Positions 1 through 64,000 of a stretch of 64,000 nucleotides of DNA are shown here, in pieces. The stretch comes from Fimbriimonadaceae bacterium (GTDB lineage Bacteria > Armatimonadota > Fimbriimonadia > Fimbriimonadales > Fimbriimonadaceae). Within the stretch, counting starts at the first letter, position 1. The number at the start of each line of letters is the position of its first letter. Where the stretch lies: positions 62,001 to 126,000 of the forward strand of contig JAMLGR010000002.1 of NCBI GenBank assembly GCA_023957775.1, written 5' to 3'. Position numbers and translations under genes: made by a program. The notes beneath the pieces are model-generated. The model was not told the origin of the DNA, did not search any database, and saw nothing but the letters and a program-made list of their open reading frames with translations.

Positions 1-116
1 CGCTGGTCGCGGGGAAGGACGGCGTGGAAGTGCTGGTTCCGGGTTCGTTCCACTTCCCGCTGAAGTCGCCCACGGAAGAGGTCGTCGCCGCGACGACGGG
101 AGCGCCCACCCCGTGA
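1..116 (+). CDS. C-terminal end of an unidentified protein (cut by window edge)
   Basis: An open frame enters from the left edge and stops at the TGA at 114-116. It gives about 37 residues, including VEVLVPGSFHFPL and a Thr/Pro-rich tail. The stop overlaps the GTG of the next gene (GTGA junction), so the two are probably co-transcribed. Too little remains to name a family. Its position just before a URO-D-like gene and nuoN suggests it belongs to the same operon. Confidence 0.6.
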   Translation, partial: LVAGKDGVEVLVPGSFHFPLKSPTEEVVAATTGAPTP

Positions 117-784
117 CCGCGCGCGAGCGACTGACCGCGGCCTCGCGGGGCGGCCCCACGGATCGGCGCGCTGTGCTGCTGTGGCCATCCGGTTCGCGTT
201 CGGATGCCGAGATCGTGCCGGTGGACGAGGTGGGCGCCGCGCTTTCGGAAGACCCGGACCGCATGGTGCTCGCCCACGTGCTGAGCCCGTTTGGCAGGGC
301 TTTGGCGGACGGTTTCCCGCTCAACGAGTTGCTGACCGCCGACCCCGTTGCGGGCCAGCGCAAGTTGGAGGGCTACCTCGGCGAAACGCGGCAAGATCTC
401 CACACCGCGATGGAGTTCGGGGCCGACGGCGTCTTCTACCAGCTGGAGGGGGCGCACCCGGCGGCGGCGACGCCGATGCAGTACGGCGGCTTCTACCTCG
501 AGCTCGACCGCGCCCTTCTCGGCGAGGTGGGAGAGGCTCGCCTCAATGTGATGTACGTCGCGGGCGGCCCCGAGCCGTATCTCGATTTCGTCGCCGACCT
601 GCCCGCGCATCTGTTCGCTTGGGACGTCGAGACGTCGGGCATCGCCGCCGACGCCGTGCGCCCCATGCGCAAGGGGGCGCTCGCAGCCTCCGATCCCGCG
701 GCCGAGGTGCTGTTCGCCGACGACTGGGTTCGCATCCAGGCGTGGGCCGAGAACGGATCCGATCTGGAAACCACCCATGTTTGA
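113..784 (+). CDS. URO-D-like (uroporphyrinogen decarboxylase family-like) protein, short form
   Basis: The 223-residue protein starts at a GTG that overlaps the upstream stop (GTGA). The middle, around residues 100-135 (GADGVFYQLEGAHP, then MQYGGFYLELDRALL), resembles the barrel segment of URO-D and cobamide-dependent methyltransferase families. At 223 residues it is much shorter than the usual 340 or so, and the N-terminal substrate-binding part is not evident. I therefore infer a URO-D-fold protein of unknown substrate rather than a haem enzyme. Its end overlaps the nuoN start by 8 bases, so translation is probably coupled. Confidence 0.55.
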   Translation: MTARERLTAASRGGPTDRRAVLLWPSGSRSDAEIVPVDEVGAALSEDPDRMVLAHVLSPFGRALADGFPLNELLTADPVAGQRKLEGYLGETRQDLHTAMEFGADGVFYQLEGAHPAAATPMQYGGFYLELDRALLGEVGEARLNVMYVAGGPEPYLDFVADLPAHLFAWDVETSGIAADAVRPMRKGALAASDPAAEVLFADDWVRIQAWAENGSDLETTHV

Positions 785-2285
785 TTTCCCCGTCCCCACC
801 ATCGACTTCGCGTCCATCGCCCCGATCCTGATCGTGGTGGTGACCGGCATGGTCGCGCTGATCATCGAGATGATCCGTCCGCGCCACGCCAACAGCGCGA
901 TGGGCATCGCATGCCTGATCGGTTTGTTCACCGCGGGGTACTTCACCGCCCAGCAGTTCGGGCAGCCGGATTCGGAGACGCTCGCGGGGATGTTCGTGCG
1001 CGACCGGTTCGGCCTGGTCATGCAGCTCATTCTCGTGCTGGCCGCCTCGCTGGCCGTGCTGTTCAGCGACGGGTACCTGCGCGCCAAACGCATCGCGTTC
1101 GGCGAGTTCTATCCGCTGCTCATCTGGTCCACGGCCGGCGCGATGATGATGGCGACGACCAAGAACCTCCTGATGCTCTTTGTGGGGCTCGAGGTGCTTT
1201 CGATTTCGCTCTACGTGCTGGCGGGCATGAGCCGCACGGAGAACAAGTCCGAGGAGTCGGCGCTGAAATACTTCCTGCTCGGGGCCTTCGCCAGCGGGTT
1301 CCTGCTCTACGGCATCGCGATGGTCTACGGCGCCACCGGCAGCCTGCATGTGAGCGCGATCTCCGACGCATGGACCAACGGCATCGGCTACCAGCACACG
1401 CTGTTGCTGTTCGGGCTTGGGCTGATGCTGGTCGGCCTGGGATTCAAGGCCGCGTTCGTGCCGTTCCACCAGTGGACGCCGGACGTGTACCAGGGCGCGC
1501 CCACCAACGTCACGGCGTTCATGGCCGCCGGGTCGAAGATCGCGGCGATCGCCGCGCTGGTGCGCGTGCTGGACGGGATGCTCGCGCTCTCGGACTACTG
1601 GATGCCCGCGCTGTTCTGGGTTGCGATCCTCACGATGTCCGTGGGCAACCTCGCGGCGTGCGTGCAGAAGGACGTCAAGCGCATCCTCGGATACTCGAGC
1701 ATCGCCCACGCGGGATACCTGCTGGTCGCGGTCCTTTCGCACCTGAGCAACCCGGCGGAGATCGGGTTTGGGGCCATCTCGTACTACCTCGTCTCCTACA
1801 CGCTGATGACCGTCGGCGCCTTCGCCATCGTGACGCTGGGAACGAAGGACGGCCGGGAGGCCACCGGGCTGCAGGATCTGAACGGCCTGTGGCAGCGCTC
1901 TCCCTACGCGGCGGGGCTGCTCGTGATCTTCATGATCTCGCTGATCGGGATCCCGCCGACCGCGGGCTTCTTCGGAAAGCTGTACATCTTCAACGACGCG
2001 CTGCGCGCCGGGCTCACCCCGCTGGCCATCGTGCTTGCGGTGAACTCGATCATCAGCATCTGGTACTACGCGGGCATCGCGAAGGCAGCCCTGGTCGCGG
2101 AGACCGAAGGTGAAGCTCCTTCGCGGCCGCTGGGTGCCGGACTCGCGACGGCGGGCACCGTGTGCGCGGCGGGTCTGTTCGCCGCGGTGATCTTCCTGAC
2201 GCCGCTCATGGACTGGCTCATGGGTTCGGGGACGACCAGCAACCCGCCCATCACCGCTTCGGTCCAGGAGTTCGCCCGGAAGTGA
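777..2285 (+). CDS. nuoN: NADH-quinone oxidoreductase subunit N
   Basis: NuoN is an antiporter-like proton-pumping membrane subunit of respiratory complex I. The 502-residue protein is almost entirely hydrophobic helices, and the length is normal for the family. The family signature HQWTPDVYQGAPTNVTAF is present near residue 235. The conserved Glu lies in the helix containing GLEVLSISLYVL, and the late conserved Lys in PTAGFFGKLYIF. The ATG lies inside the end of the preceding gene. Its stop TGA overlaps the GTG of the following sugar isomerase gene, so nuoN sits in the middle of an operon. The other nuo genes are presumably upstream of the window. Confidence 0.96.
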   Translation: MFDFPVPTIDFASIAPILIVVVTGMVALIIEMIRPRHANSAMGIACLIGLFTAGYFTAQQFGQPDSETLAGMFVRDRFGLVMQLILVLAASLAVLFSDGYLRAKRIAFGEFYPLLIWSTAGAMMMATTKNLLMLFVGLEVLSISLYVLAGMSRTENKSEESALKYFLLGAFASGFLLYGIAMVYGATGSLHVSAISDAWTNGIGYQHTLLLFGLGLMLVGLGFKAAFVPFHQWTPDVYQGAPTNVTAFMAAGSKIAAIAALVRVLDGMLALSDYWMPALFWVAILTMSVGNLAACVQKDVKRILGYSSIAHAGYLLVAVLSHLSNPAEIGFGAISYYLVSYTLMTVGAFAIVTLGTKDGREATGLQDLNGLWQRSPYAAGLLVIFMISLIGIPPTAGFFGKLYIFNDALRAGLTPLAIVLAVNSIISIWYYAGIAKAALVAETEGEAPSRPLGAGLATAGTVCAAGLFAAVIFLTPLMDWLMGSGTTSNPPITASVQEFARK

Positions 2286-3124
2286 AGCTCGCCGTCAGCA
2301 TGTACAGCTACTACCGCACGGTGCGGGACGGCGGCATGGATCTTCCCGGCTTCATTCGTGAGGCCAAGAAGATCGGGGCCGACGGCGTGGAGCTGCTCGA
2401 CTTCTTCTACAAGGACGTCGAGTCGGACCGCCGAGCGGCGCTGGACGCGCTTACGGAGACCGGGCTTCCCTGCCCCATCTTTTCGGTGGCCCAGAACTTC
2501 GCCAAGCCTCTGGCTTCGGAACGCGCCCACGAGCTGGAGAAGATCCGGTTCGGCATCGAGGAGGCCGGCCATTTCGGCGCGGGCGTCGTGCGCGTGTTCG
2601 CCGGCGACGTGAGCCCCGGCGTGACCTTCGACGAGGCCCGGGCGTGGATCGTGGAGGGGCTTTCGGAGGCGTCGAAGTTTGCAGCCGACGCGGGAGTGAA
2701 ACTCGCACTGGAGAATCACGGCAAACTCGCGGGCCGTGGCGAGCAGGTGCGCGGGCTCATCGAGGACGTGCGCGCGGCATGCGGCAACGACGCGCTGGGC
2801 GCGAATCCGGACACGGGCAACTTCCTGCTGGTGGACCAAGCCAGCCACGACGCCATCGCCGAGGTCGCTCGTCTCGCGAACATGGTGCACTTCAAAGACT
2901 TCACGCACGTGACAAGCGACTACACCGGCCACGTGTTCGAATCACTCGGCGGCGCGCGCTACGCGGGCGCGGCGGTCGGCGAGGGCGTGGTGGACCTCGA
3001 GGCGTGCGTCGATGCCCTGCGCAGTGCGGGCTTCGACGGCTGGCTCAGCATCGAGTTCGAAGGCGAGGAGGACCCGCTCGCCGCCGTGCCCCGTTGCGTC
3101 GCGAACGCCCGGCGTTACCTCTAG
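2282..3124 (+). CDS. sugar phosphate isomerase/epimerase (xylose isomerase-like TIM barrel)
   Basis: The 280-residue protein starts at GTG 2282, which overlaps the nuoN stop (GTGA). An upstream extension in the same frame would lie wholly inside nuoN and is rejected. The pattern is that of the AP-endonuclease-2/xylose-isomerase-like barrel: GADGVELLDFFY early, a metal-ligand Glu in LALENHGK, Asp in NPDTGNF, His in VHFKDFTH and a final Glu in WLSIEFEGEEDP. These proteins isomerise or epimerise sugars or inositol derivatives. The exact substrate cannot be read from the sequence, and co-transcription with nuoN does not indicate one. Confidence 0.88.
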   Translation: MKLAVSMYSYYRTVRDGGMDLPGFIREAKKIGADGVELLDFFYKDVESDRRAALDALTETGLPCPIFSVAQNFAKPLASERAHELEKIRFGIEEAGHFGAGVVRVFAGDVSPGVTFDEARAWIVEGLSEASKFAADAGVKLALENHGKLAGRGEQVRGLIEDVRAACGNDALGANPDTGNFLLVDQASHDAIAEVARLANMVHFKDFTHVTSDYTGHVFESLGGARYAGAAVGEGVVDLEACVDALRSAGFDGWLSIEFEGEEDPLAAVPRCVANARRYL

Positions 3125-3125
3125 G

Positions 3126-3159
3126 GTCGTTTGTCGTTTATCGTTTGTCGTTGGTCGTT
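3126..3159 (+). repeat. degenerate 7-base tandem repeat, GTCGTTT unit
   Basis: Four full units and a partial one read GTCGTTT, GTCGTTT, ATCGTTT, GTCGTTG, GTCGTT. The array begins one base after the TAG of the isomerase gene. It resembles in kind the heptanucleotide STRR repeats known from cyanobacteria. Other heptad arrays of different sequence occur in this window. Confidence 0.85.
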
Positions 3160-3166
3160 CAAGGCA

Positions 3167-3206
3167 CCCCTCGCCCCTCTGGGGGAGAGGGGCCGGGGGT
3201 GAGGGG
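3167..3206. repeat. GC-rich hairpin element downstream of the isomerase gene
   Basis: A nested inverted repeat: GCCCCTCT (3173-3180) pairs with AGAGGGGC (3186-3193) around a GGGGG loop, flanked by CCCCTC and GAGGGG. There is no T run, so it is not a typical intrinsic terminator. It could be a dispersed repetitive element or a stable mRNA end. Confidence 0.6.
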
Positions 3207-3237
3207 CTCCCTTCAAGATCCCGACCATTAGCCTGGA

Positions 3238-3978
3238 GTGGACTTACAACCCTCGCTTCGATGGGCGGCCCTGGCGGGCCTCGCCTTGATCGCCGCAGGT
3301 AACTGGCCCCGAGGCGGGCTCCCTGGCGCGCACGCGCTCCCTCCGGAGTTGCAGCTTGAACCTGAGCAGCATGCCACCGACCGCGCTCCCTTCACGACAA
3401 CCGTCAAGGGCGTCGAGTACACGGTGAAGCCCCTGTTCACCTATGAGATCTGGGGCATGGTCGTCAGCAAACACGACGCGGGGGTGTGGTACGAGTTCGC
3501 GCACAAGCAGTGGAAGGACCACCTCAACGTCGCCGACGTCTGCCTCGTATTCGGCGACAACGTACGCACCGGTGCCTACCAGGGTTTGAACTATTCGAGC
3601 GGCGAGTACACGTGCTGCGTCGATGCCCCGACGCAGGAGAAGTGGGAAGCCTTCTGGCCCACCGATCTGTCGAACAACCACCTGCTCACCGACCAGCCCC
3701 GACTCGCCAAGTCCCTACGCCGGGTCCAACTCGGCGACCAGGTCCGCATCCGGGGCTTCCTCGTCGAGTATGCGCACCACTCGGGCATGGAGTTCAAGCG
3801 GGGGACAAGCACCGTTCGGACCGACCAGGGCGACGGAGCTTGCGAGACGATCTGGGTCGAGGAGTTCGAAGTCCTGAAACCCGGACCACCGACGTGGAAG
3901 TGGATGGGATGGGTCGGCGCGAGCCTCCTCGCGGCGTGCGGCGCGGGGTGGCTTTTCCTCCCGCTACGGGTTCGGTAG
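3238..3978 (+). CDS. hypothetical membrane-anchored protein
   Basis: The 246-residue protein is not recognised. The N-terminus (WAALAGLALIAAG) looks like a signal or anchor segment. The extracytoplasmic part contains a Cys pair (YTCCVDAPTQ) and Trp-rich stretches. A C-terminal hydrophobic helix (MGWVGASLLAACGAGWLFL) ends in a basic tail LRVR. The topology suggests two anchors with an exported domain of about 190 residues. The GTG start follows TAGCCT by only three bases, so the exact start is uncertain. The 3' end overlaps the convergent pcp gene by 15 bases. Confidence 0.65.
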   Translation: MDLQPSLRWAALAGLALIAAGNWPRGGLPGAHALPPELQLEPEQHATDRAPFTTTVKGVEYTVKPLFTYEIWGMVVSKHDAGVWYEFAHKQWKDHLNVADVCLVFGDNVRTGAYQGLNYSSGEYTCCVDAPTQEKWEAFWPTDLSNNHLLTDQPRLAKSLRRVQLGDQVRIRGFLVEYAHHSGMEFKRGTSTVRTDQGDGACETIWVEEFEVLKPGPPTWKWMGWVGASLLAACGAGWLFLPLRVR

Positions 3979-4497
3979 CTCCTCCAACAAAGCCAGAACC
4001 TCGCGAACCACGTCCCGTTGCACTTCAAGCGCCATCGCCGACGCCGGCGGCACATGCAGGAACCCCACCCGCTTCTCGGGAAACCGCTGCAGGGCGCGGA
4101 AAAACGCGTAGTTGCACAGGTAGCTTCCAGCATCGACGCTGGGCGCCCTCTCCGCCGTGTCGTCGAGGAGCCACGAAGGCCAGAGCGTCGCGGCCAGAAG
4201 CGGGGGTGCCGAAGGGTCGATCGGGCCAGGGCCGTGGACCTCGCCCCGCACGTCGGGTGCCGGACCGATGTGGTTGCGCGCGACGGTCTCCACTCGAAAC
4301 GCGGACGCCTTGCCCGCCACTCCGAGCATCAACAGCGCGTCGAAGGCGCCCGGGTCCCACTCCTGGAGCGCTTGATCCACCGCGTCGAACGCGACTTCCA
4401 ACACCCGGTGCTCCCGGCCGCACCCGGCGGCGAGCAGGGCCGACGGGTTCTCCTCGAACTCGCCAAACGCCCCGAACCCCGTGACCAGAACCCTCAC
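3964..4497 (-). CDS. pcp: pyroglutamyl-peptidase I
   Basis: This cytosolic cysteine peptidase (family C15) removes N-terminal pyroglutamate from peptides. The N-terminus VLVTGFGAFGEFEENPS is the family signature. The catalytic triad is visible as Glu70 (FRVETVARN), Cys128 (AGSYLCN) and His148 (FLHVP). At 177 residues it is slightly shorter than typical enzymes (about 200-215). GTG 4497 was preferred over TTG 4503 because it lies 7 bases after a TAGGAT -10 box and gives the normal family N-terminus. It is divergent from the GH172 gene. Confidence 0.93.
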   Translation of the reverse strand: MRVLVTGFGAFGEFEENPSALLAAGCGREHRVLEVAFDAVDQALQEWDPGAFDALLMLGVAGKASAFRVETVARNHIGPAPDVRGEVHGPGPIDPSAPPLLAATLWPSWLLDDTAERAPSVDAGSYLCNYAFFRALQRFPEKRVGFLHVPPASAMALEVQRDVVREVLALLEELPNP

Positions 4498-4504
4498 GCC
4501 CAAG

Positions 4505-4510
4505 ATCCTA
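4505..4510 (-). promoter_or_regulatory. -10 box (TAGGAT) of pcp, leaderless arrangement
   Basis: TAGGAT on the minus strand lies 7 bases before GTG 4497, matching the window-wide -10/start spacing. Confidence 0.6.
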
Positions 4511-4546
4511 CCAACTCTAGGGGCGGTGTGCTGGGTTCAATTGTGC

Positions 4547-4552
4547 TAGGTT
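4547..4552 (+). promoter_or_regulatory. extended -10 box (TGC-TAGGTT) of the GH172 gene
   Basis: TAGGTT preceded by TGC lies 9 bases before ATG 4562. The intervening GGAGAG could serve as a ribosome site if the transcript has a very short leader. Confidence 0.55.
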
Positions 4553-4561
4553 GGAGAGAGA

Positions 4562-6628
4562 ATGATCGTCGCTACCTTGTGTTGCCTGATGGGCCTGGCC
4601 CACCCCCTCCAAGCCTCGGTCGTGACCACGGGGTCGCTGTTCGAAGAGATGGTCGACCTCGAAGCCCTCACTCGGTTTCCGAACCCGTCGTATCGAACCG
4701 TGCAGTTCTCCTCGTACGACCGGCGCAGCAAGACTCCGGGCGGGCCCGACTGGTTTGCCAACTCCGACGGCTTCGGCGGGGAGCCGATTCCGAACTTCGA
4801 GAAGGTGCTCAAGGAGCCCGACGCCAACGGGGTCGGCGAGTACCTGATGGCCGACGTCGAGGGGTCCGGCGCGATCGTCCGCCTCTGGACCGCCGCCATC
4901 GCTGGGCGCCTCCGCGTGTACATCGACGACATGACGAAGCCCCTCTACGAGGGCGAGGCCGATCCCTTCTTCCGGCGGCCCTACCACGCCTTTCCGCAGG
5001 TCAAGGCGATCGACGAGGGGCGCTTTGGCCGCACGGTCTACCAACGGGACGCCTCGTACGCGCCGATCCCCTTTGGGAGACGACTCCGCATCGTCTGGGT
5101 TGGGAATCTCAAGGAGATCCACTTCTATCACATCAACGTGAGGGAGTACGAGGGGGCGGCCCGAGTGGCCTCCTTCGCGCCCGAAGACATCGAGCGCTAC
5201 CACGAGACCATCGATCGCGTGACGCAGACGCTGGCAGAACCCGAAGGGGGGCAGGTGGGCGACTCGACCAAACCCATGCAGGCTGACCTCGCTCCCGGGG
5301 AAACCAAGGAGTTGCTGAGCCTTGAGGGTCCCGGGGCGATTCGAGACTTCTGGCTCCGCCTGGGGGCCGACCATCTGGATGCGGCTTTGCGCCAAACGGT
5401 GCTGAAGATCTCGTGCGACGGCTTTCCCCGGGGACAGGTTCAGTGCCCTGTGGGCGACTTCTTCGGGGCGGCGCCCGGCATCAACCCGTACCGTTCGCTG
5501 CCCTTCTCCGTCGACCCCGACGGCCGCATGAGTTGCCGATTCGTGATGCCGTTCGCGAAGACCCTGCGGATGACCGTCACGAACCTCGGAACGCAGACGG
5601 TGCATGTGGCCGGCGAAGCTCACCCGACACCCTATGTTTGGGATGAGTCCTCCATGCACTTCCGCGCGGGCTGGCGCGTCGGGAACGACCTCGTCGCGTC
5701 GAACGTAGACGTGCAGGACCTTCCCTTCCTGATCGCGCGTGGAAAGGGGATCTACGTCGGATCGACCTCGATCCTCCTCAACCCCTCCCCGATCCCCACC
5801 CCGGCCGGCGACTGGTGGGGCGAGGGGGACGAAAAGGTGTTCGTGGACGACGACGTACGCCCGTCGACCTTCGGGACGGGCTCCGAGGATTACTACAACT
5901 ACTCGTGGTCCTCGCCGGACATCTTCACCTTCCCGTACTGCGGGCAACCGCGCAACGACGGCCCGGGCAACCGTGGGTTCGTCGCGGACTACCGCTGGCA
6001 CATCTTGGACGGCATCCCGTTCGCCCGATCGATCGATTTCAGGATGGAGCTGAAGAGCCACGAGCGGACGCCGGGCATGTCCTACGCCAGGACCGGCTAC
6101 TTCTATGCCCGCCCGGGCACGCTCGACGATGTGCCGGACATCCAACCCGACGATGTCCGGGAGCTGCACCCGCCCGTGTGGCAACCGGCAGCCAGAGGAG
6201 CGGCCCGAAACTCCCAGTTCTACGAAGCGGACCGCGTCGTCGGGGGTGCGAACACGTCCATCCGCTCGGGCGCGATCTGGTCCGATGGCCAGGCGCTTGT
6301 CTGGAAGCCCCAGGCCATCGGCGAACGCAAGATGGTGAAGTTGCCGGTCGCCATGACCGGGAAGTATCGGGTCCACGTCACCGCGGGCTTAGACCCGAGT
6401 TCCGGGCTGGTATCGATGTGGCTGGACGGCCACCCGGCCGGGCCGCCCAAACCGGTCTTGCTCGACCTGTTCGATCCGTACCGAACATTGTCGAGGACGT
6501 TCTCGCTCGATCCCGCCGACCTGACGGCAGGCGAGCACACCGTGGTCCTCGAGTATCGGGGTGCGAATCCGAAGGTGTCCCACCCGGAAATCACGCTCGA
6601 CTTCTTCTGGGTGCAAAGCGCCGGCTAA
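4562..6628 (+). CDS. DUF2961 / glycoside hydrolase family 172 protein, probably secreted
   Basis: The 688-residue protein has a short hydrophobic N-terminus (MIVATLCCLMGLAHPLQAS) that reads as a signal peptide. Conserved DUF2961 blocks follow: EYLMADVEGSGAIVRLW near residue 95, GPGAIRDFWLRL near residue 255 and GTGSEDYYNYSW near residue 440. Glu442 in the last block is a candidate catalytic residue. Characterised GH172 members act on fructofuranose or arabinofuranose linkages. A C-terminal beta-rich part (residues 560-688), ending before LDFFWVQSAG, looks like an accessory domain. The role is probably extracellular or periplasmic polysaccharide breakdown. The 3' end is 4 bases from the convergent next gene. 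Confidence 0.87.
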   Translation: MIVATLCCLMGLAHPLQASVVTTGSLFEEMVDLEALTRFPNPSYRTVQFSSYDRRSKTPGGPDWFANSDGFGGEPIPNFEKVLKEPDANGVGEYLMADVEGSGAIVRLWTAAIAGRLRVYIDDMTKPLYEGEADPFFRRPYHAFPQVKAIDEGRFGRTVYQRDASYAPIPFGRRLRIVWVGNLKEIHFYHINVREYEGAARVASFAPEDIERYHETIDRVTQTLAEPEGGQVGDSTKPMQADLAPGETKELLSLEGPGAIRDFWLRLGADHLDAALRQTVLKISCDGFPRGQVQCPVGDFFGAAPGINPYRSLPFSVDPDGRMSCRFVMPFAKTLRMTVTNLGTQTVHVAGEAHPTPYVWDESSMHFRAGWRVGNDLVASNVDVQDLPFLIARGKGIYVGSTSILLNPSPIPTPAGDWWGEGDEKVFVDDDVRPSTFGTGSEDYYNYSWSSPDIFTFPYCGQPRNDGPGNRGFVADYRWHILDGIPFARSIDFRMELKSHERTPGMSYARTGYFYARPGTLDDVPDIQPDDVRELHPPVWQPAARGAARNSQFYEADRVVGGANTSIRSGAIWSDGQALVWKPQAIGERKMVKLPVAMTGKYRVHVTAGLDPSSGLVSMWLDGHPAGPPKPVLLDLFDPYRTLSRTFSLDPADLTAGEHTVVLEYRGANPKVSHPEITLDFFWVQSAG

Positions 6629-6632
6629 GACC

Positions 6633-9401
6633 TCACACCCCCTTCCCGCTTACTGCCACCGTGAGGGCGCCCGCGTTCGTCTGAACGCGGAAGGACGCTT
6701 GCTTTGTCCCAGTGGACGACGGGGTGAAACGAACCGTGAGCGTTCCCCAGGGCCACATGTCGCCGGGATCGACTTGGTCCGGGGTCCCGGACTCAAAGAA
6801 CTCGCCAGTCAGGACATGGTCGAAGTCGGTGTGCGTCCCCTGGAACCCGATATCGGTCACCAACAATGCCGTGCGTCCGATCGAGAGCACTATGAGATTG
6901 CGCGTCCTTTGCTGGCCTACTGGGACGTTGCCGAAGTCCACGGGGTTGGGAACCACCAGGCCGTCGGCCTGCGACTCGACGACGCGTGTCTCCAGATCGA
7001 TCGACACCGTTGGCCGAAGGCGATCGTCCGTAGTCAGGATCAACGAGGCGCGCCGGACCCCAGGTCCGCCGGGCAAACATGCGCCCCCAACGACCAAGAT
7101 CTGCCCAGCTCCCAGGGTCACCGGTGCGAAATCGGCGAGATTTCGGGCGGGGATGAGGTTTCCGGCACGGCGCAGGCGGTCGTACTCCGGCCCTTGGCGG
7201 CCCGCTCCCCTCGGCAGCAGTCCGAGCATCGGCGAGAACTCCGCGGCCTCATCGCCTTCGACCCGCGCCCCCAGAATATGCATCGCTGCCGAGCCCGCAT
7301 TGCGTAGCGCCCCGAAGGTCGTCGGCGAGAGAGACAGAACGTTCTCAACGGCCCCCTCGTACCGCGCTCCTTGGGTCTCGATGCGGCGGGGCATCGAGAA
7401 TCCTGTCCGAACAAGACCCGATACTTGCGGCCAGACAACGATGGAATGCCGCTCGCCATTATCGGTCTCGTTTCCAACGTCGTCGAATTCGACATCCTCT
7501 TTCGAGACGCCACCGGCTCGATCGAACAACAGTTTCTCGCCATCGAAGTGGGTGCCCCGTACCTCGACGTCCAAGCTTCGGACCGATCCACCGATCTCCA
7601 TCTCCACGGTGCCGATGCTCGCGAGCGCCATCTCCGCCTGGATCGCAAAGGCGAGCTTCGCCAGTTCGCCCTGCGAATTGGCGACCTGGAAGTAGAACTC
7701 GGGCGGCTCCCGCCACGGCCGATACGGCTGATCGTGCGTGAATTCAACCGCTCCCTCTTCGACGAGAATCACGCCCTCGGTGGTTGGGATCGCTTCGGAA
7801 CCATCGTTGCCATGCGTCACTTCCGCGCCCCCGCTCCCCAGCACTGGAGAACCTCCGAAGAGCACGGCATTGCCCAGGCGGCGGGTGACGTCCGCATCCG
7901 CCTCGATCTCTATCTCCATCGGCCACGCGACCCGGGGGTAGCCATGTGAGTCCCGAGGGCCACGACGGGGTTGCAGCGTACGAAATCGTATCCTCTCAAG
8001 ATCGTCGGCTTCGGCATTGAAGAATCCGAAACCTGAGAGGCAGGCGGCGTAGTGATCGCACGAGGTTCGCCCGCACGGGTCGGGTGCCAGAGCGGTGACC
8101 AGCCGATCGGGACCACCCCCTACGGCGAACCGCGCGTAGCCGTGCTCCACCTCCATGACTGCCTTGTCCCAGGCCAGCACCGCATAGTCCACCCGGATCC
8201 GCCACGGAGCATTCTCTTCAGCCTTGGCGTCCCCGTGCGCAACGAGTTTCCATCCGTCCGGAGCGTGGAACGCCTCTACCCGTACAGAGAAGCCTCGCGC
8301 GTCCACCGGCCCGTCGGTGAATTCGACCGCGAACCCGCGCAACACGGCCGCGGCCGCGCTGCATCGGAAGGGCAAGTCGAGATCGATTGTCTGCGAACTG
8401 AGCCCCGATCCCGAAGGGTTCGCCAACACAAGGAAGCCCTGGTTCACTGCCGCGGCCGGAAACGGCTCGTGCCACACGCGGAAGATGAGCTGGGGCGCCT
8501 GAATGAAACGCTGCTCGCCCGTCTCCGGATCGTCGTCATCGGCGTAGAACTCAAGCTCCACGTAGGCGATCCCTGCGTCCCGATCCGTGACCCCGAGGTG
8601 GTTGAATGCTGTCCCCTTCGTGATCCGACCGCGCTGAGAACGTCCGCTCGCCAGAATCCCGCCCGACGCCTCGGTGACGATGCGCCCATCCACATCGTAG
8701 GCGATCAACCGGCAGTCGGACGCGGGAATAGCGTCTGGCCCGCCTGGTTCGTCGAGAAAACCGAAACTCAGGCCGACCGCTCGTTGCAGTTCGTGGAATT
8801 CGATGATCAGCGTCGGGCGCCGTTCACCTGGGTCCGGCTCGCCGCCGATTTGCCTCTCCAATACTGCGGCCGCGTGGAACTCGGTCGGTTGCATCTGGCC
8901 CATCTCATCGTCGACCTGGAGCTGAGTCCTTCGAACACGTGGGGAGTAACCCGGATCGGAGGACCGCATCGTGAATGCGTTGCCGGCCAGCTCGGGCCGG
9001 TCCCCGTTGGAAACGCCCTCGAAGGTGGCGAAACTGGCAAGGCCTGGCATGAACTCGCAGACGAACTCGTCGTCCTCACGAATCGCATCCGTCTTCAGCG
9101 GTTGGTCGGCATCGTCCGTGCGCGCCTCGTGGTAGTTGGCCCACCACTCGAGCCTGTTCTCGGAGAGATAGTGGCAAGAATCCCCCAGACCACGCCACGA
9201 CGATCCAAATCCAGGCGGGTGCAGCGAAGGGAATGCTTCCCGGCCCTTTTCGAGCGTATGGAGCAGCTTCTCCCGAACGTGGCTGTGCACCCGTTCGGAG
9301 GAGCTCTCGGAGAGGCGGGGGATGAGACTCTTCTTCTTCGTCTTCCCCGTGCTCCGTTGTTTCGTCCCCTTCTCCTGCGGCAGCTTTTTGTCCTTTGCCA
9401 T
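6633..9401 (-). CDS. large ASH/choice-of-anchor-D-like protein without signal peptide
   Basis: The 922-residue protein starts with a Lys-rich segment (MAKDKKLPQEKGTKQ...) and no signal peptide. Residues 90-600 are beta-rich and unrecognised. From about residue 690 there are two Ig-like ASH (ASPM-SPD2-Hydin) type modules. The first contains LSPTTFGALRNAGSAAMHI. The second has the hallmark VPNPVDFGNVPVGQQ with later LTVRFTPSSTGTKQASF. ASH modules usually sit on exported or microtubule-associated proteins, so a cytosolic basic N-terminus is odd. The ATG has an upstream GGAG seven bases away and a canonical promoter. Function unknown; a structural or adhesion role is only a guess. Confidence 0.75.
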   Translation of the reverse strand: MAKDKKLPQEKGTKQRSTGKTKKKSLIPRLSESSSERVHSHVREKLLHTLEKGREAFPSLHPPGFGSSWRGLGDSCHYLSENRLEWWANYHEARTDDADQPLKTDAIREDDEFVCEFMPGLASFATFEGVSNGDRPELAGNAFTMRSSDPGYSPRVRRTQLQVDDEMGQMQPTEFHAAAVLERQIGGEPDPGERRPTLIIEFHELQRAVGLSFGFLDEPGGPDAIPASDCRLIAYDVDGRIVTEASGGILASGRSQRGRITKGTAFNHLGVTDRDAGIAYVELEFYADDDDPETGEQRFIQAPQLIFRVWHEPFPAAAVNQGFLVLANPSGSGLSSQTIDLDLPFRCSAAAAVLRGFAVEFTDGPVDARGFSVRVEAFHAPDGWKLVAHGDAKAEENAPWRIRVDYAVLAWDKAVMEVEHGYARFAVGGGPDRLVTALAPDPCGRTSCDHYAACLSGFGFFNAEADDLERIRFRTLQPRRGPRDSHGYPRVAWPMEIEIEADADVTRRLGNAVLFGGSPVLGSGGAEVTHGNDGSEAIPTTEGVILVEEGAVEFTHDQPYRPWREPPEFYFQVANSQGELAKLAFAIQAEMALASIGTVEMEIGGSVRSLDVEVRGTHFDGEKLLFDRAGGVSKEDVEFDDVGNETDNGERHSIVVWPQVSGLVRTGFSMPRRIETQGARYEGAVENVLSLSPTTFGALRNAGSAAMHILGARVEGDEAAEFSPMLGLLPRGAGRQGPEYDRLRRAGNLIPARNLADFAPVTLGAGQILVVGGACLPGGPGVRRASLILTTDDRLRPTVSIDLETRVVESQADGLVVPNPVDFGNVPVGQQRTRNLIVLSIGRTALLVTDIGFQGTHTDFDHVLTGEFFESGTPDQVDPGDMWPWGTLTVRFTPSSTGTKQASFRVQTNAGALTVAVSGKGV

Positions 9402-9418
9402 GTCTTATCTCCGTCTTC

Positions 9419-9447
9419 ATTCCACAGAGAATGAGCGCGGATGTCAA
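9419..9447 (-). promoter_or_regulatory. sigma-70-type promoter of the ASH-domain gene
   Basis: On the minus strand a perfect TTGACA (9442-9447) is separated by 17 bases from TGGAAT (9419-9424). A leader of about 10 bases with GGAG then precedes ATG 9401. It is the best -35 match noticed in the window. Confidence 0.7.
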
Positions 9448-9517
9448 GAGGTGCGACGTAGCGAGTCCAAGCACTCTACTAGTCTTCAAGGCGGGCACCA
9501 ATCCTCGAGAAGGAAAC

Positions 9518-9556
9518 ATGAACTATGATAACGCCATGGGGCCACGGCCGTGTTGA
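9518..9556 (+). other. short overlapping leader frame or frameshifted true start
   Basis: ATG 9518, behind AAGGAA, opens a 12-codon frame (MNYDNAMGPRPC) that ends at TGA 9554-9556, just inside the next gene. ATG 9536 lies in the same frame and has the leaderless promoter spacing. Either this is a coupled leader peptide, or one base is missing or extra and the long gene really starts here. Confidence 0.4.
9524..9529 (+). promoter_or_regulatory. -10 box (TATGAT) upstream of the STN-like gene
   Basis: TATGAT lies 6 bases before ATG 9536, exactly the leaderless spacing seen elsewhere. That ATG is out of frame with the long gene starting at 9550. Confidence 0.6.
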
Positions 9557-11655
9557 CGCTGCTGGTGTACGGGATTCTGCAACTGGGGAGCACCCAAACG
9601 CTCTCATTGGAGTTCGTTGGCGCTCCACTCTCGCGGATCGTCGCGGCCGTCGCCGACCAAACCAAGCGCGATCTCCGAGTGGATCCCTCCCTTGCAAACA
9701 TGATCGTTGTCGCGAAGGTGAAGCACGTCTCCACAGACGAGTTCGTGCGACACCTTGCCATCGTTGTGGATGCGCAGTGGAAGGAAGACGGGAACCGTCG
9801 AACGCTCGTGCGCTCACCCGAGACCCTGCGCGGTGAGGCGAAAGAGGAGAACACCGTTCGCTCGGCCGCGGTCGAAGGTGCGCTCAAGGAACTCATCAGG
9901 CAGGGCAATTCCTACGGTACGTCCTACGAGCGGGCGGAGCGAATTGTCCAGACGATGGGATCGGAGTCAGCCCCGGGTCAAGCGGTGCCTTCATCCCCCG
10001 CTTTCTGGCTGATGTCGAGTCTCGTTGAAGGGCTAGGCCCCTCGGAGTTTGTTTCGCTCGAACCAGGCGTGCCCAGGGTCTACAGCAATGCACCAACCGC
10101 GGCTCAGCGGGCGTTCCCGCGGGACACGACCGACCTCTTGAAGGCCTATCTGCAAACCGAGGAAGATCTCCGCAATCTCGTATCGAACCTCGACTCTTCG
10201 GCGCCAGTTGACGAACTCGGCAAGCGGATCGGGCGTCCAGACGGAATCAGGAAGTTCGACCTGTTGGTGACGCAAACCAACGACGTCTTCAACCTGCAAC
10301 TTCGCGTCTACGCTCCAGATGGACGTTGGCGAGGGGCCGACTTCCGCACGTTCGCCGCGCGACCGGATGGGTGCCCCCTGCCCAAGGAGGTCAGCGATTG
10401 GGACCTCCCAAAGAATGCCGAACTTCCACCTCTGGGGCGAGAGCTTGTGCCGCACCTTCAAGCTGCCAACGCGGGAGCGCCGAGCACCACGGCTGCCTCC
10501 CAGGCTCTATTGAACGCGCTCGCAGACCCTGTCAAATTCGACCCGATTTCCTTCGTTCTTGGCCCGAGTCTCATCTCGATCGCGGAACACGAAAACCGGA
10601 ACCTCCTCGCGAGCGTCAGCGACGATGTGCTCGATGCGGCCGATCCACCAGGTGCTGCCCAGACGACCGATCTGCGGCTTTTGGCGGTGAAGCTCGCTCA
10701 GGCTGGGTACGAGATCAGCGTCGATGGCGATTGGTTGTTGATCAAACCGCGCCTGGCACTGCGCGCGGACGCCTTTCGCAGTTCGAGGGCAGCCCTTGCG
10801 ACCATGATTCGCACCGCCCGGGCGGAAGGTCGCGTCAGTTTGCGCAACTTCGCAACCTACCGATACGCTTTGGGAACGGCGAGATTCGATCTCGGCAGGC
10901 GAACCCTGGGGCTCCTTCCTTTGATGGGCGCTGAAACCCCCGGTCCCAATCAGTTTCCTCTGAGCACCTCTCTCCTCGGGCTGCTTGGCTCCCTGTCGGA
11001 CTCCAAGTGGAGAGACCTCATCGATGGGCGTCCAATCGAGGTGGCCCAACTCGGCAGCGAACAGCTCGAGTTGTTCCGCGGGTGGACGAATCGGGTACTC
11101 GGGCTCTATCGCCTCGATGTCGCGTTCAACTCAAGGTCCATTCCCGAAATCCTTGAGAATGGATCGGAGTCCATGCCTGACCGCATCCCTCAGAATTGCT
11201 ATCTACGAGCCGCGTCCGTATCCGAGCTTGTTGTCAGTCCCAGGGTGCCCGATGCCAAGCCATGGTCGACCATCATCCTCTCGCCAGAAACCTTCGCGCA
11301 CGGGTTCGCGGAGGCCTTTGCCGCGTCGCACGCGGCGACGCTCGAGGAGACCATCGCTTCCCAACCTGAGCTAGCCGATCAACCCTACGACTACGGCCGA
11401 TCGACTGCGACGCGATTTTGGTGCGAGCCCATCCGCGGTGTCGTCTACGAGGAGACCTACCTGGAACCCCCGGTTACTCGATCAAGCCCAGTCCCCTATT
11501 CCCAACTTCCTGCGAGCTTTCGGGAGGCTGTCAATCGAGCCCTCAAGCGATCTGGACATGGCCGACGGGCCGCAAACACACTCGGCTTAGACGGACGGAT
11601 CGAGAGCTTGCTTTGCTCCCGGCCAAGGACCGGCGTTTCCCAACGGAGCCCCTAG
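9550..11655 (+). CDS. hypothetical exported protein with an STN/secretin-N-like N-terminal module
   Basis: The GTG start gives 701 residues beginning VLTLLVYGILQLGS, which is a plausible but short signal peptide. Residues 17-85 (LEFVGAPLSRIVAAVADQTK, then VAKVKHVSTDEFVRHLAIVV) have the beta-alpha-beta pattern of the secretin/TonB short N-terminal domain (STN), which often follows a signal sequence. The remaining roughly 600 residues are not recognised. Neither a secretin pore domain nor a TonB barrel is visible, so it may be a periplasmic relative. It overlaps the convergent lipoprotein gene by 4 bases. Start uncertain (see the preceding entry). Confidence 0.65.
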   Translation: MLTLLVYGILQLGSTQTLSLEFVGAPLSRIVAAVADQTKRDLRVDPSLANMIVVAKVKHVSTDEFVRHLAIVVDAQWKEDGNRRTLVRSPETLRGEAKEENTVRSAAVEGALKELIRQGNSYGTSYERAERIVQTMGSESAPGQAVPSSPAFWLMSSLVEGLGPSEFVSLEPGVPRVYSNAPTAAQRAFPRDTTDLLKAYLQTEEDLRNLVSNLDSSAPVDELGKRIGRPDGIRKFDLLVTQTNDVFNLQLRVYAPDGRWRGADFRTFAARPDGCPLPKEVSDWDLPKNAELPPLGRELVPHLQAANAGAPSTTAASQALLNALADPVKFDPISFVLGPSLISIAEHENRNLLASVSDDVLDAADPPGAAQTTDLRLLAVKLAQAGYEISVDGDWLLIKPRLALRADAFRSSRAALATMIRTARAEGRVSLRNFATYRYALGTARFDLGRRTLGLLPLMGAETPGPNQFPLSTSLLGLLGSLSDSKWRDLIDGRPIEVAQLGSEQLELFRGWTNRVLGLYRLDVAFNSRSIPEILENGSESMPDRIPQNCYLRAASVSELVVSPRVPDAKPWSTIILSPETFAHGFAEAFAASHAATLEETIASQPELADQPYDYGRSTATRFWCEPIRGVVYEETYLEPPVTRSSPVPYSQLPASFREAVNRALKRSGHGRRAANTLGLDGRIESLLCSRPRTGVSQRSP

Positions 11656-12542
11656 TCTGGGTCTAGCCTGACATTCTTGAATTCGGTCCACGAGTAGTCG
11701 CGAGTTTGGAGTTCGATGAGATCCACGTCTTGAATGCGTCCCTGGAAGAAGAATTCGGACGGGAGAGATTTGCCCGATTCGGTCATGGCTCCCGATGGAC
11801 GCATCTCCTTCCCTGACTTATTAAGTGCGATGAGGCGAAATGCTCGTCTTTGGATCGCTTTGGGAAGATCCACCGTGACACTGAACGCCTCGAATTGGCC
11901 CGCGACGAAATTGCGATCTTCGCCCTCCACGGGGGCTGGTGGACTCTCCGGCTGGACGAACAAGGAGAATTCCGATCCTTGGCTAAGGACGAATTTGCCT
12001 CCGTCGTTCTTGTAGGCACTGACCGTAGTCCACGGCTTGGCAGAGAGACCAATCGCTACGTTCACCGATTCAAGGGTGCCCATTTCTTGGCCAACTGCAG
12101 CCAACCAGTACTCTTTGTCCTTGTCTGCCGGGTAGGGCTGGCTATTCTCCAGAATCGTGTAACTGGGGAGCTTGATTTCGCCGCTGCCGATTCTGAATGC
12201 CACCGAAGGCACCTTTCCCGCCGAAACACCATCGAAACGGACCACAAAGGACCGCATGCGGCCGACGTTGGCTGCCGGCTTTTCCAGACTGTGGACCAGT
12301 CCCTCGAGGGAGTCGGGGAAGACCCACTCCTTCAGCGGAACCCCGTTGGGACTCCAACTCTTCTCAGCAGCGTCGTCGCTCACAGCGGCAAGCTGCAGCT
12401 TGATGCCGTCTACGTGGGCAATCGTGTCCATGGGGCCGGCTGGGGCCGCATGATGGACGGCAACCCGGCGTCCGCAGCCCGCCACCATGCCCACGATCAA
12501 GATCGCGGCGAGGCCATGATGCAAGAAACGAAGGGTCCTCAT
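11652..12542 (-). CDS. hypothetical lipoprotein
   Basis: The 296-residue protein has a signal peptide ending in a lipobox (VGMVAGC) with the acylated Cys near residue 23. It is therefore predicted to be a membrane-anchored lipoprotein. The mature part is beta-rich with no recognised domain. A Pro-rich stretch around residue 200 (VQPESPPAPVEGED) may be a linker between two halves. It is flanked by other unrecognised envelope proteins. A TATACT box 17 bases upstream indicates its own promoter with a short leader. Confidence 0.75.
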   Translation of the reverse strand: MRTLRFLHHGLAAILIVGMVAGCGRRVAVHHAAPAGPMDTIAHVDGIKLQLAAVSDDAAEKSWSPNGVPLKEWVFPDSLEGLVHSLEKPAANVGRMRSFVVRFDGVSAGKVPSVAFRIGSGEIKLPSYTILENSQPYPADKDKEYWLAAVGQEMGTLESVNVAIGLSAKPWTTVSAYKNDGGKFVLSQGSEFSLFVQPESPPAPVEGEDRNFVAGQFEAFSVTVDLPKAIQRRAFRLIALNKSGKEMRPSGAMTESGKSLPSEFFFQGRIQDVDLIELQTRDYSWTEFKNVRLDPD

Positions 12543-12559
12543 GGTACTTACTTGAGTCT

Positions 12560-12565
12560 AGTATA
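12560..12565 (-). promoter_or_regulatory. -10 box (TATACT) of the lipoprotein gene
   Basis: TATACT on the minus strand lies 17 bases before ATG 12542. The rest of 12543-12731 holds this promoter and a small ATCCGT/ACGGAT hairpin near 12711-12725; no gene is seen there. Confidence 0.5.
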
Positions 12566-12731
12566 CGGCGCGTCGGGCCAATTCGAAGGAGGAGCACGAG
12601 TGTCTCAGGGCAGTAGCTGCCTGCTCTTGGTGGGAGTCGCTCCCCTAGGCTGTGGCTCAAAGCGGGGTCGCATGGTGGGCGTCCGTTCGCCGCACCCAGT
12701 CTGAGTCCAGCATCCGTTGGACGGATCTGGG

Positions 12732-13343
12732 CTAGGGATCGCGATTCACCTGTTCTCGTTGGATACCCGCCCACCGCTCCGGATCGCTGACAATGCCTCG
12801 GGCCAGCCACCGTTCGCCGTTTGCATCGACGAACTCATCCCCCTCGAAGAGCGCGACCACGTGGGTCCCGTCCTTCAGATGCCAAGTTCGGTGCGGGACC
12901 TTCTTGAACTCGACGATGCGAAGACTGGATCGTGGCAAGACAGCTTGGTATCGGGGACCTCGGTTCTCAATGAGCTCCTCTTTCGTCACTCGGAGGACCG
13001 TTGGGCCGCTTCGGGTGCTCAAGAGGTAGTACGCTTGCACCACTAATACCACCGCCGATAGGACCGCTAGAATCGCCGAAAGCGCCCTTGGGGCATGCAC
13101 GATCTTCGGCTCCCTGCGTCGATCAATTGCCATGCCTGCGAACATGAAGATTGGAAGCAAGGCGATCACCCAAGTCTCTTGAACAAACCAAGACAGGATG
13201 AGCGCGCACAGGAGCACGAGCGTCCGGCACACCATGTTGCGCCCCGTTCGAACGGCAAACACGGTAACAACGAGAAGCAGGGCAATCACATTCGGAAGGA
13301 CCGCGAACGAATCCTGTACGGATTCCACGAACCGATGCTCCAT
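12732..13343 (-). CDS. hypothetical four-helix membrane protein with C-terminal soluble domain
   Basis: The 203-residue protein has about four hydrophobic helices (residues 16-32, 39-53, 56-72 and 86-107), followed by a soluble domain of roughly 95 residues that includes KKVPHRTWHLKDGTHVVALF. No family is recognised. ATG 13343 lies exactly 6 bases after a TACAAT box, which supports this start and a leaderless mRNA. It is one of several unrecognised small envelope proteins between 11652 and 14497. Confidence 0.7.
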   Translation of the reverse strand: MEHRFVESVQDSFAVLPNVIALLLVVTVFAVRTGRNMVCRTLVLLCALILSWFVQETWVIALLPIFMFAGMAIDRRREPKIVHAPRALSAILAVLSAVVLVVQAYYLLSTRSGPTVLRVTKEELIENRGPRYQAVLPRSSLRIVEFKKVPHRTWHLKDGTHVVALFEGDEFVDANGERWLARGIVSDPERWAGIQREQVNRDP

Positions 13344-13349
13344 GAGAGC

Positions 13350-13355
13350 ATTGTA
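13350..13355 (-). promoter_or_regulatory. -10 box (TACAAT), 6 bases before ATG 13343
   Basis: The minus-strand TACAAT with a 6-base gap to the start codon fits the leaderless pattern. Confidence 0.65.
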
Positions 13356-13406
13356 TCAAGAGCGCAAGATCCCCGGTTGCGTGAGCCAGTATGACCACGC
13401 ACCTAA

Positions 13407-13796
13407 TCAACCGTAACGCTCCCGCTCGAAAGGGATGTCCCGCGCAGCCGTGCCGACTCTGAGCAACGGCGGAGACACCCGCGGAATTGGGATGCCCGTG
13501 CCTTCGGTTGTCCCGTCGGGATCGCCGGGCAGGCGTCGACACCTCCGACGCCACAGGGCGTTGAGGCCGGCAATTGCACCCACAATCGCCCAACATCCTA
13601 TCCCGATTGCGGGATCGTGCACGACAATAGCGATCTCAAAGGACAGCATCCCCGCCACAAAGAGGACGAAGACACAAACTCCGAGAACGACTGCGAACCG
13701 ACCCATCCACGTGCATAGGAACGAAGGCACCGGCGAGCAATGCCGCGGGCCGCGCCAAAGCCTCCCGACCTCGATCGGCTCGTCCCAGAAAGCCAT
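13407..13796 (-). CDS. hypothetical small membrane protein
   Basis: The 129-residue protein starts MAFWDEPIEVG. Two hydrophobic helices are clear: MGRFAVVLGVCVFVLFVAGM and the segment around IGIGCWAIVGAIAGLNA. An Arg-rich stretch (LWRRRCRRLPGD) then follows, marking the cytoplasmic side. A longer version from 13838 is possible, but ATG 13796 lies exactly 6 bases after a TACTAT box, so I prefer it. No family recognised. It is divergent from the gene at 13904. Confidence 0.6.
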   Translation of the reverse strand: MAFWDEPIEVGRLWRGPRHCSPVPSFLCTWMGRFAVVLGVCVFVLFVAGMLSFEIAIVVHDPAIGIGCWAIVGAIAGLNALWRRRCRRLPGDPDGTTEGTGIPIPRVSPPLLRVGTAARDIPFERERYG

Positions 13797-13802
13797 GGTT
13801 TC

Positions 13803-13808
13803 ATAGTA
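13803..13808 (-). promoter_or_regulatory. -10 box (TACTAT), 6 bases before ATG 13796
   Basis: This box decides the start of the small membrane protein. It faces the opposite -10 box at 13892-13897 in a divergent promoter region. Confidence 0.6.
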
Positions 13809-13891
13809 CGACGACTGGCCCTGGCGGAGCTCTGGCAACGTTGCGCCGTTCGAACTGGTCGTCGGAATCTTCGGTGTCCGAGAGTCAGTCG

Positions 13892-13897
13892 TACAAT
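13892..13897 (+). promoter_or_regulatory. -10 box (TACAAT), 6 bases before GTG 13904
   Basis: TACAAT followed by GAGATC and then GTG gives the window-wide 6-base leaderless spacing. Confidence 0.65.
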
Positions 13898-13903
13898 GAG
13901 ATC

Positions 13904-14497
13904 GTGATGATCGCCTTGATCTTTGGAGCGGCGTTCCTCGGTCAACAGGTGCCGGACGATCCGCCGCTTCTGCGCAAAGAAGCCAACCTCACGTGCGCCG
14001 ACTGGGCGAACGTTGCCAACCACTACATCGCGATCGGGGAACGAAAGGCCGTCGAAGAACTGCTTGATCGCACCTCCGACAAACCCTCCCGGTTCGCGAT
14101 CTCCAACGCTCATGCAGCTCGACTGTGCAGGCTGTTGTATATGCCTCACCCCGGCAACGAACTCCGCGGCCCCAGGGTCTACGATTCGTGGCTTCCTGAC
14201 GGCTCCACTGCCCTTGATCGCTGGCCTGAGTTTCCGTTTGCCGAGCAGGACGGAGTGTGGTTCTGGGTAGGTTCCAGATCCCCCGCGGGAACGACGGGAA
14301 CTGAGGAGCCAGTGGGAGACTACGTCCGGTACTGCGAGGCCCACGGCGTCTTTAGGTCGCAGCCTCTTATGGTTCCATCCACTGCGCAAGCCATGAAGGC
14401 CCTTGAAGCACTGCTGAAGTCCGATCGGTGGGATCCGAAGTACGGACAGCGCTGGAAGGCCTCAGCCTGGTTCCTTCGCGGACAGACCGAGTATTGA
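13904..14497 (+). CDS. hypothetical exported protein
   Basis: The 197-residue protein starts at GTG 13904 (next codon ATG), with a brief hydrophobic N-terminus ([14 protein letters not shown]) that may be a signal peptide. The body contains [20 protein letters not shown] and a Trp-rich C-terminus ([14 protein letters not shown]). No family is recognised. The frame is open further upstream to 13841, but the promoter position argues for the shorter form. A GGACCAA-type heptad repeat begins 66 bases downstream. Confidence 0.6.
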
Positions 14498-14563
14498 GGA
14501 TGGCGTGGAGTGCGGAACGCCATCGGGCTGTTGTCTTACGACACCATCTGAAGGACAATTCGC

Positions 14564-14604
14564 CAACCAAGGACCAAGGACCAACAACCAAGGACCAGAC
14601 CAAG
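14564..14604. repeat. degenerate 7-base tandem repeat, GGACCAA unit
   Basis: Units GGACCAA, GGACCAA, CAACCAA, GGACCAG and partial flanks. The array is flush with the 3' end of tRNA-Leu at 14605, with no base between them. Confidence 0.85.
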
Positions 14605-14687
14605 TGCCCAGGGTGGGACTTGAACCCACACGGCCTTGCGGCCAACGGATTTTAAGTCCGCTGCGTCTACCATTCCGCCACCCGGGC
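14605..14687 (-). tRNA. tRNA-Leu (anticodon TAA)
   Basis: The acceptor GCCCGGG pairs with CCTGGGC plus discriminator A. The D-arm contains GGTGGCGGAATGGTAGACGC. The anticodon loop CTTAAAA gives TAA, reading UUA. A variable arm and GGTTCAAGTCC T-loop are present, as expected for a class II tRNA of 83 bases. CCA is not encoded. A TAACCT box lies 7 bases upstream of the first base. Confidence 0.95.
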
Positions 14688-14711
14688 CAGCGCGAGGTTA
14701 CCTGTCAGAAT

Positions 14712-14742
14712 GGGACTCGGGATTCGGGATTCGGGACTCGGG
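14712..14742. repeat. heptad repeat, GGGATTC/GGGACTC units
   Basis: Four units, GGGACTC, GGGATTC, GGGATTC, GGGACTC, plus GGG. It lies between the tRNA-Leu promoter and the rpmG promoter, and is the only array here not touching the 3' end of a gene. Confidence 0.85.
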
Positions 14743-14746
14743 TCCA

Positions 14747-14776
14747 TTGCATTCCGGCCCCCGGGTCGCGCATAAT
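14747..14776 (+). promoter_or_regulatory. promoter of rpmG-rpmF
   Basis: TTGCAT (14747-14752), an 18-base spacer and CATAAT (14771-14776). A leader of roughly 50 bases with GGCGGAG then precedes rpmG, so this ribosomal operon is not leaderless. Confidence 0.65.
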
Positions 14777-14835
14777 CTCAGAGCGCTTTTGGACCGAGCG
14801 TAGGCTTGCTGGCGTTCAGCGGGCGGAGACCCATC

Positions 14836-15003
14836 ATGGCGAAGAAGAGCGAAGCACGGGAAATCATCCGGATCGTGTGCACCGAAGACGGCAAGAACTA
14901 CTACACGACGACCAAGAACAAGCGCAACACGACCGAGCGCCTGGAACTCATGAAGTACAACCCGCGGCTGCGCAAGCACACGCTGCACCGCGAAAAGAAG
15001 TAA
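14836..15003 (+). CDS. rpmG: 50S ribosomal protein L33
   Basis: This large-subunit ribosomal protein has 55 residues, [20 protein letters not shown], ending in [11 protein letters not shown] single Cys remains and the CxxC pairs are absent, so it is the zinc-free form. ATG 14836 was chosen over an upstream in-frame ATG because it gives the family N-terminus and has GGAG at the right distance. It is followed 10 bases later by rpmF, forming a two-gene ribosomal operon that ends at the terminator at 15225-15264. Confidence 0.95.
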
Positions 15004-15013
15004 GGACGAAACC

Positions 15014-15208
15014 ATGCCACTGCCCAAGAGACGACACTCGCACCAGCGCACGGCCCTCCGCCGCACGCACTACACCGCGGAGATGCCCGAGATCCAGGTG
15101 AACAAGCAGGTCGGCGGCGAGCCGTACTTCCTGCGCCACAACGCCACGCCAGACGGCTACTACAAAGGCCGGCGCCTCCCCGGATTCAAAGACAAAGAAC
15201 AGGGCTGA
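15014..15208 (+). CDS. rpmF: 50S ribosomal protein L32
   Basis: The 64-residue protein has the L32 N-terminal basic segment (MPLPKRRHSHQR, ALRRTHYT) and the C-terminal CGYYKGR-like motif, here DGYYKGRRLPGF. The Cys residues of the zinc form are replaced, as in the L33 encoded just before it. Both genes being zinc-free is consistent with growth under zinc limitation or simply lineage. AAGGA lies upstream of the ATG. Confidence 0.94.
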   Translation: MPLPKRRHSHQRTALRRTHYTAEMPEIQVNKQVGGEPYFLRHNATPDGYYKGRRLPGFKDKEQG

Positions 15209-15224
15209 TCCCAGACCCGCCCAC

Positions 15225-15264
15225 AGGACCTCGGCTGGACTACCCGCCGGGGTCCTTTGCTTTT
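15225..15264 (+). terminator. intrinsic terminator after rpmF
   Basis: AGGACC (15225-15230) pairs with GGTCCT (15251-15256), and inner CGGC pairs with GCCG. TTGCTTTT follows directly, giving a classic hairpin plus U-rich tail. Confidence 0.88.
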
Positions 15265-15271
15265 GGGAACC

Positions 15272-15865
15272 CTAACGCGAGGACTTGACGCGGGTGCCGA
15301 ACGGGCTGAGCTCCCTCGCCTCTACCACGTCGCGCGGCTCCCATCCCGGAAACGGCCGGCCCATCAGGGGAGGCTCCGGAGGCTTCGCCTCTTCGTGCGG
15401 ACCCACGAGGATGTACAGCATCACCAACGCCCCGATCGCGAGAATCCAGTAGGTGGCGAGGCTCACCTCGTTCAGATCGTTCCAGGGTGCCACCACCGGG
15501 GACGGTTTCACCTCCTCCCGCGCGTGGGAGGACGGCGAGTCCGACACGGGCGGGCGGAGCGCGAAGGTCTCCAGCCGAGCGGCTCGAGACTCCAGCTTGT
15601 CGATGCGCTCCTCGTGGTCTCCCAACTCTTGCGTGTGCTGGGCGAACGCCCTTTCGAACCGCCGCTCGAAGGCCTCGCCGCGGATCTCCGCCAAGAGCCG
15701 GCCCACCTCGATGGGATCGGCCCCCGTGGCTTCGATCACCGCCGCCACGGTCGGACGCGGGTCTCCGCCAAACTCGCGTTCCCCCAGGCGCTCCAACAAA
15801 GCGCCGACCTCTCCCTCCTCCAGGTGCTCCTGCAGCAGGGCCTCTCGCTCGAACCGATGGTCCAT
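15272..15865 (-). CDS. hypothetical single-pass membrane protein
   Basis: The 197-residue protein begins MDHRFEREALLQEHLEEG. The N-terminal half is charged and helical; residues 78-105 (QHTQELGDHEERIDKLESRA) look like a coiled coil. One transmembrane helix follows (ATYWILAIGALVMLYILVGP), then a short Pro-rich tail. Topology is probably cytoplasmic coiled coil, membrane helix, short external tail. A long in-frame extension upstream is antisense to recN and rejected. ATG 15865 follows a TATCAT box by 9 bases. The gene is divergent from recN. Confidence 0.72.
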   Translation of the reverse strand: MDHRFEREALLQEHLEEGEVGALLERLGEREFGGDPRPTVAAVIEATGADPIEVGRLLAEIRGEAFERRFERAFAQHTQELGDHEERIDKLESRAARLETFALRPPVSDSPSSHAREEVKPSPVVAPWNDLNEVSLATYWILAIGALVMLYILVGPHEEAKPPEPPLMGRPFPGWEPRDVVEARELSPFGTRVKSSR

Positions 15866-15874
15866 CGACACTCT

Positions 15875-15880
15875 ATGATA
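15875..15880 (-). promoter_or_regulatory. -10 box (TATCAT) of the membrane protein at 15865
   Basis: The minus-strand TATCAT, 9 bases before the ATG, lies in the short divergent region shared with recN. Confidence 0.5.
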
Positions 15881-15934
15881 ACGTACTCCCGAGGATTTTT
15901 GGCGCGAGGCTCCCTTTCCCCACCACCCATCCGC

Positions 15935-15940
15935 TAAACT
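15935..15940 (+). promoter_or_regulatory. -10 box (TAAACT) of recN, 6 bases before GTG
   Basis: TAAACT followed by CTCGCT and then GTG 15947, the leaderless arrangement. Confidence 0.65.
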
Positions 15941-15946
15941 CTCGCT

Positions 15947-17635
15947 GTGGTCGTCGAGCTGACCGTCGAGAACATCGCGATCATCGAGCGCGCCCAAATC
16001 GCACTCGGTCCCGGCCTCACGGTGCTGACCGGGGAAACGGGCGCGGGCAAATCGCTCCTCGTCGATGCCATCGAACTCGCTTTCGGAGCGCGCGCCGACT
16101 CCGAACTCGTTCGAACGGGCACCCCGCGCGCATCGGTCTCCGTCGCGGTCGACGTCTCCCACAGCCCCGAGCTGCGCGCCCTTTGCGACGCCATGGGCGC
16201 CGCGATCGACGATTCGATGCTCTACCTTCACCGCGAGGTGTTCGCCGAAGGAAGGTCGCAGTGCCGCATCGCCGGCAAACTTGCGCCGGTCGGCACCCTT
16301 CGCCAGCTCGGTCTGGCCATCGTGGATCTGCACGGGCAACACGACCACCAGGCCCTGCTCGACGTGGACACCCACCTCGGCCTCCTCGACGCCTGGATCG
16401 GCGATCCGTGCTCCGACCTCCTCGCCGAGACGGCCGCTGCGTACGAAGCCGCGGAGGCCGCCCGAAAGCGGCTGCAGGCCGTCCGCACCGGTCAGCGCGA
16501 ACGCGAGCAGCGCCTCGACCTGCTGCGCTACCAGATCGGCGAAATCGAAGCGTTCGGGCCGCGCGTTGGCGAGGGCGACGAGTTGGAGGCCCAACTCTCC
16601 CGCCTCCAGCACGCCGAGCGGCTCACCCAGGTCGGCAGCGAGGCGCTGCACGCCCTCGCCGACGACGAGTTCAGCGCCCTCGAACGCCTCCGAGCCCAGG
16701 TCAAATCCCTCCAGGACGCGGAGCGCCTCGACGCCTCCCTCGGCCCCATTCTCGAAACGGTCCGTGCAGCCGAAATCTCGCTGGAAGACGGACTCCGCGA
16801 CCTGCGACGCTACGTGGAGAACGTCGAAGCCAATCCGGAACTGCTCCAGGAGACCGCGGACCGGCTGGACGCGCTCCGCCGCCTGCGCCGCAAGTACGGA
16901 GACGACGAGGCCGCCCTCCTCGCCTACCTCCACGAGGCCCACCTGGAACTTCAAAGCCTCGAAGGACTCGACCAGGACGAGGCAACCCTGCTCGCCGCCT
17001 ACAACGAGGCCGCGGCCTCGCTCAAATCCACCTGCGCCAAACTAACCGCCCTACGCCAGGAGCGCGCGGCGGAGTTCGAAAAGGAGGTCGCCGCCCAGCT
17101 CGACGACCTTGCGATGCCCGGAGCCCGATTCGAGGCCCGCTTCGCACCCAAGGAGCCCGAGGCGAACGGCGCCGACCAGGTGGGCTTCTTCTTCTCCGCC
17201 AATACCGGCGAACCCCCGAAACCCCTCGACAAGATCGCCAGCGGCGGCGAGATCTCCCGCGTCATGCTGGCAATCAAAACGGCCATGGCCGGACGCGCGG
17301 GAGTTCCCACGCTCATTTTCGACGAAGTGGATTCGGGACTTGGGGGACGCGCAGCGGCCGTCGTGGCCCAGAAGCTCGGAGAGCTGAGCGCTCACTACCA
17401 GGTGGTCGCGATCACCCACCTGCCTCAAATCGCGAGCGCCGCCACCACGCACTTCAGGATCGACAAGGAGGAGGTGGGAGGACGCGTGGTCACCCGCGTC
17501 CACGCACTGAATCCGCAGGAGCGCGTCGAGGAGATCGCCCGGATGATCGCCGGGGAAGAGGTCGGCGACTCCGCGCGTGCCCACGCCAAGGAGATGATCG
17601 GGGACGGGAATCGGGATTCGGGACTCAAGAGGTAG
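15947..17635 (+). CDS. recN: DNA repair protein RecN
   Basis: RecN is an SMC-like ATPase acting in double-strand break repair. The 562-residue protein has a Walker A at residues 29-36 (GETGAGKS), a long central coiled-coil region, the ABC signature within KIASGGEISRVMLA, and Walker B in PTLIFDEVDSGLGG followed by VVAITHLPQIA. The length is normal. The last residues (GDGNRDSGLKR) are translated from a heptad repeat that has replaced the natural end of the gene. The frame of a truncated neighbour continues directly after the stop. GTG 15947 fits both the family N-terminus and the -10 box. Confidence 0.96.
   Translation: MVVELTVENIAIIERAQIALGPGLTVLTGETGAGKSLLVDAIELAFGARADSELVRTGTPRASVSVAVDVSHSPELRALCDAMGAAIDDSMLYLHREVFAEGRSQCRIAGKLAPVGTLRQLGLAIVDLHGQHDHQALLDVDTHLGLLDAWIGDPCSDLLAETAAAYEAAEAARKRLQAVRTGQREREQRLDLLRYQIGEIEAFGPRVGEGDELEAQLSRLQHAERLTQVGSEALHALADDEFSALERLRAQVKSLQDAERLDASLGPILETVRAAEISLEDGLRDLRRYVENVEANPELLQETADRLDALRRLRRKYGDDEAALLAYLHEAHLELQSLEGLDQDEATLLAAYNEAAASLKSTCAKLTALRQERAAEFEKEVAAQLDDLAMPGARFEARFAPKEPEANGADQVGFFFSANTGEPPKPLDKIASGGEISRVMLAIKTAMAGRAGVPTLIFDEVDSGLGGRAAAVVAQKLGELSAHYQVVAITHLPQIASAATTHFRIDKEEVGGRVVTRVHALNPQERVEEIARMIAGEEVGDSARAHAKEMIGDGNRDSGLKR
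17601..17626 (+). repeat. heptad repeat (GGGAATC, GGGATTC, GGGACTC) inside the recN 3' end
   Basis: Three units after GGGAC, fully inside the recN coding end. The caspase-like remnant begins immediately beyond, so this repeat marks a likely recombination or insertion junction. Confidence 0.85.
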
Positions 17636-18747
17636 AGGGGCGCCTCTCGGATGGAAACCTCATCAGCGGGACGAACGTCAACTTCACCGTTGGGGCATCG
17701 CTTGGCACCTATATCGGGCAGACCCCGTACCATGGGTGGACCCACGGCCGCGTCAAGAAGACCGTGATCCGCGTAGGTCTCGGCGAGGGCGAAGTGATCA
17801 AGGAGTGGACCAACGAGGGAGAACTGGTGGAACTCGGAACTCTCGAACGCCTTGGGACTCTGGACAAGGCTTTTGCCATCCGTTTTGCGAGCACCCACTT
17901 CCCGCACGACTCGGTCGTCAACTTCAAAGTTCATGCGGAAGCCGCTCTGCGCGACGCGGCTGGAGTCACGGCAGACCTCGTCGTCGATGTTGAGGGCAAC
18001 CAAAGGGCTTACAACCGCGGTCTGTTCCTCGCGACGCAAGAAACGTACAACGGAGTCTACGTCATCGATCCGGGTGGGATCGCCGCCGGTCTGGCCAGAG
18101 ACTGCGTCGACGTGGCGCGACCCCGGGTTCAGGGCATGGAGCACGTCGTCGAGCCGGCCACCTCCTCCGAAGCCCAGAACCAGCGCCAAACGGACCTCGA
18201 CCCGAAATTCAAGCGGAACACCGTGTTCGTCGCCATCACGCACGGGTCTCCCGACGGCATCCGGGCCTCGCATACGGACGAGATGCCTTGGGATCCCGCC
18301 TCCAATCCGCAGTCGATCACGGCGATGGTGCATGACGGGCGTGGGAGCGTCCCGCTTTACAACCTTGTGCTTCTCCTCGCGTGTCAGACCGCCTACAACG
18401 GCTCCTTTGACCGCGTGTCCAAGCCCTTCGGCATCCGCAGTGTGAATCCCGGGCCCATGACCCCGGACCGGTGCGTCGTCGCGTTCACCACGGAGGTCGG
18501 CACTGAACGCAACAAAGAAACATTAGCCCTTTGGACGGCGAAGTTCTTGGACTATTTGGGGCAGGGGTATACGGCGAAGGAAGCCATAGACGAGGTCAGA
18601 AACGACAACATCTTGATCTATCCACCGGCAAGGGGAGCTTCGGCGGTCAATCCTGTGGTTGTGGGCGACACACTGACGAAGCTGTCCGGTTACTACGAAA
18701 CTTCAGATTCAAAAGGAGCGGTCAGCGCATGGTACTTGGTTCTCTAG
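17627..18747 (+). pseudogene. 5'-truncated caspase-like (HG...AC) cysteine peptidase remnant
   Basis: A frame of about 370 codons runs to TAG 18747 without a credible start; the first in-frame start-type codon is GTG 17764, with no ribosome site. The first part (ISGTNVNFTVGAS...) looks like an Ig-like domain. The rest has the caspase/gingipain/CHAT dyad: His in VFVAITHGSPDG (codon 18241) and Cys in LVLLLACQTAYNG (codon 18382). The His-Gly followed by Ala-Cys spacing suits clan CD. The coding sequence begins abruptly at a heptad repeat, so I infer loss of the 5' part. It could still be expressed by read-through from recN. Confidence 0.65.
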
Positions 18748-19982
18748 CATTGGTCTGCGCGTTGGTGGGTCAAGGGGGGGTGTCGATCGAGCAGGCCCGG
18801 CACCGCCTGATGGGGTTCCGGGACAGCATCATGTCCCAAGCACTGGGAAACGGGATCGTTACGCCCCTGGACATGGACTTGGACCTGCGCGAGACCCGGC
18901 CGGCCGTGTACTTGTTCTATGCTTCCAACTGGTCCGGACGAATAGACCGGGCGACAGGCCGGGTCAGTTCCTTCCGCGCTGCGGGAGACTGGGACATCCG
19001 CTGGCAACCGGGTATCGCTATCACCGCGGAACGCTGCAGGGAGTTGTCGCTCAAGTACTTCCACGCGGCGGGCTTCGAAGACGACGACCTCCTGTTCCGG
19101 GAGATCGTCCCCGCCGCCGAGGAGTTTAACAACAAGTCCCAAGAAGCCGTTTGGAGCATATACGCGCAGCGCGTCCACAACGGCATCACCGTCGATTGGA
19201 GGCACCCGGTCATGTTGGAACTCGAACCGACCACCGGCCAACTTGCATCCCTCGTCGTGGACGATCGGGGATCCGTCCTCAGCGAGCCAAGGACGCCCAC
19301 CACCGGCATCGAGGTGGCACGCCAAACGATGGTCGCGGAGGTGTTCCGGCGCTTCCATGCGAGCACCTTGGAAGAGTCGACGCCGATGTACCTGTGCGCG
19401 TTCGATCCGGCAGCAACTTCCCGCGACGAAAGCGACTTCAGCTCCCCCATCGCCGTGCAGGCTCTCAGGCAGGGCAAAGTCTTGCTTGCTTGGGACTGCA
19501 TGGCCCACCTCACCGACGGGCAGCAGAATGAAAAGTGGATCCGCGTCGTGGTGCACGCCCACTCGGGCCAACTCCTCTTCATCGAAAAGGAAGGAGGGAG
19601 CTTCGGCTCGGGCCATGACGCAAAGGCAACCGCTCCCGTCCGCTGGGACTGGGGGGTTGGACCGATCGAGGTCCTGGCGCACGCCTCGGCGTGGAGCACT
19701 CCTTCGGGCGACATCGAGAACGTCGAGGGGCCGCCGAAGGCGCAATCGGCGAGCTGGACGCCCGTGATCCTGCGCCGGGCGCGCCTGCTTGTGCGCGCGG
19801 AGTTCGACCCGGTCTCGGGCAAAGTGCGCACAAACGCCGGGGTGCGCCCTGTTTACGGCATGCCCAACAAGCATCTCCTTGGAATCCTTCGCTCCGCCGT
19901 CGGAGACTCCCGATTCCCGATTCCCGATTCCCGATTCCCGGCTACCGATAATTCTCGAATGAAACGGGAAACTCGAGCTTGA
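18729..19982 (+). CDS. hypothetical exported protein with PepSY-like features
   Basis: ATG 18729 overlaps the remnant's end by 19 bases and gives 417 residues with an N-terminal signal (MVLGSLALVCALVGQGG). Two segments resemble PepSY modules: a helix (EQARHRLMGF; later ARQTMVAEVFRRF) followed by a strand pair with a turn such as ELEPTTGQLASLVVDDRG. Such domains are often secreted protease inhibitors, which would suit a partner of the adjacent caspase-like protein, but this is inference. The last 25 or so residues (GDSRFPIPDSRFPATD...) come from a heptad repeat. The end overlaps yajQ by 41 bases. Confidence 0.65.
   Translation: MVLGSLALVCALVGQGGVSIEQARHRLMGFRDSIMSQALGNGIVTPLDMDLDLRETRPAVYLFYASNWSGRIDRATGRVSSFRAAGDWDIRWQPGIAITAERCRELSLKYFHAAGFEDDDLLFREIVPAAEEFNNKSQEAVWSIYAQRVHNGITVDWRHPVMLELEPTTGQLASLVVDDRGSVLSEPRTPTTGIEVARQTMVAEVFRRFHASTLEESTPMYLCAFDPAATSRDESDFSSPIAVQALRQGKVLLAWDCMAHLTDGQQNEKWIRVVVHAHSGQLLFIEKEGGSFGSGHDAKATAPVRWDWGVGPIEVLAHASAWSTPSGDIENVEGPPKAQSASWTPVILRRARLLVRAEFDPVSGKVRTNAGVRPVYGMPNKHLLGILRSAVGDSRFPIPDSRFPATDNSRMKRETRA
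19905..19941. repeat. heptad repeat (GATTCCC units) between the PepSY-like gene and yajQ
   Basis: GACTCCC followed by four GATTCCC units. It abuts the yajQ stop codon at 19942 and is translated as the tail of the opposite-strand gene. Confidence 0.88.
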
Positions 19983-20436
19983 TGCCCTTCACGAAGGCGA
20001 TGGTCTTCTGCAGCTCGTCCTTGTCCTTGCCGCTCACGCGGATCGCGTCGCCCTGGATCTGCGCCTGGACCTTCAGACCCTTGTCTCGAATCTGCTTGAT
20101 CAGCGGCTTGGCCTGGTCCTGCGAGATGCCCGCCTTGAACTTCACGGGCATGCGGATGGTCAGCCCGGTGCCCGCCTCCTGCTTGCCGTAGTCGATCTGT
20201 CGGATGTCGATCCCGCGCTTGAGGAGCTTCGACACGACGATGTCCTTGAGCTGCTCCATCCGGAACTCGTCGTCAGCCACCAGCGTCAGCTCGTCGTTCT
20301 CAAACCGGATCTCGGCCTTCGTGCCCTTGAAGTCGTACCGGTTGGCAAGCTCGCGCTGTGCCTGGTCCACGGCGTTGCGGACCTCTTGCTTGTCCACCTT
20401 GGACACGATGTCGAAAGAGGATTCTTTGGCCGCCAT
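19942..20436 (-). CDS. yajQ: YajQ family nucleotide-binding protein
   Basis: The 164-residue protein matches the family throughout: MAAKESSFDIVSKVDKQEV, then LANRYDFKGT, RGIDIRQIDYGKQEA and the C-terminal IKLEFPVSFENYR. YajQ has two ferredoxin-like domains. Some members bind cyclic-di-GMP and act with transcription factors, but the general role remains unsettled. It is 6 bases downstream of the gene starting at 20775 and probably co-transcribed with it. Its stop codon abuts a heptad repeat. Confidence 0.95.
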   Translation of the reverse strand: MAAKESSFDIVSKVDKQEVRNAVDQAQRELANRYDFKGTKAEIRFENDELTLVADDEFRMEQLKDIVVSKLLKRGIDIRQIDYGKQEAGTGLTIRMPVKFKAGISQDQAKPLIKQIRDKGLKVQAQIQGDAIRVSGKDKDELQKTIAFVKGIKLEFPVSFENYR

Positions 20437-20442
20437 CGGAGG

Positions 20443-20775
20443 TTACGCCTTCTCCAAATCGTCGCTGCGGCACAGCACCACGTAGTGCGCGTCGAACGCC
20501 AGCTCCTCGGGCGTGAGCTGCTTCTTCTGCTCCTCGCTCACCGAGTTCACGAACTTCTCGCGCATGCGCTTCGTGGACTCCTTGTGCACGCTCGCCGTGA
20601 CCTTCGTGAGGGAGTCCGGATCGATCTTGACCGCGATCTCATCCTTCGCGTAAGTGTTTTGAACGACCCCGACGAGGCCGGCCATATGCTCGTAGTAGCA
20701 GCTTGACGCGCGATCGTCGTCCGTCACCGGGCGTGCCACCACGCGTACACGATCGCCTTCTTTCCAGTTGGGCAT
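20443..20775 (-). CDS. hypothetical protein with SH3/KOW-like N-terminus
   Basis: The 110-residue protein starts MPNWKEGDRVRVV and has a small beta-barrel pattern (GLVGVVQNTYAKDEIAVKID) like SH3/KOW-type modules, then a charged helical C-terminus. Residues YYEHMAGLVG are notable but unassigned. It is the first gene of a two-gene unit with yajQ, so a nucleic-acid or ribosome-linked role is possible; this is inference only. ATG lies 6 bases after a TACAAT box. Confidence 0.7.
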   Translation of the reverse strand: MPNWKEGDRVRVVARPVTDDDRASSCYYEHMAGLVGVVQNTYAKDEIAVKIDPDSLTKVTASVHKESTKRMREKFVNSVSEEQKKQLTPEELAFDAHYVVLCRSDDLEKA

Positions 20776-20781
20776 GGGAGA

Positions 20782-20787
20782 ATTGTA
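20782..20787 (-). promoter_or_regulatory. -10 box (TACAAT) 6 bases before ATG 20775
   Basis: The minus-strand TACAAT with a 6-base gap drives the SH3-like gene and yajQ. Confidence 0.65.
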
Positions 20788-20811
20788 CCTGTGGGCACGA
20801 CCCCGGGAGCC

Positions 20812-21858
20812 CTAGTGTCCGTACCCCTCGGCGCCGCTCTGGACCTTCCCGCGGAACGAGTGGAACAGGTAGCTGAAGTAGCCGATCGCGAGCACGATCG
20901 CAAGAAGCCACCAGATCAGCCCCACGCGCAGGCTCAGGGCACCAGCCGCGGCGTTCTCCGTGGTCAGGTTGTTCGCCGCATCCACCGTCGAGCGCAACAG
21001 AATGGGGAACACGCCCGCTGCCGTCGCCGCCAGCATCGACGCCAGGAACAGGACCGAGCCGAGAAACGCCTTGAGTTCGAGCCCCTTCGTCAGGAAAACG
21101 CGCATCAGCACCGCGCCGGCCACGACGCCCAGCGCGAGAATCCACGTCCACGGGCGGCCGATCAACTGCTCGTAAAGCTCGGGCCGAATCGAATGGGTGG
21201 CGATCGTCGCCAACACGCCCACCAGCACCACAACCCACCAGAGCACCCGTGCCGCACCTCTCGCCCGAGCGTTCAGCTCGCCCTCCGTCTTGTACACGAG
21301 GAACAGCGCCCCGTGCAGCGTCAAAGCGGCCAGCGCGAAGACGCCCACCAGCACGGTGTACCAATCCAGCACGCCCTGGTCCGGCCAAGGCATAAAGTTG
21401 GTGAAGAGCGGGCCGCTGAAGTAGCCATCGGGCCCCAACGGCACCCCGCGGATGACATTGCCCAGCGCCGCGCCCAGCACCACGGCCATGAGCAACGAGG
21501 AGAGGAAGAACACGCCGTCCCAAAACGATCGCCACAGGTCCGCCACGACCATCGAGCGGAACTCGATCGCGATTCCCCGGAGAACCAGCAGCCACAACGA
21601 CATCATCAGGGGCAGATAGAAACCGCTGAACCCCGCCGCGTAGACCCTGGGAAACGCGAAGAACAACACTCCGCCGCTTGCCAGCAGCCACACCTCGTTG
21701 CCGTCCCAAATCGGTCCGATCGAGGCAAGCACCGTGCGGCGCTCCGCATCGTTCTTGGCCACAAAGAGGTGAAGCACACCCACCCCCAAGTCGAACCCGT
21801 CGAGCACGACGTACACGGCGAGCATCACGGCGATGATGGCGAACCAAACGGTTTCCAT
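20812..21858 (-). CDS. cydB: cytochrome bd ubiquinol oxidase subunit II
   Basis: The 348-residue protein has about eight to nine membrane helices. The N-terminus METVWFAIIAVMLAVYVVLD followed by GFDLGVGVLH is typical of CydB, and GPIWDGNEVWLL is the family signature. With CydA it forms the high-affinity quinol oxidase that reduces oxygen to water without pumping protons. ATG 21858 is 2 bases beyond the cydA stop. A longer frame reaching 22164 lies inside cydA and is rejected. Confidence 0.96.
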   Translation of the reverse strand: METVWFAIIAVMLAVYVVLDGFDLGVGVLHLFVAKNDAERRTVLASIGPIWDGNEVWLLASGGVLFFAFPRVYAAGFSGFYLPLMMSLWLLVLRGIAIEFRSMVVADLWRSFWDGVFFLSSLLMAVVLGAALGNVIRGVPLGPDGYFSGPLFTNFMPWPDQGVLDWYTVLVGVFALAALTLHGALFLVYKTEGELNARARGAARVLWWVVVLVGVLATIATHSIRPELYEQLIGRPWTWILALGVVAGAVLMRVFLTKGLELKAFLGSVLFLASMLAATAAGVFPILLRSTVDAANNLTTENAAAGALSLRVGLIWWLLAIVLAIGYFSYLFHSFRGKVQSGAEGYGH

Positions 21859-21860
21859 GG

Positions 21861-23189
21861 CTAAGCTTTCGCCTCCCCATCCGGACCAGCGGCGATCTGC
21901 CGGACCACCAAGTACAAGAACAGCACCCCCATCACCAAATACAGGCCCATGAAGCCGAGCGCGCTGAACACGACGCTTCCGCCGGCAACCTGGGGCGAAC
22001 TCCCGGCGCCCGTGCGGAACAGGCCATAGATCAGCCAAGGCTGCCTTCCCAGTTCCGCGGTCAACCAGCCCATCGACGTCGCGATGTAGGGAAACGGGAA
22101 CGCGAGCATGAGGATCCAAAGCAACGGGCGCGACTCGAAGAGCTTGCCGCGCCACAACATCCAAGCCGAGACGAGCGCGAGGGCGATGAACAACGTCCCC
22201 AGCCCCGCCATGATGTGGTACGCGAAGTAGAGGAGCTCGATGTTGTCCGGATGCTGGTCCTGGGGGATGTCGTTCAACCCCTTCACTTCAGCCCCGAAGG
22301 AACCGTACGCGAGGTAGCTCAGCACGGAAGGCACGACGATTGGGTTGTCGAGCCTCCGGTTCTCCACATCGGGCTGGCCGATGATCGCCAGCTCCGCGCG
22401 GTCGCTCGTCTCGAATTTGCCCTCCATGGCCGCGAGCGCCGCGGGCTGGTGTCGGGCGAGCATCTTGCCGTGCTGGTCCCCGGTCGGAAAGAGCACGATG
22501 ATCGAGCCCACCAGAGCGGTCACCACGCCAACCTGGAGAAAGACCTTGGCCTGCTCGACCGAGCGGCGCGAAAGCAGATAGTACGCCCCCACGGCGCAAA
22601 CCACAAATCCGCTCGTCACCACGGACGCCGACATGTTGTGCAGGTACTGCCAAAACGCCCACGGGTTCAAGAGGTACGCCCACATATCGGCGAGCTGCAG
22701 CGTGCCGCGCGGACCGATCTCGTAGCCCACGGGGTGCTGCATGAACGCGTTCGTCGCGATGATGAAGTAGCCCGAGAGCCACGAGCCGAGGAACACCATG
22801 ATCGCGGAAACCAGGTGCCACTTGGGGCCTAGCCGCTTCTCCCCAAAAAGGAACATGCCGAGGAACGCGGATTCGGCAAAGAACGCGAACAACCCCTCGA
22901 GCGCGAGAGTGAGCCCGATCACGCCCCCCGAATAGTCCGAAAAGCGCGCCCAGTTCGTGCCGAACTGAAACTCCAGCGGGATGCCGGTCACCACCCCGAC
23001 CACGAAGTTCAAGCCGAAGATCTTCGCCCAGAAACGGGCCGCCACGTTGTAGCACTCGTCCCCTCTTCGGATCGCGAGCACTTTGAACACGACCAGGATG
23101 AGGGCGAGCCCCATCGTGAGCTGCGGAAACAGATAGTGGTAGGTCGCTGTAAATCCGAACTGGAAACGACTCCAAGACTGAGCATCCAT
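21861..23189 (-). CDS. cydA: cytochrome bd ubiquinol oxidase subunit I
   Basis: The 442-residue protein carries the haem-bearing subunit's hallmarks: the N-terminal His in FGFTATYHYLFPQLTMG, the second axial His in LHNMSASVVTSG, and the GRQPW motif (ELGRQPWLIYG). The quinol-binding Q loop is of the short type, judging from the total length. cydA is transcribed first and cydB follows directly. It is divergent from namZ, with a mirrored GGTAGCCTCGG element between them. Confidence 0.97.
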   Translation of the reverse strand: MDAQSWSRFQFGFTATYHYLFPQLTMGLALILVVFKVLAIRRGDECYNVAARFWAKIFGLNFVVGVVTGIPLEFQFGTNWARFSDYSGGVIGLTLALEGLFAFFAESAFLGMFLFGEKRLGPKWHLVSAIMVFLGSWLSGYFIIATNAFMQHPVGYEIGPRGTLQLADMWAYLLNPWAFWQYLHNMSASVVTSGFVVCAVGAYYLLSRRSVEQAKVFLQVGVVTALVGSIIVLFPTGDQHGKMLARHQPAALAAMEGKFETSDRAELAIIGQPDVENRRLDNPIVVPSVLSYLAYGSFGAEVKGLNDIPQDQHPDNIELLYFAYHIMAGLGTLFIALALVSAWMLWRGKLFESRPLLWILMLAFPFPYIATSMGWLTAELGRQPWLIYGLFRTGAGSSPQVAGGSVVFSALGFMGLYLVMGVLFLYLVVRQIAAGPDGEAKA

Positions 23190-23203
23190 GACGGTCTTCC
23201 AAG

Positions 23204-23277
23204 CCGAGGCTACCTCGATTCACCTCGTATGCAAGTGGTCGTTTTTCACCCCATTCTCGAAGGAAGGGTAGCCTCGG
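23204..23277. promoter_or_regulatory. mirrored promoter elements between cydA and namZ
   Basis: CCGAGGCTACC (23204-23214) and GGTAGCCTCGG (23267-23277) are a perfect 11-base inverted repeat, 52 bases apart. The right copy holds the TAGCCT -10 box exactly 6 bases before the namZ ATG (23281). The left copy presents the same TAGCCT to cydA, 19 bases before its start. It may be paired promoters or a site for one regulator. Confidence 0.6.
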
Positions 23278-23280
23278 CGC

Positions 23281-24456
23281 ATGGCTTGGACGCCGGTGTT
23301 GGACCGATGGATCGACGAAGGCTTTGCTGCGCTCGAAGGACAACGCATCGGCCTTGTCTGCAACCAGGCGACCGTGGATACGCGCTTTCAGCACATCCTC
23401 GATGCGATCCTCGTTCCGCACCGCGAGGGACACCTGCACGTCCAAGTCGTCTTCGGCCCCCAGCACGGGCTGTGGGGGTTCCAGCAGGACAACATGATCG
23501 AGTGGGAGGGCGGAGTCGACCCTCGTACCGGACTCGTCGTGCACTCGCTGTACGGCGAGCACCGCGAGCCGACGCCGGCGATGCTCGAGGGAATCGAACG
23601 CCTGGTGGTGGATCTCCCCGACATCGGCAGCCGCTACTACACGTTCATGTGGACCCTGGCCCTGTGCATGAAGGCTTGCGCCCCGCTCGGCATCCCGGTC
23701 ACCGTGCTCGATCGCCCCAATCCCTTGGGCGGGCGCCGCGAGGGCCCCGTTCTGGACCCGGCCTTTGACAGCTTCGTCGGCCTTCTCCCACTCCCCACCC
23801 GGCACGGGTGGACGCTGGGCGAGTTGGCGACCCACTTCCAACGCGCCCACTTCCCCGCTTGTGAACTGCACGTCGTCCGTTGCGAAGGGTGGAACCGCGC
23901 CGATCACCTGGACGAGACCCCTCTCCCCTGGGTGGTCCCTTCCCCGAACATGCCCACGCTCGAGACCGCGATGGTCTACCCCGGGATGTGTCTCCTCGAG
24001 GGCACGCAGCTCAGCGAGGGACGCGGCACGACTCGGCCGTTCGAGATCTTCGGTGCGCCGTTCATCGACGCGTGGGCGTTCTGCGACGCGGCGAACGCCC
24101 TCGGCCTGCCAGGGTGTTGGTTCCGGCCCTACGTGTTCGAACCGACGTTCCACAAGTTCGCGGGACAGACGTGCGGCGGAGCGTTCCTCCACGTGACCGA
24201 CCGCACGACGTTCGAACCCGTGCTCACGGCCATCGCCGCGCTGCAGGTCATCGTCCAGCGGTGGGGGGACGCGTTCGAGTGGCGCCCCGCGCCCTACGAG
24301 TACGAGTTCGAGAAACGCCCCATCGACATCCTCGCGGGCAACTCGTGGGTGCGCGAAGCCATCGAAGGCAACACGCCGCTCCCGGCCGTCCGCGAACGCA
24401 TGGCCGACGAGCTGGCCGCGTTCGACCGCAGGTATCCGGACCCGCGACTCTACTGA
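23281..24456 (+). CDS. namZ: DUF1343 / NamZ-type exo-beta-N-acetylmuramidase (GH171)
   Basis: The 391-residue protein matches the DUF1343 family, whose characterised member NamZ removes terminal N-acetylmuramic acid from peptidoglycan fragments. Conserved blocks are RIGLVCNQATVD, VVFGPQHGLWG, DLPDIGSRYYTF, VTVLDRPNPLGG, PSPNMPTLETAMVYPGMCLL and EGTQLSEGRGTTRPFEIFGAP. No signal peptide is present, whereas many homologues are exported, so the enzyme may work on imported muropeptides. The end overlaps the convergent usp gene by 7 bases. Confidence 0.92.
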   Translation: MAWTPVLDRWIDEGFAALEGQRIGLVCNQATVDTRFQHILDAILVPHREGHLHVQVVFGPQHGLWGFQQDNMIEWEGGVDPRTGLVVHSLYGEHREPTPAMLEGIERLVVDLPDIGSRYYTFMWTLALCMKACAPLGIPVTVLDRPNPLGGRREGPVLDPAFDSFVGLLPLPTRHGWTLGELATHFQRAHFPACELHVVRCEGWNRADHLDETPLPWVVPSPNMPTLETAMVYPGMCLLEGTQLSEGRGTTRPFEIFGAPFIDAWAFCDAANALGLPGCWFRPYVFEPTFHKFAGQTCGGAFLHVTDRTTFEPVLTAIAALQVIVQRWGDAFEWRPAPYEYEFEKRPIDILAGNSWVREAIEGNTPLPAVRERMADELAAFDRRYPDPRLY

Positions 24457-25385
24457 GGCGTCTTCGGCGGGCGCACCACGAGCACCGAGCACGGCGCCCC
24501 CGAGGCGACATCGAACGACACGCTTCCCAAGAGGAATCGCTCCACCGCGCCGTGGCGCGTGGCCCCGATCACGATGAGATCCGCGTCCTCCTTGCGTGCG
24601 ACCTCGAAGAGCAGGTTCGACGGCCGATCCAGCTCCATCACCGCGGACGTCTCGCTACAACTGGCTCGTAGCTTCTCGGCGGCCTCGGCGGCGATCGTGT
24701 TGCCCGATTCGACATCGTAGCCGTACGTCTCGCCAAAGAGAATCGGGTCCAACCCCGCAGGCACGAGGCTCAGGGGAGCAGCGCAGACCGCGATCCCCTT
24801 GGCAAACCGGTCGGGGCCGGCGTCCATCACGCTTTGGAGCGAAGCGGCGGCGCCGTTCGAGCCGTCCACGGCGACGACGATCGTCAGCCGCTCCTTTGCC
24901 GCAAGGCGGGCGATGTGCTCTTCGGGCGTGGTCTTCTCCTCCCCACGAGCGACGAGCACCGAGCACTCGGAGTAGGCCACCAATCGGCGCGCCACGCTTC
25001 CGAGGAAGAACGCCTTGAACGCACCTTCGCCACGACTTCCCACGGCGATCAGGTCGATCGCGTGCTCGTGCGCATAGTCGAGAAGCACCGAGCCGATGTC
25101 GCCGTCCAACACCACTTCCTTCGTTTCGAAACCGGCCGCACGCATGCGTTCGCCCGCTTCACGCACCACGGTGGTCCCTCGGTCGTGGTGCGCCTTCCAC
25201 AGGAGATCCGCCTGCTCGATCATCGAGTAGGCGCCGATCGGCTGCAACGAGGCCATCATCACGGCGGGAGCCGGCACCGCCGTGGCGACATGCACCGTCG
25301 CGCCTGCGGCTCGTGGGAGCTTGGCGAGAAGCGTTTCTGACAGTTGCGAACACGCCGATCCGTCAGTCGCCAACAAGATGTTCAT
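24450..25385 (-). CDS. universal stress protein, tandem UspA domains
   Basis: The 311-residue protein has two UspA domains, about residues 1-145 and 160-305. Each has a nucleotide-loop pattern near its end: GSRGEGAFKAFFLGSVARRL in the first, GATRHGAVERFLLGSVSFDV in the second, consistent with ATP binding. ATG 25385 was chosen because AAGGAG lies 5 bases upstream; GTG 25391 would give a GTGA overlap with the previous gene. It is the last gene of a three-gene unit after the fumarylacetoacetase, suggesting stress-linked expression. Confidence 0.92.
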   Translation of the reverse strand: MNILLATDGSACSQLSETLLAKLPRAAGATVHVATAVPAPAVMMASLQPIGAYSMIEQADLLWKAHHDRGTTVVREAGERMRAAGFETKEVVLDGDIGSVLLDYAHEHAIDLIAVGSRGEGAFKAFFLGSVARRLVAYSECSVLVARGEEKTTPEEHIARLAAKERLTIVVAVDGSNGAAASLQSVMDAGPDRFAKGIAVCAAPLSLVPAGLDPILFGETYGYDVESGNTIAAEAAEKLRASCSETSAVMELDRPSNLLFEVARKEDADLIVIGATRHGAVERFLLGSVSFDVASGAPCSVLVVRPPKTPQ

Positions 25386-25387
25386 CG

Positions 25388-26644
25388 TCACTCCTTCGCT
25401 GGGAGCACCAGCGCGGTGACTTCGCCGAACCCAACCCGAAAGCCGTCGCCAAGGGCATAGGCGGTCATCGTCACCACATCTCCATCTTCGAGGAACTCAC
25501 GCTCCTCGAACGTCTCCTCAAGTCGAATCGGGCTCTGGCCCCGCCACGTGAGCTCGAGCAGAGACCCGAAAGTTCCCTCGTCCTCTCCGCTGATCGTTCC
25601 GCTTGCGTAAAGATCGCCGACCTGCACGTTCGTGCCGTTGCTCGTCTGATGGGCGAGCTGCTGGGCCATCGACCAGTAAAGGTGCTTCGTGTTGCTGGTG
25701 CAGATCGTCACCGGTGCCGTCATCCGGGCCGATTGCAGCCGCACTTCGAGCCGGATGTCGAAGATCTGATCCCCGCCGCGCCGTAGGTGGGGCAGCGGCT
25801 CGGGCTCCTGGGCCATCCCCGCGACTCGGAACGGCTCGAGTGCGTCGAGGGTGACCAGCCAAGGGCTGACGCTCGTCAGGAAGCTCTTGGAAAGGAAGGG
25901 GCCCAGGGGCTGGTACTCCCACCGCTGCACGTCGCGCGCCGACCAGTCGTTGACGATCACCATCCCCGCCATGTGCCGCTCGGCGTCCGCGACGGCGATC
26001 GATTCGCCCAGCTCGCAACCTTCGGCGAGGTAGAAGCCCATCTCCAGCTCGAAGTCCAGCTCGCGCGAGGGACCGAACGCGGGGCCGTCTGCGTCGGGCG
26101 CTTTGGTCTGCCCTTTCGGCCGCCGCACCGGCACGCCCGAGGGCACCACGCTCGAGGCGCGACCGTTGTAACCCACGGGTAGGTGGCGGTAGTTCGGAAG
26201 CAGGGGCGGCTGCTCTGGGCGGAACATCCGACCCACGTTGCTCGCGTGGTGGATACCTGAGTAGAAGTCGAGGAACGCCCCCGGTCGCATCGGCAGGGCC
26301 ATGTGCAAATCGTCCGCGGGCGAGCATGCGGCCTCGCGGAGGGCTGCGTCGTCGCGGAGTCGTGGGCTGGAGGCCTCGATCAGTTCGTACAGCGCGCGAC
26401 GCACCTCGGACAGGGCGGCGCTCCCACCGGAGCGCGCGAGCGATTCGAGGCTCGCGTAGCGGCCCGGCTGGCCCGGCAGCAACCCCTCGGCCGCCAACGC
26501 GGGAAGCGAGACCAAGGTATCCCCCACGCGGGTCACCAACGTGCCGTCTCCCTTCATCCCGAAGGGCAGGTTCTGGATGGGAAAGTGGGAATCCGCATCG
26601 ACGGCGATCCAACTGCGGGCGGCAGGCGGGACGGTGAAGCTCAA
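25388..26644 (-). CDS. fahA: fumarylacetoacetase
   Basis: The enzyme hydrolyses fumarylacetoacetate to fumarate and acetoacetate, the last step of tyrosine/homogentisate breakdown. The 418-residue length matches the family. Visible motifs are the active-site stretch DFYSGIHHASNVGRMFR, the metal ligands in ELDFELEMGFYLAEG, and the family block VIVNDWSARDVQRWEYQPLG followed by PFLSKSF. The TTG start at 26644 overlaps the upstream stop (TTGA); a longer frame upstream is antisense or in another gene. No other homogentisate-pathway gene is in the window. Confidence 0.93.
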   Translation of the reverse strand: MSFTVPPAARSWIAVDADSHFPIQNLPFGMKGDGTLVTRVGDTLVSLPALAAEGLLPGQPGRYASLESLARSGGSAALSEVRRALYELIEASSPRLRDDAALREAACSPADDLHMALPMRPGAFLDFYSGIHHASNVGRMFRPEQPPLLPNYRHLPVGYNGRASSVVPSGVPVRRPKGQTKAPDADGPAFGPSRELDFELEMGFYLAEGCELGESIAVADAERHMAGMVIVNDWSARDVQRWEYQPLGPFLSKSFLTSVSPWLVTLDALEPFRVAGMAQEPEPLPHLRRGGDQIFDIRLEVRLQSARMTAPVTICTSNTKHLYWSMAQQLAHQTSNGTNVQVGDLYASGTISGEDEGTFGSLLELTWRGQSPIRLEETFEEREFLEDGDVVTMTAYALGDGFRVGFGEVTALVLPAKE

Positions 26645-27552
26645 CGCGCCACCCCCTTCAGCAGCCCCAGCCGCTCCAGGCCCTGCAACGGCTCGTCGAT
26701 GGAACAGGAACCGAAGCCCGTCAACAACGAGCGCATTTCGGTGATGGCCTCGAGGTCGGCATGAAACTCGCCCCAACCCAGCCCGGCTGCATCGAAGGTG
26801 AAGGCGTTTGGCGACGACTCGACGAGAATGGCGGCGACGTCCTGGCGGGATAGCTCGTTGGCCTCGGCAAGCGCCAGGGCTGCGAAGACGTTGAGGAAGC
26901 CGTGGGCGTCGCCGCCGGTCGCCTTGTCCCGGTGTCGCAGGGGCTCGTGCAACCCGGCCGTGAGCTTCATCGGCACATCGAGCTGGCGGCACGACTGAAG
27001 GAAATCCGCGAGCAGATCGGCGCTGGGGAACGCGGCGGCTTCGAGCCCACCGGTGCGCGCCTTCGCTCCCAACCAATCGGACTCCGCAATCGCTGCGAGC
27101 CCGTCCGCCAACCCATCGCCGAGCGGCACCTCCACGAAGACGTCGATCTCATCGAAGCCCTGGAGGTCTTCGATCACGGTCTCCAGGTCGTCGAACGAGG
27201 GCGTGCGCACCTCGAACGCCTCGATCGGGCACCGGTCTCCCAGGCTCTCTTCGAACCGGGTCATCGCCTCGGCGTCGAGCGCGAGGCCGTCCTCGAACGC
27301 GTCGAGGTCCTTCCCCCCCGTTCCGATGACGGCGAGAGGAATCGATGGGGGCGGCTGCTCGCGCGACACGACCTGCTCGAACTCCATCAGCCGCGAAGCG
27401 GGACACACGAAGCGTCCGACGATCCAGGATTCGGCCCCATGCACGAACCGCAGGTAGTTGCGGACCGAGGCGTCCATCGGAAGCTTTGCGGGTGGAAAGA
27501 GCCCCGCGTAGTCGATCGACCCTTCCAACATCCGTTCGATCGAAGCGCGCAT
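26641..27552 (-). CDS. hypothetical protein in the fumarylacetoacetase operon
   Basis: The 303-residue protein begins MRASIERMLEGSIDYAGLFPPA. Other blocks are ESWIVGRFVCPASRL, VPMKLTAGLHEPLRH and HGFLNVFAALALA. The alternation of strands and helices suggests an alpha/beta barrel, but no catalytic motif was identified. Its coupling to fahA (TTGA) suggests a role in the same aromatic amino acid pathway or its regulation. ATG 27552 was chosen over TTG 27558 because a TAAACT box lies 5 bases upstream. Confidence 0.72.
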   Translation of the reverse strand: MRASIERMLEGSIDYAGLFPPAKLPMDASVRNYLRFVHGAESWIVGRFVCPASRLMEFEQVVSREQPPPSIPLAVIGTGGKDLDAFEDGLALDAEAMTRFEESLGDRCPIEAFEVRTPSFDDLETVIEDLQGFDEIDVFVEVPLGDGLADGLAAIAESDWLGAKARTGGLEAAAFPSADLLADFLQSCRQLDVPMKLTAGLHEPLRHRDKATGGDAHGFLNVFAALALAEANELSRQDVAAILVESSPNAFTFDAAGLGWGEFHADLEAITEMRSLLTGFGSCSIDEPLQGLERLGLLKGVAR

Positions 27553-27557
27553 GCCCA

Positions 27558-27563
27558 AGTTTA
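27558..27563 (-). promoter_or_regulatory. -10 box (TAAACT) of the fahA operon
   Basis: The minus-strand TAAACT is 5 bases before ATG 27552. It is divergent with the ANTAR regulator promoter. Confidence 0.6.
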
Positions 27564-27587
27564 GCAGGGGCGCGTCCCCGTCGGCGG

Positions 27588-27593
27588 TATCCT
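27588..27593 (+). promoter_or_regulatory. -10 box (TATCCT) of the ANTAR regulator gene
   Basis: TATCCT is 12 bases before ATG 27606, leaving a leader of only about 5 bases. Confidence 0.5.
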
Positions 27594-27605
27594 TCCATCC
27601 AACCT

Positions 27606-28181
27606 ATGTCCAAGCTTCGCGTGCTGATCGCCGACGACGACCCCATCATCCGGCTCGACCTCAAACAGATGCTCGAAAACCTCGACTACGAAGTGGTCGC
27701 GGAGGAAGGCGACGGAAAGCGGGCGGTCGAAGCGGCGCGCGAAGTGCGGCCGGACATCTGCATCCTCGACGTGAAGATGCCGGTGATGGACGGGATCGAG
27801 GCCGTGAACGTGCTTTCGGAAGAGAACCTCGCCCCGGCGATCCTGCTCACCGCCTACAGCGACCGCGAGCTGGTGGACCGTGCCAAGGCCGCGGGGGTCT
27901 TCGCCTATCTCGTGAAGCCGTTCAAACCGAGCGACCTTCCGCCCGCGATCGAAGTCGCCCGCAGCCGCTACGAACAGAACCTTGCGCTGACCCGGGAGGT
28001 CGGCACGCTGGCGGAACGCCTGGAAGCGCGCAAACTCGTCGACCGAGCAAAGGGCATCCTGATGGAACGCGACGACGTCTCCGAGGCCGAGGCGTATCGG
28101 AGGATTCAGCAACAGTCGATGAACGCGCGCAAGTCGATGCGCGAGATCGCGGAGGCGATCATTCTCGCGCAGGGGACGTGA
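27606..28181 (+). CDS. response regulator with ANTAR RNA-binding domain (antiterminator)
   Basis: The 191-residue protein has a receiver domain (residues 5-120) with the acidic pocket Asp10/11, phosphoacceptor Asp55 (CILDVKMPVMDG) and Lys104 (YLVKPFKP). A short helix leads to an ANTAR domain at about 130-188 (KLVDRAKGILMERDDVSEAE, AYRRIQQQSMNARKSMREIA). ANTAR proteins bind dual hairpins in leader RNAs and prevent termination. No kinase is encoded nearby. The stop shares a base with the next micro-protein (TGATG). A frame extending upstream to 27345 is antisense and rejected. Confidence 0.95.
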   Translation: MSKLRVLIADDDPIIRLDLKQMLENLDYEVVAEEGDGKRAVEAAREVRPDICILDVKMPVMDGIEAVNVLSEENLAPAILLTAYSDRELVDRAKAAGVFAYLVKPFKPSDLPPAIEVARSRYEQNLALTREVGTLAERLEARKLVDRAKGILMERDDVSEAEAYRRIQQQSMNARKSMREIAEAIILAQGT

Positions 28182-28351
28182 TGGTCAAACACTCGCTCGA
28201 CGGCCGCAAAATCGTGGTGTGGCTCAGCCTCTTCATCGTCGTGTTCTCGGCGCTTTGCATCTTCGCGGCCAGGCAGGCCGCCGTTGCCGCGGAGGAGCGC
28301 TTCCGGCAAGAACATCCCGACGCCATCGAACCCGCCCCTCCGGCTCGGTAA
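28181..28351 (+). CDS. 56-residue single-pass membrane protein
   Basis: The small protein starts MVKHSLDGRKIVVWLSLF; one helix (IVVWLSLFIVVFSALCIFAA) is followed by a charged tail. The start overlaps the ANTAR gene stop (TGATG), so translation is coupled. No family recognised. Coupling and clear membrane character argue that it is real. Confidence 0.65.
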   Translation: MVKHSLDGRKIVVWLSLFIVVFSALCIFAARQAAVAAEERFRQEHPDAIEPAPPAR

Positions 28352-28354
28352 ACT
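28349..28354 (+). promoter_or_regulatory. -10 box (TAAACT) built on the stop codon of the preceding gene
   Basis: The TAA stop of the 56-residue gene is the first half of TAAACT, which lies 6 bases before ATG 28361. Confidence 0.5.
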
Positions 28355-28360
28355 CGCACG

Positions 28361-28468
28361 ATGAAACCGCTTGACGAAAGGTCCAAGATTGCGGTGGCCG
28401 CCACGTTTTTCGTGCTGTTCTTCGTGGCGGTGTTCGTGATGATCTACCTGGTCAGCAACCAACGGTAG
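28361..28468 (+). CDS. 35-residue single-pass membrane micro-protein
   Basis: The 35-codon frame reads MKPLDERSKIAVAA, then a strongly hydrophobic helix (TFFVLFFVAVFVMIYLV) and SNQR before TAG. The charge layout, basic start then hydrophobic helix, is typical of a real membrane micro-protein. It has its own leaderless -10 box and follows another micro-protein. No family recognised. Confidence 0.6.
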   Translation: MKPLDERSKIAVAATFFVLFFVAVFVMIYLVSNQR

Positions 28469-28475
28469 TAGGCGG

Positions 28476-29570
28476 TTAGGCCACCGTCACGTCGTCGCAC
28501 AGATACACGTCTTGGATCGCCTGGAGCAACCCTGCTCCCTCGCCCATGGGCCGCTGGAACGCTTTCCGGCCGCTGATGAGCCCCGTACCGCCCGCGCGCT
28601 TGTTGATCACCGCGGTCCGCACCGCCTCCGCCAAATCGCCCGCTCCGCTGGAGGCGCCCCCGCTGTTGATCAGGCCCGAACGCCCCATGTAGCAGTTGGC
28701 CACCTGGTAGCGGCAGAGATCGATCGGATGGTCGGTCGTCAGCTCCGAGTAGATGCGCTGGTCGGTCTTGCCGTACGAGCTGCCTTCCATGTTCAGCGCG
28801 TTGTAGCCGCCGTTGTTCTCGGGCAACTTCTGCTTGATGATGTCCGCCTGGATCGTGACGCCGAGGTGGTTGGCCTGTCCGGTGAGGTCGGCGGAGACGT
28901 GGTAATCCTTGTCCTTCTTGAACTCGGGGCTGCGGAGGTAGCACCAGAGAATGGTCGCCAGGCCCAGCTCGTGGGCGTGCGCGAACGCCTGGCTCACCTC
29001 GACGATCTGCCTGCCGCTCTCCTCGCTGCCGAAGTAGATGGTGGCACCGACGGCCACTGCTCCCATGTTCCACGCCTGCTCGACGTTGGCAAACATGATC
29101 TGGTCGAACTTGTTGGGCATCGTGAGCAGCTCGTTGTGGTTGAGCTTCACGATGAACGGGATCTTGTGCGCGTATTTGCGCCCCACCGAACCCAACACGC
29201 CAAGCGTCGAAGCGACCGCGTTGCAGCCTCCCTCGATCGCGAGTTTCACGATGTTCTCGGAGTCGAAGTAGATCGGGTTCTTGGCGAACGAGGCCCCGGC
29301 GCTGTGCTCGATGCCCTGGTCGACCGGGAGGATGCTGAGGTACCCCGTGCCGGCGAGCCGCCCCGTCCCGAACAGCGTCTGGAGGCTGCGCATCGTCGGA
29401 ATGTTTCGATCCGAGGGGGCCCAGACTCGATCGACGAAATCGGGGCCGGGAAGGTGAAGCAGCGAGCGGTCCACGGTCTGGCACCGGTGCTCCAACAGCG
29501 ACGACGCATCGTCGCCCAACAATCCCGCAATCTGGTCGATTCCCTTACCCGCAACAGTCGCCATCTTCAT
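28476..29570 (-). CDS. fbaB: fructose-bisphosphate aldolase class I (FbaB type)
   Basis: This glycolytic/gluconeogenic enzyme cleaves fructose-1,6-bisphosphate by a Schiff-base mechanism. The 364-residue protein has [20 protein letters not shown] near residue 80 and the candidate Schiff-base Lys in [14 protein letters not shown], the archaeal/FbaB arrangement. A phosphate-binding stretch ([19 protein letters not shown]) follows. GAGGGTG upstream of ATG 29570 can serve as ribosome site, with CACAAT 14 bases upstream. Confidence 0.95.
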
Positions 29571-29634
29571 TCACCCTCGCTTCTATTGTGGCCGATTCGG
29601 CCTACGGCCCGAGGAGCCGTGACCGGGCTTCCCC

Positions 29635-29640
29635 TACAAT
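29635..29640 (+). promoter_or_regulatory. -10 box (TACAAT) of the DUF1800 gene
   Basis: TACAAT followed by GGAGGAG and then ATG 29648, a 7-base gap. This decides the start in favour of 29648 over the ATG at 29639, which lies inside the box. Confidence 0.65.
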
Positions 29641-29647
29641 GGAGGAG

Positions 29648-31114
29648 ATGACGGAACGCGAGAAGATCGCCCACCTGCTGCGCCGGTTTGGTCTTGGCGC
29701 CTCGGTGTCCGAGCTGGATGCCTTGGAACCCAAGGGGGTGCGGGGCGCCTTGGACCACCTTCTCGACTACGAGACTGTGAACGAGGGCTTCTCCCCGAGC
29801 CCATGGGCGTTCTGCTTCGAGGAGAAGAACCCCGGACAGGTCTACCTCGAGGCGCCCCGTTTCCTGGGTTGGTGGTGCCTGCGCATGGTCATGACGCGCC
29901 GACCGCTCCAGGAGAAGCTCACCCTGTTCTGGCACGACCATTTCGCGATCAGTGCGGCCAAGGTCGAGTTCGGACCCATGATGCTGCGCTATCTCGACAC
30001 GCTGCGGAACCACGCTTCGGGGTCGTTCGTCGAACTGCTCCAGGCCGTAAGCAAGGAGCCTGCGATGCTCCGATGGCTCGACGGCGACACCAACGTCAAG
30101 GGGGCGCCGAACGAGAACTTCGCACGCGAACTGCTCGAACTGTTCACCCTCGGCATCGGGACCTACACGGAGAAGGACGTGCAGGAGGCGGCGCGGGCGT
30201 TCACAGGGTGGGCGTGGCTGCCCCGGATCCAGTTCGACAAGCCTCTCGAGCCTCAGGTGCGCGCTCTCGTGGAGAAGGGCCAGCCCCTGGTCTCGTTCGC
30301 CGTCGTCCCCGACCTGCAGGATCGAGGAACCAAGACCGTGCTCGGCAAGACCGGGGCCTTCGACGGCGACGAGCTGTTGACGATGCTCGCCGGCCGCCCC
30401 GAAACGGCCCGTCACGTGACCGGAAAGCTCTGGGAGTTCTTCGCGGGCATCCCCGCCTCCCCGTCGCTGCGCGACTCTCTTGCGCGCGCCTTCATGGACA
30501 CCGGGGGAGACATCCGAGCGGTGCTTCGCGCCGTCGCGGCAGCACCCGAGTTCTGGAGCGAGGCGTGTATCCGGCACGAGGTGAAGAGTCCCGTCGACTT
30601 CACGATTCCCGTCTTCCGCCAGATCGACGTCCAGCCGATCTTGCTCACGCTCATGAACGCGCCTGAAGAGCCGACCAAGCCCATCCGCGAGGAGCTCCGC
30701 GGGGTCGGCGGCGGAGCGGCGGGGGCGATGTTCCAGCAGGGCATGCTGCTGCTCTACCCTCCGGACGTGGCGGGGTGGGATTGGGGCACGCGCTGGATCT
30801 CCTCCCAATCGATGCTTGAGCGGATCAAGCTTGCAGAGTTGCTTTTCGGCAGCGCTGAAGAACCCAAACCCACCTCGTCCCTCGTCGCCCAACGCCTCCT
30901 GCAGCGCGGGAAGGCCGCGTCGGCGGAAACGATGGTGGATGGACTGATCGAGATGTTCGACGCCCCGCTCCCCGCCTCAACGCGCGCCACGTTGGTCAAG
31001 GCGTGCCAAGACCACGGCGGGCCGGGGTCTTTGGCCGACCCCAAGCAAGCCTCCGCGCTGCTAGGCGCGGTGCTCAGGCTAATGTTCGCAGCACCCGAAT
31101 TCCAGTTCTGTTAA
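29648..31114 (+). CDS. DUF1800 family protein
   Basis: The 488-residue protein begins MTEREKIAHLLRRFGLGAS, the usual opening of DUF1800. Other family blocks are LTLFWHDHFAIS, NENFARELLELFTLGIG, YTEKDVQEAARAFTGW and PPDVAGWDWGTRWI. The family is abundant in Planctomycetes-like and Armatimonadota genomes, often beside DUF1501, and its function is unknown. No signal peptide is seen here and no DUF1501 partner is adjacent. The gene stands alone between convergent fbaB and holB. Confidence 0.9.
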   Translation: MTEREKIAHLLRRFGLGASVSELDALEPKGVRGALDHLLDYETVNEGFSPSPWAFCFEEKNPGQVYLEAPRFLGWWCLRMVMTRRPLQEKLTLFWHDHFAISAAKVEFGPMMLRYLDTLRNHASGSFVELLQAVSKEPAMLRWLDGDTNVKGAPNENFARELLELFTLGIGTYTEKDVQEAARAFTGWAWLPRIQFDKPLEPQVRALVEKGQPLVSFAVVPDLQDRGTKTVLGKTGAFDGDELLTMLAGRPETARHVTGKLWEFFAGIPASPSLRDSLARAFMDTGGDIRAVLRAVAAAPEFWSEACIRHEVKSPVDFTIPVFRQIDVQPILLTLMNAPEEPTKPIREELRGVGGGAAGAMFQQGMLLLYPPDVAGWDWGTRWISSQSMLERIKLAELLFGSAEEPKPTSSLVAQRLLQRGKAASAETMVDGLIEMFDAPLPASTRATLVKACQDHGGPGSLADPKQASALLGAVLRLMFAAPEFQFC

Positions 31115-31175
31115 AAGACGGGCCCCGGCTCGGTGCCACCGCTGGACGGGTGCAGATGAGAAGCCACCCCCGCGA

Positions 31176-32117
31176 CTACGAAGCCCCGAGTTCGGCGAAC
31201 AAGGCGTCGAACACGAGCCCTGGGTTTCCATTTCCCAAGATGCGGCGATGGGCCTCCGCGATCGCATTTGCCCAGTCGGTCCGTTGCGGATACAGGCCGT
31301 GCGCGCACGTTCCGAGCTGCTCCAGCGCCAGCGCGTTGGCCAAGCGTGCCGGCAGCTTCAGTCTGTCCGCGAGCGCATCGGCCACGGCCCGAAACCGCTC
31401 GGCCATCGCCAGCGCGGCGCCGGGCGTCGCCGCGTCGAGGTCTCGTACCAGCGAGACCATCTCGCGCGCGGCATCGGGGTGGGCGCGGATTTGCGCCAAC
31501 GCGCCCGGCGCGCCCTGGGCGATCAGCGCCTCCTCCTCGGCCAACTCCCCGAACGCCGAGAGGAGCTCCTCGCCGGCAGGCAGTTCGCACGCGACCGCCA
31601 GACACCTCGAGCGGATGGTCGCGAGGACGGCGCCCACCGCAGACGTGGTCAGCACGAGCTTGGCGTGGGGATGAGGCTCCTCGAGCGTCTTCAGAAGGGC
31701 GTTGGCCGCATCGACGTTCAGCCGATCGCAATCCTCGATCACCACGACGCGGTGTCGCGCCATCAAAGGCGGCGTGCGAAAGAAGGTCTGGATGGGCAAT
31801 CCCGGGAGTTCGGAGCTCTCCTTTCGCTCGACAATGGCCCCGAGGCGAATGATTCGGCTGGGCGGCTGCGGCTCGATCCGCTCGAAGTCGGCACTCGCCC
31901 CGCGCCCGAACGCCTGGCACGACCGGCACTCGCCGCACGCACCCTCCGAGGTCGGCGCCGTGCACAGCCACACCTGGGCAAGGGCGTCCGCCACGGCCGA
32001 CTTGCCCGACCCGGCGACGCCGTAGAGCAGCACGGCGTGGACGCCCGCTTCGGCCCGGGAGAGGGCCGGCAGAAGGCGCTTCACCGAATGGAGGCCCGCG
32101 AGGTGGGAGAGGGACAT
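31176..32117 (-). CDS. holB: DNA polymerase III subunit delta'
   Basis: This clamp-loader subunit has 313 residues. The P-loop is LLYGVAGSGKSAVADAL, followed by the zinc-module Cys residues in LCTAPTSEGACGECRSCQAF and the lid/sensor segment RVVVIEDCDRLNVDAANALL then KTLEEPHPHAKLVL. ATG 32117 was chosen for the family N-terminus MSLSHLAGLHSVKRLLPAL. It lies 4 bases after the stop of the c-di-AMP receptor gene, an order also seen as darA...holB in Bacillus. Confidence 0.93.
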   Translation of the reverse strand: MSLSHLAGLHSVKRLLPALSRAEAGVHAVLLYGVAGSGKSAVADALAQVWLCTAPTSEGACGECRSCQAFGRGASADFERIEPQPPSRIIRLGAIVERKESSELPGLPIQTFFRTPPLMARHRVVVIEDCDRLNVDAANALLKTLEEPHPHAKLVLTTSAVGAVLATIRSRCLAVACELPAGEELLSAFGELAEEEALIAQGAPGALAQIRAHPDAAREMVSLVRDLDAATPGAALAMAERFRAVADALADRLKLPARLANALALEQLGTCAHGLYPQRTDWANAIAEAHRRILGNGNPGLVFDALFAELGAS

Positions 32118-32121
32118 GGGG

Positions 32122-32451
32122 CTAGAACCGCTCGAACTGCTCGACATCGAGCACAAACACGACGGCGCCCCCGACGGGGACTTTCACGGGACTGGGGATG
32201 AAGGCTCCGGGAGGCGCGGCTTCGAAGGGCATGACGTTCACGAGCTGCTCCCTCGCCTTGCAGTTCTGCGCGATCAGCTTGAGCACCGCCTCCTTCTCGT
32301 CCGGCTCCACGCCAATGAGAAAGGTCGTGTTCCCTTCGCGCAAGAAGCCGCCGGTCGACCCAATCACCGTGAACTTGAACCCGGCGCGAATCAACTCCTC
32401 CGTGATCTTGCCTTTGTCCCGGTTGTGCACGATGCAGACGACGAGCTTCAC
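32122..32451 (-). CDS. darA: PII-like cyclic-di-AMP receptor (DarA/PstA family)
   Basis: The 109-residue protein begins with GTG and reads VKLVVCIVHNRDKGKITEEL, then FKFTVIGSTGGFLREGNTTF, LIGVEPDEKEAVLKLIAQNC and KAREQLVNV. The STGGFL-x-x-GNTTF block is the signature of DarA, a trimeric PII-like protein binding cyclic-di-AMP. This implies the organism makes c-di-AMP, although no cyclase is in the window. TATAAT lies 7 bases before GTG, so the mRNA is probably leaderless. It is co-transcribed with holB. Confidence 0.93.
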   Translation of the reverse strand: MKLVVCIVHNRDKGKITEELIRAGFKFTVIGSTGGFLREGNTTFLIGVEPDEKEAVLKLIAQNCKAREQLVNVMPFEAAPPGAFIPSPVKVPVGGAVVFVLDVEQFERF

Positions 32452-32458
32452 CGGTTGG

Positions 32459-32464
32459 ATTATA
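32459..32464 (-). promoter_or_regulatory. -10 box (TATAAT) of darA-holB
   Basis: A perfect TATAAT on the minus strand, 7 bases before GTG 32451. Confidence 0.7.
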
Positions 32465-32507
32465 GCGGAAGGGCAGACCGAGGGGGCGGTGCTCGCCACC
32501 CTTGACG

Positions 32508-33773
32508 CTAGCGATGCTCGGGCAAGGGCTTGCCCTTGGTCTCGGGCGCGAAGGGCAGGGCCAACAGGCCGAACACATAGACCAACGCCGCCCGCGCGAC
32601 GCCCTCCCCGACCGACCCCTTCGCGCCGCCAATCAACAAGCCCGTCAGCCATGGAACCGGCGCCGAAGCGATGCGGCCCGTGTTGTAGGCGAACCCCGCG
32701 CCGGTCGCGCGAAGGCTCGTCGGGAACAGTTCGGGGAAGTAGAGCACGAACGCCGCGCTCAATCCGATGGCAAAGAACGACATCAACGGCGCAAGCAGAA
32801 GCAGGGCTTGGAACGTGTTCGAGCCGAGCGTGGCGAACCCCACGGAGAGAGGGGCGCCGACGAAGCAGAGGGCCAACGTGGGACGCCTTCCCCACCGGTC
32901 GCACAACCAAGGCACGAAGAACACTCCCGCCAGCGTCCCCACGTGAAGGCTGTAGGTCGCGTAGCTGATCCGCTGCTGGAGCGTCTCGGGGCTCACCCCC
33001 TCGCTCACGGCCTTGACGAGGTTGGGCAGCCAGAAGCTCACGTTGCCCGCCCCGGCGATCCCGACGACCCCGATGACGGCCGCCACGATCGCGTGGCGCC
33101 TCCAAGTCGCATGGCCGAACACGCCTTTGAGCGGATTCACGCGAAGAGCAGGTGCCGCCTCGACCCACCGTTCCGGCTCACGCACCTTTCTGCGAATCAA
33201 AACAGTGATGAACGCAGGCACGATCCCCACCACGAACAACCATCGCCAGTTCGATGCCGCCAACCCGAGGTTGAGCGTCGCGGCGAAAATCGGCCCGAAC
33301 GCCGCGGCGGACTGGATGAGGGAGGAGGCTGGCGCCCGTGCCCGGTCGGGAAGCACCTCGGCCACCAACGCGGCGCCCGCCGCCCACTCGCCGCCGATAC
33401 CCAGTGCGGTCAGGAAGCGCACGACCGTCACCTGCTCGGGCGTGTGGCACAGCGCCGTCAGACCCGTGAAGGCGCAGTAGAGGAGGATGGTGAGCACCAT
33501 CGTTCGCGTGCGGCCCCACCGGTCCGCGAGGACGCCGAAGACGAGCCCTCCGATCGACCATCCGATCAGGAATCCCATCTGGATTCGCCCTTCGATCAGC
33601 GGTCCTTGGAGCTTGTAGGCCGCCTCTCCCCCGAGCATCTCCACCAGCATCGGCACCTTGGCGAAGTTGAACAGCGCGGTGTCCATGATGTCGAACACCC
33701 AACCGAGCCACGCCACCGTGAGCACCAGCCACTGGTATCGGGTCAGGGACTTCCACCAAGGAACGTCAGGCAC
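32508..33773 (-). CDS. major facilitator superfamily transporter (sugar/aromatic-acid porter type)
   Basis: The 421-residue protein has 12 predicted helices. The motif between helices 2 and 3 is GVLADRWGRTRTM and a matching CDRWGRRPTL occurs in the second half. Helix 5 region GIGGEWAAGAALVAEVLPDR is typical of sialate/aromatic acid:H+ symporters. A repeated YFPELFPTSLRATG block is the porter signature of helix 11. The substrate cannot be deduced. It follows rnj on the same strand, but a 62-base heptad repeat separates the two genes. Confidence 0.9.
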   Translation of the reverse strand: MPDVPWWKSLTRYQWLVLTVAWLGWVFDIMDTALFNFAKVPMLVEMLGGEAAYKLQGPLIEGRIQMGFLIGWSIGGLVFGVLADRWGRTRTMVLTILLYCAFTGLTALCHTPEQVTVVRFLTALGIGGEWAAGAALVAEVLPDRARAPASSLIQSAAAFGPIFAATLNLGLAASNWRWLFVVGIVPAFITVLIRRKVREPERWVEAAPALRVNPLKGVFGHATWRRHAIVAAVIGVVGIAGAGNVSFWLPNLVKAVSEGVSPETLQQRISYATYSLHVGTLAGVFFVPWLCDRWGRRPTLALCFVGAPLSVGFATLGSNTFQALLLLAPLMSFFAIGLSAAFVLYFPELFPTSLRATGAGFAYNTGRIASAPVPWLTGLLIGGAKGSVGEGVARAALVYVFGLLALPFAPETKGKPLPEHR

Positions 33774-33787
33774 GCATGCAAGTCCTC

Positions 33788-33849
33788 CCCCGATTCCCGA
33801 TTCCCGTTTCCCGTTTCCCGATTCCCGACTCCCGATTCCCGATTCCCGT
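33788..33849. repeat. long heptad repeat (GATTCCC, GTTTCCC, GACTCCC units)
   Basis: Nine units: GATTCCC x2, GTTTCCC x2, GATTCCC, GACTCCC, GATTCCC x2, and a partial GTCCC. It starts two bases beyond the RNase J stop codon (33852) and occupies most of the gap to the MFS gene. Confidence 0.9.
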
Positions 33850-33851
33850 CC

Positions 33852-35498
33852 CTACACCTCCACGATCGTGGGAATCACGAGCGGCCGCAGGTTGCAGCGC
33901 TTCTGGATGTGGCGCCGTACGACGTCGTGGATTTCGTGCCGGAGCTTGTTCGCATCGCGCAGGTCTGCGGCGCTGTACTGCCGCAACACGTCGATCAGCG
34001 CGTCGTTCGCATGGTCCAAGGTGCCCTCGGGACCGTGGAAACCCTTGGCCTGGATGATCGGATCGCCGATGATCTCGCCCGCCTCCGGATCGATCGCCAG
34101 CGTGATGACGACCAAGCCCTCGCTCGCCACGTTGTGCCGATCGCGCAGCACTTCGTCGGTGACGCCGGGGGTACCGCTGCCGTCTATCAGGACGCGGCCG
34201 CACGGCACCGGATCCCCAAAGTGGGCTTCCGTGTCGTTCAAACACAGGGGCAATCCATCGCGAAGGGTGAACAGGCGATGATCCGGGATCCCCATCTGCC
34301 GGGCCAGGTCGAGGTAGAGGAACTGGTGGCGCGGTTCGCCGTGGACCGGCGCCACGTAGTAGGGCCGGGTCAGGTTGATCATCATCTTCAGCTCTTCCCG
34401 GTAGGCGTGCCCGCTGACGTGGATGGGAGTCGGGTTGTCGTAGATGACCGTCGCGCCCTGCCGGAAGAGCCGGTTGATCGTTCTCCAAATGGCGGCCTCG
34501 TTGCCAGGGATCGGCCGTGCCGAGTAGAGGAGCGTATCGCCCGCGCGGATGCGCAGGCGCGAGTACTCCTCCTTGGACATGCGCACGAGGGCCGACATGG
34601 GTTCGCCCTGGCTGCCCGTCGTGAGGATCGCCAGCTCGTGGTCGGCGTAGTTCTTCGCGTCCTCGAGCCGGATGCGGACCCCGCTCGGAACGGTCATGTA
34701 CCCGAGCCGCGCGCAAACGTCCACGTTCTGTTCCATGCGGCGGCCCACGACGACGACCTTCCGTCCGACCTCGGCGGCCACGTCGAACACCTGCTGCATC
34801 CGGTGGATGTTCGACGCGAACGTCGTCAGCATCACGCGCCCTGGTGCTTCCTGGAACACCTGGGTCAGACCCTCCTTCACCGAGCTCTCGCTCGGCCCCC
34901 AACCCGGCCGGTCGACGTTGGTGGAGTCGCTGAGGAGGAGGACCACGCCCTCGTGCCCCAACTCGCCCAAGCGCGCGATGTTGGTGAGCTTGCCGTCCAC
35001 CGGGGTGAAATCGAACTTGAAATCGGAGGTCATCAGCACGATGCCGTGCCGCGTGCGAATCGCCATCGCGCACGTGTCGGGAATCGAGTGGGTGATCCGG
35101 ACAGGCTCGACGGAGAGCGAGCCGGCCTGCAGGATATCGCCGGGCTTGTACGTCCGAAGGTCGAGCGACTTGAAGTCGCACTTCTCTTCGAGTTTTTGCC
35201 GAATCAGCGCATGGGTGAACTCGGTGGCGTAGATCGGACAGTTCACATCGGCGAGCAGGTAGGGCAAACCGCCGACATGGTCCTCATGGGCGTGGGTCAA
35301 GAAGACGCCGCGCAGTTTGTCCTTGTGCTCGATCAGGTACTCGAAATCGGGGACGACGATGTCGATGCCCAGCATCTCCTCGTTCGGAAAGGTGAGGCCG
35401 CAGTCGATGACGACGATATCGTCGTCCTGACGGATCGCCATGCAGTTCTTGCCGATTTCGCCGACGCCGCCCAAAGGGATGACTTGAAGTTCGCTCAC
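33852..35498 (-). CDS. rnj: ribonuclease J
   Basis: RNase J is a metallo-beta-lactamase-fold endo/5'-exoribonuclease for mRNA decay and rRNA processing. The 548-residue protein has IPLGGVGEIGKNCMAI, the metal motif LTHAHEDHVGGLPYLL, DSTNVDRPGWGPSE, TTGSQGEPMSALVRM, and VSGHAYREEL of the beta-CASP domain. GTG 35498 gives the family N-terminus (VSELQVIPLGGVG) and lies 8 bases after TACGCT. A 36-residue extension upstream is rejected. Its 3' end touches a heptad repeat. Confidence 0.96.
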   Translation of the reverse strand: MSELQVIPLGGVGEIGKNCMAIRQDDDIVVIDCGLTFPNEEMLGIDIVVPDFEYLIEHKDKLRGVFLTHAHEDHVGGLPYLLADVNCPIYATEFTHALIRQKLEEKCDFKSLDLRTYKPGDILQAGSLSVEPVRITHSIPDTCAMAIRTRHGIVLMTSDFKFDFTPVDGKLTNIARLGELGHEGVVLLLSDSTNVDRPGWGPSESSVKEGLTQVFQEAPGRVMLTTFASNIHRMQQVFDVAAEVGRKVVVVGRRMEQNVDVCARLGYMTVPSGVRIRLEDAKNYADHELAILTTGSQGEPMSALVRMSKEEYSRLRIRAGDTLLYSARPIPGNEAAIWRTINRLFRQGATVIYDNPTPIHVSGHAYREELKMMINLTRPYYVAPVHGEPRHQFLYLDLARQMGIPDHRLFTLRDGLPLCLNDTEAHFGDPVPCGRVLIDGSGTPGVTDEVLRDRHNVASEGLVVITLAIDPEAGEIIGDPIIQAKGFHGPEGTLDHANDALIDVLRQYSAADLRDANKLRHEIHDVVRRHIQKRCNLRPLVIPTIVEV

Positions 35499-35506
35499 GT
35501 CGGGAC

Positions 35507-35512
35507 AGCGTA
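35507..35512 (-). promoter_or_regulatory. -10 box (TACGCT) of rnj
   Basis: The minus-strand TACGCT is 8 bases before GTG 35498. Confidence 0.5.
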
Positions 35513-35576
35513 CCAGCCGGGAGGAGGCGCGCCCTTTTGCGCCCCGCCACGTCTGTATCAGGGAGGAGGTGTGCCC

Positions 35577-36407
35577 TTGTCCGAAGTACCGCCCGATTCG
35601 CCGCAAGAACCGACTGGCCCAAACCCGGAGGAGTTCTCCCCTTACCCCCGGTCGGGGACGACCGGAGGTTCCGGTTCCCCCCTCCGTCCGCCCGGCGTCT
35701 ACTTCGACGCCATCGGGGACGCCATCCAGATCGTCAAGCAGGACGTCGGCACCTGGGTCGTCGCGGCGCTTCTGCTTCTCGCCGTCAGCTATGCGATCTC
35801 GATTCCCATGAGCTTCATCGCCAATGTGGTCGCGTACGGTGCCCTGTTCCCCACGCCGGCTCAGCAGATGGAGCGCGGACTGTTTGCCCTCGTGATCAGC
35901 TTCCCGTTCAGTCTCGTATCCGGCGCGGTGAGCGCGGTCTTGTCCGCGGGAATGATCCAGATGGCCCTGCGCAAGATCGACGGCGGTCCGGTCGAGATCG
36001 GCGACCTGTTCAGCGGGTTCGGGCAGTTCCTACCGATGCTGATCGGCAACAGCCTGATGTCGATCCTGATCATGATCGGAGCCGTCTTCTGCATCGTTCC
36101 CGGGTTGTACGTCGCGGGTGCGCTGGCGTTCGTGCCGATCCTCATCGTGCGGCAGCGGTTGGGAGGCGTCGAGGCGATCAACGCGAGTTGGGAGGTGCTC
36201 CGCCCCTTCGCGTTCCCCATGGTCGGGCTCCTGATCGTGCTCGGTCTTCTTGTCGTGCTCGGCGTGATCGCGTGCCTCGTGGGCGTGCTCTTCGCCATCC
36301 CGGTCTATACGATGACCCTCGCCCTCCACTACCGGGCGTTCTTCCCCGAGCAGATGGCCGCCGAGGGTCACCGCATCGGCGCCGAACCGCCTCGAACCCA
36401 GTGGTAG
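35577..36407 (+). CDS. multi-pass membrane protein
   Basis: The 276-residue protein has a Pro/Ser-rich cytoplasmic start (SEVPPDSPQEPTGPNPEEF) then about five to six helices, including VVAALLLLAVSYAISIPMSF and FAFPMVGLLIVLGLLVVLGV. The VRQRLGGVEAINASWEVLR segment resembles the loop found in YciC/DUF975-type or GDPD-associated membrane domains. TTG 35577 was chosen because GGGAGGAGG lies 7 bases upstream; GTG 35571 is too close to it. A much longer frame upstream is antisense to rnj and rejected. Function unknown. Confidence 0.72.
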   Translation: MSEVPPDSPQEPTGPNPEEFSPYPRSGTTGGSGSPLRPPGVYFDAIGDAIQIVKQDVGTWVVAALLLLAVSYAISIPMSFIANVVAYGALFPTPAQQMERGLFALVISFPFSLVSGAVSAVLSAGMIQMALRKIDGGPVEIGDLFSGFGQFLPMLIGNSLMSILIMIGAVFCIVPGLYVAGALAFVPILIVRQRLGGVEAINASWEVLRPFAFPMVGLLIVLGLLVVLGVIACLVGVLFAIPVYTMTLALHYRAFFPEQMAAEGHRIGAEPPRTQW

Positions 36408-36411
36408 GGTT

Positions 36412-37470
36412 TCACCGGGGTCGCCGCGGGTGGAACGCCCAACGGATCTCCTGCCGGGCTGCGCGAAGCAGCCCCAGGCCCACGGCGACCAACGGCGGGC
36501 GAGCGGTGAACGCCTCGGTGATCGCGTACAGCGTGCGCGGGCTGAACACGGGCTCGTTCGCGATCGCGTAGAGCGGTTCCCACGCGTGGGGCCGGAACTT
36601 CGACTTGAAAGCGTCGAGACCGTCGAAGTTGTAGAACCTGCGCCCATGCGCGCGAACCCACGGCAGTAGGATCCGCAACCACCAAGGGTGCGTGACACGC
36701 GCTTGGAGCCCGTGGTCGGCAAGCGGCACCAGCCCCATGGTCACATAGTCGGCACCGGAGAACGCCACCGCTTCGATCGCCGTGTCCAGCATCAGTTCGA
36801 TCGTCCCGTTCGGCGCGTCGAAACCTCGCACGAACTGCTCGGTCAACCACCCGTTGCGTGCGGGAACCGGCGCCATCGACACGAAGCCGACGGCTTCTCC
36901 ATCCTTCTCAGCGACGAAGATGCGCCGGTCGCCGACCTCGTGGAGGGTCTCCGGCTCGACGAGGAAGTGGAGCGGAGGGAGCCCCCGCGTTTCCAGCCAC
37001 TCGGCAAGGCATCGCAACAGCTCGGGGTGGTCCGTGGCCTTCTCGGAGCTCCACTCGCGGACCACGACGTTCTTGTTCGAAGCCCGTTTGAACTGAGCGC
37101 GAAGCGAGGGGTACGCGTGAACCGTCTCGTGCCACCGTGCCGGATCCCAAGAAGGTTGGGCGCCAAGCAGCACGATGCTCGAACCCGGATGGAGTCCCAC
37201 AGCCTCCCGGAGGCGATCGGCGGCCCCGAAGTAGCACACCCGTTCGCCAGCCTCGCTCGACGCTTCCTCCCACTCGGCGACGATCCCGGGGAGCCGCTCC
37301 CGAGGCCCGATCGGGGCGCCGGCGACGACCCTCACGTGCTTGTGGCGAACAAATCCCACAAGGCCGTCGCCCGCTTCGGAAAACCAGTGTTCGATCCCCT
37401 TGTTCAGCACTTGGTACGCCGTGGCGTTCCAGCCGTAGCGCATCACCAACCTTCGTGCCGTTTCGTCCAT
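36412..37470 (-). CDS. DUF2156 (phosphatidylglycerol lysyltransferase C-terminal-like) protein
   Basis: The 352-residue protein matches the soluble GNAT-like catalytic part of MprF/LysX enzymes: FVRHKHVRVVAGAPIGPRE, RVCYFGAADRL, QFKRASNKNV, VAEKDGEAVGFVSMAPV and HGRRFYNFDGLDAFKSKFRP. MprF moves aminoacyl groups from tRNA to membrane lipid. Here the multi-helix flippase half is absent, so the lipid substrate and location are uncertain. It is convergent with the membrane protein ending at 36407 (4-base gap). Confidence 0.88.
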   Translation of the reverse strand: MDETARRLVMRYGWNATAYQVLNKGIEHWFSEAGDGLVGFVRHKHVRVVAGAPIGPRERLPGIVAEWEEASSEAGERVCYFGAADRLREAVGLHPGSSIVLLGAQPSWDPARWHETVHAYPSLRAQFKRASNKNVVVREWSSEKATDHPELLRCLAEWLETRGLPPLHFLVEPETLHEVGDRRIFVAEKDGEAVGFVSMAPVPARNGWLTEQFVRGFDAPNGTIELMLDTAIEAVAFSGADYVTMGLVPLADHGLQARVTHPWWLRILLPWVRAHGRRFYNFDGLDAFKSKFRPHAWEPLYAIANEPVFSPRTLYAITEAFTARPPLVAVGLGLLRAARQEIRWAFHPRRPR

Positions 37471-37539
37471 GGGGGGAGAAGTGCTGAGTCTGAAGTCGCT
37501 TCCTTCGAAGCGGTCATTGCAAGCGATCTCGCCGGGTGC

Positions 37540-37545
37540 TAATCT
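37540..37545 (+). promoter_or_regulatory. extended -10 box (TGC-TAATCT) of the VOC gene
   Basis: TAATCT, preceded by TGC, lies 5 bases before ATG 37551. This decides against the GTG at 37536, which lies upstream of the box. Confidence 0.6.
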
Positions 37546-37550
37546 GGGTT

Positions 37551-38309
37551 ATGGTATATCACGGCACCATTCCTTTCGGCGCGCCATCGCAGCTTCGCCT
37601 GCAGATGGGCGTCAACCCGGACGGCCACATGGTCTTGACGGTGCTGACGCCTTTCGACCAACCGATGGGGCACCTCCACCATCTCCAGGTTTCGCCCCAG
37701 GAACTCCGCGCCATCTGCGACGGCAAGGCGGACCGGGTGATCGCCCAGGGAGAAGCGGGCGCATCCATCGAGTTCACCTCGGGCACCGACGATGCCCACG
37801 AGATGATCAACATCCACTACGTCGATCCCGAAAAGTGGACCGACTCGAGGTCGACGGTCACCATCGAGGACCTCTCCGCGCTCATCGGCGAGGCGGGTCA
37901 CGTCGCCGTCCCCGATGCCGGCGCGGCCGAAGGCCCATCCGCCGCCCCCATCACGGGAGTCGACGACATCTGCCCCGTCCTGGCGGTGCGAGACGTCGAG
38001 GACGCGCTTGCCTTCTACACCGAGAAGCTCGGCTTCGGCGAGCCCTGGAAATATGGGGAGCCCGTCGTCTACGGCGGGGTCAAGGCCGGCAAGCACCAGG
38101 TGCACTTCAGCCGCGCCGAGTCCGTGACGCCGGCCGCAGGGTTCGCGATCTACGTGACCGTCGAGAACGTGGATGCGATCTACGCGCGGTGCACGGCCCA
38201 CTCAGTACCCATCGTCGAGGACCTGGGGCTGCGCCCTTACAAGATGCGCGATTTCAGCCTCCGCGACCCCAACGGACACATCGTGGCCTTCGGTCAAGAG
38301 ATGAGCTGA
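37551..38309 (+). CDS. VOC family protein with an unassigned N-terminal domain
   Basis: The 252-residue protein is two-part. Residues 138-252 form a glyoxalase/VOC module (ICPVLAVRDVEDALAFYTEK, LGFGEPWKYG, GKHQVHFSRAE, and RDPNGHIVAFGQ at the end), with His and Glu-type metal-ligand positions partly kept. Residues 1-115 (VYHGTIPFGAPSQLRLQMG, HLHHLQVSPQELRAICDG) are not a VOC repeat and are unrecognised. The VOC half may bind a small molecule or detoxify one. It is convergent with the ThuA gene, 1 base away. Confidence 0.82.
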   Translation: MVYHGTIPFGAPSQLRLQMGVNPDGHMVLTVLTPFDQPMGHLHHLQVSPQELRAICDGKADRVIAQGEAGASIEFTSGTDDAHEMINIHYVDPEKWTDSRSTVTIEDLSALIGEAGHVAVPDAGAAEGPSAAPITGVDDICPVLAVRDVEDALAFYTEKLGFGEPWKYGEPVVYGGVKAGKHQVHFSRAESVTPAAGFAIYVTVENVDAIYARCTAHSVPIVEDLGLRPYKMRDFSLRDPNGHIVAFGQEMS

Positions 38310-38310
38310 T

Positions 38311-38979
38311 CTATTTCGCGGCCCAGAGGAAACCGCGCCGCATGAGTTCGCGCGGCGTGCCGGACTCGAGGACGTGGCGGTTGTGGCCTAGCGCGCAGTA
38401 GAAGACGCGGCCTGCGCCGTACGTCTTTGTCCACACCTGGGGCATTTGGCACGGGTTCCCGCTGTGCGGCCCCGGTGCGCTCGGGTTGGGGAATTCGGTC
38501 GTGGCGAGCACCGAGTTGCCTGGGTCGGTGTGCAGGTAGTACTGCTCGCTCACCACCTCAAAATCGTCGAGGTCCTGCGTGATGGGGTGCGGATTCGCGC
38601 GGTTGATGCGCACGGTGTAGCGCACGCCGTCGTTTCCCGGATGCGCGACCCACTGGCCGCCGGTCATGAACTGCCACTCGGAGTCCTCTCGAAAGGCGTC
38701 GCACATGCCCCCGTGGCACCCGGCCAAACCCACGCCGTGTTCGGAGACGGCCTTCAGCACCGGATCGCGCTGGTCGGGGCGGATCGTGCCCATCGTGACG
38801 ACCGGCACGATCAGGTCCAACGCGGCAAGCTTCTCCGCATCGCAGAACGCGTCGAGGGAGCTGGAGACTTCGACGCGAAAACCCTCCTCGCTCAACATGT
38901 CGCGAAAGAGATCGGCGACCAGATCGGGCTCGTGGCCGTCCCAGCCTCCCCAAACGATGAGTGCAGAGGGTGTGTGCAT
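38311..38979 (-). CDS. ThuA-like domain protein
   Basis: The 222-residue protein shows the class I glutamine-amidotransferase-like ThuA fold: ALIVWGGWDGHEPDLVADLF, a central LDLIVPVVTMG, GLAGCHGGMCDAF, and HPITQDLDDFEVVSEQYYLH then GRVFYCALGHNRHV. ThuA proteins are linked to trehalose or disaccharide utilisation but their chemistry is unclear. ATG 38979 was chosen because it is 6 bases after TACGAT; an extension to 39018 is rejected. Confidence 0.9.
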   Translation of the reverse strand: MHTPSALIVWGGWDGHEPDLVADLFRDMLSEEGFRVEVSSSLDAFCDAEKLAALDLIVPVVTMGTIRPDQRDPVLKAVSEHGVGLAGCHGGMCDAFREDSEWQFMTGGQWVAHPGNDGVRYTVRINRANPHPITQDLDDFEVVSEQYYLHTDPGNSVLATTEFPNPSAPGPHSGNPCQMPQVWTKTYGAGRVFYCALGHNRHVLESGTPRELMRRGFLWAAK

Positions 38980-38985
38980 CGGCCC

Positions 38986-38991
38986 ATCGTA
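38986..38991 (-). promoter_or_regulatory. -10 box (TACGAT) of the ThuA gene
   Basis: The minus-strand TACGAT with a 6-base gap to ATG 38979. Confidence 0.6.
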
Positions 38992-39015
38992 CCTTTGGAG
39001 CTTTGTGGACTGCGC

Positions 39016-39021
39016 CATAAT
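39016..39021 (+). promoter_or_regulatory. -10 box (CATAAT) of gmhA
   Basis: CATAAT, 8 bases before ATG 39030. Divergent with the ThuA promoter in a 50-base intergenic region. Confidence 0.6.
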
Positions 39022-39029
39022 CGGGCTCG

Positions 39030-39608
39030 ATGCACCGCATTTTCGACCGTGCGTTCTCCGATGCCGCCCAGGCCCTTGCGTCGTTTCGCGCGGATCCGGA
39101 GATTCAGTCGAGCCTTCTCGAAATCGCCGAGGCGCTGACGGAGGTCCTCCGAAAAAGGGGGCGCGTCCTCGTGTGCGGCAACGGAGGGAGCCTTGCGGAT
39201 GCGATGCACTTTGCCGAAGAGTGGAGCGGCCGCTTCCGAGGCGACCGCCCCGCCTACCCCGTCCTCGCGCTCTCCGATCCCACGCACCTCACGTGCGTGG
39301 CCAACGACTTCGGCTTCGAGCACGTCTTCTCCCGTCAGGTCGAGGCGTTCGGCCACGAGGGCGACCTGCTCATCGTCCTCTCCACCTCGGGCCATTCGGC
39401 AAACATCGTCGAGGCAGCGGAGGCAGGGCGAAGGAGGGGCATGCGCGTGGTGGGCTTCCTCGGCAAGGGTGGCGGCCGCGTGCGCGGGTTGTGCGACTGG
39501 TGCATCGTCGCTCCGGGGGAGACGTCGGACCGGATCCAGGAGCTGCACATGTTGGCGCTGCACGTGCTGATCGAAGTGGTGGAAGAGGCCCTGGGGCACG
39601 GGGCGTGA
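39030..39608 (+). CDS. gmhA: D-sedoheptulose 7-phosphate isomerase
   Basis: GmhA converts sedoheptulose 7-phosphate to glycero-manno-heptose 7-phosphate, the first step to heptose for LPS or S-layer glycans. The 192-residue protein has the SIS-domain blocks VLVCGNGGSLADAMHFAEEW, LIVLSTSGHSANIVEAA and the C-terminal catalytic helix TSDRIQELHMLALHVLIE. The other heptose genes are not in the window. It overlaps the next glycosyltransferase gene (GTGA), supporting a role in surface glycan synthesis. Confidence 0.93.
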   Translation: MHRIFDRAFSDAAQALASFRADPEIQSSLLEIAEALTEVLRKRGRVLVCGNGGSLADAMHFAEEWSGRFRGDRPAYPVLALSDPTHLTCVANDFGFEHVFSRQVEAFGHEGDLLIVLSTSGHSANIVEAAEAGRRRGMRVVGFLGKGGGRVRGLCDWCIVAPGETSDRIQELHMLALHVLIEVVEEALGHGA

Positions 39609-41026
39609 ACGGCCCCCGCGGTCGCGCGCTCCCGATCGCCCTGGCGGTGCTGCCGCTGCTCGGGTTCTGGCTCTACGGCCTCTTCGACCTCGACGAGGGT
39701 TTCTATGCGGCCGTGGTGTCGGCGATGCTCCGCACCGGCGACTGGATCACCCCCCACTACCGAGGGCATCCCTGGTTTGAGAAACCGATCCTCCTCTATT
39801 GGGCCGCCGCGCCCTTCGCGAAGGTTTTCGGAGCCGCCTGGGCGTTGCGCGTCCCAAGCGTGCTCGCCAACATCGGAACCTACGCGATCTGCGCGGCTTC
39901 GATGCGCCGCAACGTCGGTGAGAGCGCGGCGCCCTGGACGTGGATGGTCCTTGGGACGTCGCTGCTGGTCGCCGCCCTCGGACGCATGATGATGACCGAC
40001 GCGCTGCTGGTGTTCTTCTTGACCGGCGCGTTCCTCGCGCACTGGGAGTCGCGGGATGGGTCGTTGCGGTGGCGTCTGGCCGCCGCGGCCTCGCTTGGAT
40101 TTGCGGTGCTGGCCAAGGGACCCGTCGCGCTGCTTCTGTTCGCCCCGGTCGCCGTGCTGGCGTGTTGGCGCGAACCCGATCTGCGTGCGGGTTTTGGGCG
40201 GGGGTGGGTCCTCGGCGGTGTCGTGTTTGCGGCCGTCGTCGCCACCTGGTATGCCCCCGCGTATCTCGCCAACCCCGACTCGTTTGTGCAGAAGTTCCTG
40301 ATCGAGCAGAACATCCAGCGCTTTGCCGGAGGCGACGCCGCCCACGCCGTGCCGCTCTGGGTGGGGCTGCCCCTCTATCCCGCGGTCCTCCTGGTGGGGA
40401 TGCTGCCGTGGTCGCTCTACGCCTTCCGCGCCTTCCCAAGCCCGGCCAAGGAACACCCCTACGAGGCGTACCTCGCGACCTGGTTTGGCGTCGTGCTCCT
40501 CTTCTTCACGATCGGGGGGAGCAAGCTTCCCCACTACATCTTCCCCGCGGCGATCCCGTTCGGCATGCTGATCGCGAGGCGATTGGGCCGAGGCGAGCCA
40601 GCGCGCACCCCGTGGGGCGCCGTCGCGACGTCGCTGGTCGTCGCGGCGCTGCTCAACGTGGGATTCGTGCTGTACTATGCGTCGGGCCAGGCCGAGGTCC
40701 ATCGCCTCGCCGTGGAGGCTCGCGCCCTGGGCCGCCCCGTCATCTCCTACCAGATGGGTCGGCGCGAAAAGGGCCTGGGCACCGGACAGGCCAAGATTCA
40801 GGAGACGTCCCTGCCTTCCCTCGAGTACTACGTGAACCGGGTGGTGCTGGAGGCCGAAACGCTCGACGAACTGGAGGCGAAGGGTCCCGGCATCGTGATC
40901 ACGAGGGTCGGACGCCTGCGTGATCGGGACTTCGAGACGCTGCGGGAGCAAGGGTGGACCCTCACCCCGCTCGAGAAAGCACCGCCCAAGAACTACCGGA
41001 TGTTCCAGCTCTCCCGCATGCCCTAA
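39605..41026 (+). CDS. family 39 glycosyltransferase (ArnT/PMT-like membrane enzyme)
   Basis: The 473-residue protein starts at GTG 39605 overlapping the gmhA stop. The first loop has the acidic catalytic motif LFDLDEGFYAAVVSAMLRTG followed by THYRGHPWFEKP-like DWITPHYRGHPWFEKPILLY. About eleven helices follow and a soluble C-terminus of about 110 residues. Such enzymes transfer sugars from polyprenyl phosphate to lipid A or proteins in the periplasm. Co-transcription with gmhA suggests a heptose-containing envelope glycan. The end overlaps deoB by 4 bases tail to tail. Confidence 0.9.
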   Translation: MNGPRGRALPIALAVLPLLGFWLYGLFDLDEGFYAAVVSAMLRTGDWITPHYRGHPWFEKPILLYWAAAPFAKVFGAAWALRVPSVLANIGTYAICAASMRRNVGESAAPWTWMVLGTSLLVAALGRMMMTDALLVFFLTGAFLAHWESRDGSLRWRLAAAASLGFAVLAKGPVALLLFAPVAVLACWREPDLRAGFGRGWVLGGVVFAAVVATWYAPAYLANPDSFVQKFLIEQNIQRFAGGDAAHAVPLWVGLPLYPAVLLVGMLPWSLYAFRAFPSPAKEHPYEAYLATWFGVVLLFFTIGGSKLPHYIFPAAIPFGMLIARRLGRGEPARTPWGAVATSLVVAALLNVGFVLYYASGQAEVHRLAVEARALGRPVISYQMGRREKGLGTGQAKIQETSLPSLEYYVNRVVLEAETLDELEAKGPGIVITRVGRLRDRDFETLREQGWTLTPLEKAPPKNYRMFQLSRMP

Positions 41027-42156
41027 CCCAGGAGGGAGGTGCCCACGGCCCAATCCACCCCCAGGTGGGCGGCGACGGTCGCGCCCACGGCCGTCATTCC
41101 GTCCACGTCCCCGTACGGGCCCGGTGCGACACCTGCTCCGACGAGGCAACACGGCACGTACTCTCGGGAGTGGTCGGTGGAGGCGGTCGTCGGGTCGTTG
41201 CCGTGGTCGGCGGTCAGCAGCAGCAGATCGTCGGGACGGAGCTTCCCCTCCAGTTCCGCCAACGTCGCGTCGAACCGTTCGAGACACTTGGCGAAGCCCG
41301 CGGGATCGTTGCGGTGGCCGTACAGCATGTCGAAATCCTCGAAGTTGGCGAAGATCAGGCGCGCGTCGCTCTCCAGGGCGTTCCAAAGGGCCTTCTCGTG
41401 CTCGGCGTTCGATTGCGTGCGTTCGGTCGTGCGGAACCCGCGGCCCGCGAACAGCTCCGGCACCACGCCGATGCCGAGGACGTTCCCGACCGCGTCCACC
41501 AGGTTGGGAGGCGCCGTGAGCGGGAAGTCCTTGCGCCTCTCCGTGCGGCGGAAGCCCTCGGTTTTGGAGCCCACAAAGGGGCGGGCGATGACGCGTTGGA
41601 CGTTGTCCGGCTCGGTGCAAAGCTCCCGCGCCTGCCGACACATCTCGTACAGGGTCTCGACCGGAACGACCTCTTCGTGGCACGCGATCTGAAACACGCT
41701 GTCCGCACTGGTGTACACGATGGGGAACCCCGTATCCATATGCAGTTCGCCCAGACGCTGGATGATCTCGGTGCCGCTCGCGGGGCAGTTGCCGAGGGTC
41801 TGCGTCCCGATCGCCTGTTCGAAGGCCTTGATCAGGGGGATGGGAAAGCCCTGCGGGTACGTGGGGAACGGGTGTTCGGTGACGATTCCCATCATCTCCC
41901 AGTGCCCGGTCACCGAGTCCTTTCCACCTTGCGAAAGCTCCCGCAGCCGGCCCCAGCGGCCGGTCCACCTCACACCGGTCGAGACGCCTCCCGCGTCGAA
42001 GAGCCCAGCGGCGGCCAGGTTGGGGGCGTCGATGCCGCCGGCCGCCTCCCACACGTGCTTCAGGGTCGAGGGCCCGTCGAGATCGCCGAACGCCTCGGCG
42101 TCCGGTGCGGCGCCGGCTCCGCATCCATCCAACACGATCACGATCGCCCGTCTCAT
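41023..42156 (-). CDS. deoB: phosphopentomutase
   Basis: DeoB interconverts ribose/deoxyribose 1- and 5-phosphates in nucleoside salvage. The 377-residue protein has the alkaline-phosphatase-superfamily metal motifs: AIVIVLDGCGAGAAPDAEAF, SVTGHWEMMGI with the phospho-acceptor Thr, IVYTSADSVFQIACHE, ARLIFANFEDFDMLYGHRND and LLLTADHGNDPTT. ATG 42156 overlaps the purK stop (ATGA) and has GGAAGGG upstream. Third gene of fabI-purK-deoB. Confidence 0.95.
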   Translation of the reverse strand: MRRAIVIVLDGCGAGAAPDAEAFGDLDGPSTLKHVWEAAGGIDAPNLAAAGLFDAGGVSTGVRWTGRWGRLRELSQGGKDSVTGHWEMMGIVTEHPFPTYPQGFPIPLIKAFEQAIGTQTLGNCPASGTEIIQRLGELHMDTGFPIVYTSADSVFQIACHEEVVPVETLYEMCRQARELCTEPDNVQRVIARPFVGSKTEGFRRTERRKDFPLTAPPNLVDAVGNVLGIGVVPELFAGRGFRTTERTQSNAEHEKALWNALESDARLIFANFEDFDMLYGHRNDPAGFAKCLERFDATLAELEGKLRPDDLLLLTADHGNDPTTASTDHSREYVPCCLVGAGVAPGPYGDVDGMTAVGATVAAHLGVDWAVGTSLLG

Positions 42157-43292
42157 TTCCCTTCCCATGCCTCGTAGAACCTCGCCCTCGCTTCGCGGGC
42201 GCGCCCTACCAGGTCGTCCCCGCCTCGGACGTTGAGATGGCCCATCTTCCGGCCCACCCGCGCCTCCGCCTTGCCGTACCAGTGCACGTGGACCCCTGGG
42301 AGACTTGCGACGGCTGAAAGGGCCCCGTGCAAGTCCGCGGCGTGCTCCTGCCCGAGCAGATTGGCCATGCAGACAGGCTCCCCGTCGACGGTTCCCGGCG
42401 CCCAACCCATGGCGAGGCGCACATGCTGTTCGAACTGGCTCGTCGCGCCCCAATCCAACGTGTAATGCCCGGTGTTGTGGGGTCGCGGGGCGAGTTCGTT
42501 CACCAGGAACTCCCCTTCCCCCACCTCGAACAACTCCACGCCGAACAGCCCTTGTTCGGCGACGGCCTCGACCGCCCGCATCGCGATGGTCGAGGCGTCG
42601 GTGCCGCTGGGAAAGACCAGGTCGCACACGTGGTTCGTCTGGACCGTTTCCATCGTGGGATAGCACCCCTTCCCATGCGGACCCAGGAACACCATCGCCG
42701 CCAGCTCGCGTCGAAAGTCGACGAAACCCTCGGCCAGCCACCCGCCGGCCTCCCAAAGCGGCCGATGGGCGTCGAACTCCGACTCCGAGCGCGCATACCG
42801 CGTGCCCTTGCCGTCGTAGCCGCCGAACCGCGCCTTGAGCACCATGGGGAATCCGATCTCCTCGATCGCCCGGGCGCCGCCGTCGTCGAGGGCGACGGCG
42901 TGGGGACAGGGGACGCCCGCCCGCGCCAGCGCCTGCCGCTGGCGCAGCTTGTCCTGAATCGTCGCCAGCGCTTCGAGAGGGGGGACGAGGCGGTCGAGGG
43001 CCACCCCCGCGCGGGCGCACCCCTCCCGAACGGCCTCCGCCGGGATGAACTCGTTCTCCAAAGAGACCCGCTCCGCGCCACGGAAGATCTCCGCGATGGC
43101 ATCGGGGTCGTCCAAGGCCCCCACCCGGTTGGGGGCGATCTGCGATGCCGGGGAGTTCGCCGCGGGGTCGAGGGAGAGGCACTTCAATCCCATCCGCTGC
43201 GCCGCTTGGATCGACATACGGGCGAGCTGGCCGCCGCCCAGCAGACCGAGATCCGCCTTCAAGTCCGTCTTGTTGAGGGCCACGGGGCGCAT
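42153..43292 (-). CDS. purK: N5-carboxyaminoimidazole ribonucleotide synthase
   Basis: This ATP-grasp enzyme of purine synthesis makes N5-CAIR from AIR, ATP and bicarbonate. The 379-residue protein shows LGLLGGGQLARMSIQAAQRM, LENEFIPAEAV, LKARFGGYDGKGTRYA and ELAPRPHNTGHYTLDW, all family marks. ATG 43292 overlaps the fabI stop by one base (TGATG). No purE is adjacent. Confidence 0.95.
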   Translation of the reverse strand: MRPVALNKTDLKADLGLLGGGQLARMSIQAAQRMGLKCLSLDPAANSPASQIAPNRVGALDDPDAIAEIFRGAERVSLENEFIPAEAVREGCARAGVALDRLVPPLEALATIQDKLRQRQALARAGVPCPHAVALDDGGARAIEEIGFPMVLKARFGGYDGKGTRYARSESEFDAHRPLWEAGGWLAEGFVDFRRELAAMVFLGPHGKGCYPTMETVQTNHVCDLVFPSGTDASTIAMRAVEAVAEQGLFGVELFEVGEGEFLVNELAPRPHNTGHYTLDWGATSQFEQHVRLAMGWAPGTVDGEPVCMANLLGQEHAADLHGALSAVASLPGVHVHWYGKAEARVGRKMGHLNVRGGDDLVGRAREARARFYEAWEGK

Positions 43293-44056
43293 CACAGACC
43301 GACGATGTTGTAGCCGGCGTCCACGAACACGATCTGCCCGGTCACACCCCTCGTGAGATCGCTGAGGAGGGCGATCGTGGTGCCTGCCACCTCCGACTGG
43401 GCCGCGTCGCGCTTGAGCGGCGCCCGACCCCGGACGTACTCGATCATCTCCGTCAGCCCCTTCACCCCCCGTGCCGCCACCGTGTTGATCGGGCCGGGAG
43501 AAACGGTGTTGACGCGGATGCCGCGGCCACCCAGATCGACGGCGAGGTACCGGACGCTGGCTTCGAGCGCGGCCTTCGCGATTCCCATCACGTTGTAGTT
43601 TCCCACCGCCCGAGTGGAACCCAGATAGCTCATCGTCACGATGCTGGCGTCGTCTGCGAGCACCTTCTCCAGCTTGTTGCAAAGCCGCACCAGGGAGTAC
43701 GCGGACACGTCGAGCGCGATGCCGAAGCCCTCGCGCGACGTGTCGATGAACCGCCCCGCCAACTCCTCCCGCGGTGCGAACGCGGCGGAGTGCACGACAA
43801 AGTCCAACGTGCCGAAGGTCGAGGCCGACGTTTCCGCCAGCGCATCGAGTTGATCCTCGTCGCCAAAATCCACCATGACGGGCACGAAACGCTCGTCCCC
43901 GTCCACCAACTGGAGGACGCTCTCCATCATCCTCTCGTTTTGGGCGCCGACCCCGACGCGGGCCCCGTGGTCCGCCGCCAACTGCGCCACCGCCCATCCG
44001 ATGCTGTTCTTGTTGGTGATGTTCAGGACCAACCCCTTCTTGCCTTCGAGCAACAT
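43292..44056 (-). CDS. fabI: enoyl-[acyl-carrier-protein] reductase (NADH)
   Basis: FabI performs the last reduction of each fatty acid elongation cycle. The 254-residue SDR protein has the FabI start GKKGLVLNITNKNSIGWAVA, and the catalytic Tyr-x6-Lys in VGNYNVMGIAKAALEASVRY. RGIRVNTVSPGPINT precedes the substrate loop and VTGQIVFVDAGYNI the C-terminus. ATG 44056 is 6 bases after CATAAT. First gene of fabI-purK-deoB, an unusual mix of lipid and nucleotide genes. Confidence 0.95.
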   Translation of the reverse strand: MLLEGKKGLVLNITNKNSIGWAVAQLAADHGARVGVGAQNERMMESVLQLVDGDERFVPVMVDFGDEDQLDALAETSASTFGTLDFVVHSAAFAPREELAGRFIDTSREGFGIALDVSAYSLVRLCNKLEKVLADDASIVTMSYLGSTRAVGNYNVMGIAKAALEASVRYLAVDLGGRGIRVNTVSPGPINTVAARGVKGLTEMIEYVRGRAPLKRDAAQSEVAGTTIALLSDLTRGVTGQIVFVDAGYNIVGL

Positions 44057-44062
44057 GCACCG

Positions 44063-44068
44063 ATTATG
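44063..44068 (-). promoter_or_regulatory. -10 box (CATAAT) of the fabI operon
   Basis: The minus-strand CATAAT, 6 bases before ATG 44056. Confidence 0.65.
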
Positions 44069-44098
44069 GCGGGGCGCCGACCGAATTGGCCCGAAGCG

Positions 44099-44986
44099 TC
44101 ACGCCGGGCCAATGCCGAGGGTCGTTCGCAAGACCCGCAGCGTCTCGTCGAGCCGGACCTCCGGGCACTCCATCATAGGGGCGCGCACACGCGCGTCCGG
44201 CAACACCCCAAGGGCGCGCAGCACGGCCTTGTTCAGCGCGGGCTGCGGTCCCGCTCGGAGCGCTTCGATCGCGGCGAGGGCGAGCGCAAACTTCGTTTCT
44301 GCGGATTCGCGCTGCGAGGACCACTCCTCGCAAACGGCGGCCAGCCACTGGGGAATCACGTTCGCGGCCCCGCTGATCGTTCCCGTCCATCCGAGTCCGA
44401 GGGCGTCGAGCAACAGGGTCTCGTTGCCGACGAAGAGCGCGTGGTGGGGCTGCACCGCCTGGCGATACGCGGAGAGGTTGGCCGGATCCCCGCTGCTGTC
44501 CTTGGCCCCCGAGAACCGGTCGTGCCCGGCAAGCCTCGCCAGAAGGTCGGGGCTCAGGACGATCCCCGTCTTTTGGGGGAAGTTGTAGAGGAGGATGGGA
44601 AGCGGGGACGCGTCGAGCACTTCGGTGAACCAGCGCTCGATTCCCGCCTCGGTCGCGTCGCGAAAGTAGAACGGGGCCATCAGCAGCACCGCGGCCGCAC
44701 CGACTCGGTGCGCCTGCTTGCACGACCAGATCGCCTCGTCGAGCGAGGGGGTCGCGACGCCGAGGATCAAGTCGAGGCTCCCCCGGACCCCCATCGCGGC
44801 GATAAGCAGATCGCGCTTTTCGACCGCGCTCAGCGAGGGGCCTTCGCCGTTGGTCCCCGCCAGCACCGCGCCCCGGCAACCGGAGGCTTCGAACCACGCG
44901 AGCACGCGCGCCAACGCGGCGAGATCCACCCGTCCGCGGACGTCGAACGGAGTGACCGATGCGGGATAGACGCCCGATGCCAACAT
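44099..44986 (-). CDS. dihydrodipicolinate synthase/N-acetylneuraminate lyase family aldolase
   Basis: The 295-residue protein has the class I aldolase barrel of the DapA/NanA family: GVYPASVTPFDVRGRVDLAAL, the GTNGEGPSLS loop, catalytic Tyr in PILLYNFPQKTG and Schiff-base Lys in RFSGAKDSSGD. The family covers lysine synthesis and many sugar-acid lyases. The sequence around the general carboxylate-binding loop (GTNGEG rather than GTTGE) and the solitary location make a catabolic 2-keto-acid aldolase likelier than lysine DapA. ATG is 6 bases after TAGACT. Confidence 0.9.
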   Translation of the reverse strand: MLASGVYPASVTPFDVRGRVDLAALARVLAWFEASGCRGAVLAGTNGEGPSLSAVEKRDLLIAAMGVRGSLDLILGVATPSLDEAIWSCKQAHRVGAAAVLLMAPFYFRDATEAGIERWFTEVLDASPLPILLYNFPQKTGIVLSPDLLARLAGHDRFSGAKDSSGDPANLSAYRQAVQPHHALFVGNETLLLDALGLGWTGTISGAANVIPQWLAAVCEEWSSQRESAETKFALALAAIEALRAGPQPALNKAVLRALGVLPDARVRAPMMECPEVRLDETLRVLRTTLGIGPA

Positions 44987-44992
44987 GGGCGG

Positions 44993-44998
44993 AGTCTA
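44993..44998 (-). promoter_or_regulatory. -10 box (TAGACT) of the DapA-like gene
   Basis: The minus-strand TAGACT, 6 bases before ATG 44986. Confidence 0.65.
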
Positions 44999-45024
44999 CT
45001 TCGGCGATCGCACGGGCCCTGTGC

Positions 45025-45030
45025 CACAAT
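45025..45030 (+). promoter_or_regulatory. -10 box (CACAAT) of the CorC/HlyC-like gene
   Basis: CACAAT followed by GCCCCC and GTG 45037, a 6-base gap; it decides the start. Confidence 0.6.
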
Positions 45031-45036
45031 GCCCCC

Positions 45037-46341
45037 GTGGAGGGATGGGGCCTCAAAGCGCTCGGCAGTTGCCTGCTTGTCCTCGGGGCGGCCTTCTTTG
45101 TGGCGGCCGAATACTCGCTCCTCGGCGCGCGCAAGAGCCGCGTCGATTCGCTGGCCCGAAAGGGCAGCGGATCCGCCAAGGTCCTCTCAGACGCCCTGAC
45201 GGACCTCGCTCCGTACATTGCCTCGATCCAGATCGCGATCACGATGCTCGGAATCGCCGTGGGGTCGATGACCGAGCCGTTCGTGACCGACCTGTTGACC
45301 AACTGGCTCGGAGCTGTGGATCGGCGGATCAGTTTCACGCTCTCGTTCATCGCCGTCACCTACGTGCTCGTGGTCCTGGGCGAACTCGTTCCCAAGTACC
45401 TCGCGCTGCGCGTTCCCGAGCGGCTCGCGCTGTTCGTGATCCGTCCGCTGCACCTGTTCACCAAGCTGGCGATGCCCCTGGTCTGGCTTGTCCAAAGCTC
45501 CGGCTCCGGGGTTCTCAAACTGATGCGCATCGATCCGAAGGAGGAGGGGAGCGACGCCCTGCCCAAGGACGAGCTGCTCCTGCTCATCCGGGCGGGAGGC
45601 GCCCAAGGCGTTCTCGAGAAGGTGCACGCGGATCTCATTTCGCGCGCGCTGAAACTCGATACCCTGTGCGCGGGCGATCTGATGATCCACCGGCTCGACA
45701 TCGAGTGGATCGACGTCGCGACGCCCCCGAGTGAACTGCTGGAGGCCATGAGCCACATTCGCCACACGCGCGTTCCCGTGTGCCGTGGCGATATCGACGA
45801 GGTGGTTGGAATTCTCTACCTTCACGACGTGGTTCGAGCCGCCTTTCGGGAGGATGTGACGCTTCAGGACCTCGTCCGAGAGGCCGTCGTCATTCCCGAA
45901 AACCTCCCGATGGACCGCATGATCCAGACCATGCGGGAAGCGAAGATCCAGATGCTGCTCGTAGTCGACGAGTACGGCGGGACGAGTGGCCTCGTCACGT
46001 TGGAGGATCTCGTCGAGGAGGTGTTCGGCGAACTCGAGGACCGCTTGGAGAGCGAGCGGCCCCCGATCGAACGCCACCCGGGAGGACGCATCTCCGCGCG
46101 GGCCGGCGTCCGATTCGACGAACTGGTGGATTACCTCGGGCTCTCGTTCGACGAAGAGCCCACGACCGACACGTTGGCGACCTTGATGGTGGACTCTCTC
46201 GGCCACATGCCCAAACTCGGCGATTCGATCGAGACCCCGCTCGGCACGTTGCGCGTGGAGAACATGGCCCGCAGGCGCATCACTCGGGTGTCGATTCACC
46301 TTCTGCGGCAGTTCCAGGAGGCCGCGCCGGAGACTCGTTAG
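45037..46341 (+). CDS. CNNM/CBS/CorC_HlyC domain membrane protein (hemolysin C-like)
   Basis: The 434-residue protein has a CNNM transmembrane domain (residues 8-180) with the ARKSR-type motif ARKSRVDSLARKGSG. A pair of CBS domains follows (around 200-320; MIHRLDIEWIDV, VDEYGGTSGLVTLEDLVEEV), then a C-terminal CorC_HlyC domain. Homologues move Mg2+/Co2+ or sense them; true haemolysin activity is not implied. GTG 45037 was chosen by the -10 box; an extension to 44959 overlaps the divergent promoter. The end overlaps phoU by 62 bases. Confidence 0.93.
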   Translation: MEGWGLKALGSCLLVLGAAFFVAAEYSLLGARKSRVDSLARKGSGSAKVLSDALTDLAPYIASIQIAITMLGIAVGSMTEPFVTDLLTNWLGAVDRRISFTLSFIAVTYVLVVLGELVPKYLALRVPERLALFVIRPLHLFTKLAMPLVWLVQSSGSGVLKLMRIDPKEEGSDALPKDELLLLIRAGGAQGVLEKVHADLISRALKLDTLCAGDLMIHRLDIEWIDVATPPSELLEAMSHIRHTRVPVCRGDIDEVVGILYLHDVVRAAFREDVTLQDLVREAVVIPENLPMDRMIQTMREAKIQMLLVVDEYGGTSGLVTLEDLVEEVFGELEDRLESERPPIERHPGGRISARAGVRFDELVDYLGLSFDEEPTTDTLATLMVDSLGHMPKLGDSIETPLGTLRVENMARRRITRVSIHLLRQFQEAAPETR

Positions 46342-46996
46342 CCACCTCGTTAATCGCCGACATGTTGTGGTGCATCTGCAGCCTTGACGCGATCTCGACC
46401 GCGTGGTCCGCGACGTGTTCGAGCGCGTGGAACACTTCGATCGTCCGGACGAGCGACTCGGTCGCGTTGGGATTGGCCTTGATCATCTCGAAGACCCGGT
46501 TGCGGGCGCCCTTGTACTCGGAGTCGATGGCCTTGTCCGCGTCGATCACCTCGCGCGCCAACCCGGCATCGTACTCGGCGTAAAGCCTCAAAGACGAGGC
46601 GAACGACTGGTTCGCGTGAGTTCCCAACTCGGCGAGCGCCGACTTCAGCTCCCCTGGGAACTGCCCCGTGAGCTTGGTCGCCCGCCGGGCGAGCTTGACC
46701 GCGTCGTCTGCGACCTTCTCGATTTCGCCAAGGACCCCGATCGTCGAGACCAGCAGGCGCAGGTCGCTCGCGACCGGGGCCTCCCGAACCACGGTAAGCA
46801 CGCAACGGTGCAAGGACTCCGACTCCAGTCGGTCCACCTCGTCGTCCATCGCGATGACCTTGGACGCCAGCTCGAGGTCTCCCGCGAGGGCCGAGTCCAC
46901 GGCGAGGCGCACCATCTCCGTGGCGAGGTTGCCCATCCGAACGACGTTCGATCGGATGAGTTGGAGTTGGTCGTCGTACTGCTGGCGGTAGCTCAT
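46280..46996 (-). CDS. phoU: phosphate transport regulator PhoU
   Basis: The 238-residue protein has two PhoU three-helix repeats, each with a metal-binding helix: AMDDEVDRLESESLHRCVL then GVLGEIEKVADDAVKLARRA, and later ADKAIDSEYKGARNRVFEM then FHALEHVADHAVEIA. PhoU inhibits phosphate uptake and PhoR signalling. No pst genes are adjacent. ATG 46996 gives the family start (MSYRQQYDDQLQLIRSNV); a longer frame is rejected. The C-terminus overlaps the CorC-like gene. Confidence 0.94.
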   Translation of the reverse strand: MSYRQQYDDQLQLIRSNVVRMGNLATEMVRLAVDSALAGDLELASKVIAMDDEVDRLESESLHRCVLTVVREAPVASDLRLLVSTIGVLGEIEKVADDAVKLARRATKLTGQFPGELKSALAELGTHANQSFASSLRLYAEYDAGLAREVIDADKAIDSEYKGARNRVFEMIKANPNATESLVRTIEVFHALEHVADHAVEIASRLQMHHNMSAINEVANESPARPPGTAAEGESTPE

Positions 46997-47066
46997 CGGT
47001 TCAGTGACAGTATGGCGGTTTGGACGTCGCTCTCCAAATCGGACGCCTTCGAGCGGGCCGCGGAGG

Positions 47067-47072
47067 TATGGT
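47067..47072 (+). promoter_or_regulatory. -10 box (TATGGT) of the 200-residue exported protein gene
   Basis: TATGGT, 7 bases before ATG 47080; supports this start over the ATG at 47068. Confidence 0.55.
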
Positions 47073-47079
47073 GCGCGAT

Positions 47080-47682
47080 ATGCGCGCGACTTTGGCAGTC
47101 CTCGCAGTCGCGTGGGCTGCAACCGGTACGGCGGATCGTCTGATCCTGATCCCCACGGGGAGCAAGCTCCCCTTCCGGACGTTTCGGACCGAGCACCTGT
47201 TCGACACCGAGATGCGAACCTCGCAGGGCCAGTACTACGGACTTGGCATCGGCAAGTCCTTCGACGCCGCCGTCGTCACGGGCGACGAGGGCCATGAAGC
47301 GACCTTCGACTTCTCGTTCTCCTACCTCGACCCGGTGGTGAACTACGCCCCGGGCCTCACCCTGGGCATGGTCGATGCCCTCGACCGTTCCGAGGAGGGG
47401 CGCCGGCTGTTTGTCGCGATCACCTACCGTTCGGGATTGGACGGGGCGTTCAACTCGAGCACGCCTGCCGAAACGACCCTGGGGGCCTTTTTTGGATCGC
47501 GCAACGCCTTCTTCGTGGGCGCCTCGCTCCCCTTCTCCCGGTCGCTGCGGCTTCTGATCGAGCACGATTCGGAGAGGCCCGCCGCTGGGCTCGAATTCAA
47601 GCCGGCGCCGAGTCTGGCGGTTCGTTGGGTGACGTCGCCCCACTCGATGTCGCTGGGTGTGTCCCTGTCGGGTCGGATGTAA
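47080..47682 (+). CDS. hypothetical exported beta-rich protein
   Basis: The 200-residue protein has a signal peptide (MRATLAVLAVAWAATGTA) and a mature part of alternating hydrophobic strands (YYGLGIGKSFDAAVVTG, FDFSFSYLDPVV, NAFFVGASLPFSRSLRLLIE) that suggests an outer-membrane or YjbH-like beta protein. It ends with SHSMSLGVSLSGRM-like strand. No family can be fixed. It overlaps the opposite plsC gene by 86 bases at the 3' end. Confidence 0.65.
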   Translation: MRATLAVLAVAWAATGTADRLILIPTGSKLPFRTFRTEHLFDTEMRTSQGQYYGLGIGKSFDAAVVTGDEGHEATFDFSFSYLDPVVNYAPGLTLGMVDALDRSEEGRRLFVAITYRSGLDGAFNSSTPAETTLGAFFGSRNAFFVGASLPFSRSLRLLIEHDSERPAAGLEFKPAPSLAVRWVTSPHSMSLGVSLSGRM

Positions 47683-48316
47683 GCGCGAGCCCCGCTCGCC
47701 TCGCAGCCGCCTCGACCGACGCGCGGAGCGCATCCGCGAACAGGTCGCGCGCGCGCTTGCGATCCGCCTCCTCGAACGTGCGGTACTCCAGCGGGGGACC
47801 GAACACGATCGTGGTTCGGGCGAAGCGGGGACGCCCTCCACCCCGTGGAAGTTTCCTCTCGGTGCCCGCAATGCCCGCGGGAACGACGACCGCTCCGCTT
47901 CGCTTGGCGAGCATGCCCACTCCGCGGTTGAACGGCCCCAGCGTGCGGCCGTCGCCCCGGGTGCCTTCTGGGAACACGAGCACGAGTTCGCCTGCCTCGA
48001 GCCGCTCCAGCGTCTTGCGGATCGCCTCGGTGTCGCCTTCGCCGCGCCGCACCGGAAACGCGTTCAGGCTGCTGATGAGCCGCCCGAACAGCGGGTTCCG
48101 GAACAGCTCCTCCTTGGCCATGAACGCCACCTTCCTCGGAACCGAGCAGGCGACGATCGGCGGATCGAGGTGGCTGAGGTGGTTGGGCGCGACGATGACG
48201 GGGCCGGTTCGGGGAATGTGCTCCAGGCCCTCGACCCGCAAGCCCCCCGTCCATTGGAACCCGAACACGCGGACGAAGTTGCGCACAAACCAGTACCACG
48301 GGTCGGGACTCGCCAT
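47597..48316 (-). CDS. plsC: 1-acyl-sn-glycerol-3-phosphate acyltransferase
   Basis: The enzyme acylates lysophosphatidate in phospholipid synthesis. The 239-residue protein has the acyltransferase motifs VAPNHLSHLDPPI (NHxxxxD), a block near LFGRLISSLNAFPVRRG, and LVFPEGTRGDG (FPEGTR). A short hydrophobic N-terminus may anchor it. A Thr/Ser/Pro-rich tail of about 25 residues lies in the overlap with the convergent gene, which may be a late extension. The length fits the family without the tail. Confidence 0.93.
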   Translation of the reverse strand: MASPDPWYWFVRNFVRVFGFQWTGGLRVEGLEHIPRTGPVIVAPNHLSHLDPPIVACSVPRKVAFMAKEELFRNPLFGRLISSLNAFPVRRGEGDTEAIRKTLERLEAGELVLVFPEGTRGDGRTLGPFNRGVGMLAKRSGAVVVPAGIAGTERKLPRGGGRPRFARTTIVFGPPLEYRTFEEADRKRARDLFADALRASVEAAARRAGLALTSDPTGTHPATSSGATSPNEPPDSAPA

Positions 48317-48377
48317 CGAACGGAGGATACTCCGCCCGGAACCCGGCGCGGGGCGGCAGGTAACCTTGGCCCTTCAG

Positions 48378-49181
48378 GTGAGCGACGGATTGCGAAGCCC
48401 TTATATTGCCTTCGAGGCGGTGGAGGTCGAGTACAGCGAGTTTGTGCACGGCCTGCGCGGTGTGACGCTTCACGTCGAGCGCGGGGAGTTCGTCTTCTTC
48501 GTCGGACCGACGGGCGCCGGCAAGAGCACGTTGCTCAAGCTCCTGACCCACGAAGTGCGGGCCTCTCGGGGCCGCGTGCTGTTCCACGGGCGAGACATCA
48601 CGCGCCTGCGCGAACGGGACGTCCCGCAACTCCGCCGCGAGATGGGCATCGTCCCCCAGGATTTCGCGCTGCTGCCCCGAAAGCGCGTGTGGGAGAACGT
48701 GGCCTACGCCATGCGCGCCGTGGGCGCCACGCGCCGCGAGGTGCGGCGCCGCGTCCCGGAGATTCTGGAACGGGTGAACATCGGACACCGCGCCGACGCG
48801 TTCCCCAACGAGCTGAGCGGCGGCGAACAGCAACGCGTGGCCATCGGCCGCGCGCTGATCAACAACCCCTCGCTCCTGATCGCCGACGAGCCCACCGGCA
48901 ACCTGGATCCGGCGCACAGTTGGGAGATCATGGAGCTGCTCAAGCAGCTGAACATCCGCGGAACGACGGTGCTGGTCGCCAGCCACGACATGATGGTGGT
49001 CGAGCGGATGGGCAAGCGGATCGTGACCCTGGAAGGGGGCCGCATCCAACACGACACCGCATTCGAACCCGCTCCCGAGGACCCGACTCCCGATTCCCGA
49101 CTCCCGTCTCCCGCTCCGGAGGACCCGACTCCCGATTCCCGAGTCCCGATTCCCGCTCCCGAGGAGTCCGACCTTGCTTGA
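48378..49181 (+). CDS. ftsE: cell division ATP-binding protein FtsE, with repeat-encoded tail
   Basis: FtsE is the ATPase of the FtsEX complex that controls peptidoglycan hydrolases at division. Walker A is GPTGAGKS (residues 43-50), followed by the Q-loop region GIVPQDFALLP, signature NELSGGEQQRVAIGRAL, Walker B LLIADEPTGNLDP and H-loop VASHDMM. The last 40 or so residues (APEDPTPDSRLPSPAPEDPT...) are translated from a heptad repeat and are not part of normal FtsE. GTG 48378 is uncertain; TTG 48366 and 48390 are alternatives. The ftsX start overlaps the end by 8 bases. Confidence 0.93.
   Translation: MSDGLRSPYIAFEAVEVEYSEFVHGLRGVTLHVERGEFVFFVGPTGAGKSTLLKLLTHEVRASRGRVLFHGRDITRLRERDVPQLRREMGIVPQDFALLPRKRVWENVAYAMRAVGATRREVRRRVPEILERVNIGHRADAFPNELSGGEQQRVAIGRALINNPSLLIADEPTGNLDPAHSWEIMELLKQLNIRGTTVLVASHDMMVVERMGKRIVTLEGGRIQHDTAFEPAPEDPTPDSRLPSPAPEDPTPDSRVPIPAPEESDLA
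49080..49160 (+). repeat. in-frame heptad repeat array inside the 3' end of ftsE
   Basis: Two blocks of GACTCCC, GATTCCC, GTCTCCC and GAGTCCC units separated by a duplicated GCTCC(G/C)GAGGA segment. The whole array is read in frame and gives a Pro/Ser/Asp-rich tail. Confidence 0.87.
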
Positions 49182-50049
49182 CCGCATCGAGTTTCTGGTC
49201 GGCGAGGCGTTCGTGGCCTTGAAACGCAACGGCCGGATGACCTTCGCCGCGATCAGCACGTGCGCGGTGGCGCTCTTCCTCCTCGGCGGGCTCGGGTACA
49301 CGTACCTCAAGGTCAGCGAGTTCGCCGAGGCCATGGGAAACCGTTTCGAGATGCGCGTCTACCTGAAGGACGGCACCGACTTCAAACAGATCACCGAAAC
49401 CGCGGCGACGATGCGCGCGATTCCCAACGTCAAATCAGTGAACTGGATCCCGCGCGACAAGGCGTGGGAGCTGATGAAGCAGAAGATGCCGGAGTACACG
49501 GAGGGTCTGGACAACCCCCTTCCGGACGCGTTCAAAGTCACCGTCAAGGACCTCAACCGGGGCGCCGAGGTCGCCGACGCGATCCGCGCGCTGGACACCG
49601 TGGCGGAGAAGGACGGCGTGGTCTACCTCGACGACGAGCAGCGCATGGTGGGCCAGTTCCTCCAGCTCGTGCGATGGGCGGGAATCGGACTCGGAGGGCT
49701 GCTGTTCATCACGGCGGGCGTGCTGATCTACAACACGATCCGGCTCACGATCATGTCACGCCGGCTTGAAATCCGTATCATGCGTCTTGTGGGAGCCACG
49801 CACTCGACCATCCAGATTCCGCTGATCCTGGAAGGCGCCGTCCAAGGCATGCTCGGAGGATGCCTCGCCAGCTTCATGCTGCTCGGGTGCCATGCCGGGC
49901 TCAACCGATCGCTGCAAACGATGTCCGCCCTGGGCAAGCTGCCCCCCTTCCCAACGACGTTCGCCCTGGTGCTGCTCGGCACGGCCGGCGCCGCGTACGG
50001 GCTGTTCTGCTCGTCTCTGGCTTTGAGGGAGCCGATCAAGTTCTCATGA
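49174..50049 (+). CDS. ftsX: cell division protein FtsX
   Basis: FtsX is the membrane partner of FtsE. The 291-residue protein has helix 1 (FAAISTCAVALFLLGGLGYTY), an extracytoplasmic domain (residues 50-165; MRVYLKDGTDFKQITE, VNWIPRDKAWELM) and three C-terminal helices around NTIRLTIMSRRLEIRIMRLV-GATHSTI. TTG 49174 is the start. It overlaps the following murein hydrolase activator (ATGA), the usual FtsEX partner type. Confidence 0.95.
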   Translation: MLDRIEFLVGEAFVALKRNGRMTFAAISTCAVALFLLGGLGYTYLKVSEFAEAMGNRFEMRVYLKDGTDFKQITETAATMRAIPNVKSVNWIPRDKAWELMKQKMPEYTEGLDNPLPDAFKVTVKDLNRGAEVADAIRALDTVAEKDGVVYLDDEQRMVGQFLQLVRWAGIGLGGLLFITAGVLIYNTIRLTIMSRRLEIRIMRLVGATHSTIQIPLILEGAVQGMLGGCLASFMLLGCHAGLNRSLQTMSALGKLPPFPTTFALVLLGTAGAAYGLFCSSLALREPIKFS

Positions 50050-51166
50050 GAATCCGTGTCGTGGTGGCGGCGGCCCTGGTCTTGGTCCTCGGACCTGGAT
50101 TCGGGCAGCAAGCCAAAGTCAACAACCTGAAGAGCGATCTCAAATCGGTGCGGGGGAAGCGCGAGTCGATCAAACGCCAACTCGACTCCACGCGCGCGCA
50201 GGTTCGCTCCGTGCGCGTGGACCTTCGCGAGATCGACCAGCAGCTTGGCACTCTCGAAAACAAGCTCAACGACACCACGGCGCGTCTGAGCGACAGCCGC
50301 TCCGAACAGACCCGCCTCGCACGCGAACTCGAAGAGGCGTCCGCCCAACTGGAAGTCCAGCGCGAGCAGCTCCGCCACCGACTGCGCACCATCTACATGC
50401 GCGGCGACGCGTCCTTCATCAGCGCGCTCGCGGGGGTCGATTCGGTGGGGGAGCTTGCCTCGCGCAAATACCTTCTCGAGCGGATCGCGTCGAAGGACCG
50501 CTCCCTCTTCAACGGGATCGTCGAACTTCGCCAGGGGATCTCCAAGCGCAAAGCCCGCGCGGACGAGTTGGTGGTCCGCATCGACAAGCTCGCTCGCGAA
50601 CAGCAAGCCCAACAGGCGTTCGTCCAGCAGGTCCGGGACGAGAAAAACGCCAATCTGCGCGACCTGCGCGGCAAGCAATCGGATCTCGAGAAGCTCATCG
50701 CCCAGCTCGACGCCGAGGAGCGCTCGATCGCCGCCCAAATCGCGGCGTACCAATCCAGTTCGGGATCCGCGAACCTGCCCAAGTACGCCGGGCGGATGAT
50801 CAAGCCGGTCAACGCCCCCATCACCTCGAAGTTCGGGATGCGCTTCCACCCGATCCTCAAGGTGAACCGCCTTCACGCAGGCATCGACTTTGGAACCAAG
50901 AGCGGGACCCCCATCCGGGCGGCGGCACCGGGCGTGGTGATCGCCGCCCAGTACAACCGGAGTTACGGCAACATGGTCGTCATCGACCACGGAGGCGGGA
51001 TCTCAACCCTTTACGGCCACTGCTCCTCGATCGGGGTGCTGGCGGGCCAGAAGGTCCAGCAAGGCCAAGTCATCGCGGCAGTTGGATCCACCGGCCTTTC
51101 CACCGCGCCGCACCTCCACTTCGAGGTGCGCGTCGGCGGCAAGCCCGTGAATCCGCTCTCGTACCT

Positions 51167-51170
<4 letters not shown>
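50046..51170 (+). CDS. EnvC-like murein hydrolase activator / M23 peptidase
   Basis: The 374-residue protein has a signal peptide (MRIRVVVAAALVLVLGPGFG), two long coiled coils (about 25-120 and 165-235) and a C-terminal M23 LytM domain. In this domain HAGIDFGTKSGTPI carries His-x3-Asp and LHFEV carries the final His-x-His, so the metal site appears intact, unlike degenerate EnvC. It is coupled to ftsX, so FtsEX probably controls it at the septum. Tail-to-tail overlap of 4 bases with secA. Confidence 0.93.
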
Positions 51171-54223
<3,053 letters not shown>

Positions 54224-54246
54224 GGATTTTCGCTAGGAACGGTCGG

Positions 54247-54262
54247 GCACCCGGACGGGTGC
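54247..54262. other. hairpin upstream of secA
   Basis: GCACCC and GGGTGC flank a four-base loop, in the short gap between the upstream minus-strand gene and secA. It could be a weak terminator or a secA leader structure; no T run follows. Confidence 0.4.
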
Positions 54263-54277
54263 GGCGGCGAGAGGGTT

Positions 54278-54661
54278 CTAGCGAATCCAGGGCCCGTCGC
54301 GAGAACGACGGCACTCGAGGGAGCCTGAGCGAAGCCTTGCAAGAGGAGGTGGAGCTTCGACCGGACCGCCCGTTGCCGCGGTTTCCGGCGCCTCGCCGCC
54401 AGCCGCGGCAGGTTCCACCGCGTCGAAGTGAAGGAGCGTGGCGAGCGCCCGGCCGAACTCGGCCGGCGGAATGCGCAACGCGAGCAGCGAAGCCAAAGCG
54501 CGCTGCGTCTGCTCCCGGTCCCCATCGGGTCCGGCCGAGCCAGCCTCCAGTTGGCGCTGCAGGGTTTCCAACGCCCCCCAGGCGCGCACGCAGTCCACGC
54601 GATCCAATTTGGACGGCGTGTTGACGAGCAGCAGCAACAGGGCTGGAAGAATCGGCAGCAT
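54278..54661 (-). CDS. hypothetical small exported protein upstream of secA
   Basis: The 127-residue protein starts MLPILPALLLLLVNTPSKLD, a signal-like hydrophobic helix, then charged helices (CVRAWGALETLQRQLEAG) and an Ala/Gly/Pro-rich C-terminal half. No family recognised. ATG 54661 is 13 bases after TATAAT with GGGAAG as ribosome site. The longer frame to 54817 is antisense to the next gene and rejected. It could be co-transcribed with secA. Confidence 0.6.
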   Translation of the reverse strand: MLPILPALLLLLVNTPSKLDRVDCVRAWGALETLQRQLEAGSAGPDGDREQTQRALASLLALRIPPAEFGRALATLLHFDAVEPAAAGGEAPETAATGGPVEAPPPLARLRSGSLECRRSRDGPWIR

Positions 54662-54674
54662 GGGCTTCCCAACG

Positions 54675-54680
54675 ATTATA
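54675..54680 (-). promoter_or_regulatory. -10 box (TATAAT) upstream of the small exported protein and secA
   Basis: A perfect minus-strand TATAAT, 13 bases before ATG 54661; leader about 6 bases with GGGAAG. Confidence 0.6.
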
Positions 54681-54751
54681 GACGTTTGGCCGGGGGTCCT
54701 TGCGTCATTGGCGCACCGCGCATGAGGCGATTCCTGGAGTACAACAGGGGG

Positions 54752-56740
54752 GTGCGCTTGACACCAGTCCTCGCGTTGCTCCTTCCGGTCCTGGGATGGT
54801 CTCAGGGCGTCGTCCACCCGGCCCCCTTCCCCAGCCTATCCCGCGACGGCACCGTTCCGGGCCGCCGCCTGGACACCGCGCCGACGATCGACGGGATCGT
54901 CGATCTCGAGCGGGAGTGGGCAGGCGTACCCGGCGGCGAGGGGGCGTTCGACGATCAGACGGGCGAGCCTGCGCCCGAGGGCATGCGCTTCTGGCTGGCC
55001 TACGACGCCAAATACATCTACTTCGCGATCCAGTTGGACGACAGCCAACCCGACTCGATCCGAGCGGTGGAGTACCGGACCAACGCGAGCCTGGGAGGAG
55101 ACGACCACATCGAGTTCCAAATCGATCCGTTCGGCAACTTCTCGGACCGCCATCGATTCCGGATCAACCCGCGCGGCGCCACGGACCTCTCGATCCCAGG
55201 CGGAACGGCGAACAAACGCGAATGGCAAGGCGAGTTCCAAGCCGCAGGCCGCATCACGGAGACGGGATGGGAGGCGGAAGCGCGCATCCCATGGGCCGTC
55301 CTGCGGCTCCCCGGTGCGGGCAAGCGGACGCTGAGGGTCAATGTTTCGCGCGAGCTGCAACGGCTCAATCGAGAGTTCGAGTGGCGCGACACGACTCGCG
55401 GCCAGTACCAAAACGCGGGCTACTGGACCGACGTCGAGATCCCCGATGTCGACCACGGGCGCCGCATCCTCGCCCTGCCCTACGGGTACGCAGGCCTCGA
55501 CGAGCACGGCGGCACGCTGGACGGGGGGATCGATCTCAAGGGGAAGCTGACGGACCAGATCGAGGGCGTGATGACCCTCAACCCAGATTTTCGCAACGTG
55601 GAGAACCAGATCCTCTCGCTCGATTTCAGCTACTTCGAGCGCCTCGCGGGAGAGTCGCGCCCGTTCTTCCTCGAAGGACAGGGTTACTTCGGCGACAACG
55701 AGGGGCCTCGGATCTTCGCCAGCCAGCGGATCCGCCAGATCGACTTCGGCGCGAAAGCGTTCGGCAAGATGGGAGAGACCACCTCTCTGGGCGTGCTGGG
55801 AACGCGAGACGCCCACGGCGGGAACACCGTCGTGGGCAACGTGAGCCAGAAGCTGGGGGACCAGTCCAGCCTCTCCGGTGCGTTCGTGGCCGATCAGCGC
55901 GACGGGACGACAAGCCAGGCCGGGTCGTTCGGGATCTACACGCGCTCCGGGTTGTTCTCGCTCTACGGATCGCACACCATGACGTCCGACCCCGACCGTG
56001 GCAAGGGTTACCGGCACAATGCGGGCTTCTACTACGGGGACGCCCTCTGGGAGGCGGGAGTCAGCTACACCGAGGTGAGCCCCGACCTCTATCCGAGGGT
56101 GGGCTATGCGCCCGAAACCGACTACAAGGGCCCAAGCGTGTTCGTCCAGTACTCGCGCCCGTACGACTCCGGTCCGCTGGAAGAGGTCCAAGTCGGCAGC
56201 TCGTACCGAGATCAGACGACCATCGCCGGCGACCCCTACCGCAGGCAGATCTCGCTCTCGGTCGAACTGACCTTCCGGGCGGGTGTGGCGATCGATCTCG
56301 GCGCGTTCCATCAGACGTTCCGAGGCTACGACGATCACTCGTACTCGGTCGATGTGGGGTGGCCGAGGGGCAATCCGTACAACCACTGGGGCATCGAGCT
56401 CGGGTGGGGCCGGGTCGGCGGCGTCGATTACCAGAGCCTCGGGCCCTCCTTCAGCTACCGTGCCAACGACCGGCTTCAGATCCGGGGGTCCTACGAGTAC
56501 TTCGAGCGGGACGGCGTCGAGACGCAGTCCGTTTTATCCGCCAACTACGATTTCGACGCCTACCGGGCCGTCGCCGCGCGTTTCGTGCAGCGGGACGCAG
56601 ATGTAAGCTTCTACCTTGCGTTCCGCCAGAGCGGCAATGCCGGCAACGAGTACTACCTGATCATCGGAGACCCGAATTCGGACTCCTTCCGCCCGAGCGT
56701 GATCTTCAAGGCCGTGCTGCCGATCGAGTTCCGGTTCTGA
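54752..56740 (+). CDS. CBM9-like / DUF5916-type outer-membrane protein
   Basis: The 662-residue protein starts at GTG 54752 with a signal peptide (VRLTPVLALLLPVLGWSQG). Residues 45-210 are a CBM9-like sugar-binding fold (APTIDGIVDLEREWAGV, RFWLAYDAKYIYFAIQLDDS, EFQIDPFGN, GWEAEARIPWAVLRL). From about 240 to the end is a DUF5916-like beta-barrel region (LTLNPDFRNVENQ-type TLNPDFRNVENQILSLDFSY, FERLAGESRPFFLEGQGYF) ending in a terminal Phe (IEFRF), as in outer-membrane barrels. Probably an outer-membrane protein involved in carbohydrate binding or uptake. ATG 54722 is an alternative start. Confidence 0.85.
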   Translation: MRLTPVLALLLPVLGWSQGVVHPAPFPSLSRDGTVPGRRLDTAPTIDGIVDLEREWAGVPGGEGAFDDQTGEPAPEGMRFWLAYDAKYIYFAIQLDDSQPDSIRAVEYRTNASLGGDDHIEFQIDPFGNFSDRHRFRINPRGATDLSIPGGTANKREWQGEFQAAGRITETGWEAEARIPWAVLRLPGAGKRTLRVNVSRELQRLNREFEWRDTTRGQYQNAGYWTDVEIPDVDHGRRILALPYGYAGLDEHGGTLDGGIDLKGKLTDQIEGVMTLNPDFRNVENQILSLDFSYFERLAGESRPFFLEGQGYFGDNEGPRIFASQRIRQIDFGAKAFGKMGETTSLGVLGTRDAHGGNTVVGNVSQKLGDQSSLSGAFVADQRDGTTSQAGSFGIYTRSGLFSLYGSHTMTSDPDRGKGYRHNAGFYYGDALWEAGVSYTEVSPDLYPRVGYAPETDYKGPSVFVQYSRPYDSGPLEEVQVGSSYRDQTTIAGDPYRRQISLSVELTFRAGVAIDLGAFHQTFRGYDDHSYSVDVGWPRGNPYNHWGIELGWGRVGGVDYQSLGPSFSYRANDRLQIRGSYEYFERDGVETQSVLSANYDFDAYRAVAARFVQRDADVSFYLAFRQSGNAGNEYYLIIGDPNSDSFRPSVIFKAVLPIEFRF

Positions 56741-56744
56741 GGCG

Positions 56745-57086
56745 TCACTCCGAAGGCGCGCTTCCGGGCTGGGCTTCGGTTGGAGCGCTGGGTTCGGGCG
56801 GATGGCCGAGGGTGTCGTAGAGCTTGATGCCTCGGTTGGCGATCACCGAACCCACGATGGCCATCACCAGCAGCAGCACGATACGAAGGAGCACGTTCGC
56901 CAGCGCTTCCCCCGCCTTGGGCAGATCCACCGCCTGTCCGTCCTTCATCCCCAGGGCGACGCTTTGCGGCACCGTGAACATGTGGTAGGCGAGTTGGAAC
57001 GTCCAGAACAGCAGCCCGATGCCCACCAGGAACGTGAGGATCCCGACGACCCTCCCGGCAAACACGGGTCGCTTGGCGTTAGCCAC
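56745..57086 (-). CDS. hypothetical two-helix membrane protein
   Basis: The 113-residue protein starts at GTG 57086, overlapping the end of the MOSC gene by 8 bases. Helix 1 is VVGILTFLVGIGLLFWTFQL and helix 2 VLLRIVLLLVMAIVGSVIAN; the C-terminus is Pro/Ser/Glu-rich. The longer frame starting at 57257 lies inside the MOSC gene and is rejected. Function unknown; translationally coupled to the MOSC protein. Confidence 0.68.
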   Translation of the reverse strand: MANAKRPVFAGRVVGILTFLVGIGLLFWTFQLAYHMFTVPQSVALGMKDGQAVDLPKAGEALANVLLRIVLLLVMAIVGSVIANRGIKLYDTLGHPPEPSAPTEAQPGSAPSE

Positions 57087-57513
57087 TGGCGACGAGCACC
57101 TCGTCCCCGACCCGGATCGTGCCGCCGTCGCGAACGACCGCCAGCATGCCGCGACGATGGTCCAGTTTCTGCTTGAACGCCTCGGGCTCTTCGCCCAATC
57201 GGAGGGCCATCTTCGTGCAGGGGTCGCAATCCATGGTGATCTCGAAGGACGCTTCACCCACGCGGACCAGCGTGCCGAGCGGGAGTTGTTGCAGCCCCGG
57301 CAGTTCGACGGTGATCTGCTCCCTCAAGGTTCCCGGAGCGTAGCCGAACGCCTCCAACTGGTCGATCGCGACGAACAGGACCTGGCGTCTCGCGCGCCCG
57401 CGATGGACGTCGCCTTCAAACCCCTCGCCGGACACGGCGACCAACTCGTCGACGGGCTCGAGTGAGTCCGCGGACGACTTGAGATGCAGGGCCACAACGG
57501 TTCCGCGCGCCAT
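57079..57513 (-). CDS. MOSC domain protein
   Basis: The 144-residue protein is a single MOSC beta-barrel: VSGEGFEGDVHRGRARRQVL (the GxxGDxH motif), a middle VELPGLQQLPLGTLVRVG, and EITMDCDPCTKMA with the Cys expected to bind sulfur or Mo-linked species. MOSC domains act in molybdenum-cofactor sulfuration or thiol-linked metabolism. Stand-alone short forms are common. GTG/ATG choice: ATG 57513 gives MARGTVVALHLK, fitting the fold. Confidence 0.88.
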   Translation of the reverse strand: MARGTVVALHLKSSADSLEPVDELVAVSGEGFEGDVHRGRARRQVLFVAIDQLEAFGYAPGTLREQITVELPGLQQLPLGTLVRVGEASFEITMDCDPCTKMALRLGEEPEAFKQKLDHRRGMLAVVRDGGTIRVGDEVLVASG

Positions 57514-57591
57514 GGGGCGAAGGATACCGCCTCAACCCCGCGAACGGCTCCAAGTTCCCCGCCCGCCGGACGGCCGCGAGCTCAAGTTCCG

Positions 57592-57612
57592 CACGCCCGC
57601 CAAGCGGGCGTG
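57592..57612. other. perfect hairpin downstream of the small helical protein gene
   Basis: CACGCCCGC (57592-57600) and GCGGGCGTG (57604-57612) pair around CAA. It lies 22 bases beyond the stop of the gene at 57634 and may stabilise or end that mRNA; no T run is present. Confidence 0.55.
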
Positions 57613-57633
57613 GCACCCGCCCTCACGTTGCGT

Positions 57634-57969
57634 TTACAGGGAGCGGCGGCCGAACAGCTTCGGGGGTGCGTGGGGTCCGTAGCCGAATCCCAGGCGGATC
57701 TTGCGAAGGCTGCGCAACGCCTTGGACGCGCGCACGCGCACCTCTCCGTCCAGTTTTCGCAACCAGTGCAACTGCTCGCGCACTCCCTTTGCGGCCGGTG
57801 CCGCCTCGTCGAAGTCTGGAGCCTCGGCCCACTTTCTCAACTCGGCCTGCGCCGAACGGAGCCTGCGGCTGACGGCAAGATAGCGCCTTGCCTTGCGCAT
57901 GGCGCCACACGGCTCTTCGTCGATCGTGACGATCTCGCGAAGGGTCTCGGTTTCGGATAGCAGCGTCAT
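57634..57969 (-). CDS. small helical protein (paralogue A)
   Basis: The 111-residue Arg/Lys-rich protein begins MTLLSETETLREIVTIDEE. Its helix MRKARRYLAVSRRLRSAQAEL resembles TRKARLILRLGRKLKAQTRL in the next gene (RKARxxLxxxRxLxxAQ), so the two are probable paralogues. No signal or membrane helix is seen. AGGAGG lies 8 bases before ATG 57969; an extension to 58053 would run through a terminator and is rejected. Function unknown. Confidence 0.65.
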   Translation of the reverse strand: MTLLSETETLREIVTIDEEPCGAMRKARRYLAVSRRLRSAQAELRKWAEAPDFDEAAPAAKGVREQLHWLRKLDGEVRVRASKALRSLRKIRLGFGYGPHAPPKLFGRRSL

Positions 57970-58012
57970 GTCATGTGCCTCCTTGGCGGCCGTCCTTTCG
58001 GGAACGGCTTCT

Positions 58013-58048
58013 AAAAGCCGCGGCCCGACAACGATGTCGGAGCCGCGG
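58013..58048 (-). terminator. intrinsic terminator after paralogue B
   Basis: On the minus strand a 12-bp stem with one bulge (CCGCGGC.. with CCGAC..GTCGG inside) is followed by CTTTTA. It lies between the two small paralogous genes and would end transcription from 58365. Confidence 0.82.
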
Positions 58049-58086
58049 TCCAAATGGAGAGCCTAAGGCCCTCGTCACTGTCGGTG

Positions 58087-58365
58087 CTAAGCCGGTGCGA
58101 ACACCGTGCCTGCGCGCGCGAGAAGCAGCGCCTCGGCAACCTGCCGTACTTCTTCGTACAGCTTCTGGAAGCTCCGGAGCATGCGCTCGAAACGCACAGC
58201 GGTGTTACGGTCCACCGACCTGGCCGATAGGGCGCGGGCGTGTAAGCGAGTCTGAGCCTTGAGCTTGCGCCCAAGTCGAAGAATCAGCCGAGCCTTGCGC
58301 GTAGGCGCAATGTCCGAGACCTGAATCTCGGAGACTCGACGCCGAACTTCAAACTCTGTCAGCAT
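58087..58365 (-). CDS. small helical protein (paralogue B)
   Basis: The 92-residue basic protein starts MLTEFEVRRRVSEIQVSDIA and is almost all predicted helix: RKARLILRLGRKLKAQTRLH, SARSVDRNTAVRFERMLRSF, QKLYEEVRQVAEALLLARAG. GGAGGAGG precedes ATG 58365, directly after a hairpin with a UUCG loop. An extension to 58404 would unfold that hairpin and is rejected. Similar to the gene at 57634. A regulator or nucleoid protein is possible, but nothing proves it. Confidence 0.65.
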   Translation of the reverse strand: MLTEFEVRRRVSEIQVSDIAPTRKARLILRLGRKLKAQTRLHARALSARSVDRNTAVRFERMLRSFQKLYEEVRQVAEALLLARAGTVFAPA

Positions 58366-58377
58366 CCACGACCTCCT

Positions 58378-58395
58378 CCAGATCCGAAGATCTGG
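58378..58395 (-). promoter_or_regulatory. UUCG-capped hairpin covering the edge of the ribosome site
   Basis: In minus-strand RNA CCAGAUC and GAUCUGG pair around UUCG, a very stable tetraloop. The last two G of the stem begin the GGAGGAGG ribosome site of the gene at 58365, so the hairpin may control initiation or protect the mRNA. Confidence 0.6.
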
Positions 58396-58448
58396 TTCCT
58401 GCATGGGCCTACGAGGTTAGCTGTCGGGTTCGGGCCAGAAACCACCCG

Positions 58449-58466
58449 CTTTCGCGGCTGCGAAAG
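58449..58466. repeat. perfect inverted repeat in the 58366-58701 intergenic region
   Basis: CTTTCGC and GCGAAAG around GGCT. The 336-base intergenic region is the longest gene-free stretch of the window. It holds this repeat, the UUCG hairpin, the LacI-type palindrome and the importer promoter. AT content is locally higher than in neighbouring genes. Confidence 0.55.
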
Positions 58467-58638
58467 TACACCCCAATAATCGGGTCCCCCGTTTCCGCCG
58501 GCGATCACCGGAACGGAACTCGGCCTTGGTTTGCGACGCTCACCGAAATGGGCGTCTTCACTATTCTATACGGCACAAACGGCCAGAAATCGCCCCTGTT
58601 TTCAACATTCGCGTTCAAAAACCCGCGAGTTCGCTTGC

Positions 58639-58654
58639 GTGAATACGTATTCAC
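58639..58654. promoter_or_regulatory. LacI/GalR-type operator palindrome upstream of the sugar importer
   Basis: GTGAATACGTATTCAC is a perfect 16-base palindrome centred on CG, matching the central-CG half-site style of LacI, GalR and CcpA operators (TGxxA-xCGx-TxxCA). It ends 28 bases before the importer's -10 box (58683), overlapping or just upstream of the -35 zone, so a bound repressor would block transcription. No lacI-type gene is in the window. Confidence 0.72.
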
Positions 58655-58682
58655 CGGTTCAACCCGATCCGCGGCGGCACTG

Positions 58683-58688
58683 TACAAT
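58683..58688 (+). promoter_or_regulatory. -10 box (TACAAT) of the sugar importer operon
   Basis: TACAAT lies 13 bases before ATG 58702, with TTCAAC 19 bases further upstream as a weak -35. Confidence 0.6.
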
Positions 58689-58701
58689 GTCTTCGGGTCC
58701 C

Positions 58702-61146
58702 ATGCGCACGCGACTGTTCTGCACACTCCTGGCGCTCGCGGTCTGCGCGATCGTCGCCCCTCAAGGCGCGCCCTCGACGCCGGGTTCGGGCAAGTCGGAC
58801 GTCGTGGTTTGGGGATTGGGCCTCGGACCAGACTCCAAGGGCCTCGAAGCGGTCATTCGCGCCTTCGAAGAGCGCAATCCCGACCTGAACGTGCGCATCC
58901 TCTCGATGGGCGCGGGACGCATGAACCCACAAAAGCTCATGACGAGCATCGTGGGCAACGTCGCGCCCGACGTGATCGTCCAAGATCGGTTCACCATCGG
59001 CGACTGGGCGAGCCGGGGCGCGTTTCGAGCCCTCGACGACCTCATCGCCCGCGACCGGGGACGGGATCCCCTCTGCCCCGTCCCCGAGCAGTACTACTCG
59101 GCCGTCTGGCGGGAAGCCTCGTTCGAAAACAAAGTGTACGCCGTCCCGGTCGCCGCGGACGACCGCGTGCTCTACTGGAACAAGAGCATCTTCCGCGAAC
59201 GCGCCAAGGACCTGCGCGCCGCGGGGCTGGACCCCGAGCGCCCCCCTCGGACGTGGTCGGAGCTCCTCGCCTACTCGAAGGTCCTGACCGAGCGCAACCC
59301 GGACGGCTCGTACAAGCGCATCGGCTTCATTCCGAACTTCGGCAACTCGTGGCTCTACCTCTACGCGTTCCAAAACAACGCCGAGTTCCTGTCGCCCGAC
59401 GGGCGCACGTGCACCCTCGACACCCCCGCCAGCGAGGAAGCCCTCCAGTTCATCGTCGATGGGTACGACCTCATCGGGGGCTACGAGGCCGCCAAGGGGT
59501 TCGAAACGGGCTTCGTCGGCAACGAGAACGACCCGTTCATCCTCGGCAAGATCGTGATGAAGATCGACGGGGACTGGATCCTCAACAACCTCTCGCGCTA
59601 CGGCCCGAACCTCGACTTCGGCACCGCGCCCGCACCCGTCCCCGACGATCGGTACTTCAAACGCGGGCGTTTCAAGGACGAGAAGGACACGTTCATCACG
59701 TGGGTGGGCGGCTTCTCCCTCGCCATTCCCGAGGGCGCGCGCAACGTCGAGGGTGCGTGGCGATACATCAAGTTCGCGACGAGCGAAGAGGGGCGCATGA
59801 TCGAGAACCGCGCCCAACGCGATTGGGAGCGGAGGCGCGGCCGCACGTTCATGCCGCGCATCCAGGGGAACATCGAGGCGAACGACCAGATGTGGAAGGA
59901 GTTCAAGCCGGTCCTTCCCGCCTTTGCCCAGGCGCTCCGGACGCACATCGACATGATGCCGTACAGCCGCATCCGCCCGGTCACGTTCGTCGGGCAGGTC
60001 CTTTGGGACGAGCACGTGCGCGCCATGGAGCTGGCGGCGTTGCACAAGATGACCCCCAAGCAGGCGCTGCGGGCCAGCCAGGCCGTCGTTCAACGAGAGC
60101 TGGACGCGGTCTACGACCGCGACAAGTACCCCGTCGTGGACCAGCGCATCCCCATCGCCATGGGCATCGCGGCCTGCCTGATCGCCGCCGCGTGGATGGC
60201 CGTGGCGTTCCGGCGCCAGCGGCTGGGCAAGCTCGCGCGCAGCGAGGCTCGCTGGGCCTACCTGCTGATCGCCCCGTGGTTCGTCGGCTTTCTCATCTTC
60301 CTTCTGGGACCGATGATCGCGTCCCTCTACTTCTCCTTCACCCAATACAACGTGCTGAGCGAGCCGCACTGGGTGGGCCTGCGGAACTACATCGACATCG
60401 GCACCACGGATAAGGGAAACACCCTCAAGGCGCTCGGAAACGCGCTGTACCTCGCCGGGTTCGGGGTCCCGCTCGGCATCGTCACCGGCCTTGCCGTGGC
60501 GTTGCTGCTGAACGCCGCCGTGCGCGGCATGCGCTTCTACCGCACGTTCTTCTACATGCCCGCGATCGTGCCGACGGTCGCCAGCGCCGTGCTCTGGATC
60601 TGGCTCCTCTACAGCGACCCCAATCGCGGGCTGATCAACGCGGGGTGGCAGGCGACGATCACGCACTGGTTCGGCACTCCGCCGCCCGGCTGGCTCAGCT
60701 CCGAGGCGTGGGCCAAGCCCTCGCTGATCCTTATGGGGGTGTGGGGTGCGGGAAGCGGGATGATCCTGTGGCTGGCGGGCTTGAAGGGCGTGCCGGGCAC
60801 CCTCTACGAGGCCGCCGAAATCGACGGCGCCTCCCCGTGGAGACAGTTCTGGGCCGTCACCTTGCCCCAGCTCAGCCCGATCGTGTTCTTCAACGTCGTG
60901 ATGGGGCTGATTGCGGCCATTCAGGAGTTCGACCGGGTGTACGTCATGAAAGCGCCCGACGGCCCCGTGGGCCCCGGCGACTCCCTGCTCGTGCCGGTGT
61001 ACCACCTGTTCACGAACGGGTTCAGCTATTTCAAGATGGGTTACGCGAGCGCTCTTGCGTGGGCGATCTTCGCGTTGATCCTGCTGCTCACGCTCCTCCA
61101 GTTCAAGCTCGCCCCCCGTTGGGTGCACTACGAGGTGGACCGCTAG
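58702..61146 (+). CDS. fused sugar-binding protein and ABC permease (MalE-MalF-like fusion)
   Basis: The 814-residue protein has a signal peptide (MRTRLFCTLLALAVCAIVAP). Next comes a CUT1-type solute-binding domain (residues 30-470; SDVVVWGLGLGPDSKGLEAV, ENKVYAVPVAADDRVLYWNK, KIDGDWILNNLSRYGPNLD). A linker helix (about 480-500, IPIAMGIAACLIAAAWMAVAF) leads to a MalF/UgpA-type permease (510-814) with six helices and the ABC-contact EAA loop (YEAAEIDGASPWRQFWAVTL). Binding protein and permease are normally separate genes. ATG 58702 was chosen for the signal peptide. It is followed without gap by the second permease. Confidence 0.92.
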   Translation: MRTRLFCTLLALAVCAIVAPQGAPSTPGSGKSDVVVWGLGLGPDSKGLEAVIRAFEERNPDLNVRILSMGAGRMNPQKLMTSIVGNVAPDVIVQDRFTIGDWASRGAFRALDDLIARDRGRDPLCPVPEQYYSAVWREASFENKVYAVPVAADDRVLYWNKSIFRERAKDLRAAGLDPERPPRTWSELLAYSKVLTERNPDGSYKRIGFIPNFGNSWLYLYAFQNNAEFLSPDGRTCTLDTPASEEALQFIVDGYDLIGGYEAAKGFETGFVGNENDPFILGKIVMKIDGDWILNNLSRYGPNLDFGTAPAPVPDDRYFKRGRFKDEKDTFITWVGGFSLAIPEGARNVEGAWRYIKFATSEEGRMIENRAQRDWERRRGRTFMPRIQGNIEANDQMWKEFKPVLPAFAQALRTHIDMMPYSRIRPVTFVGQVLWDEHVRAMELAALHKMTPKQALRASQAVVQRELDAVYDRDKYPVVDQRIPIAMGIAACLIAAAWMAVAFRRQRLGKLARSEARWAYLLIAPWFVGFLIFLLGPMIASLYFSFTQYNVLSEPHWVGLRNYIDIGTTDKGNTLKALGNALYLAGFGVPLGIVTGLAVALLLNAAVRGMRFYRTFFYMPAIVPTVASAVLWIWLLYSDPNRGLINAGWQATITHWFGTPPPGWLSSEAWAKPSLILMGVWGAGSGMILWLAGLKGVPGTLYEAAEIDGASPWRQFWAVTLPQLSPIVFFNVVMGLIAAIQEFDRVYVMKAPDGPVGPGDSLLVPVYHLFTNGFSYFKMGYASALAWAIFALILLLTLLQFKLAPRWVHYEVDR

Positions 61147-62874
61147 ATGGGTCCGGTTCTCTATCTGGCGGGCACGCTGGGGGTCTGGATCGGGCTCGCG
61201 CTGGGTCTGAGGGCGGCCGCTTTGGCCGTGCGCGCGTGGCAGGCGCCCCCGGGATTGCCCCGCGCGCAAGCCTCCCGCGGAGCAGCGATCGCGCTCGGAC
61301 TCGGCGCGTTGCTGACGGTCGTCGGCAGCGAGCTCACGCGCCCCGCGGAGCGGGCGGGGCTTTCGGTCCCGCTCGTGTGGCTGTTCATGCCCTTCTCCGC
61401 ATGGGTGGCGCTCGCCGCCTTCGTTGCCGCAGCCTTTCGCCTGGGCCAGGCGATGCTGGAGCACCGGGTCGAGACTCGACGGCAGCGGTTTCTCGCCGGG
61501 AGCATCTGGGCCGTGGCGGCCTGCGCGTCCTTCCTCTGGTTCCGATCGGGTTCGGACCCGATCGACGTGCTTCGCGGTGCGATCGCGGTTTCACCCGCGA
61601 CGTTGGGGCTCGTGGCGCTGTTGGCGGTGGCCGCGGTGGGCGCGATGGCCTGGTCCGGGCGTTCGGCCAAGCGCCGAGGGTGGGGAAAGACCGCGGTGGC
61701 GCACGTCGCGCTGATCGCGGGTTCGATCGTGTTCGGGTTGCCGTTCTTGTGGCTCACCATCACGAGCTTCAAAGAGGATCGCGACATGGCCTCGCCGACC
61801 GGGATCGTGTGGGTCCCCCGCGTCCAGCTCACGGTGCCCTACTACGACCGGGAGGACCCGCTGCTCGAGGGCGACTACGAGGGAACGACGGTCCAGGGCT
61901 CGGTGCTGGAAACCCTGCCCGACGGGCGCGTGAAGCTCGACATCCTGCGGCCCATGGCCCTTCGCGGGCTCACGTTCGAAACCCCAAGGGAGGCGCTCAA
62001 GGAGGTTCCGAAGCAGATCCCCCTGGTGACCGGCACCTACCAGGGCACCGCGGTAACCGGCAAGGTGGTGCAGGAGTTGGACGACGGAAGCCGCCGCGTT
62101 GCGGTGATGAAGCCGCCCGCGCTCGCAGGCGCGGTCTACACGGCCTTGCCGAACGAGGTCGAGCCGCTCCGCAAGATCGGGCTTCGGTGGCAGAACTACA
62201 CGGAGGCTCTGGACTTCCTGCCGGTCGAGACGCTCAAGGGGCTCGTGTACCTCAAGAACACGTTGATTCTGGTGGTGCTCAACGTGCTGGGCACGCTTCT
62301 AAGCTGCTCGCTGGTGGCGTACGCGTTCTCGCGCATGCGGTTCCCCGGTCGCGACGCGTTGTTTGCGCTCCTGCTCAGCACGATGATGCTCCCCGCGGCG
62401 GTGACGTTGCTGCCCCAGTTCCTGATCTTCCGCTGGCTGGGTTGGATCGACACGCTGTACCCGTTGTGGGTGCCGGCGTTCTTCGCCTCGGCGTTCAACG
62501 TGTTCCTGCTGCGCCAGTTCTTCATGAACGTGCCGATGGAGTTGGAAGACGCGGCGAAGATCGACGGCTGCGGCTACCTGCGATCGTACTGGGCGGTGAT
62601 GTTGCCGCAGGTCAAACCCGCGCTGGCGGTCATCGCGATCTGGACCTTCATGGCGGCTTGGAACAACTTCATGGGTCCGCTGATCTACGTGAACTCGCCC
62701 GAGAACATGCCGGTCGCCTACGCCGTGCAGCTCTTCCAGGGCGATCGCGGAGGGGAGCCGGGGCTGCTGATGGCGTTCACCACGCTCTCGATGCTGCCGG
62801 TGCTGCTGTTGTTCTTCTTCGCGCAGCGGTATTTCATCGAGGGCGTGACCTTATCGGGATTCGGGGGCCGGTAG
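61147..62874 (+). CDS. second sugar ABC permease (MalG-like) with enlarged extracytoplasmic loop
   Basis: The 575-residue protein starts directly after the preceding stop (TAG-ATG). Residues 1-175 carry several additional helices that are not typical of MalG. The permease core starts near GSIVFGLPFLWLTITSFKED. The first outer loop is enlarged (240-345) and holds a duplicated module: GDYEGTTVQGSVLETLPDGR (from 242) and GTYQGTAVTGKVVQELDDGS (from 296). Core helices and the EAA loop (LEDAAKIDGCGYLRSYWAVM) complete it. It probably forms the heteromeric channel with the fused partner; the ATPase must be encoded elsewhere. Confidence 0.9.
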   Translation: MGPVLYLAGTLGVWIGLALGLRAAALAVRAWQAPPGLPRAQASRGAAIALGLGALLTVVGSELTRPAERAGLSVPLVWLFMPFSAWVALAAFVAAAFRLGQAMLEHRVETRRQRFLAGSIWAVAACASFLWFRSGSDPIDVLRGAIAVSPATLGLVALLAVAAVGAMAWSGRSAKRRGWGKTAVAHVALIAGSIVFGLPFLWLTITSFKEDRDMASPTGIVWVPRVQLTVPYYDREDPLLEGDYEGTTVQGSVLETLPDGRVKLDILRPMALRGLTFETPREALKEVPKQIPLVTGTYQGTAVTGKVVQELDDGSRRVAVMKPPALAGAVYTALPNEVEPLRKIGLRWQNYTEALDFLPVETLKGLVYLKNTLILVVLNVLGTLLSCSLVAYAFSRMRFPGRDALFALLLSTMMLPAAVTLLPQFLIFRWLGWIDTLYPLWVPAFFASAFNVFLLRQFFMNVPMELEDAAKIDGCGYLRSYWAVMLPQVKPALAVIAIWTFMAAWNNFMGPLIYVNSPENMPVAYAVQLFQGDRGGEPGLLMAFTTLSMLPVLLLFFFAQRYFIEGVTLSGFGGR

Positions 62875-62932
62875 TCGCCAGGTGAAATTGCCAGTTGTCA
62901 CTTCTGTGGCCTCACGGTGGTTGCCTCTCGTG

Positions 62933-62938
62933 TACACT
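62933..62938 (+). promoter_or_regulatory. -10 box (TACACT) of the fibro-slime protein gene
   Basis: TACACT with a roughly 20-base leader holding AAGGAGAGGAGA, a very strong ribosome site, before ATG 62966. Confidence 0.55.
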
Positions 62939-62965
62939 CTAGTCCTGCATTGAAGGAGAGGAGAT

Positions 62966-63724
62966 ATGCGTTTTTCGAAGCTTTTGCTTTCTGCATTTGT
63001 CGTTGCCGGCGTCGCCGGCGCCCAGGCATACGACCTGACCGGTCGCATTCGCGACTTCTATCAGGCGCATCCGGACATGGAAGCTGCGATCAGCGGCGTC
63101 AAGACCGGAATGGTCGACACCACGCTGAACGGTGCGGGCAACCCCGTCTTCGTGGGTGCACCCGGATACGGCAGCGTAACCAGCGCGGCCACGTTCGACC
63201 AGTGGTACAACGACGTCGGCGGCGTCAACTCCCCGGCGAACCTCACGATTTCGCTGAGCGACATCGGAGGCGGCTTGTGGGAGTACAACAACCAGAGCTT
63301 CTTCCCGATCGACGGGCAGTTGTTCGGCAACGAGGGGAACGGCCACAACTTCCACTTCACCTACGAGGTCGAAGCAACGTTCACTTACTTTGCGGGAACA
63401 GGCCAGCACTTCGATTTCGAGGGTGACGACGACCTGTGGGTTTTCATGAACGGCAAACTCGCGGTTGACCTCGGCGGCATCCACAGCACCGCGTCCGGAA
63501 GCGTCAACCTGGACAGTTCGGCAGCGGCGCTGGGCATTACGGACGGGAACGCTTACACGATGAAGATGTTCTTCGCCGAGCGCCACACCACGCAGTCCAC
63601 GTTCAAGATTCAAACGAACCTGGACCTGACGAGCACCCCGCCCGTTCCGGAGCCCGCCACGATGGTGCTGGGCGCCGCCGCGCTTGCGACGGCCGCGCGA
63701 CGTCGCAAGGCCCGCCGCAGCTAA
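62966..63724 (+). CDS. fibro-slime domain PEP-CTERM secreted protein
   Basis: The 252-residue protein has a signal peptide (MRFSKLLLSAFVVAGVAGAQA) and starts its mature part with YDLTGRIRDFYQAHPDMEAA, typical of the fibro-slime domain. The domain core is HFDFEGDDDLWVFMNGKLAV followed by DLGGIHST. The C-terminus has the PEP-CTERM sorting signal: PVPEPATMVLGAAALATAA then RRRKARRS. PEP-CTERM proteins are processed by exosortase and often join extracellular matrix. The strong ribosome site suggests high expression. Confidence 0.94.
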   Translation: MRFSKLLLSAFVVAGVAGAQAYDLTGRIRDFYQAHPDMEAAISGVKTGMVDTTLNGAGNPVFVGAPGYGSVTSAATFDQWYNDVGGVNSPANLTISLSDIGGGLWEYNNQSFFPIDGQLFGNEGNGHNFHFTYEVEATFTYFAGTGQHFDFEGDDDLWVFMNGKLAVDLGGIHSTASGSVNLDSSAAALGITDGNAYTMKMFFAERHTTQSTFKIQTNLDLTSTPPVPEPATMVLGAAALATAARRRKARRS

Positions 63725-63746
63725 CCTCTCCTTCCGCCACCTCTCG

Positions 63747-63786
63747 AAGGGCGACTCCAAAGCCGGAGCCGCCCTTCTTGCTTTGG
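63747..63786 (+). terminator. terminator after the fibro-slime gene
   Basis: AAGGGCGACTCC and GGAGCCGCCCTT pair with one mismatch around a six-base loop, then CTTGCTTT follows. Confidence 0.8.
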
Positions 63787-63810
63787 GGCCGATTCGCGCG
63801 ATGCTATAAT
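63782..63810 (+). promoter_or_regulatory. promoter of the first tRNA-Gly
   Basis: TTTGGG (63782-63787), a 17-base spacer and TATAAT (63805-63810), 16 bases before the tRNA. The -35 overlaps the tail of the preceding terminator. Confidence 0.65.
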
Positions 63811-63826
63811 CGGACCCGATCCGCGA

Positions 63827-63900
63827 GCGGGCGTAGCTTAATGGTAAAGCTCCAGCCTTCCAAGCTGGCCACGTGGGTTCGATTCCCATCGCCCGCTCCA
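63827..63900 (+). tRNA. tRNA-Gly (anticodon TCC)
   Basis: GCGGGCG pairs with CGCCCGC. D-arm TAGCTTAATGGTAAAGC, anticodon stem CCAGC/GCTGG with loop CTTCCAA (TCC), and GGTTCGATTCC T-loop are complete. The CCA end is encoded. Confidence 0.97.
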
Positions 63901-63908
63901 TTCCCGGC

Positions 63909-63914
63909 TATAAT
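63909..63914 (+). promoter_or_regulatory. -10 box (TATAAT) of the second tRNA-Gly
   Basis: TATAAT 12 bases before the tRNA; the preceding bases through CCGCGA are close to those before the first tRNA-Gly, suggesting duplication. Confidence 0.6.
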
Positions 63915-63926
63915 CTAGTTCCGCGA

Positions 63927-64000
63927 GCGGGCGTAGCTCAGTGGTAGAGCATCTGCTTCCCAAGCAGAGGGTCGCGGGTTCGAGTCTCGTCGCCCGCTCC
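63927..64000 (+). tRNA. tRNA-Gly (anticodon CCC), CCA end cut by the window edge
   Basis: The same GCGGGCG acceptor as the first gene; anticodon stem TCTGC/GCAGA with loop TTCCCAA gives CCC. T-loop GGTTCGAGTCT is present. The window ends after CC of the encoded CCA. Confidence 0.95.

Follow-up and report, generated by a model that had tools for sequence, protein, structure and literature searches.

Among type I ABC importers the maltose system is the textbook case, and it works with a large excess of free receptor, on which its behaviour depends; in its permease the P2 loop sits on the MalF-type subunit, where it follows the third helix and contacts the receptor MalE. Attached receptors occur in the OpuA and GlnPQ families, in which, as regards copy number and domain order, two or four substrate-binding domains (SBDs) belong to one homodimeric permease, and in the polyamine importer PotCD, in which the permease comes first and the substrate-binding protein (SBP) follows. 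The SBPs of sugar importers have been reviewed as either free or lipid-anchored (PMC11212667), in agreement with the first-pass annotation of this DNA, whereas OpuA of Lactococcus lactis, specific for glycine betaine, and GlnPQ, specific for amino acids, are type I importers with covalently linked SBDs (PMC11065425, PMC8025302), a contrast that the same annotation had drawn correctly. In OpuA an unconserved linker, of 11 residues, and an unconserved anchor make the connection (PMC11065425), and in the mycoplasma PotCD (e.g. MCAP_0200) the permease and the substrate-binding component are fused (PMC3177781). Covalently linked SBPs are, then, already known, but the CUT1 version that we report here is apparently undescribed: no CUT1 SBP-permease fusion was found in the open-access literature on CUT1 fusions or on Armatimonadota transporters, and the accessible text of the Fimbriimonas ginsengisoli genome paper, which counts 28 SBPs and 68 permeases, does not remark on fusions.

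The window, i.e. the whole stretch of 64,000 nucleotides analysed here, belongs to a genome of 3.5 Mb in 27 contigs and carries on its forward strand, at 58702–61146, a gene that joins an SBP to a UgpA/MalF-type permease. The translation of 58702–61143 gives 814 residues with no stop; an alternative in-frame ATG lies at 58687, 15 bases 5' of the annotated start, so that the true product could reach 819 residues. The promoter search gave no match above chance. The chain begins with a signal peptide region of the Sec type (aa 1–25, 58702–58776), recognised from a hydropathy segment at aa 5–23 and from a survey of ortholog N-termini, and continues with the sugar-binding domain (aa 32–471, 58795–60114), a linker (aa 472–481) with the tether helix TM0 (aa 482–504; together 60115–60213), and the permease domain of UgpA type (aa 508–810, 60223–61131). 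In Pfam, SBP_bac_1 (aa 45–365, E 6e-30) and BPD_transp_1 (aa 592–807, E 1e-13) were both found in this one chain. Among the NCBIfam models, those for MalE/UgpB touch the N-terminal part, and UgpA is the top permease model (aa 518–810, E 1e-29), ahead of MalF; UgpA and, for the partner subunit described below, UgpE are the best models by E-value, both being far under their equivalog cut-offs. When the chain was searched against PDB sequences, its first half matched sugar SBPs and its second half AlgM1, SugA and MalF; none of the solved chains matched both. Hydropathy analysis located, after the N-terminal segment, an extra segment at aa 478–496 and then six in the permease, and AlphaFold2, run with 46 sequences, predicted a helix at aa 482–504 between the SBP and the permease helices. 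In this single-chain model the SBP is mostly above pLDDT 90, while the permease is moderate, 44–70 in places. The modelled SBP matches oligosaccharide SBPs with Z ~36, binders of maltotriose, mannan and sophorose being included. The coupling (EAA) motif of the fused permease, YEAAEIDGASPWRQFWAVTLPQL (aa 702–724; as a mapped feature, aa 701–722, 60802–60867), keeps E703, A704, D708, G709, A710 and P722 invariant in the 46 sequences compared. The signal peptide, SBP, linker helix and EAA-bearing permease that had been read from the sequence at first sight are thus borne out by Pfam, hydropathy and the AlphaFold2 model, except that the permease, with six transmembrane helices plus the tether helix, is UgpA-like and not specifically MalF-like.

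The ATG of the next gene (61147–62874, forward strand) follows immediately after the TAG of the fused gene. It encodes a partner permease of 575 residues, assigned to the MalG/UgpE type by Pfam, NCBIfam and structure comparison. Its position is conserved: it was present downstream in 71 of the 80 loci fetched (70 within 0.5 kb, mostly abutting or overlapping); most of the nine remaining loci stop at or near a contig end. The locus therefore has the MalE/UgpB-type SBP (SBP_bac_1) and the pair of MalF/UgpA and MalG/UgpE permeases with EAA loops that mark CUT1 importers, and departs from their usual, though not strictly defining, state, in which the SBP is separate and free or lipid-anchored, in that a single open frame encodes both SBP and permease.

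An ATPase gene is absent from the importer locus of the window, and the partner carries unusual extra domains; both would suit a protein that acts as a receptor or sensor instead of a transporter. We regard this as very improbable, in view of the EAA motifs, intact and nearly invariant in both permeases (in the partner at aa 464–489, 62536–62613, from the alignment), and of the partner core (aa 178–570), which superimposes on MalG with Z 20 and 3.3 Å over 262 residues. Moreover, the genome does hold a MalK-type ATPase: out of 51 ABC_tran matches a single one has an OB_MalK match, on another contig (G000:C3:148387), and in a related locus (L067) a MalK-like ATPase gene lies directly 3' of the permease pair. 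Since about six CUT1 permease pairs are encoded in the genome against this single OB_MalK ATPase, the latter is probably common to them.

A sequencing or assembly error joining two genes had been named at the outset as what would undo the fusion. One wrong base could do so where CUT1 genes for an SBP and a permease sit in register, one stop apart, as they do in Nonomuraea (L171), a spacing from which a genuine fusion could also easily form. This explanation has practically no probability left, and is refuted, because the orthologs share the open frame: at 50–72% identity it recurs in dozens of independently assembled genomes, complete single-contig ones included, and the length of the linker is conserved as well. 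The first-pass annotation had proposed to look for the same domain order elsewhere. Of 291 Armatimonadota genomes, 168 encode an orthologous fusion with this order; by genus the figure is 91 of 156, and among the good genomes it is 130 of 194, nearly always with a single copy per genome. In the family of the window 77 of 85 genomes have it; the eight that lack it comprise six genomes that are incomplete or show a fragment at the edge of a contig, and two from a genus with 1.5 Mb genomes. Most same-family members among the 60 nearest genomes encode a full-length ortholog, at 54–72% identity. When 84,980 species genomes were scanned, 258 relatives were retrieved, and the best 80 of these are nearly all close to full length and carry the labels of Armatimonadota groups or of unclassified bins, the exceptions in label being one Methanoregulaceae contig and one Abditibacterium. 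The fused gene is conserved in most Armatimonadota, accompanied by further fused CUT1 paralogs, and is not peculiar to this genome.

Two of these sequences deserve a separate comment. The contig labelled Methanoregulaceae archaeon SJ84 (L070) bears an importer of Fimbriimonadaceae type and is apparently identical to G011:C11, both being of 35,000 bases, so that its public label looks wrong. In L173 (G217:C1:2179500-2184500) the ortholog has an in-frame TAG within the SBP domain and is either a pseudogene or an assembly error. Fission of the chain into two genes was also considered and rejected, the stop in G217 being the sole one among the phylum-wide orthologs listed and lying in the SBP, not at the junction.

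The 46 sequences differ in how strongly each part of the chain is kept. Mean identity to the sequence of the window is 59% for the SBP and 63% for the permease, 32% for the linker and 21% for TM0. The distance from Q464, in the last conserved SBP helix, to E515, the first conserved residue of the permease, nevertheless stays at 51–54 residues in all 46, a 19-residue segment of strong hydrophobicity (KD >=1.4) is present in 45, and positive charge is heavier on the C-terminal than on the N-terminal side of the tether helix in 41. Retention of length and hydrophobicity with free sequence fits a spacer with a membrane anchor. The N-termini of the orthologs, in the survey, vary between a cleavable signal, a lipobox and an uncleaved membrane anchor, all of which are, as far as sequence tells, consistent with an extracytoplasmic SBP. 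The poor conservation of the linker could also be read as the mark of a precursor, in which a protease cuts the linker and frees a periplasmic SBP, leaving a CUT1 importer of the usual sort whose parts are made 1:1, and cleavage cannot be read from sequence. We judge this unlikely: a disposable linker would not need a linker and helix of fixed length throughout the phylum, the cut chain would leave the permease with a surplus transmembrane helix, and the lipoboxes or N-terminal anchors of some orthologs argue that free release is not a common goal.

Our preferred reading, to which we assign a probability of roughly 0.84, is that the locus encodes a type I ABC importer of the CUT1 kind (MalFGK2/UgpABCE) with the receptor covalently built into one permease subunit, one per heterodimer. 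We infer the topology from hydropathy, charge and the single-chain AlphaFold model. The signal peptide would export the chain and the sugar-binding domain would fold outside the cytoplasmic membrane; the helix at aa 482–504 would then return the chain to the cytoplasm, leaving the N-terminus of the permease inside. The fused permease would pair with the MalG-like protein encoded next to it, and in the transporting complex both EAA loops would engage the MalK-type ATPase encoded elsewhere, presumably common to the CUT1 systems of the genome. Each heterodimer would have exactly one receptor above the mouth of the channel on a tether of fixed length; a pool of free receptor would be unnecessary, and empty free receptors could not compete. 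That each channel has its own tethered receptor, with an extra helix, was already the suggestion of the first-pass annotation; it holds at the level of sequence and model, through the domain order and the AlphaFold2 helix, and is much strengthened by the conservation across the phylum and the fixed length of the tether. Each such channel in the Armatimonadota probably owns one permanently attached receptor, rather than sharing loose ones.

By joining SBD and permease within a single chain that has a predicted membrane anchor, the protein shows what characterises importers with covalently linked SBDs. As in OpuA and GlnPQ, the SBP is carried on the permease by a short linker, of about 10 residues here, and a hydrophobic anchor of unconserved sequence. 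Unlike in those families, the fused chain combines SBP_bac_1 with UgpA and the single SBP is N-terminal to the permease; furthermore, a homodimeric permease with at least two SBDs is not what was found, since the conserved next gene encodes a distinct MalG-type partner free of SBP, and the permease would be a heterodimer. PotCD, in which the SBP is likewise joined to one subunit of a heterodimeric permease and PotB is separate, is perhaps the closest mechanistic precedent by analogy; it differs in that here the SBP comes first, the family is CUT1 and not that of polyamine importers, and the envelope is another. MalEFGK2, UgpABCE, LpqY-SugABC and the alginate importer AlgM1M2 share the families of SBP, permease and EAA motif with the fused system, as Pfam, NCBIfam and PDB matches show, but keep SBP and permease as separate chains. 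F. ginsengisoli carries genes for LPS as well as diderm gene families (PMC4072686); with a diderm envelope, the tether is not simply needed against loss of the receptor, unlike in Gram-positive bacteria.

A natural CUT1 importer whose channels each carry one tethered receptor would allow a direct test of what the free receptor adds, and its contributions to affinity, to competition by empty receptors, to speed and to cargo range could be addressed. The receptor and the permease being a single chain suits structural and single-molecule studies. Little is known of the biology of the Armatimonadota, and a gene conserved in most of them also informs how these bacteria feed.

The partner permease has features of its own, a loop repeat and an N-terminal extension, which the first-pass annotation, right about the fused gene, had overlooked. 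The extension (aa 1–177, 61147–61677) contains extra helices and two beta strands, and is long in Fimbriimonadales-type sequences only. The loop between TM1 and TM2 holds two beta repeats, at aa 236–285 (61852–62001) and aa 290–339 (62014–62163), delimited by alignment, model and profile comparison and related to each other (their profile comparison scores 53.8, and none of 60 column shuffles exceeds 16.6). In the other aligned Armatimonadota the shorter partners carry a single copy that resembles both repeats, and in L120 the repeat is missing; the tandem region as a whole spans 61819–62184, with 0, 1 or 2 copies phylum-wide. No Pfam family matched the repeat above cut-off (there were weak KOW/SH3-like matches) and no PDB sequence did; in fold comparisons of the partner with the PDB the permease core dominated, which makes them uninformative on the fold of the repeat. 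The structural alignment of the partner with MalF begins at MalF residue 60, that is, at the third helix of MalF, so that the repeat loop would correspond to MalF P2, carried here, unlike in MalF, on the MalG-type subunit in the equivalent position. By analogy with what P2 does for MalE, the beta repeats in this first large periplasmic loop may contact, hold or position the tethered receptor. It is tempting, and to us possible although somewhat doubtful, to go further and see here a separate class of sugar importers by architecture, in which a heterodimeric CUT1 permease and a single receptor are locked together 1:1 and the opposite subunit provides a cradle for the receptor (the P2-equivalent loop, with 0, 1 or 2 beta repeats), with retention across a whole diderm phylum and several independent fusions there.

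As for the origin of the fusions, further fused SBP-permease CUT1 chains, in open frames of 780–930 aa, were observed in several groups within the order of the genome of the window (L127 to L134, L136 to L146 and L166), with ordinary short MalG partners where these were seen. In the permease tree all the F1 domains, i.e. those of the ortholog group of the window, form one clade (100/100) apart from the other fused CUT1 groups, namely the L127–L138 type with L139/L146, the L140–L142 type, the L143/L144 type and L133. The tree requires five changes, and the AU test of a single fused clade gave p 0.069; a single origin of all the fused CUT1 groups is, from these sequences, not firmly rejected. 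The comparison with other phyla covered plasmid-borne CUT1 loci, and the plasmid matches that resembled fusions (S. meliloti, Priestia, Deinococcus, Thermus, Nonomuraea, Subdoligranulum) were separate genes where annotated or checked.

The cargo is probably an oligosaccharide, with a hint of alpha-glucans. The nearest SBP by sequence is a mannan binder. About ten loci have GH13/CBM48 and GH31 genes upstream of the pair, some of them with LacI as well, and a GH13 ortholog is present elsewhere in the genome of the window. Such a neighbourhood of sugar genes (LacI/GH13/GH31) was found neither in the window nor in most relatives, so that it points only weakly to a cargo. Other neighbours were observed. 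On the opposite strand, at 56745–57257, there is a gene for a small membrane protein, relatives of which lie close to the fused gene in 26 loci, frequently together with a divergent MFS transporter. The large ORF at 54428–56740, with weak CBM9-like and DUF5916 matches, possibly encodes an outer-membrane protein. Directly after the importer genes, at 62966–63724, the window encodes a Fibro-slime domain protein with a PEP-CTERM signal, and in six loci (L107, at 9467–10291, L097, L098, L099, L101 and L118) a gene for a membrane protein of ~270 aa lies directly 3' of the pair.
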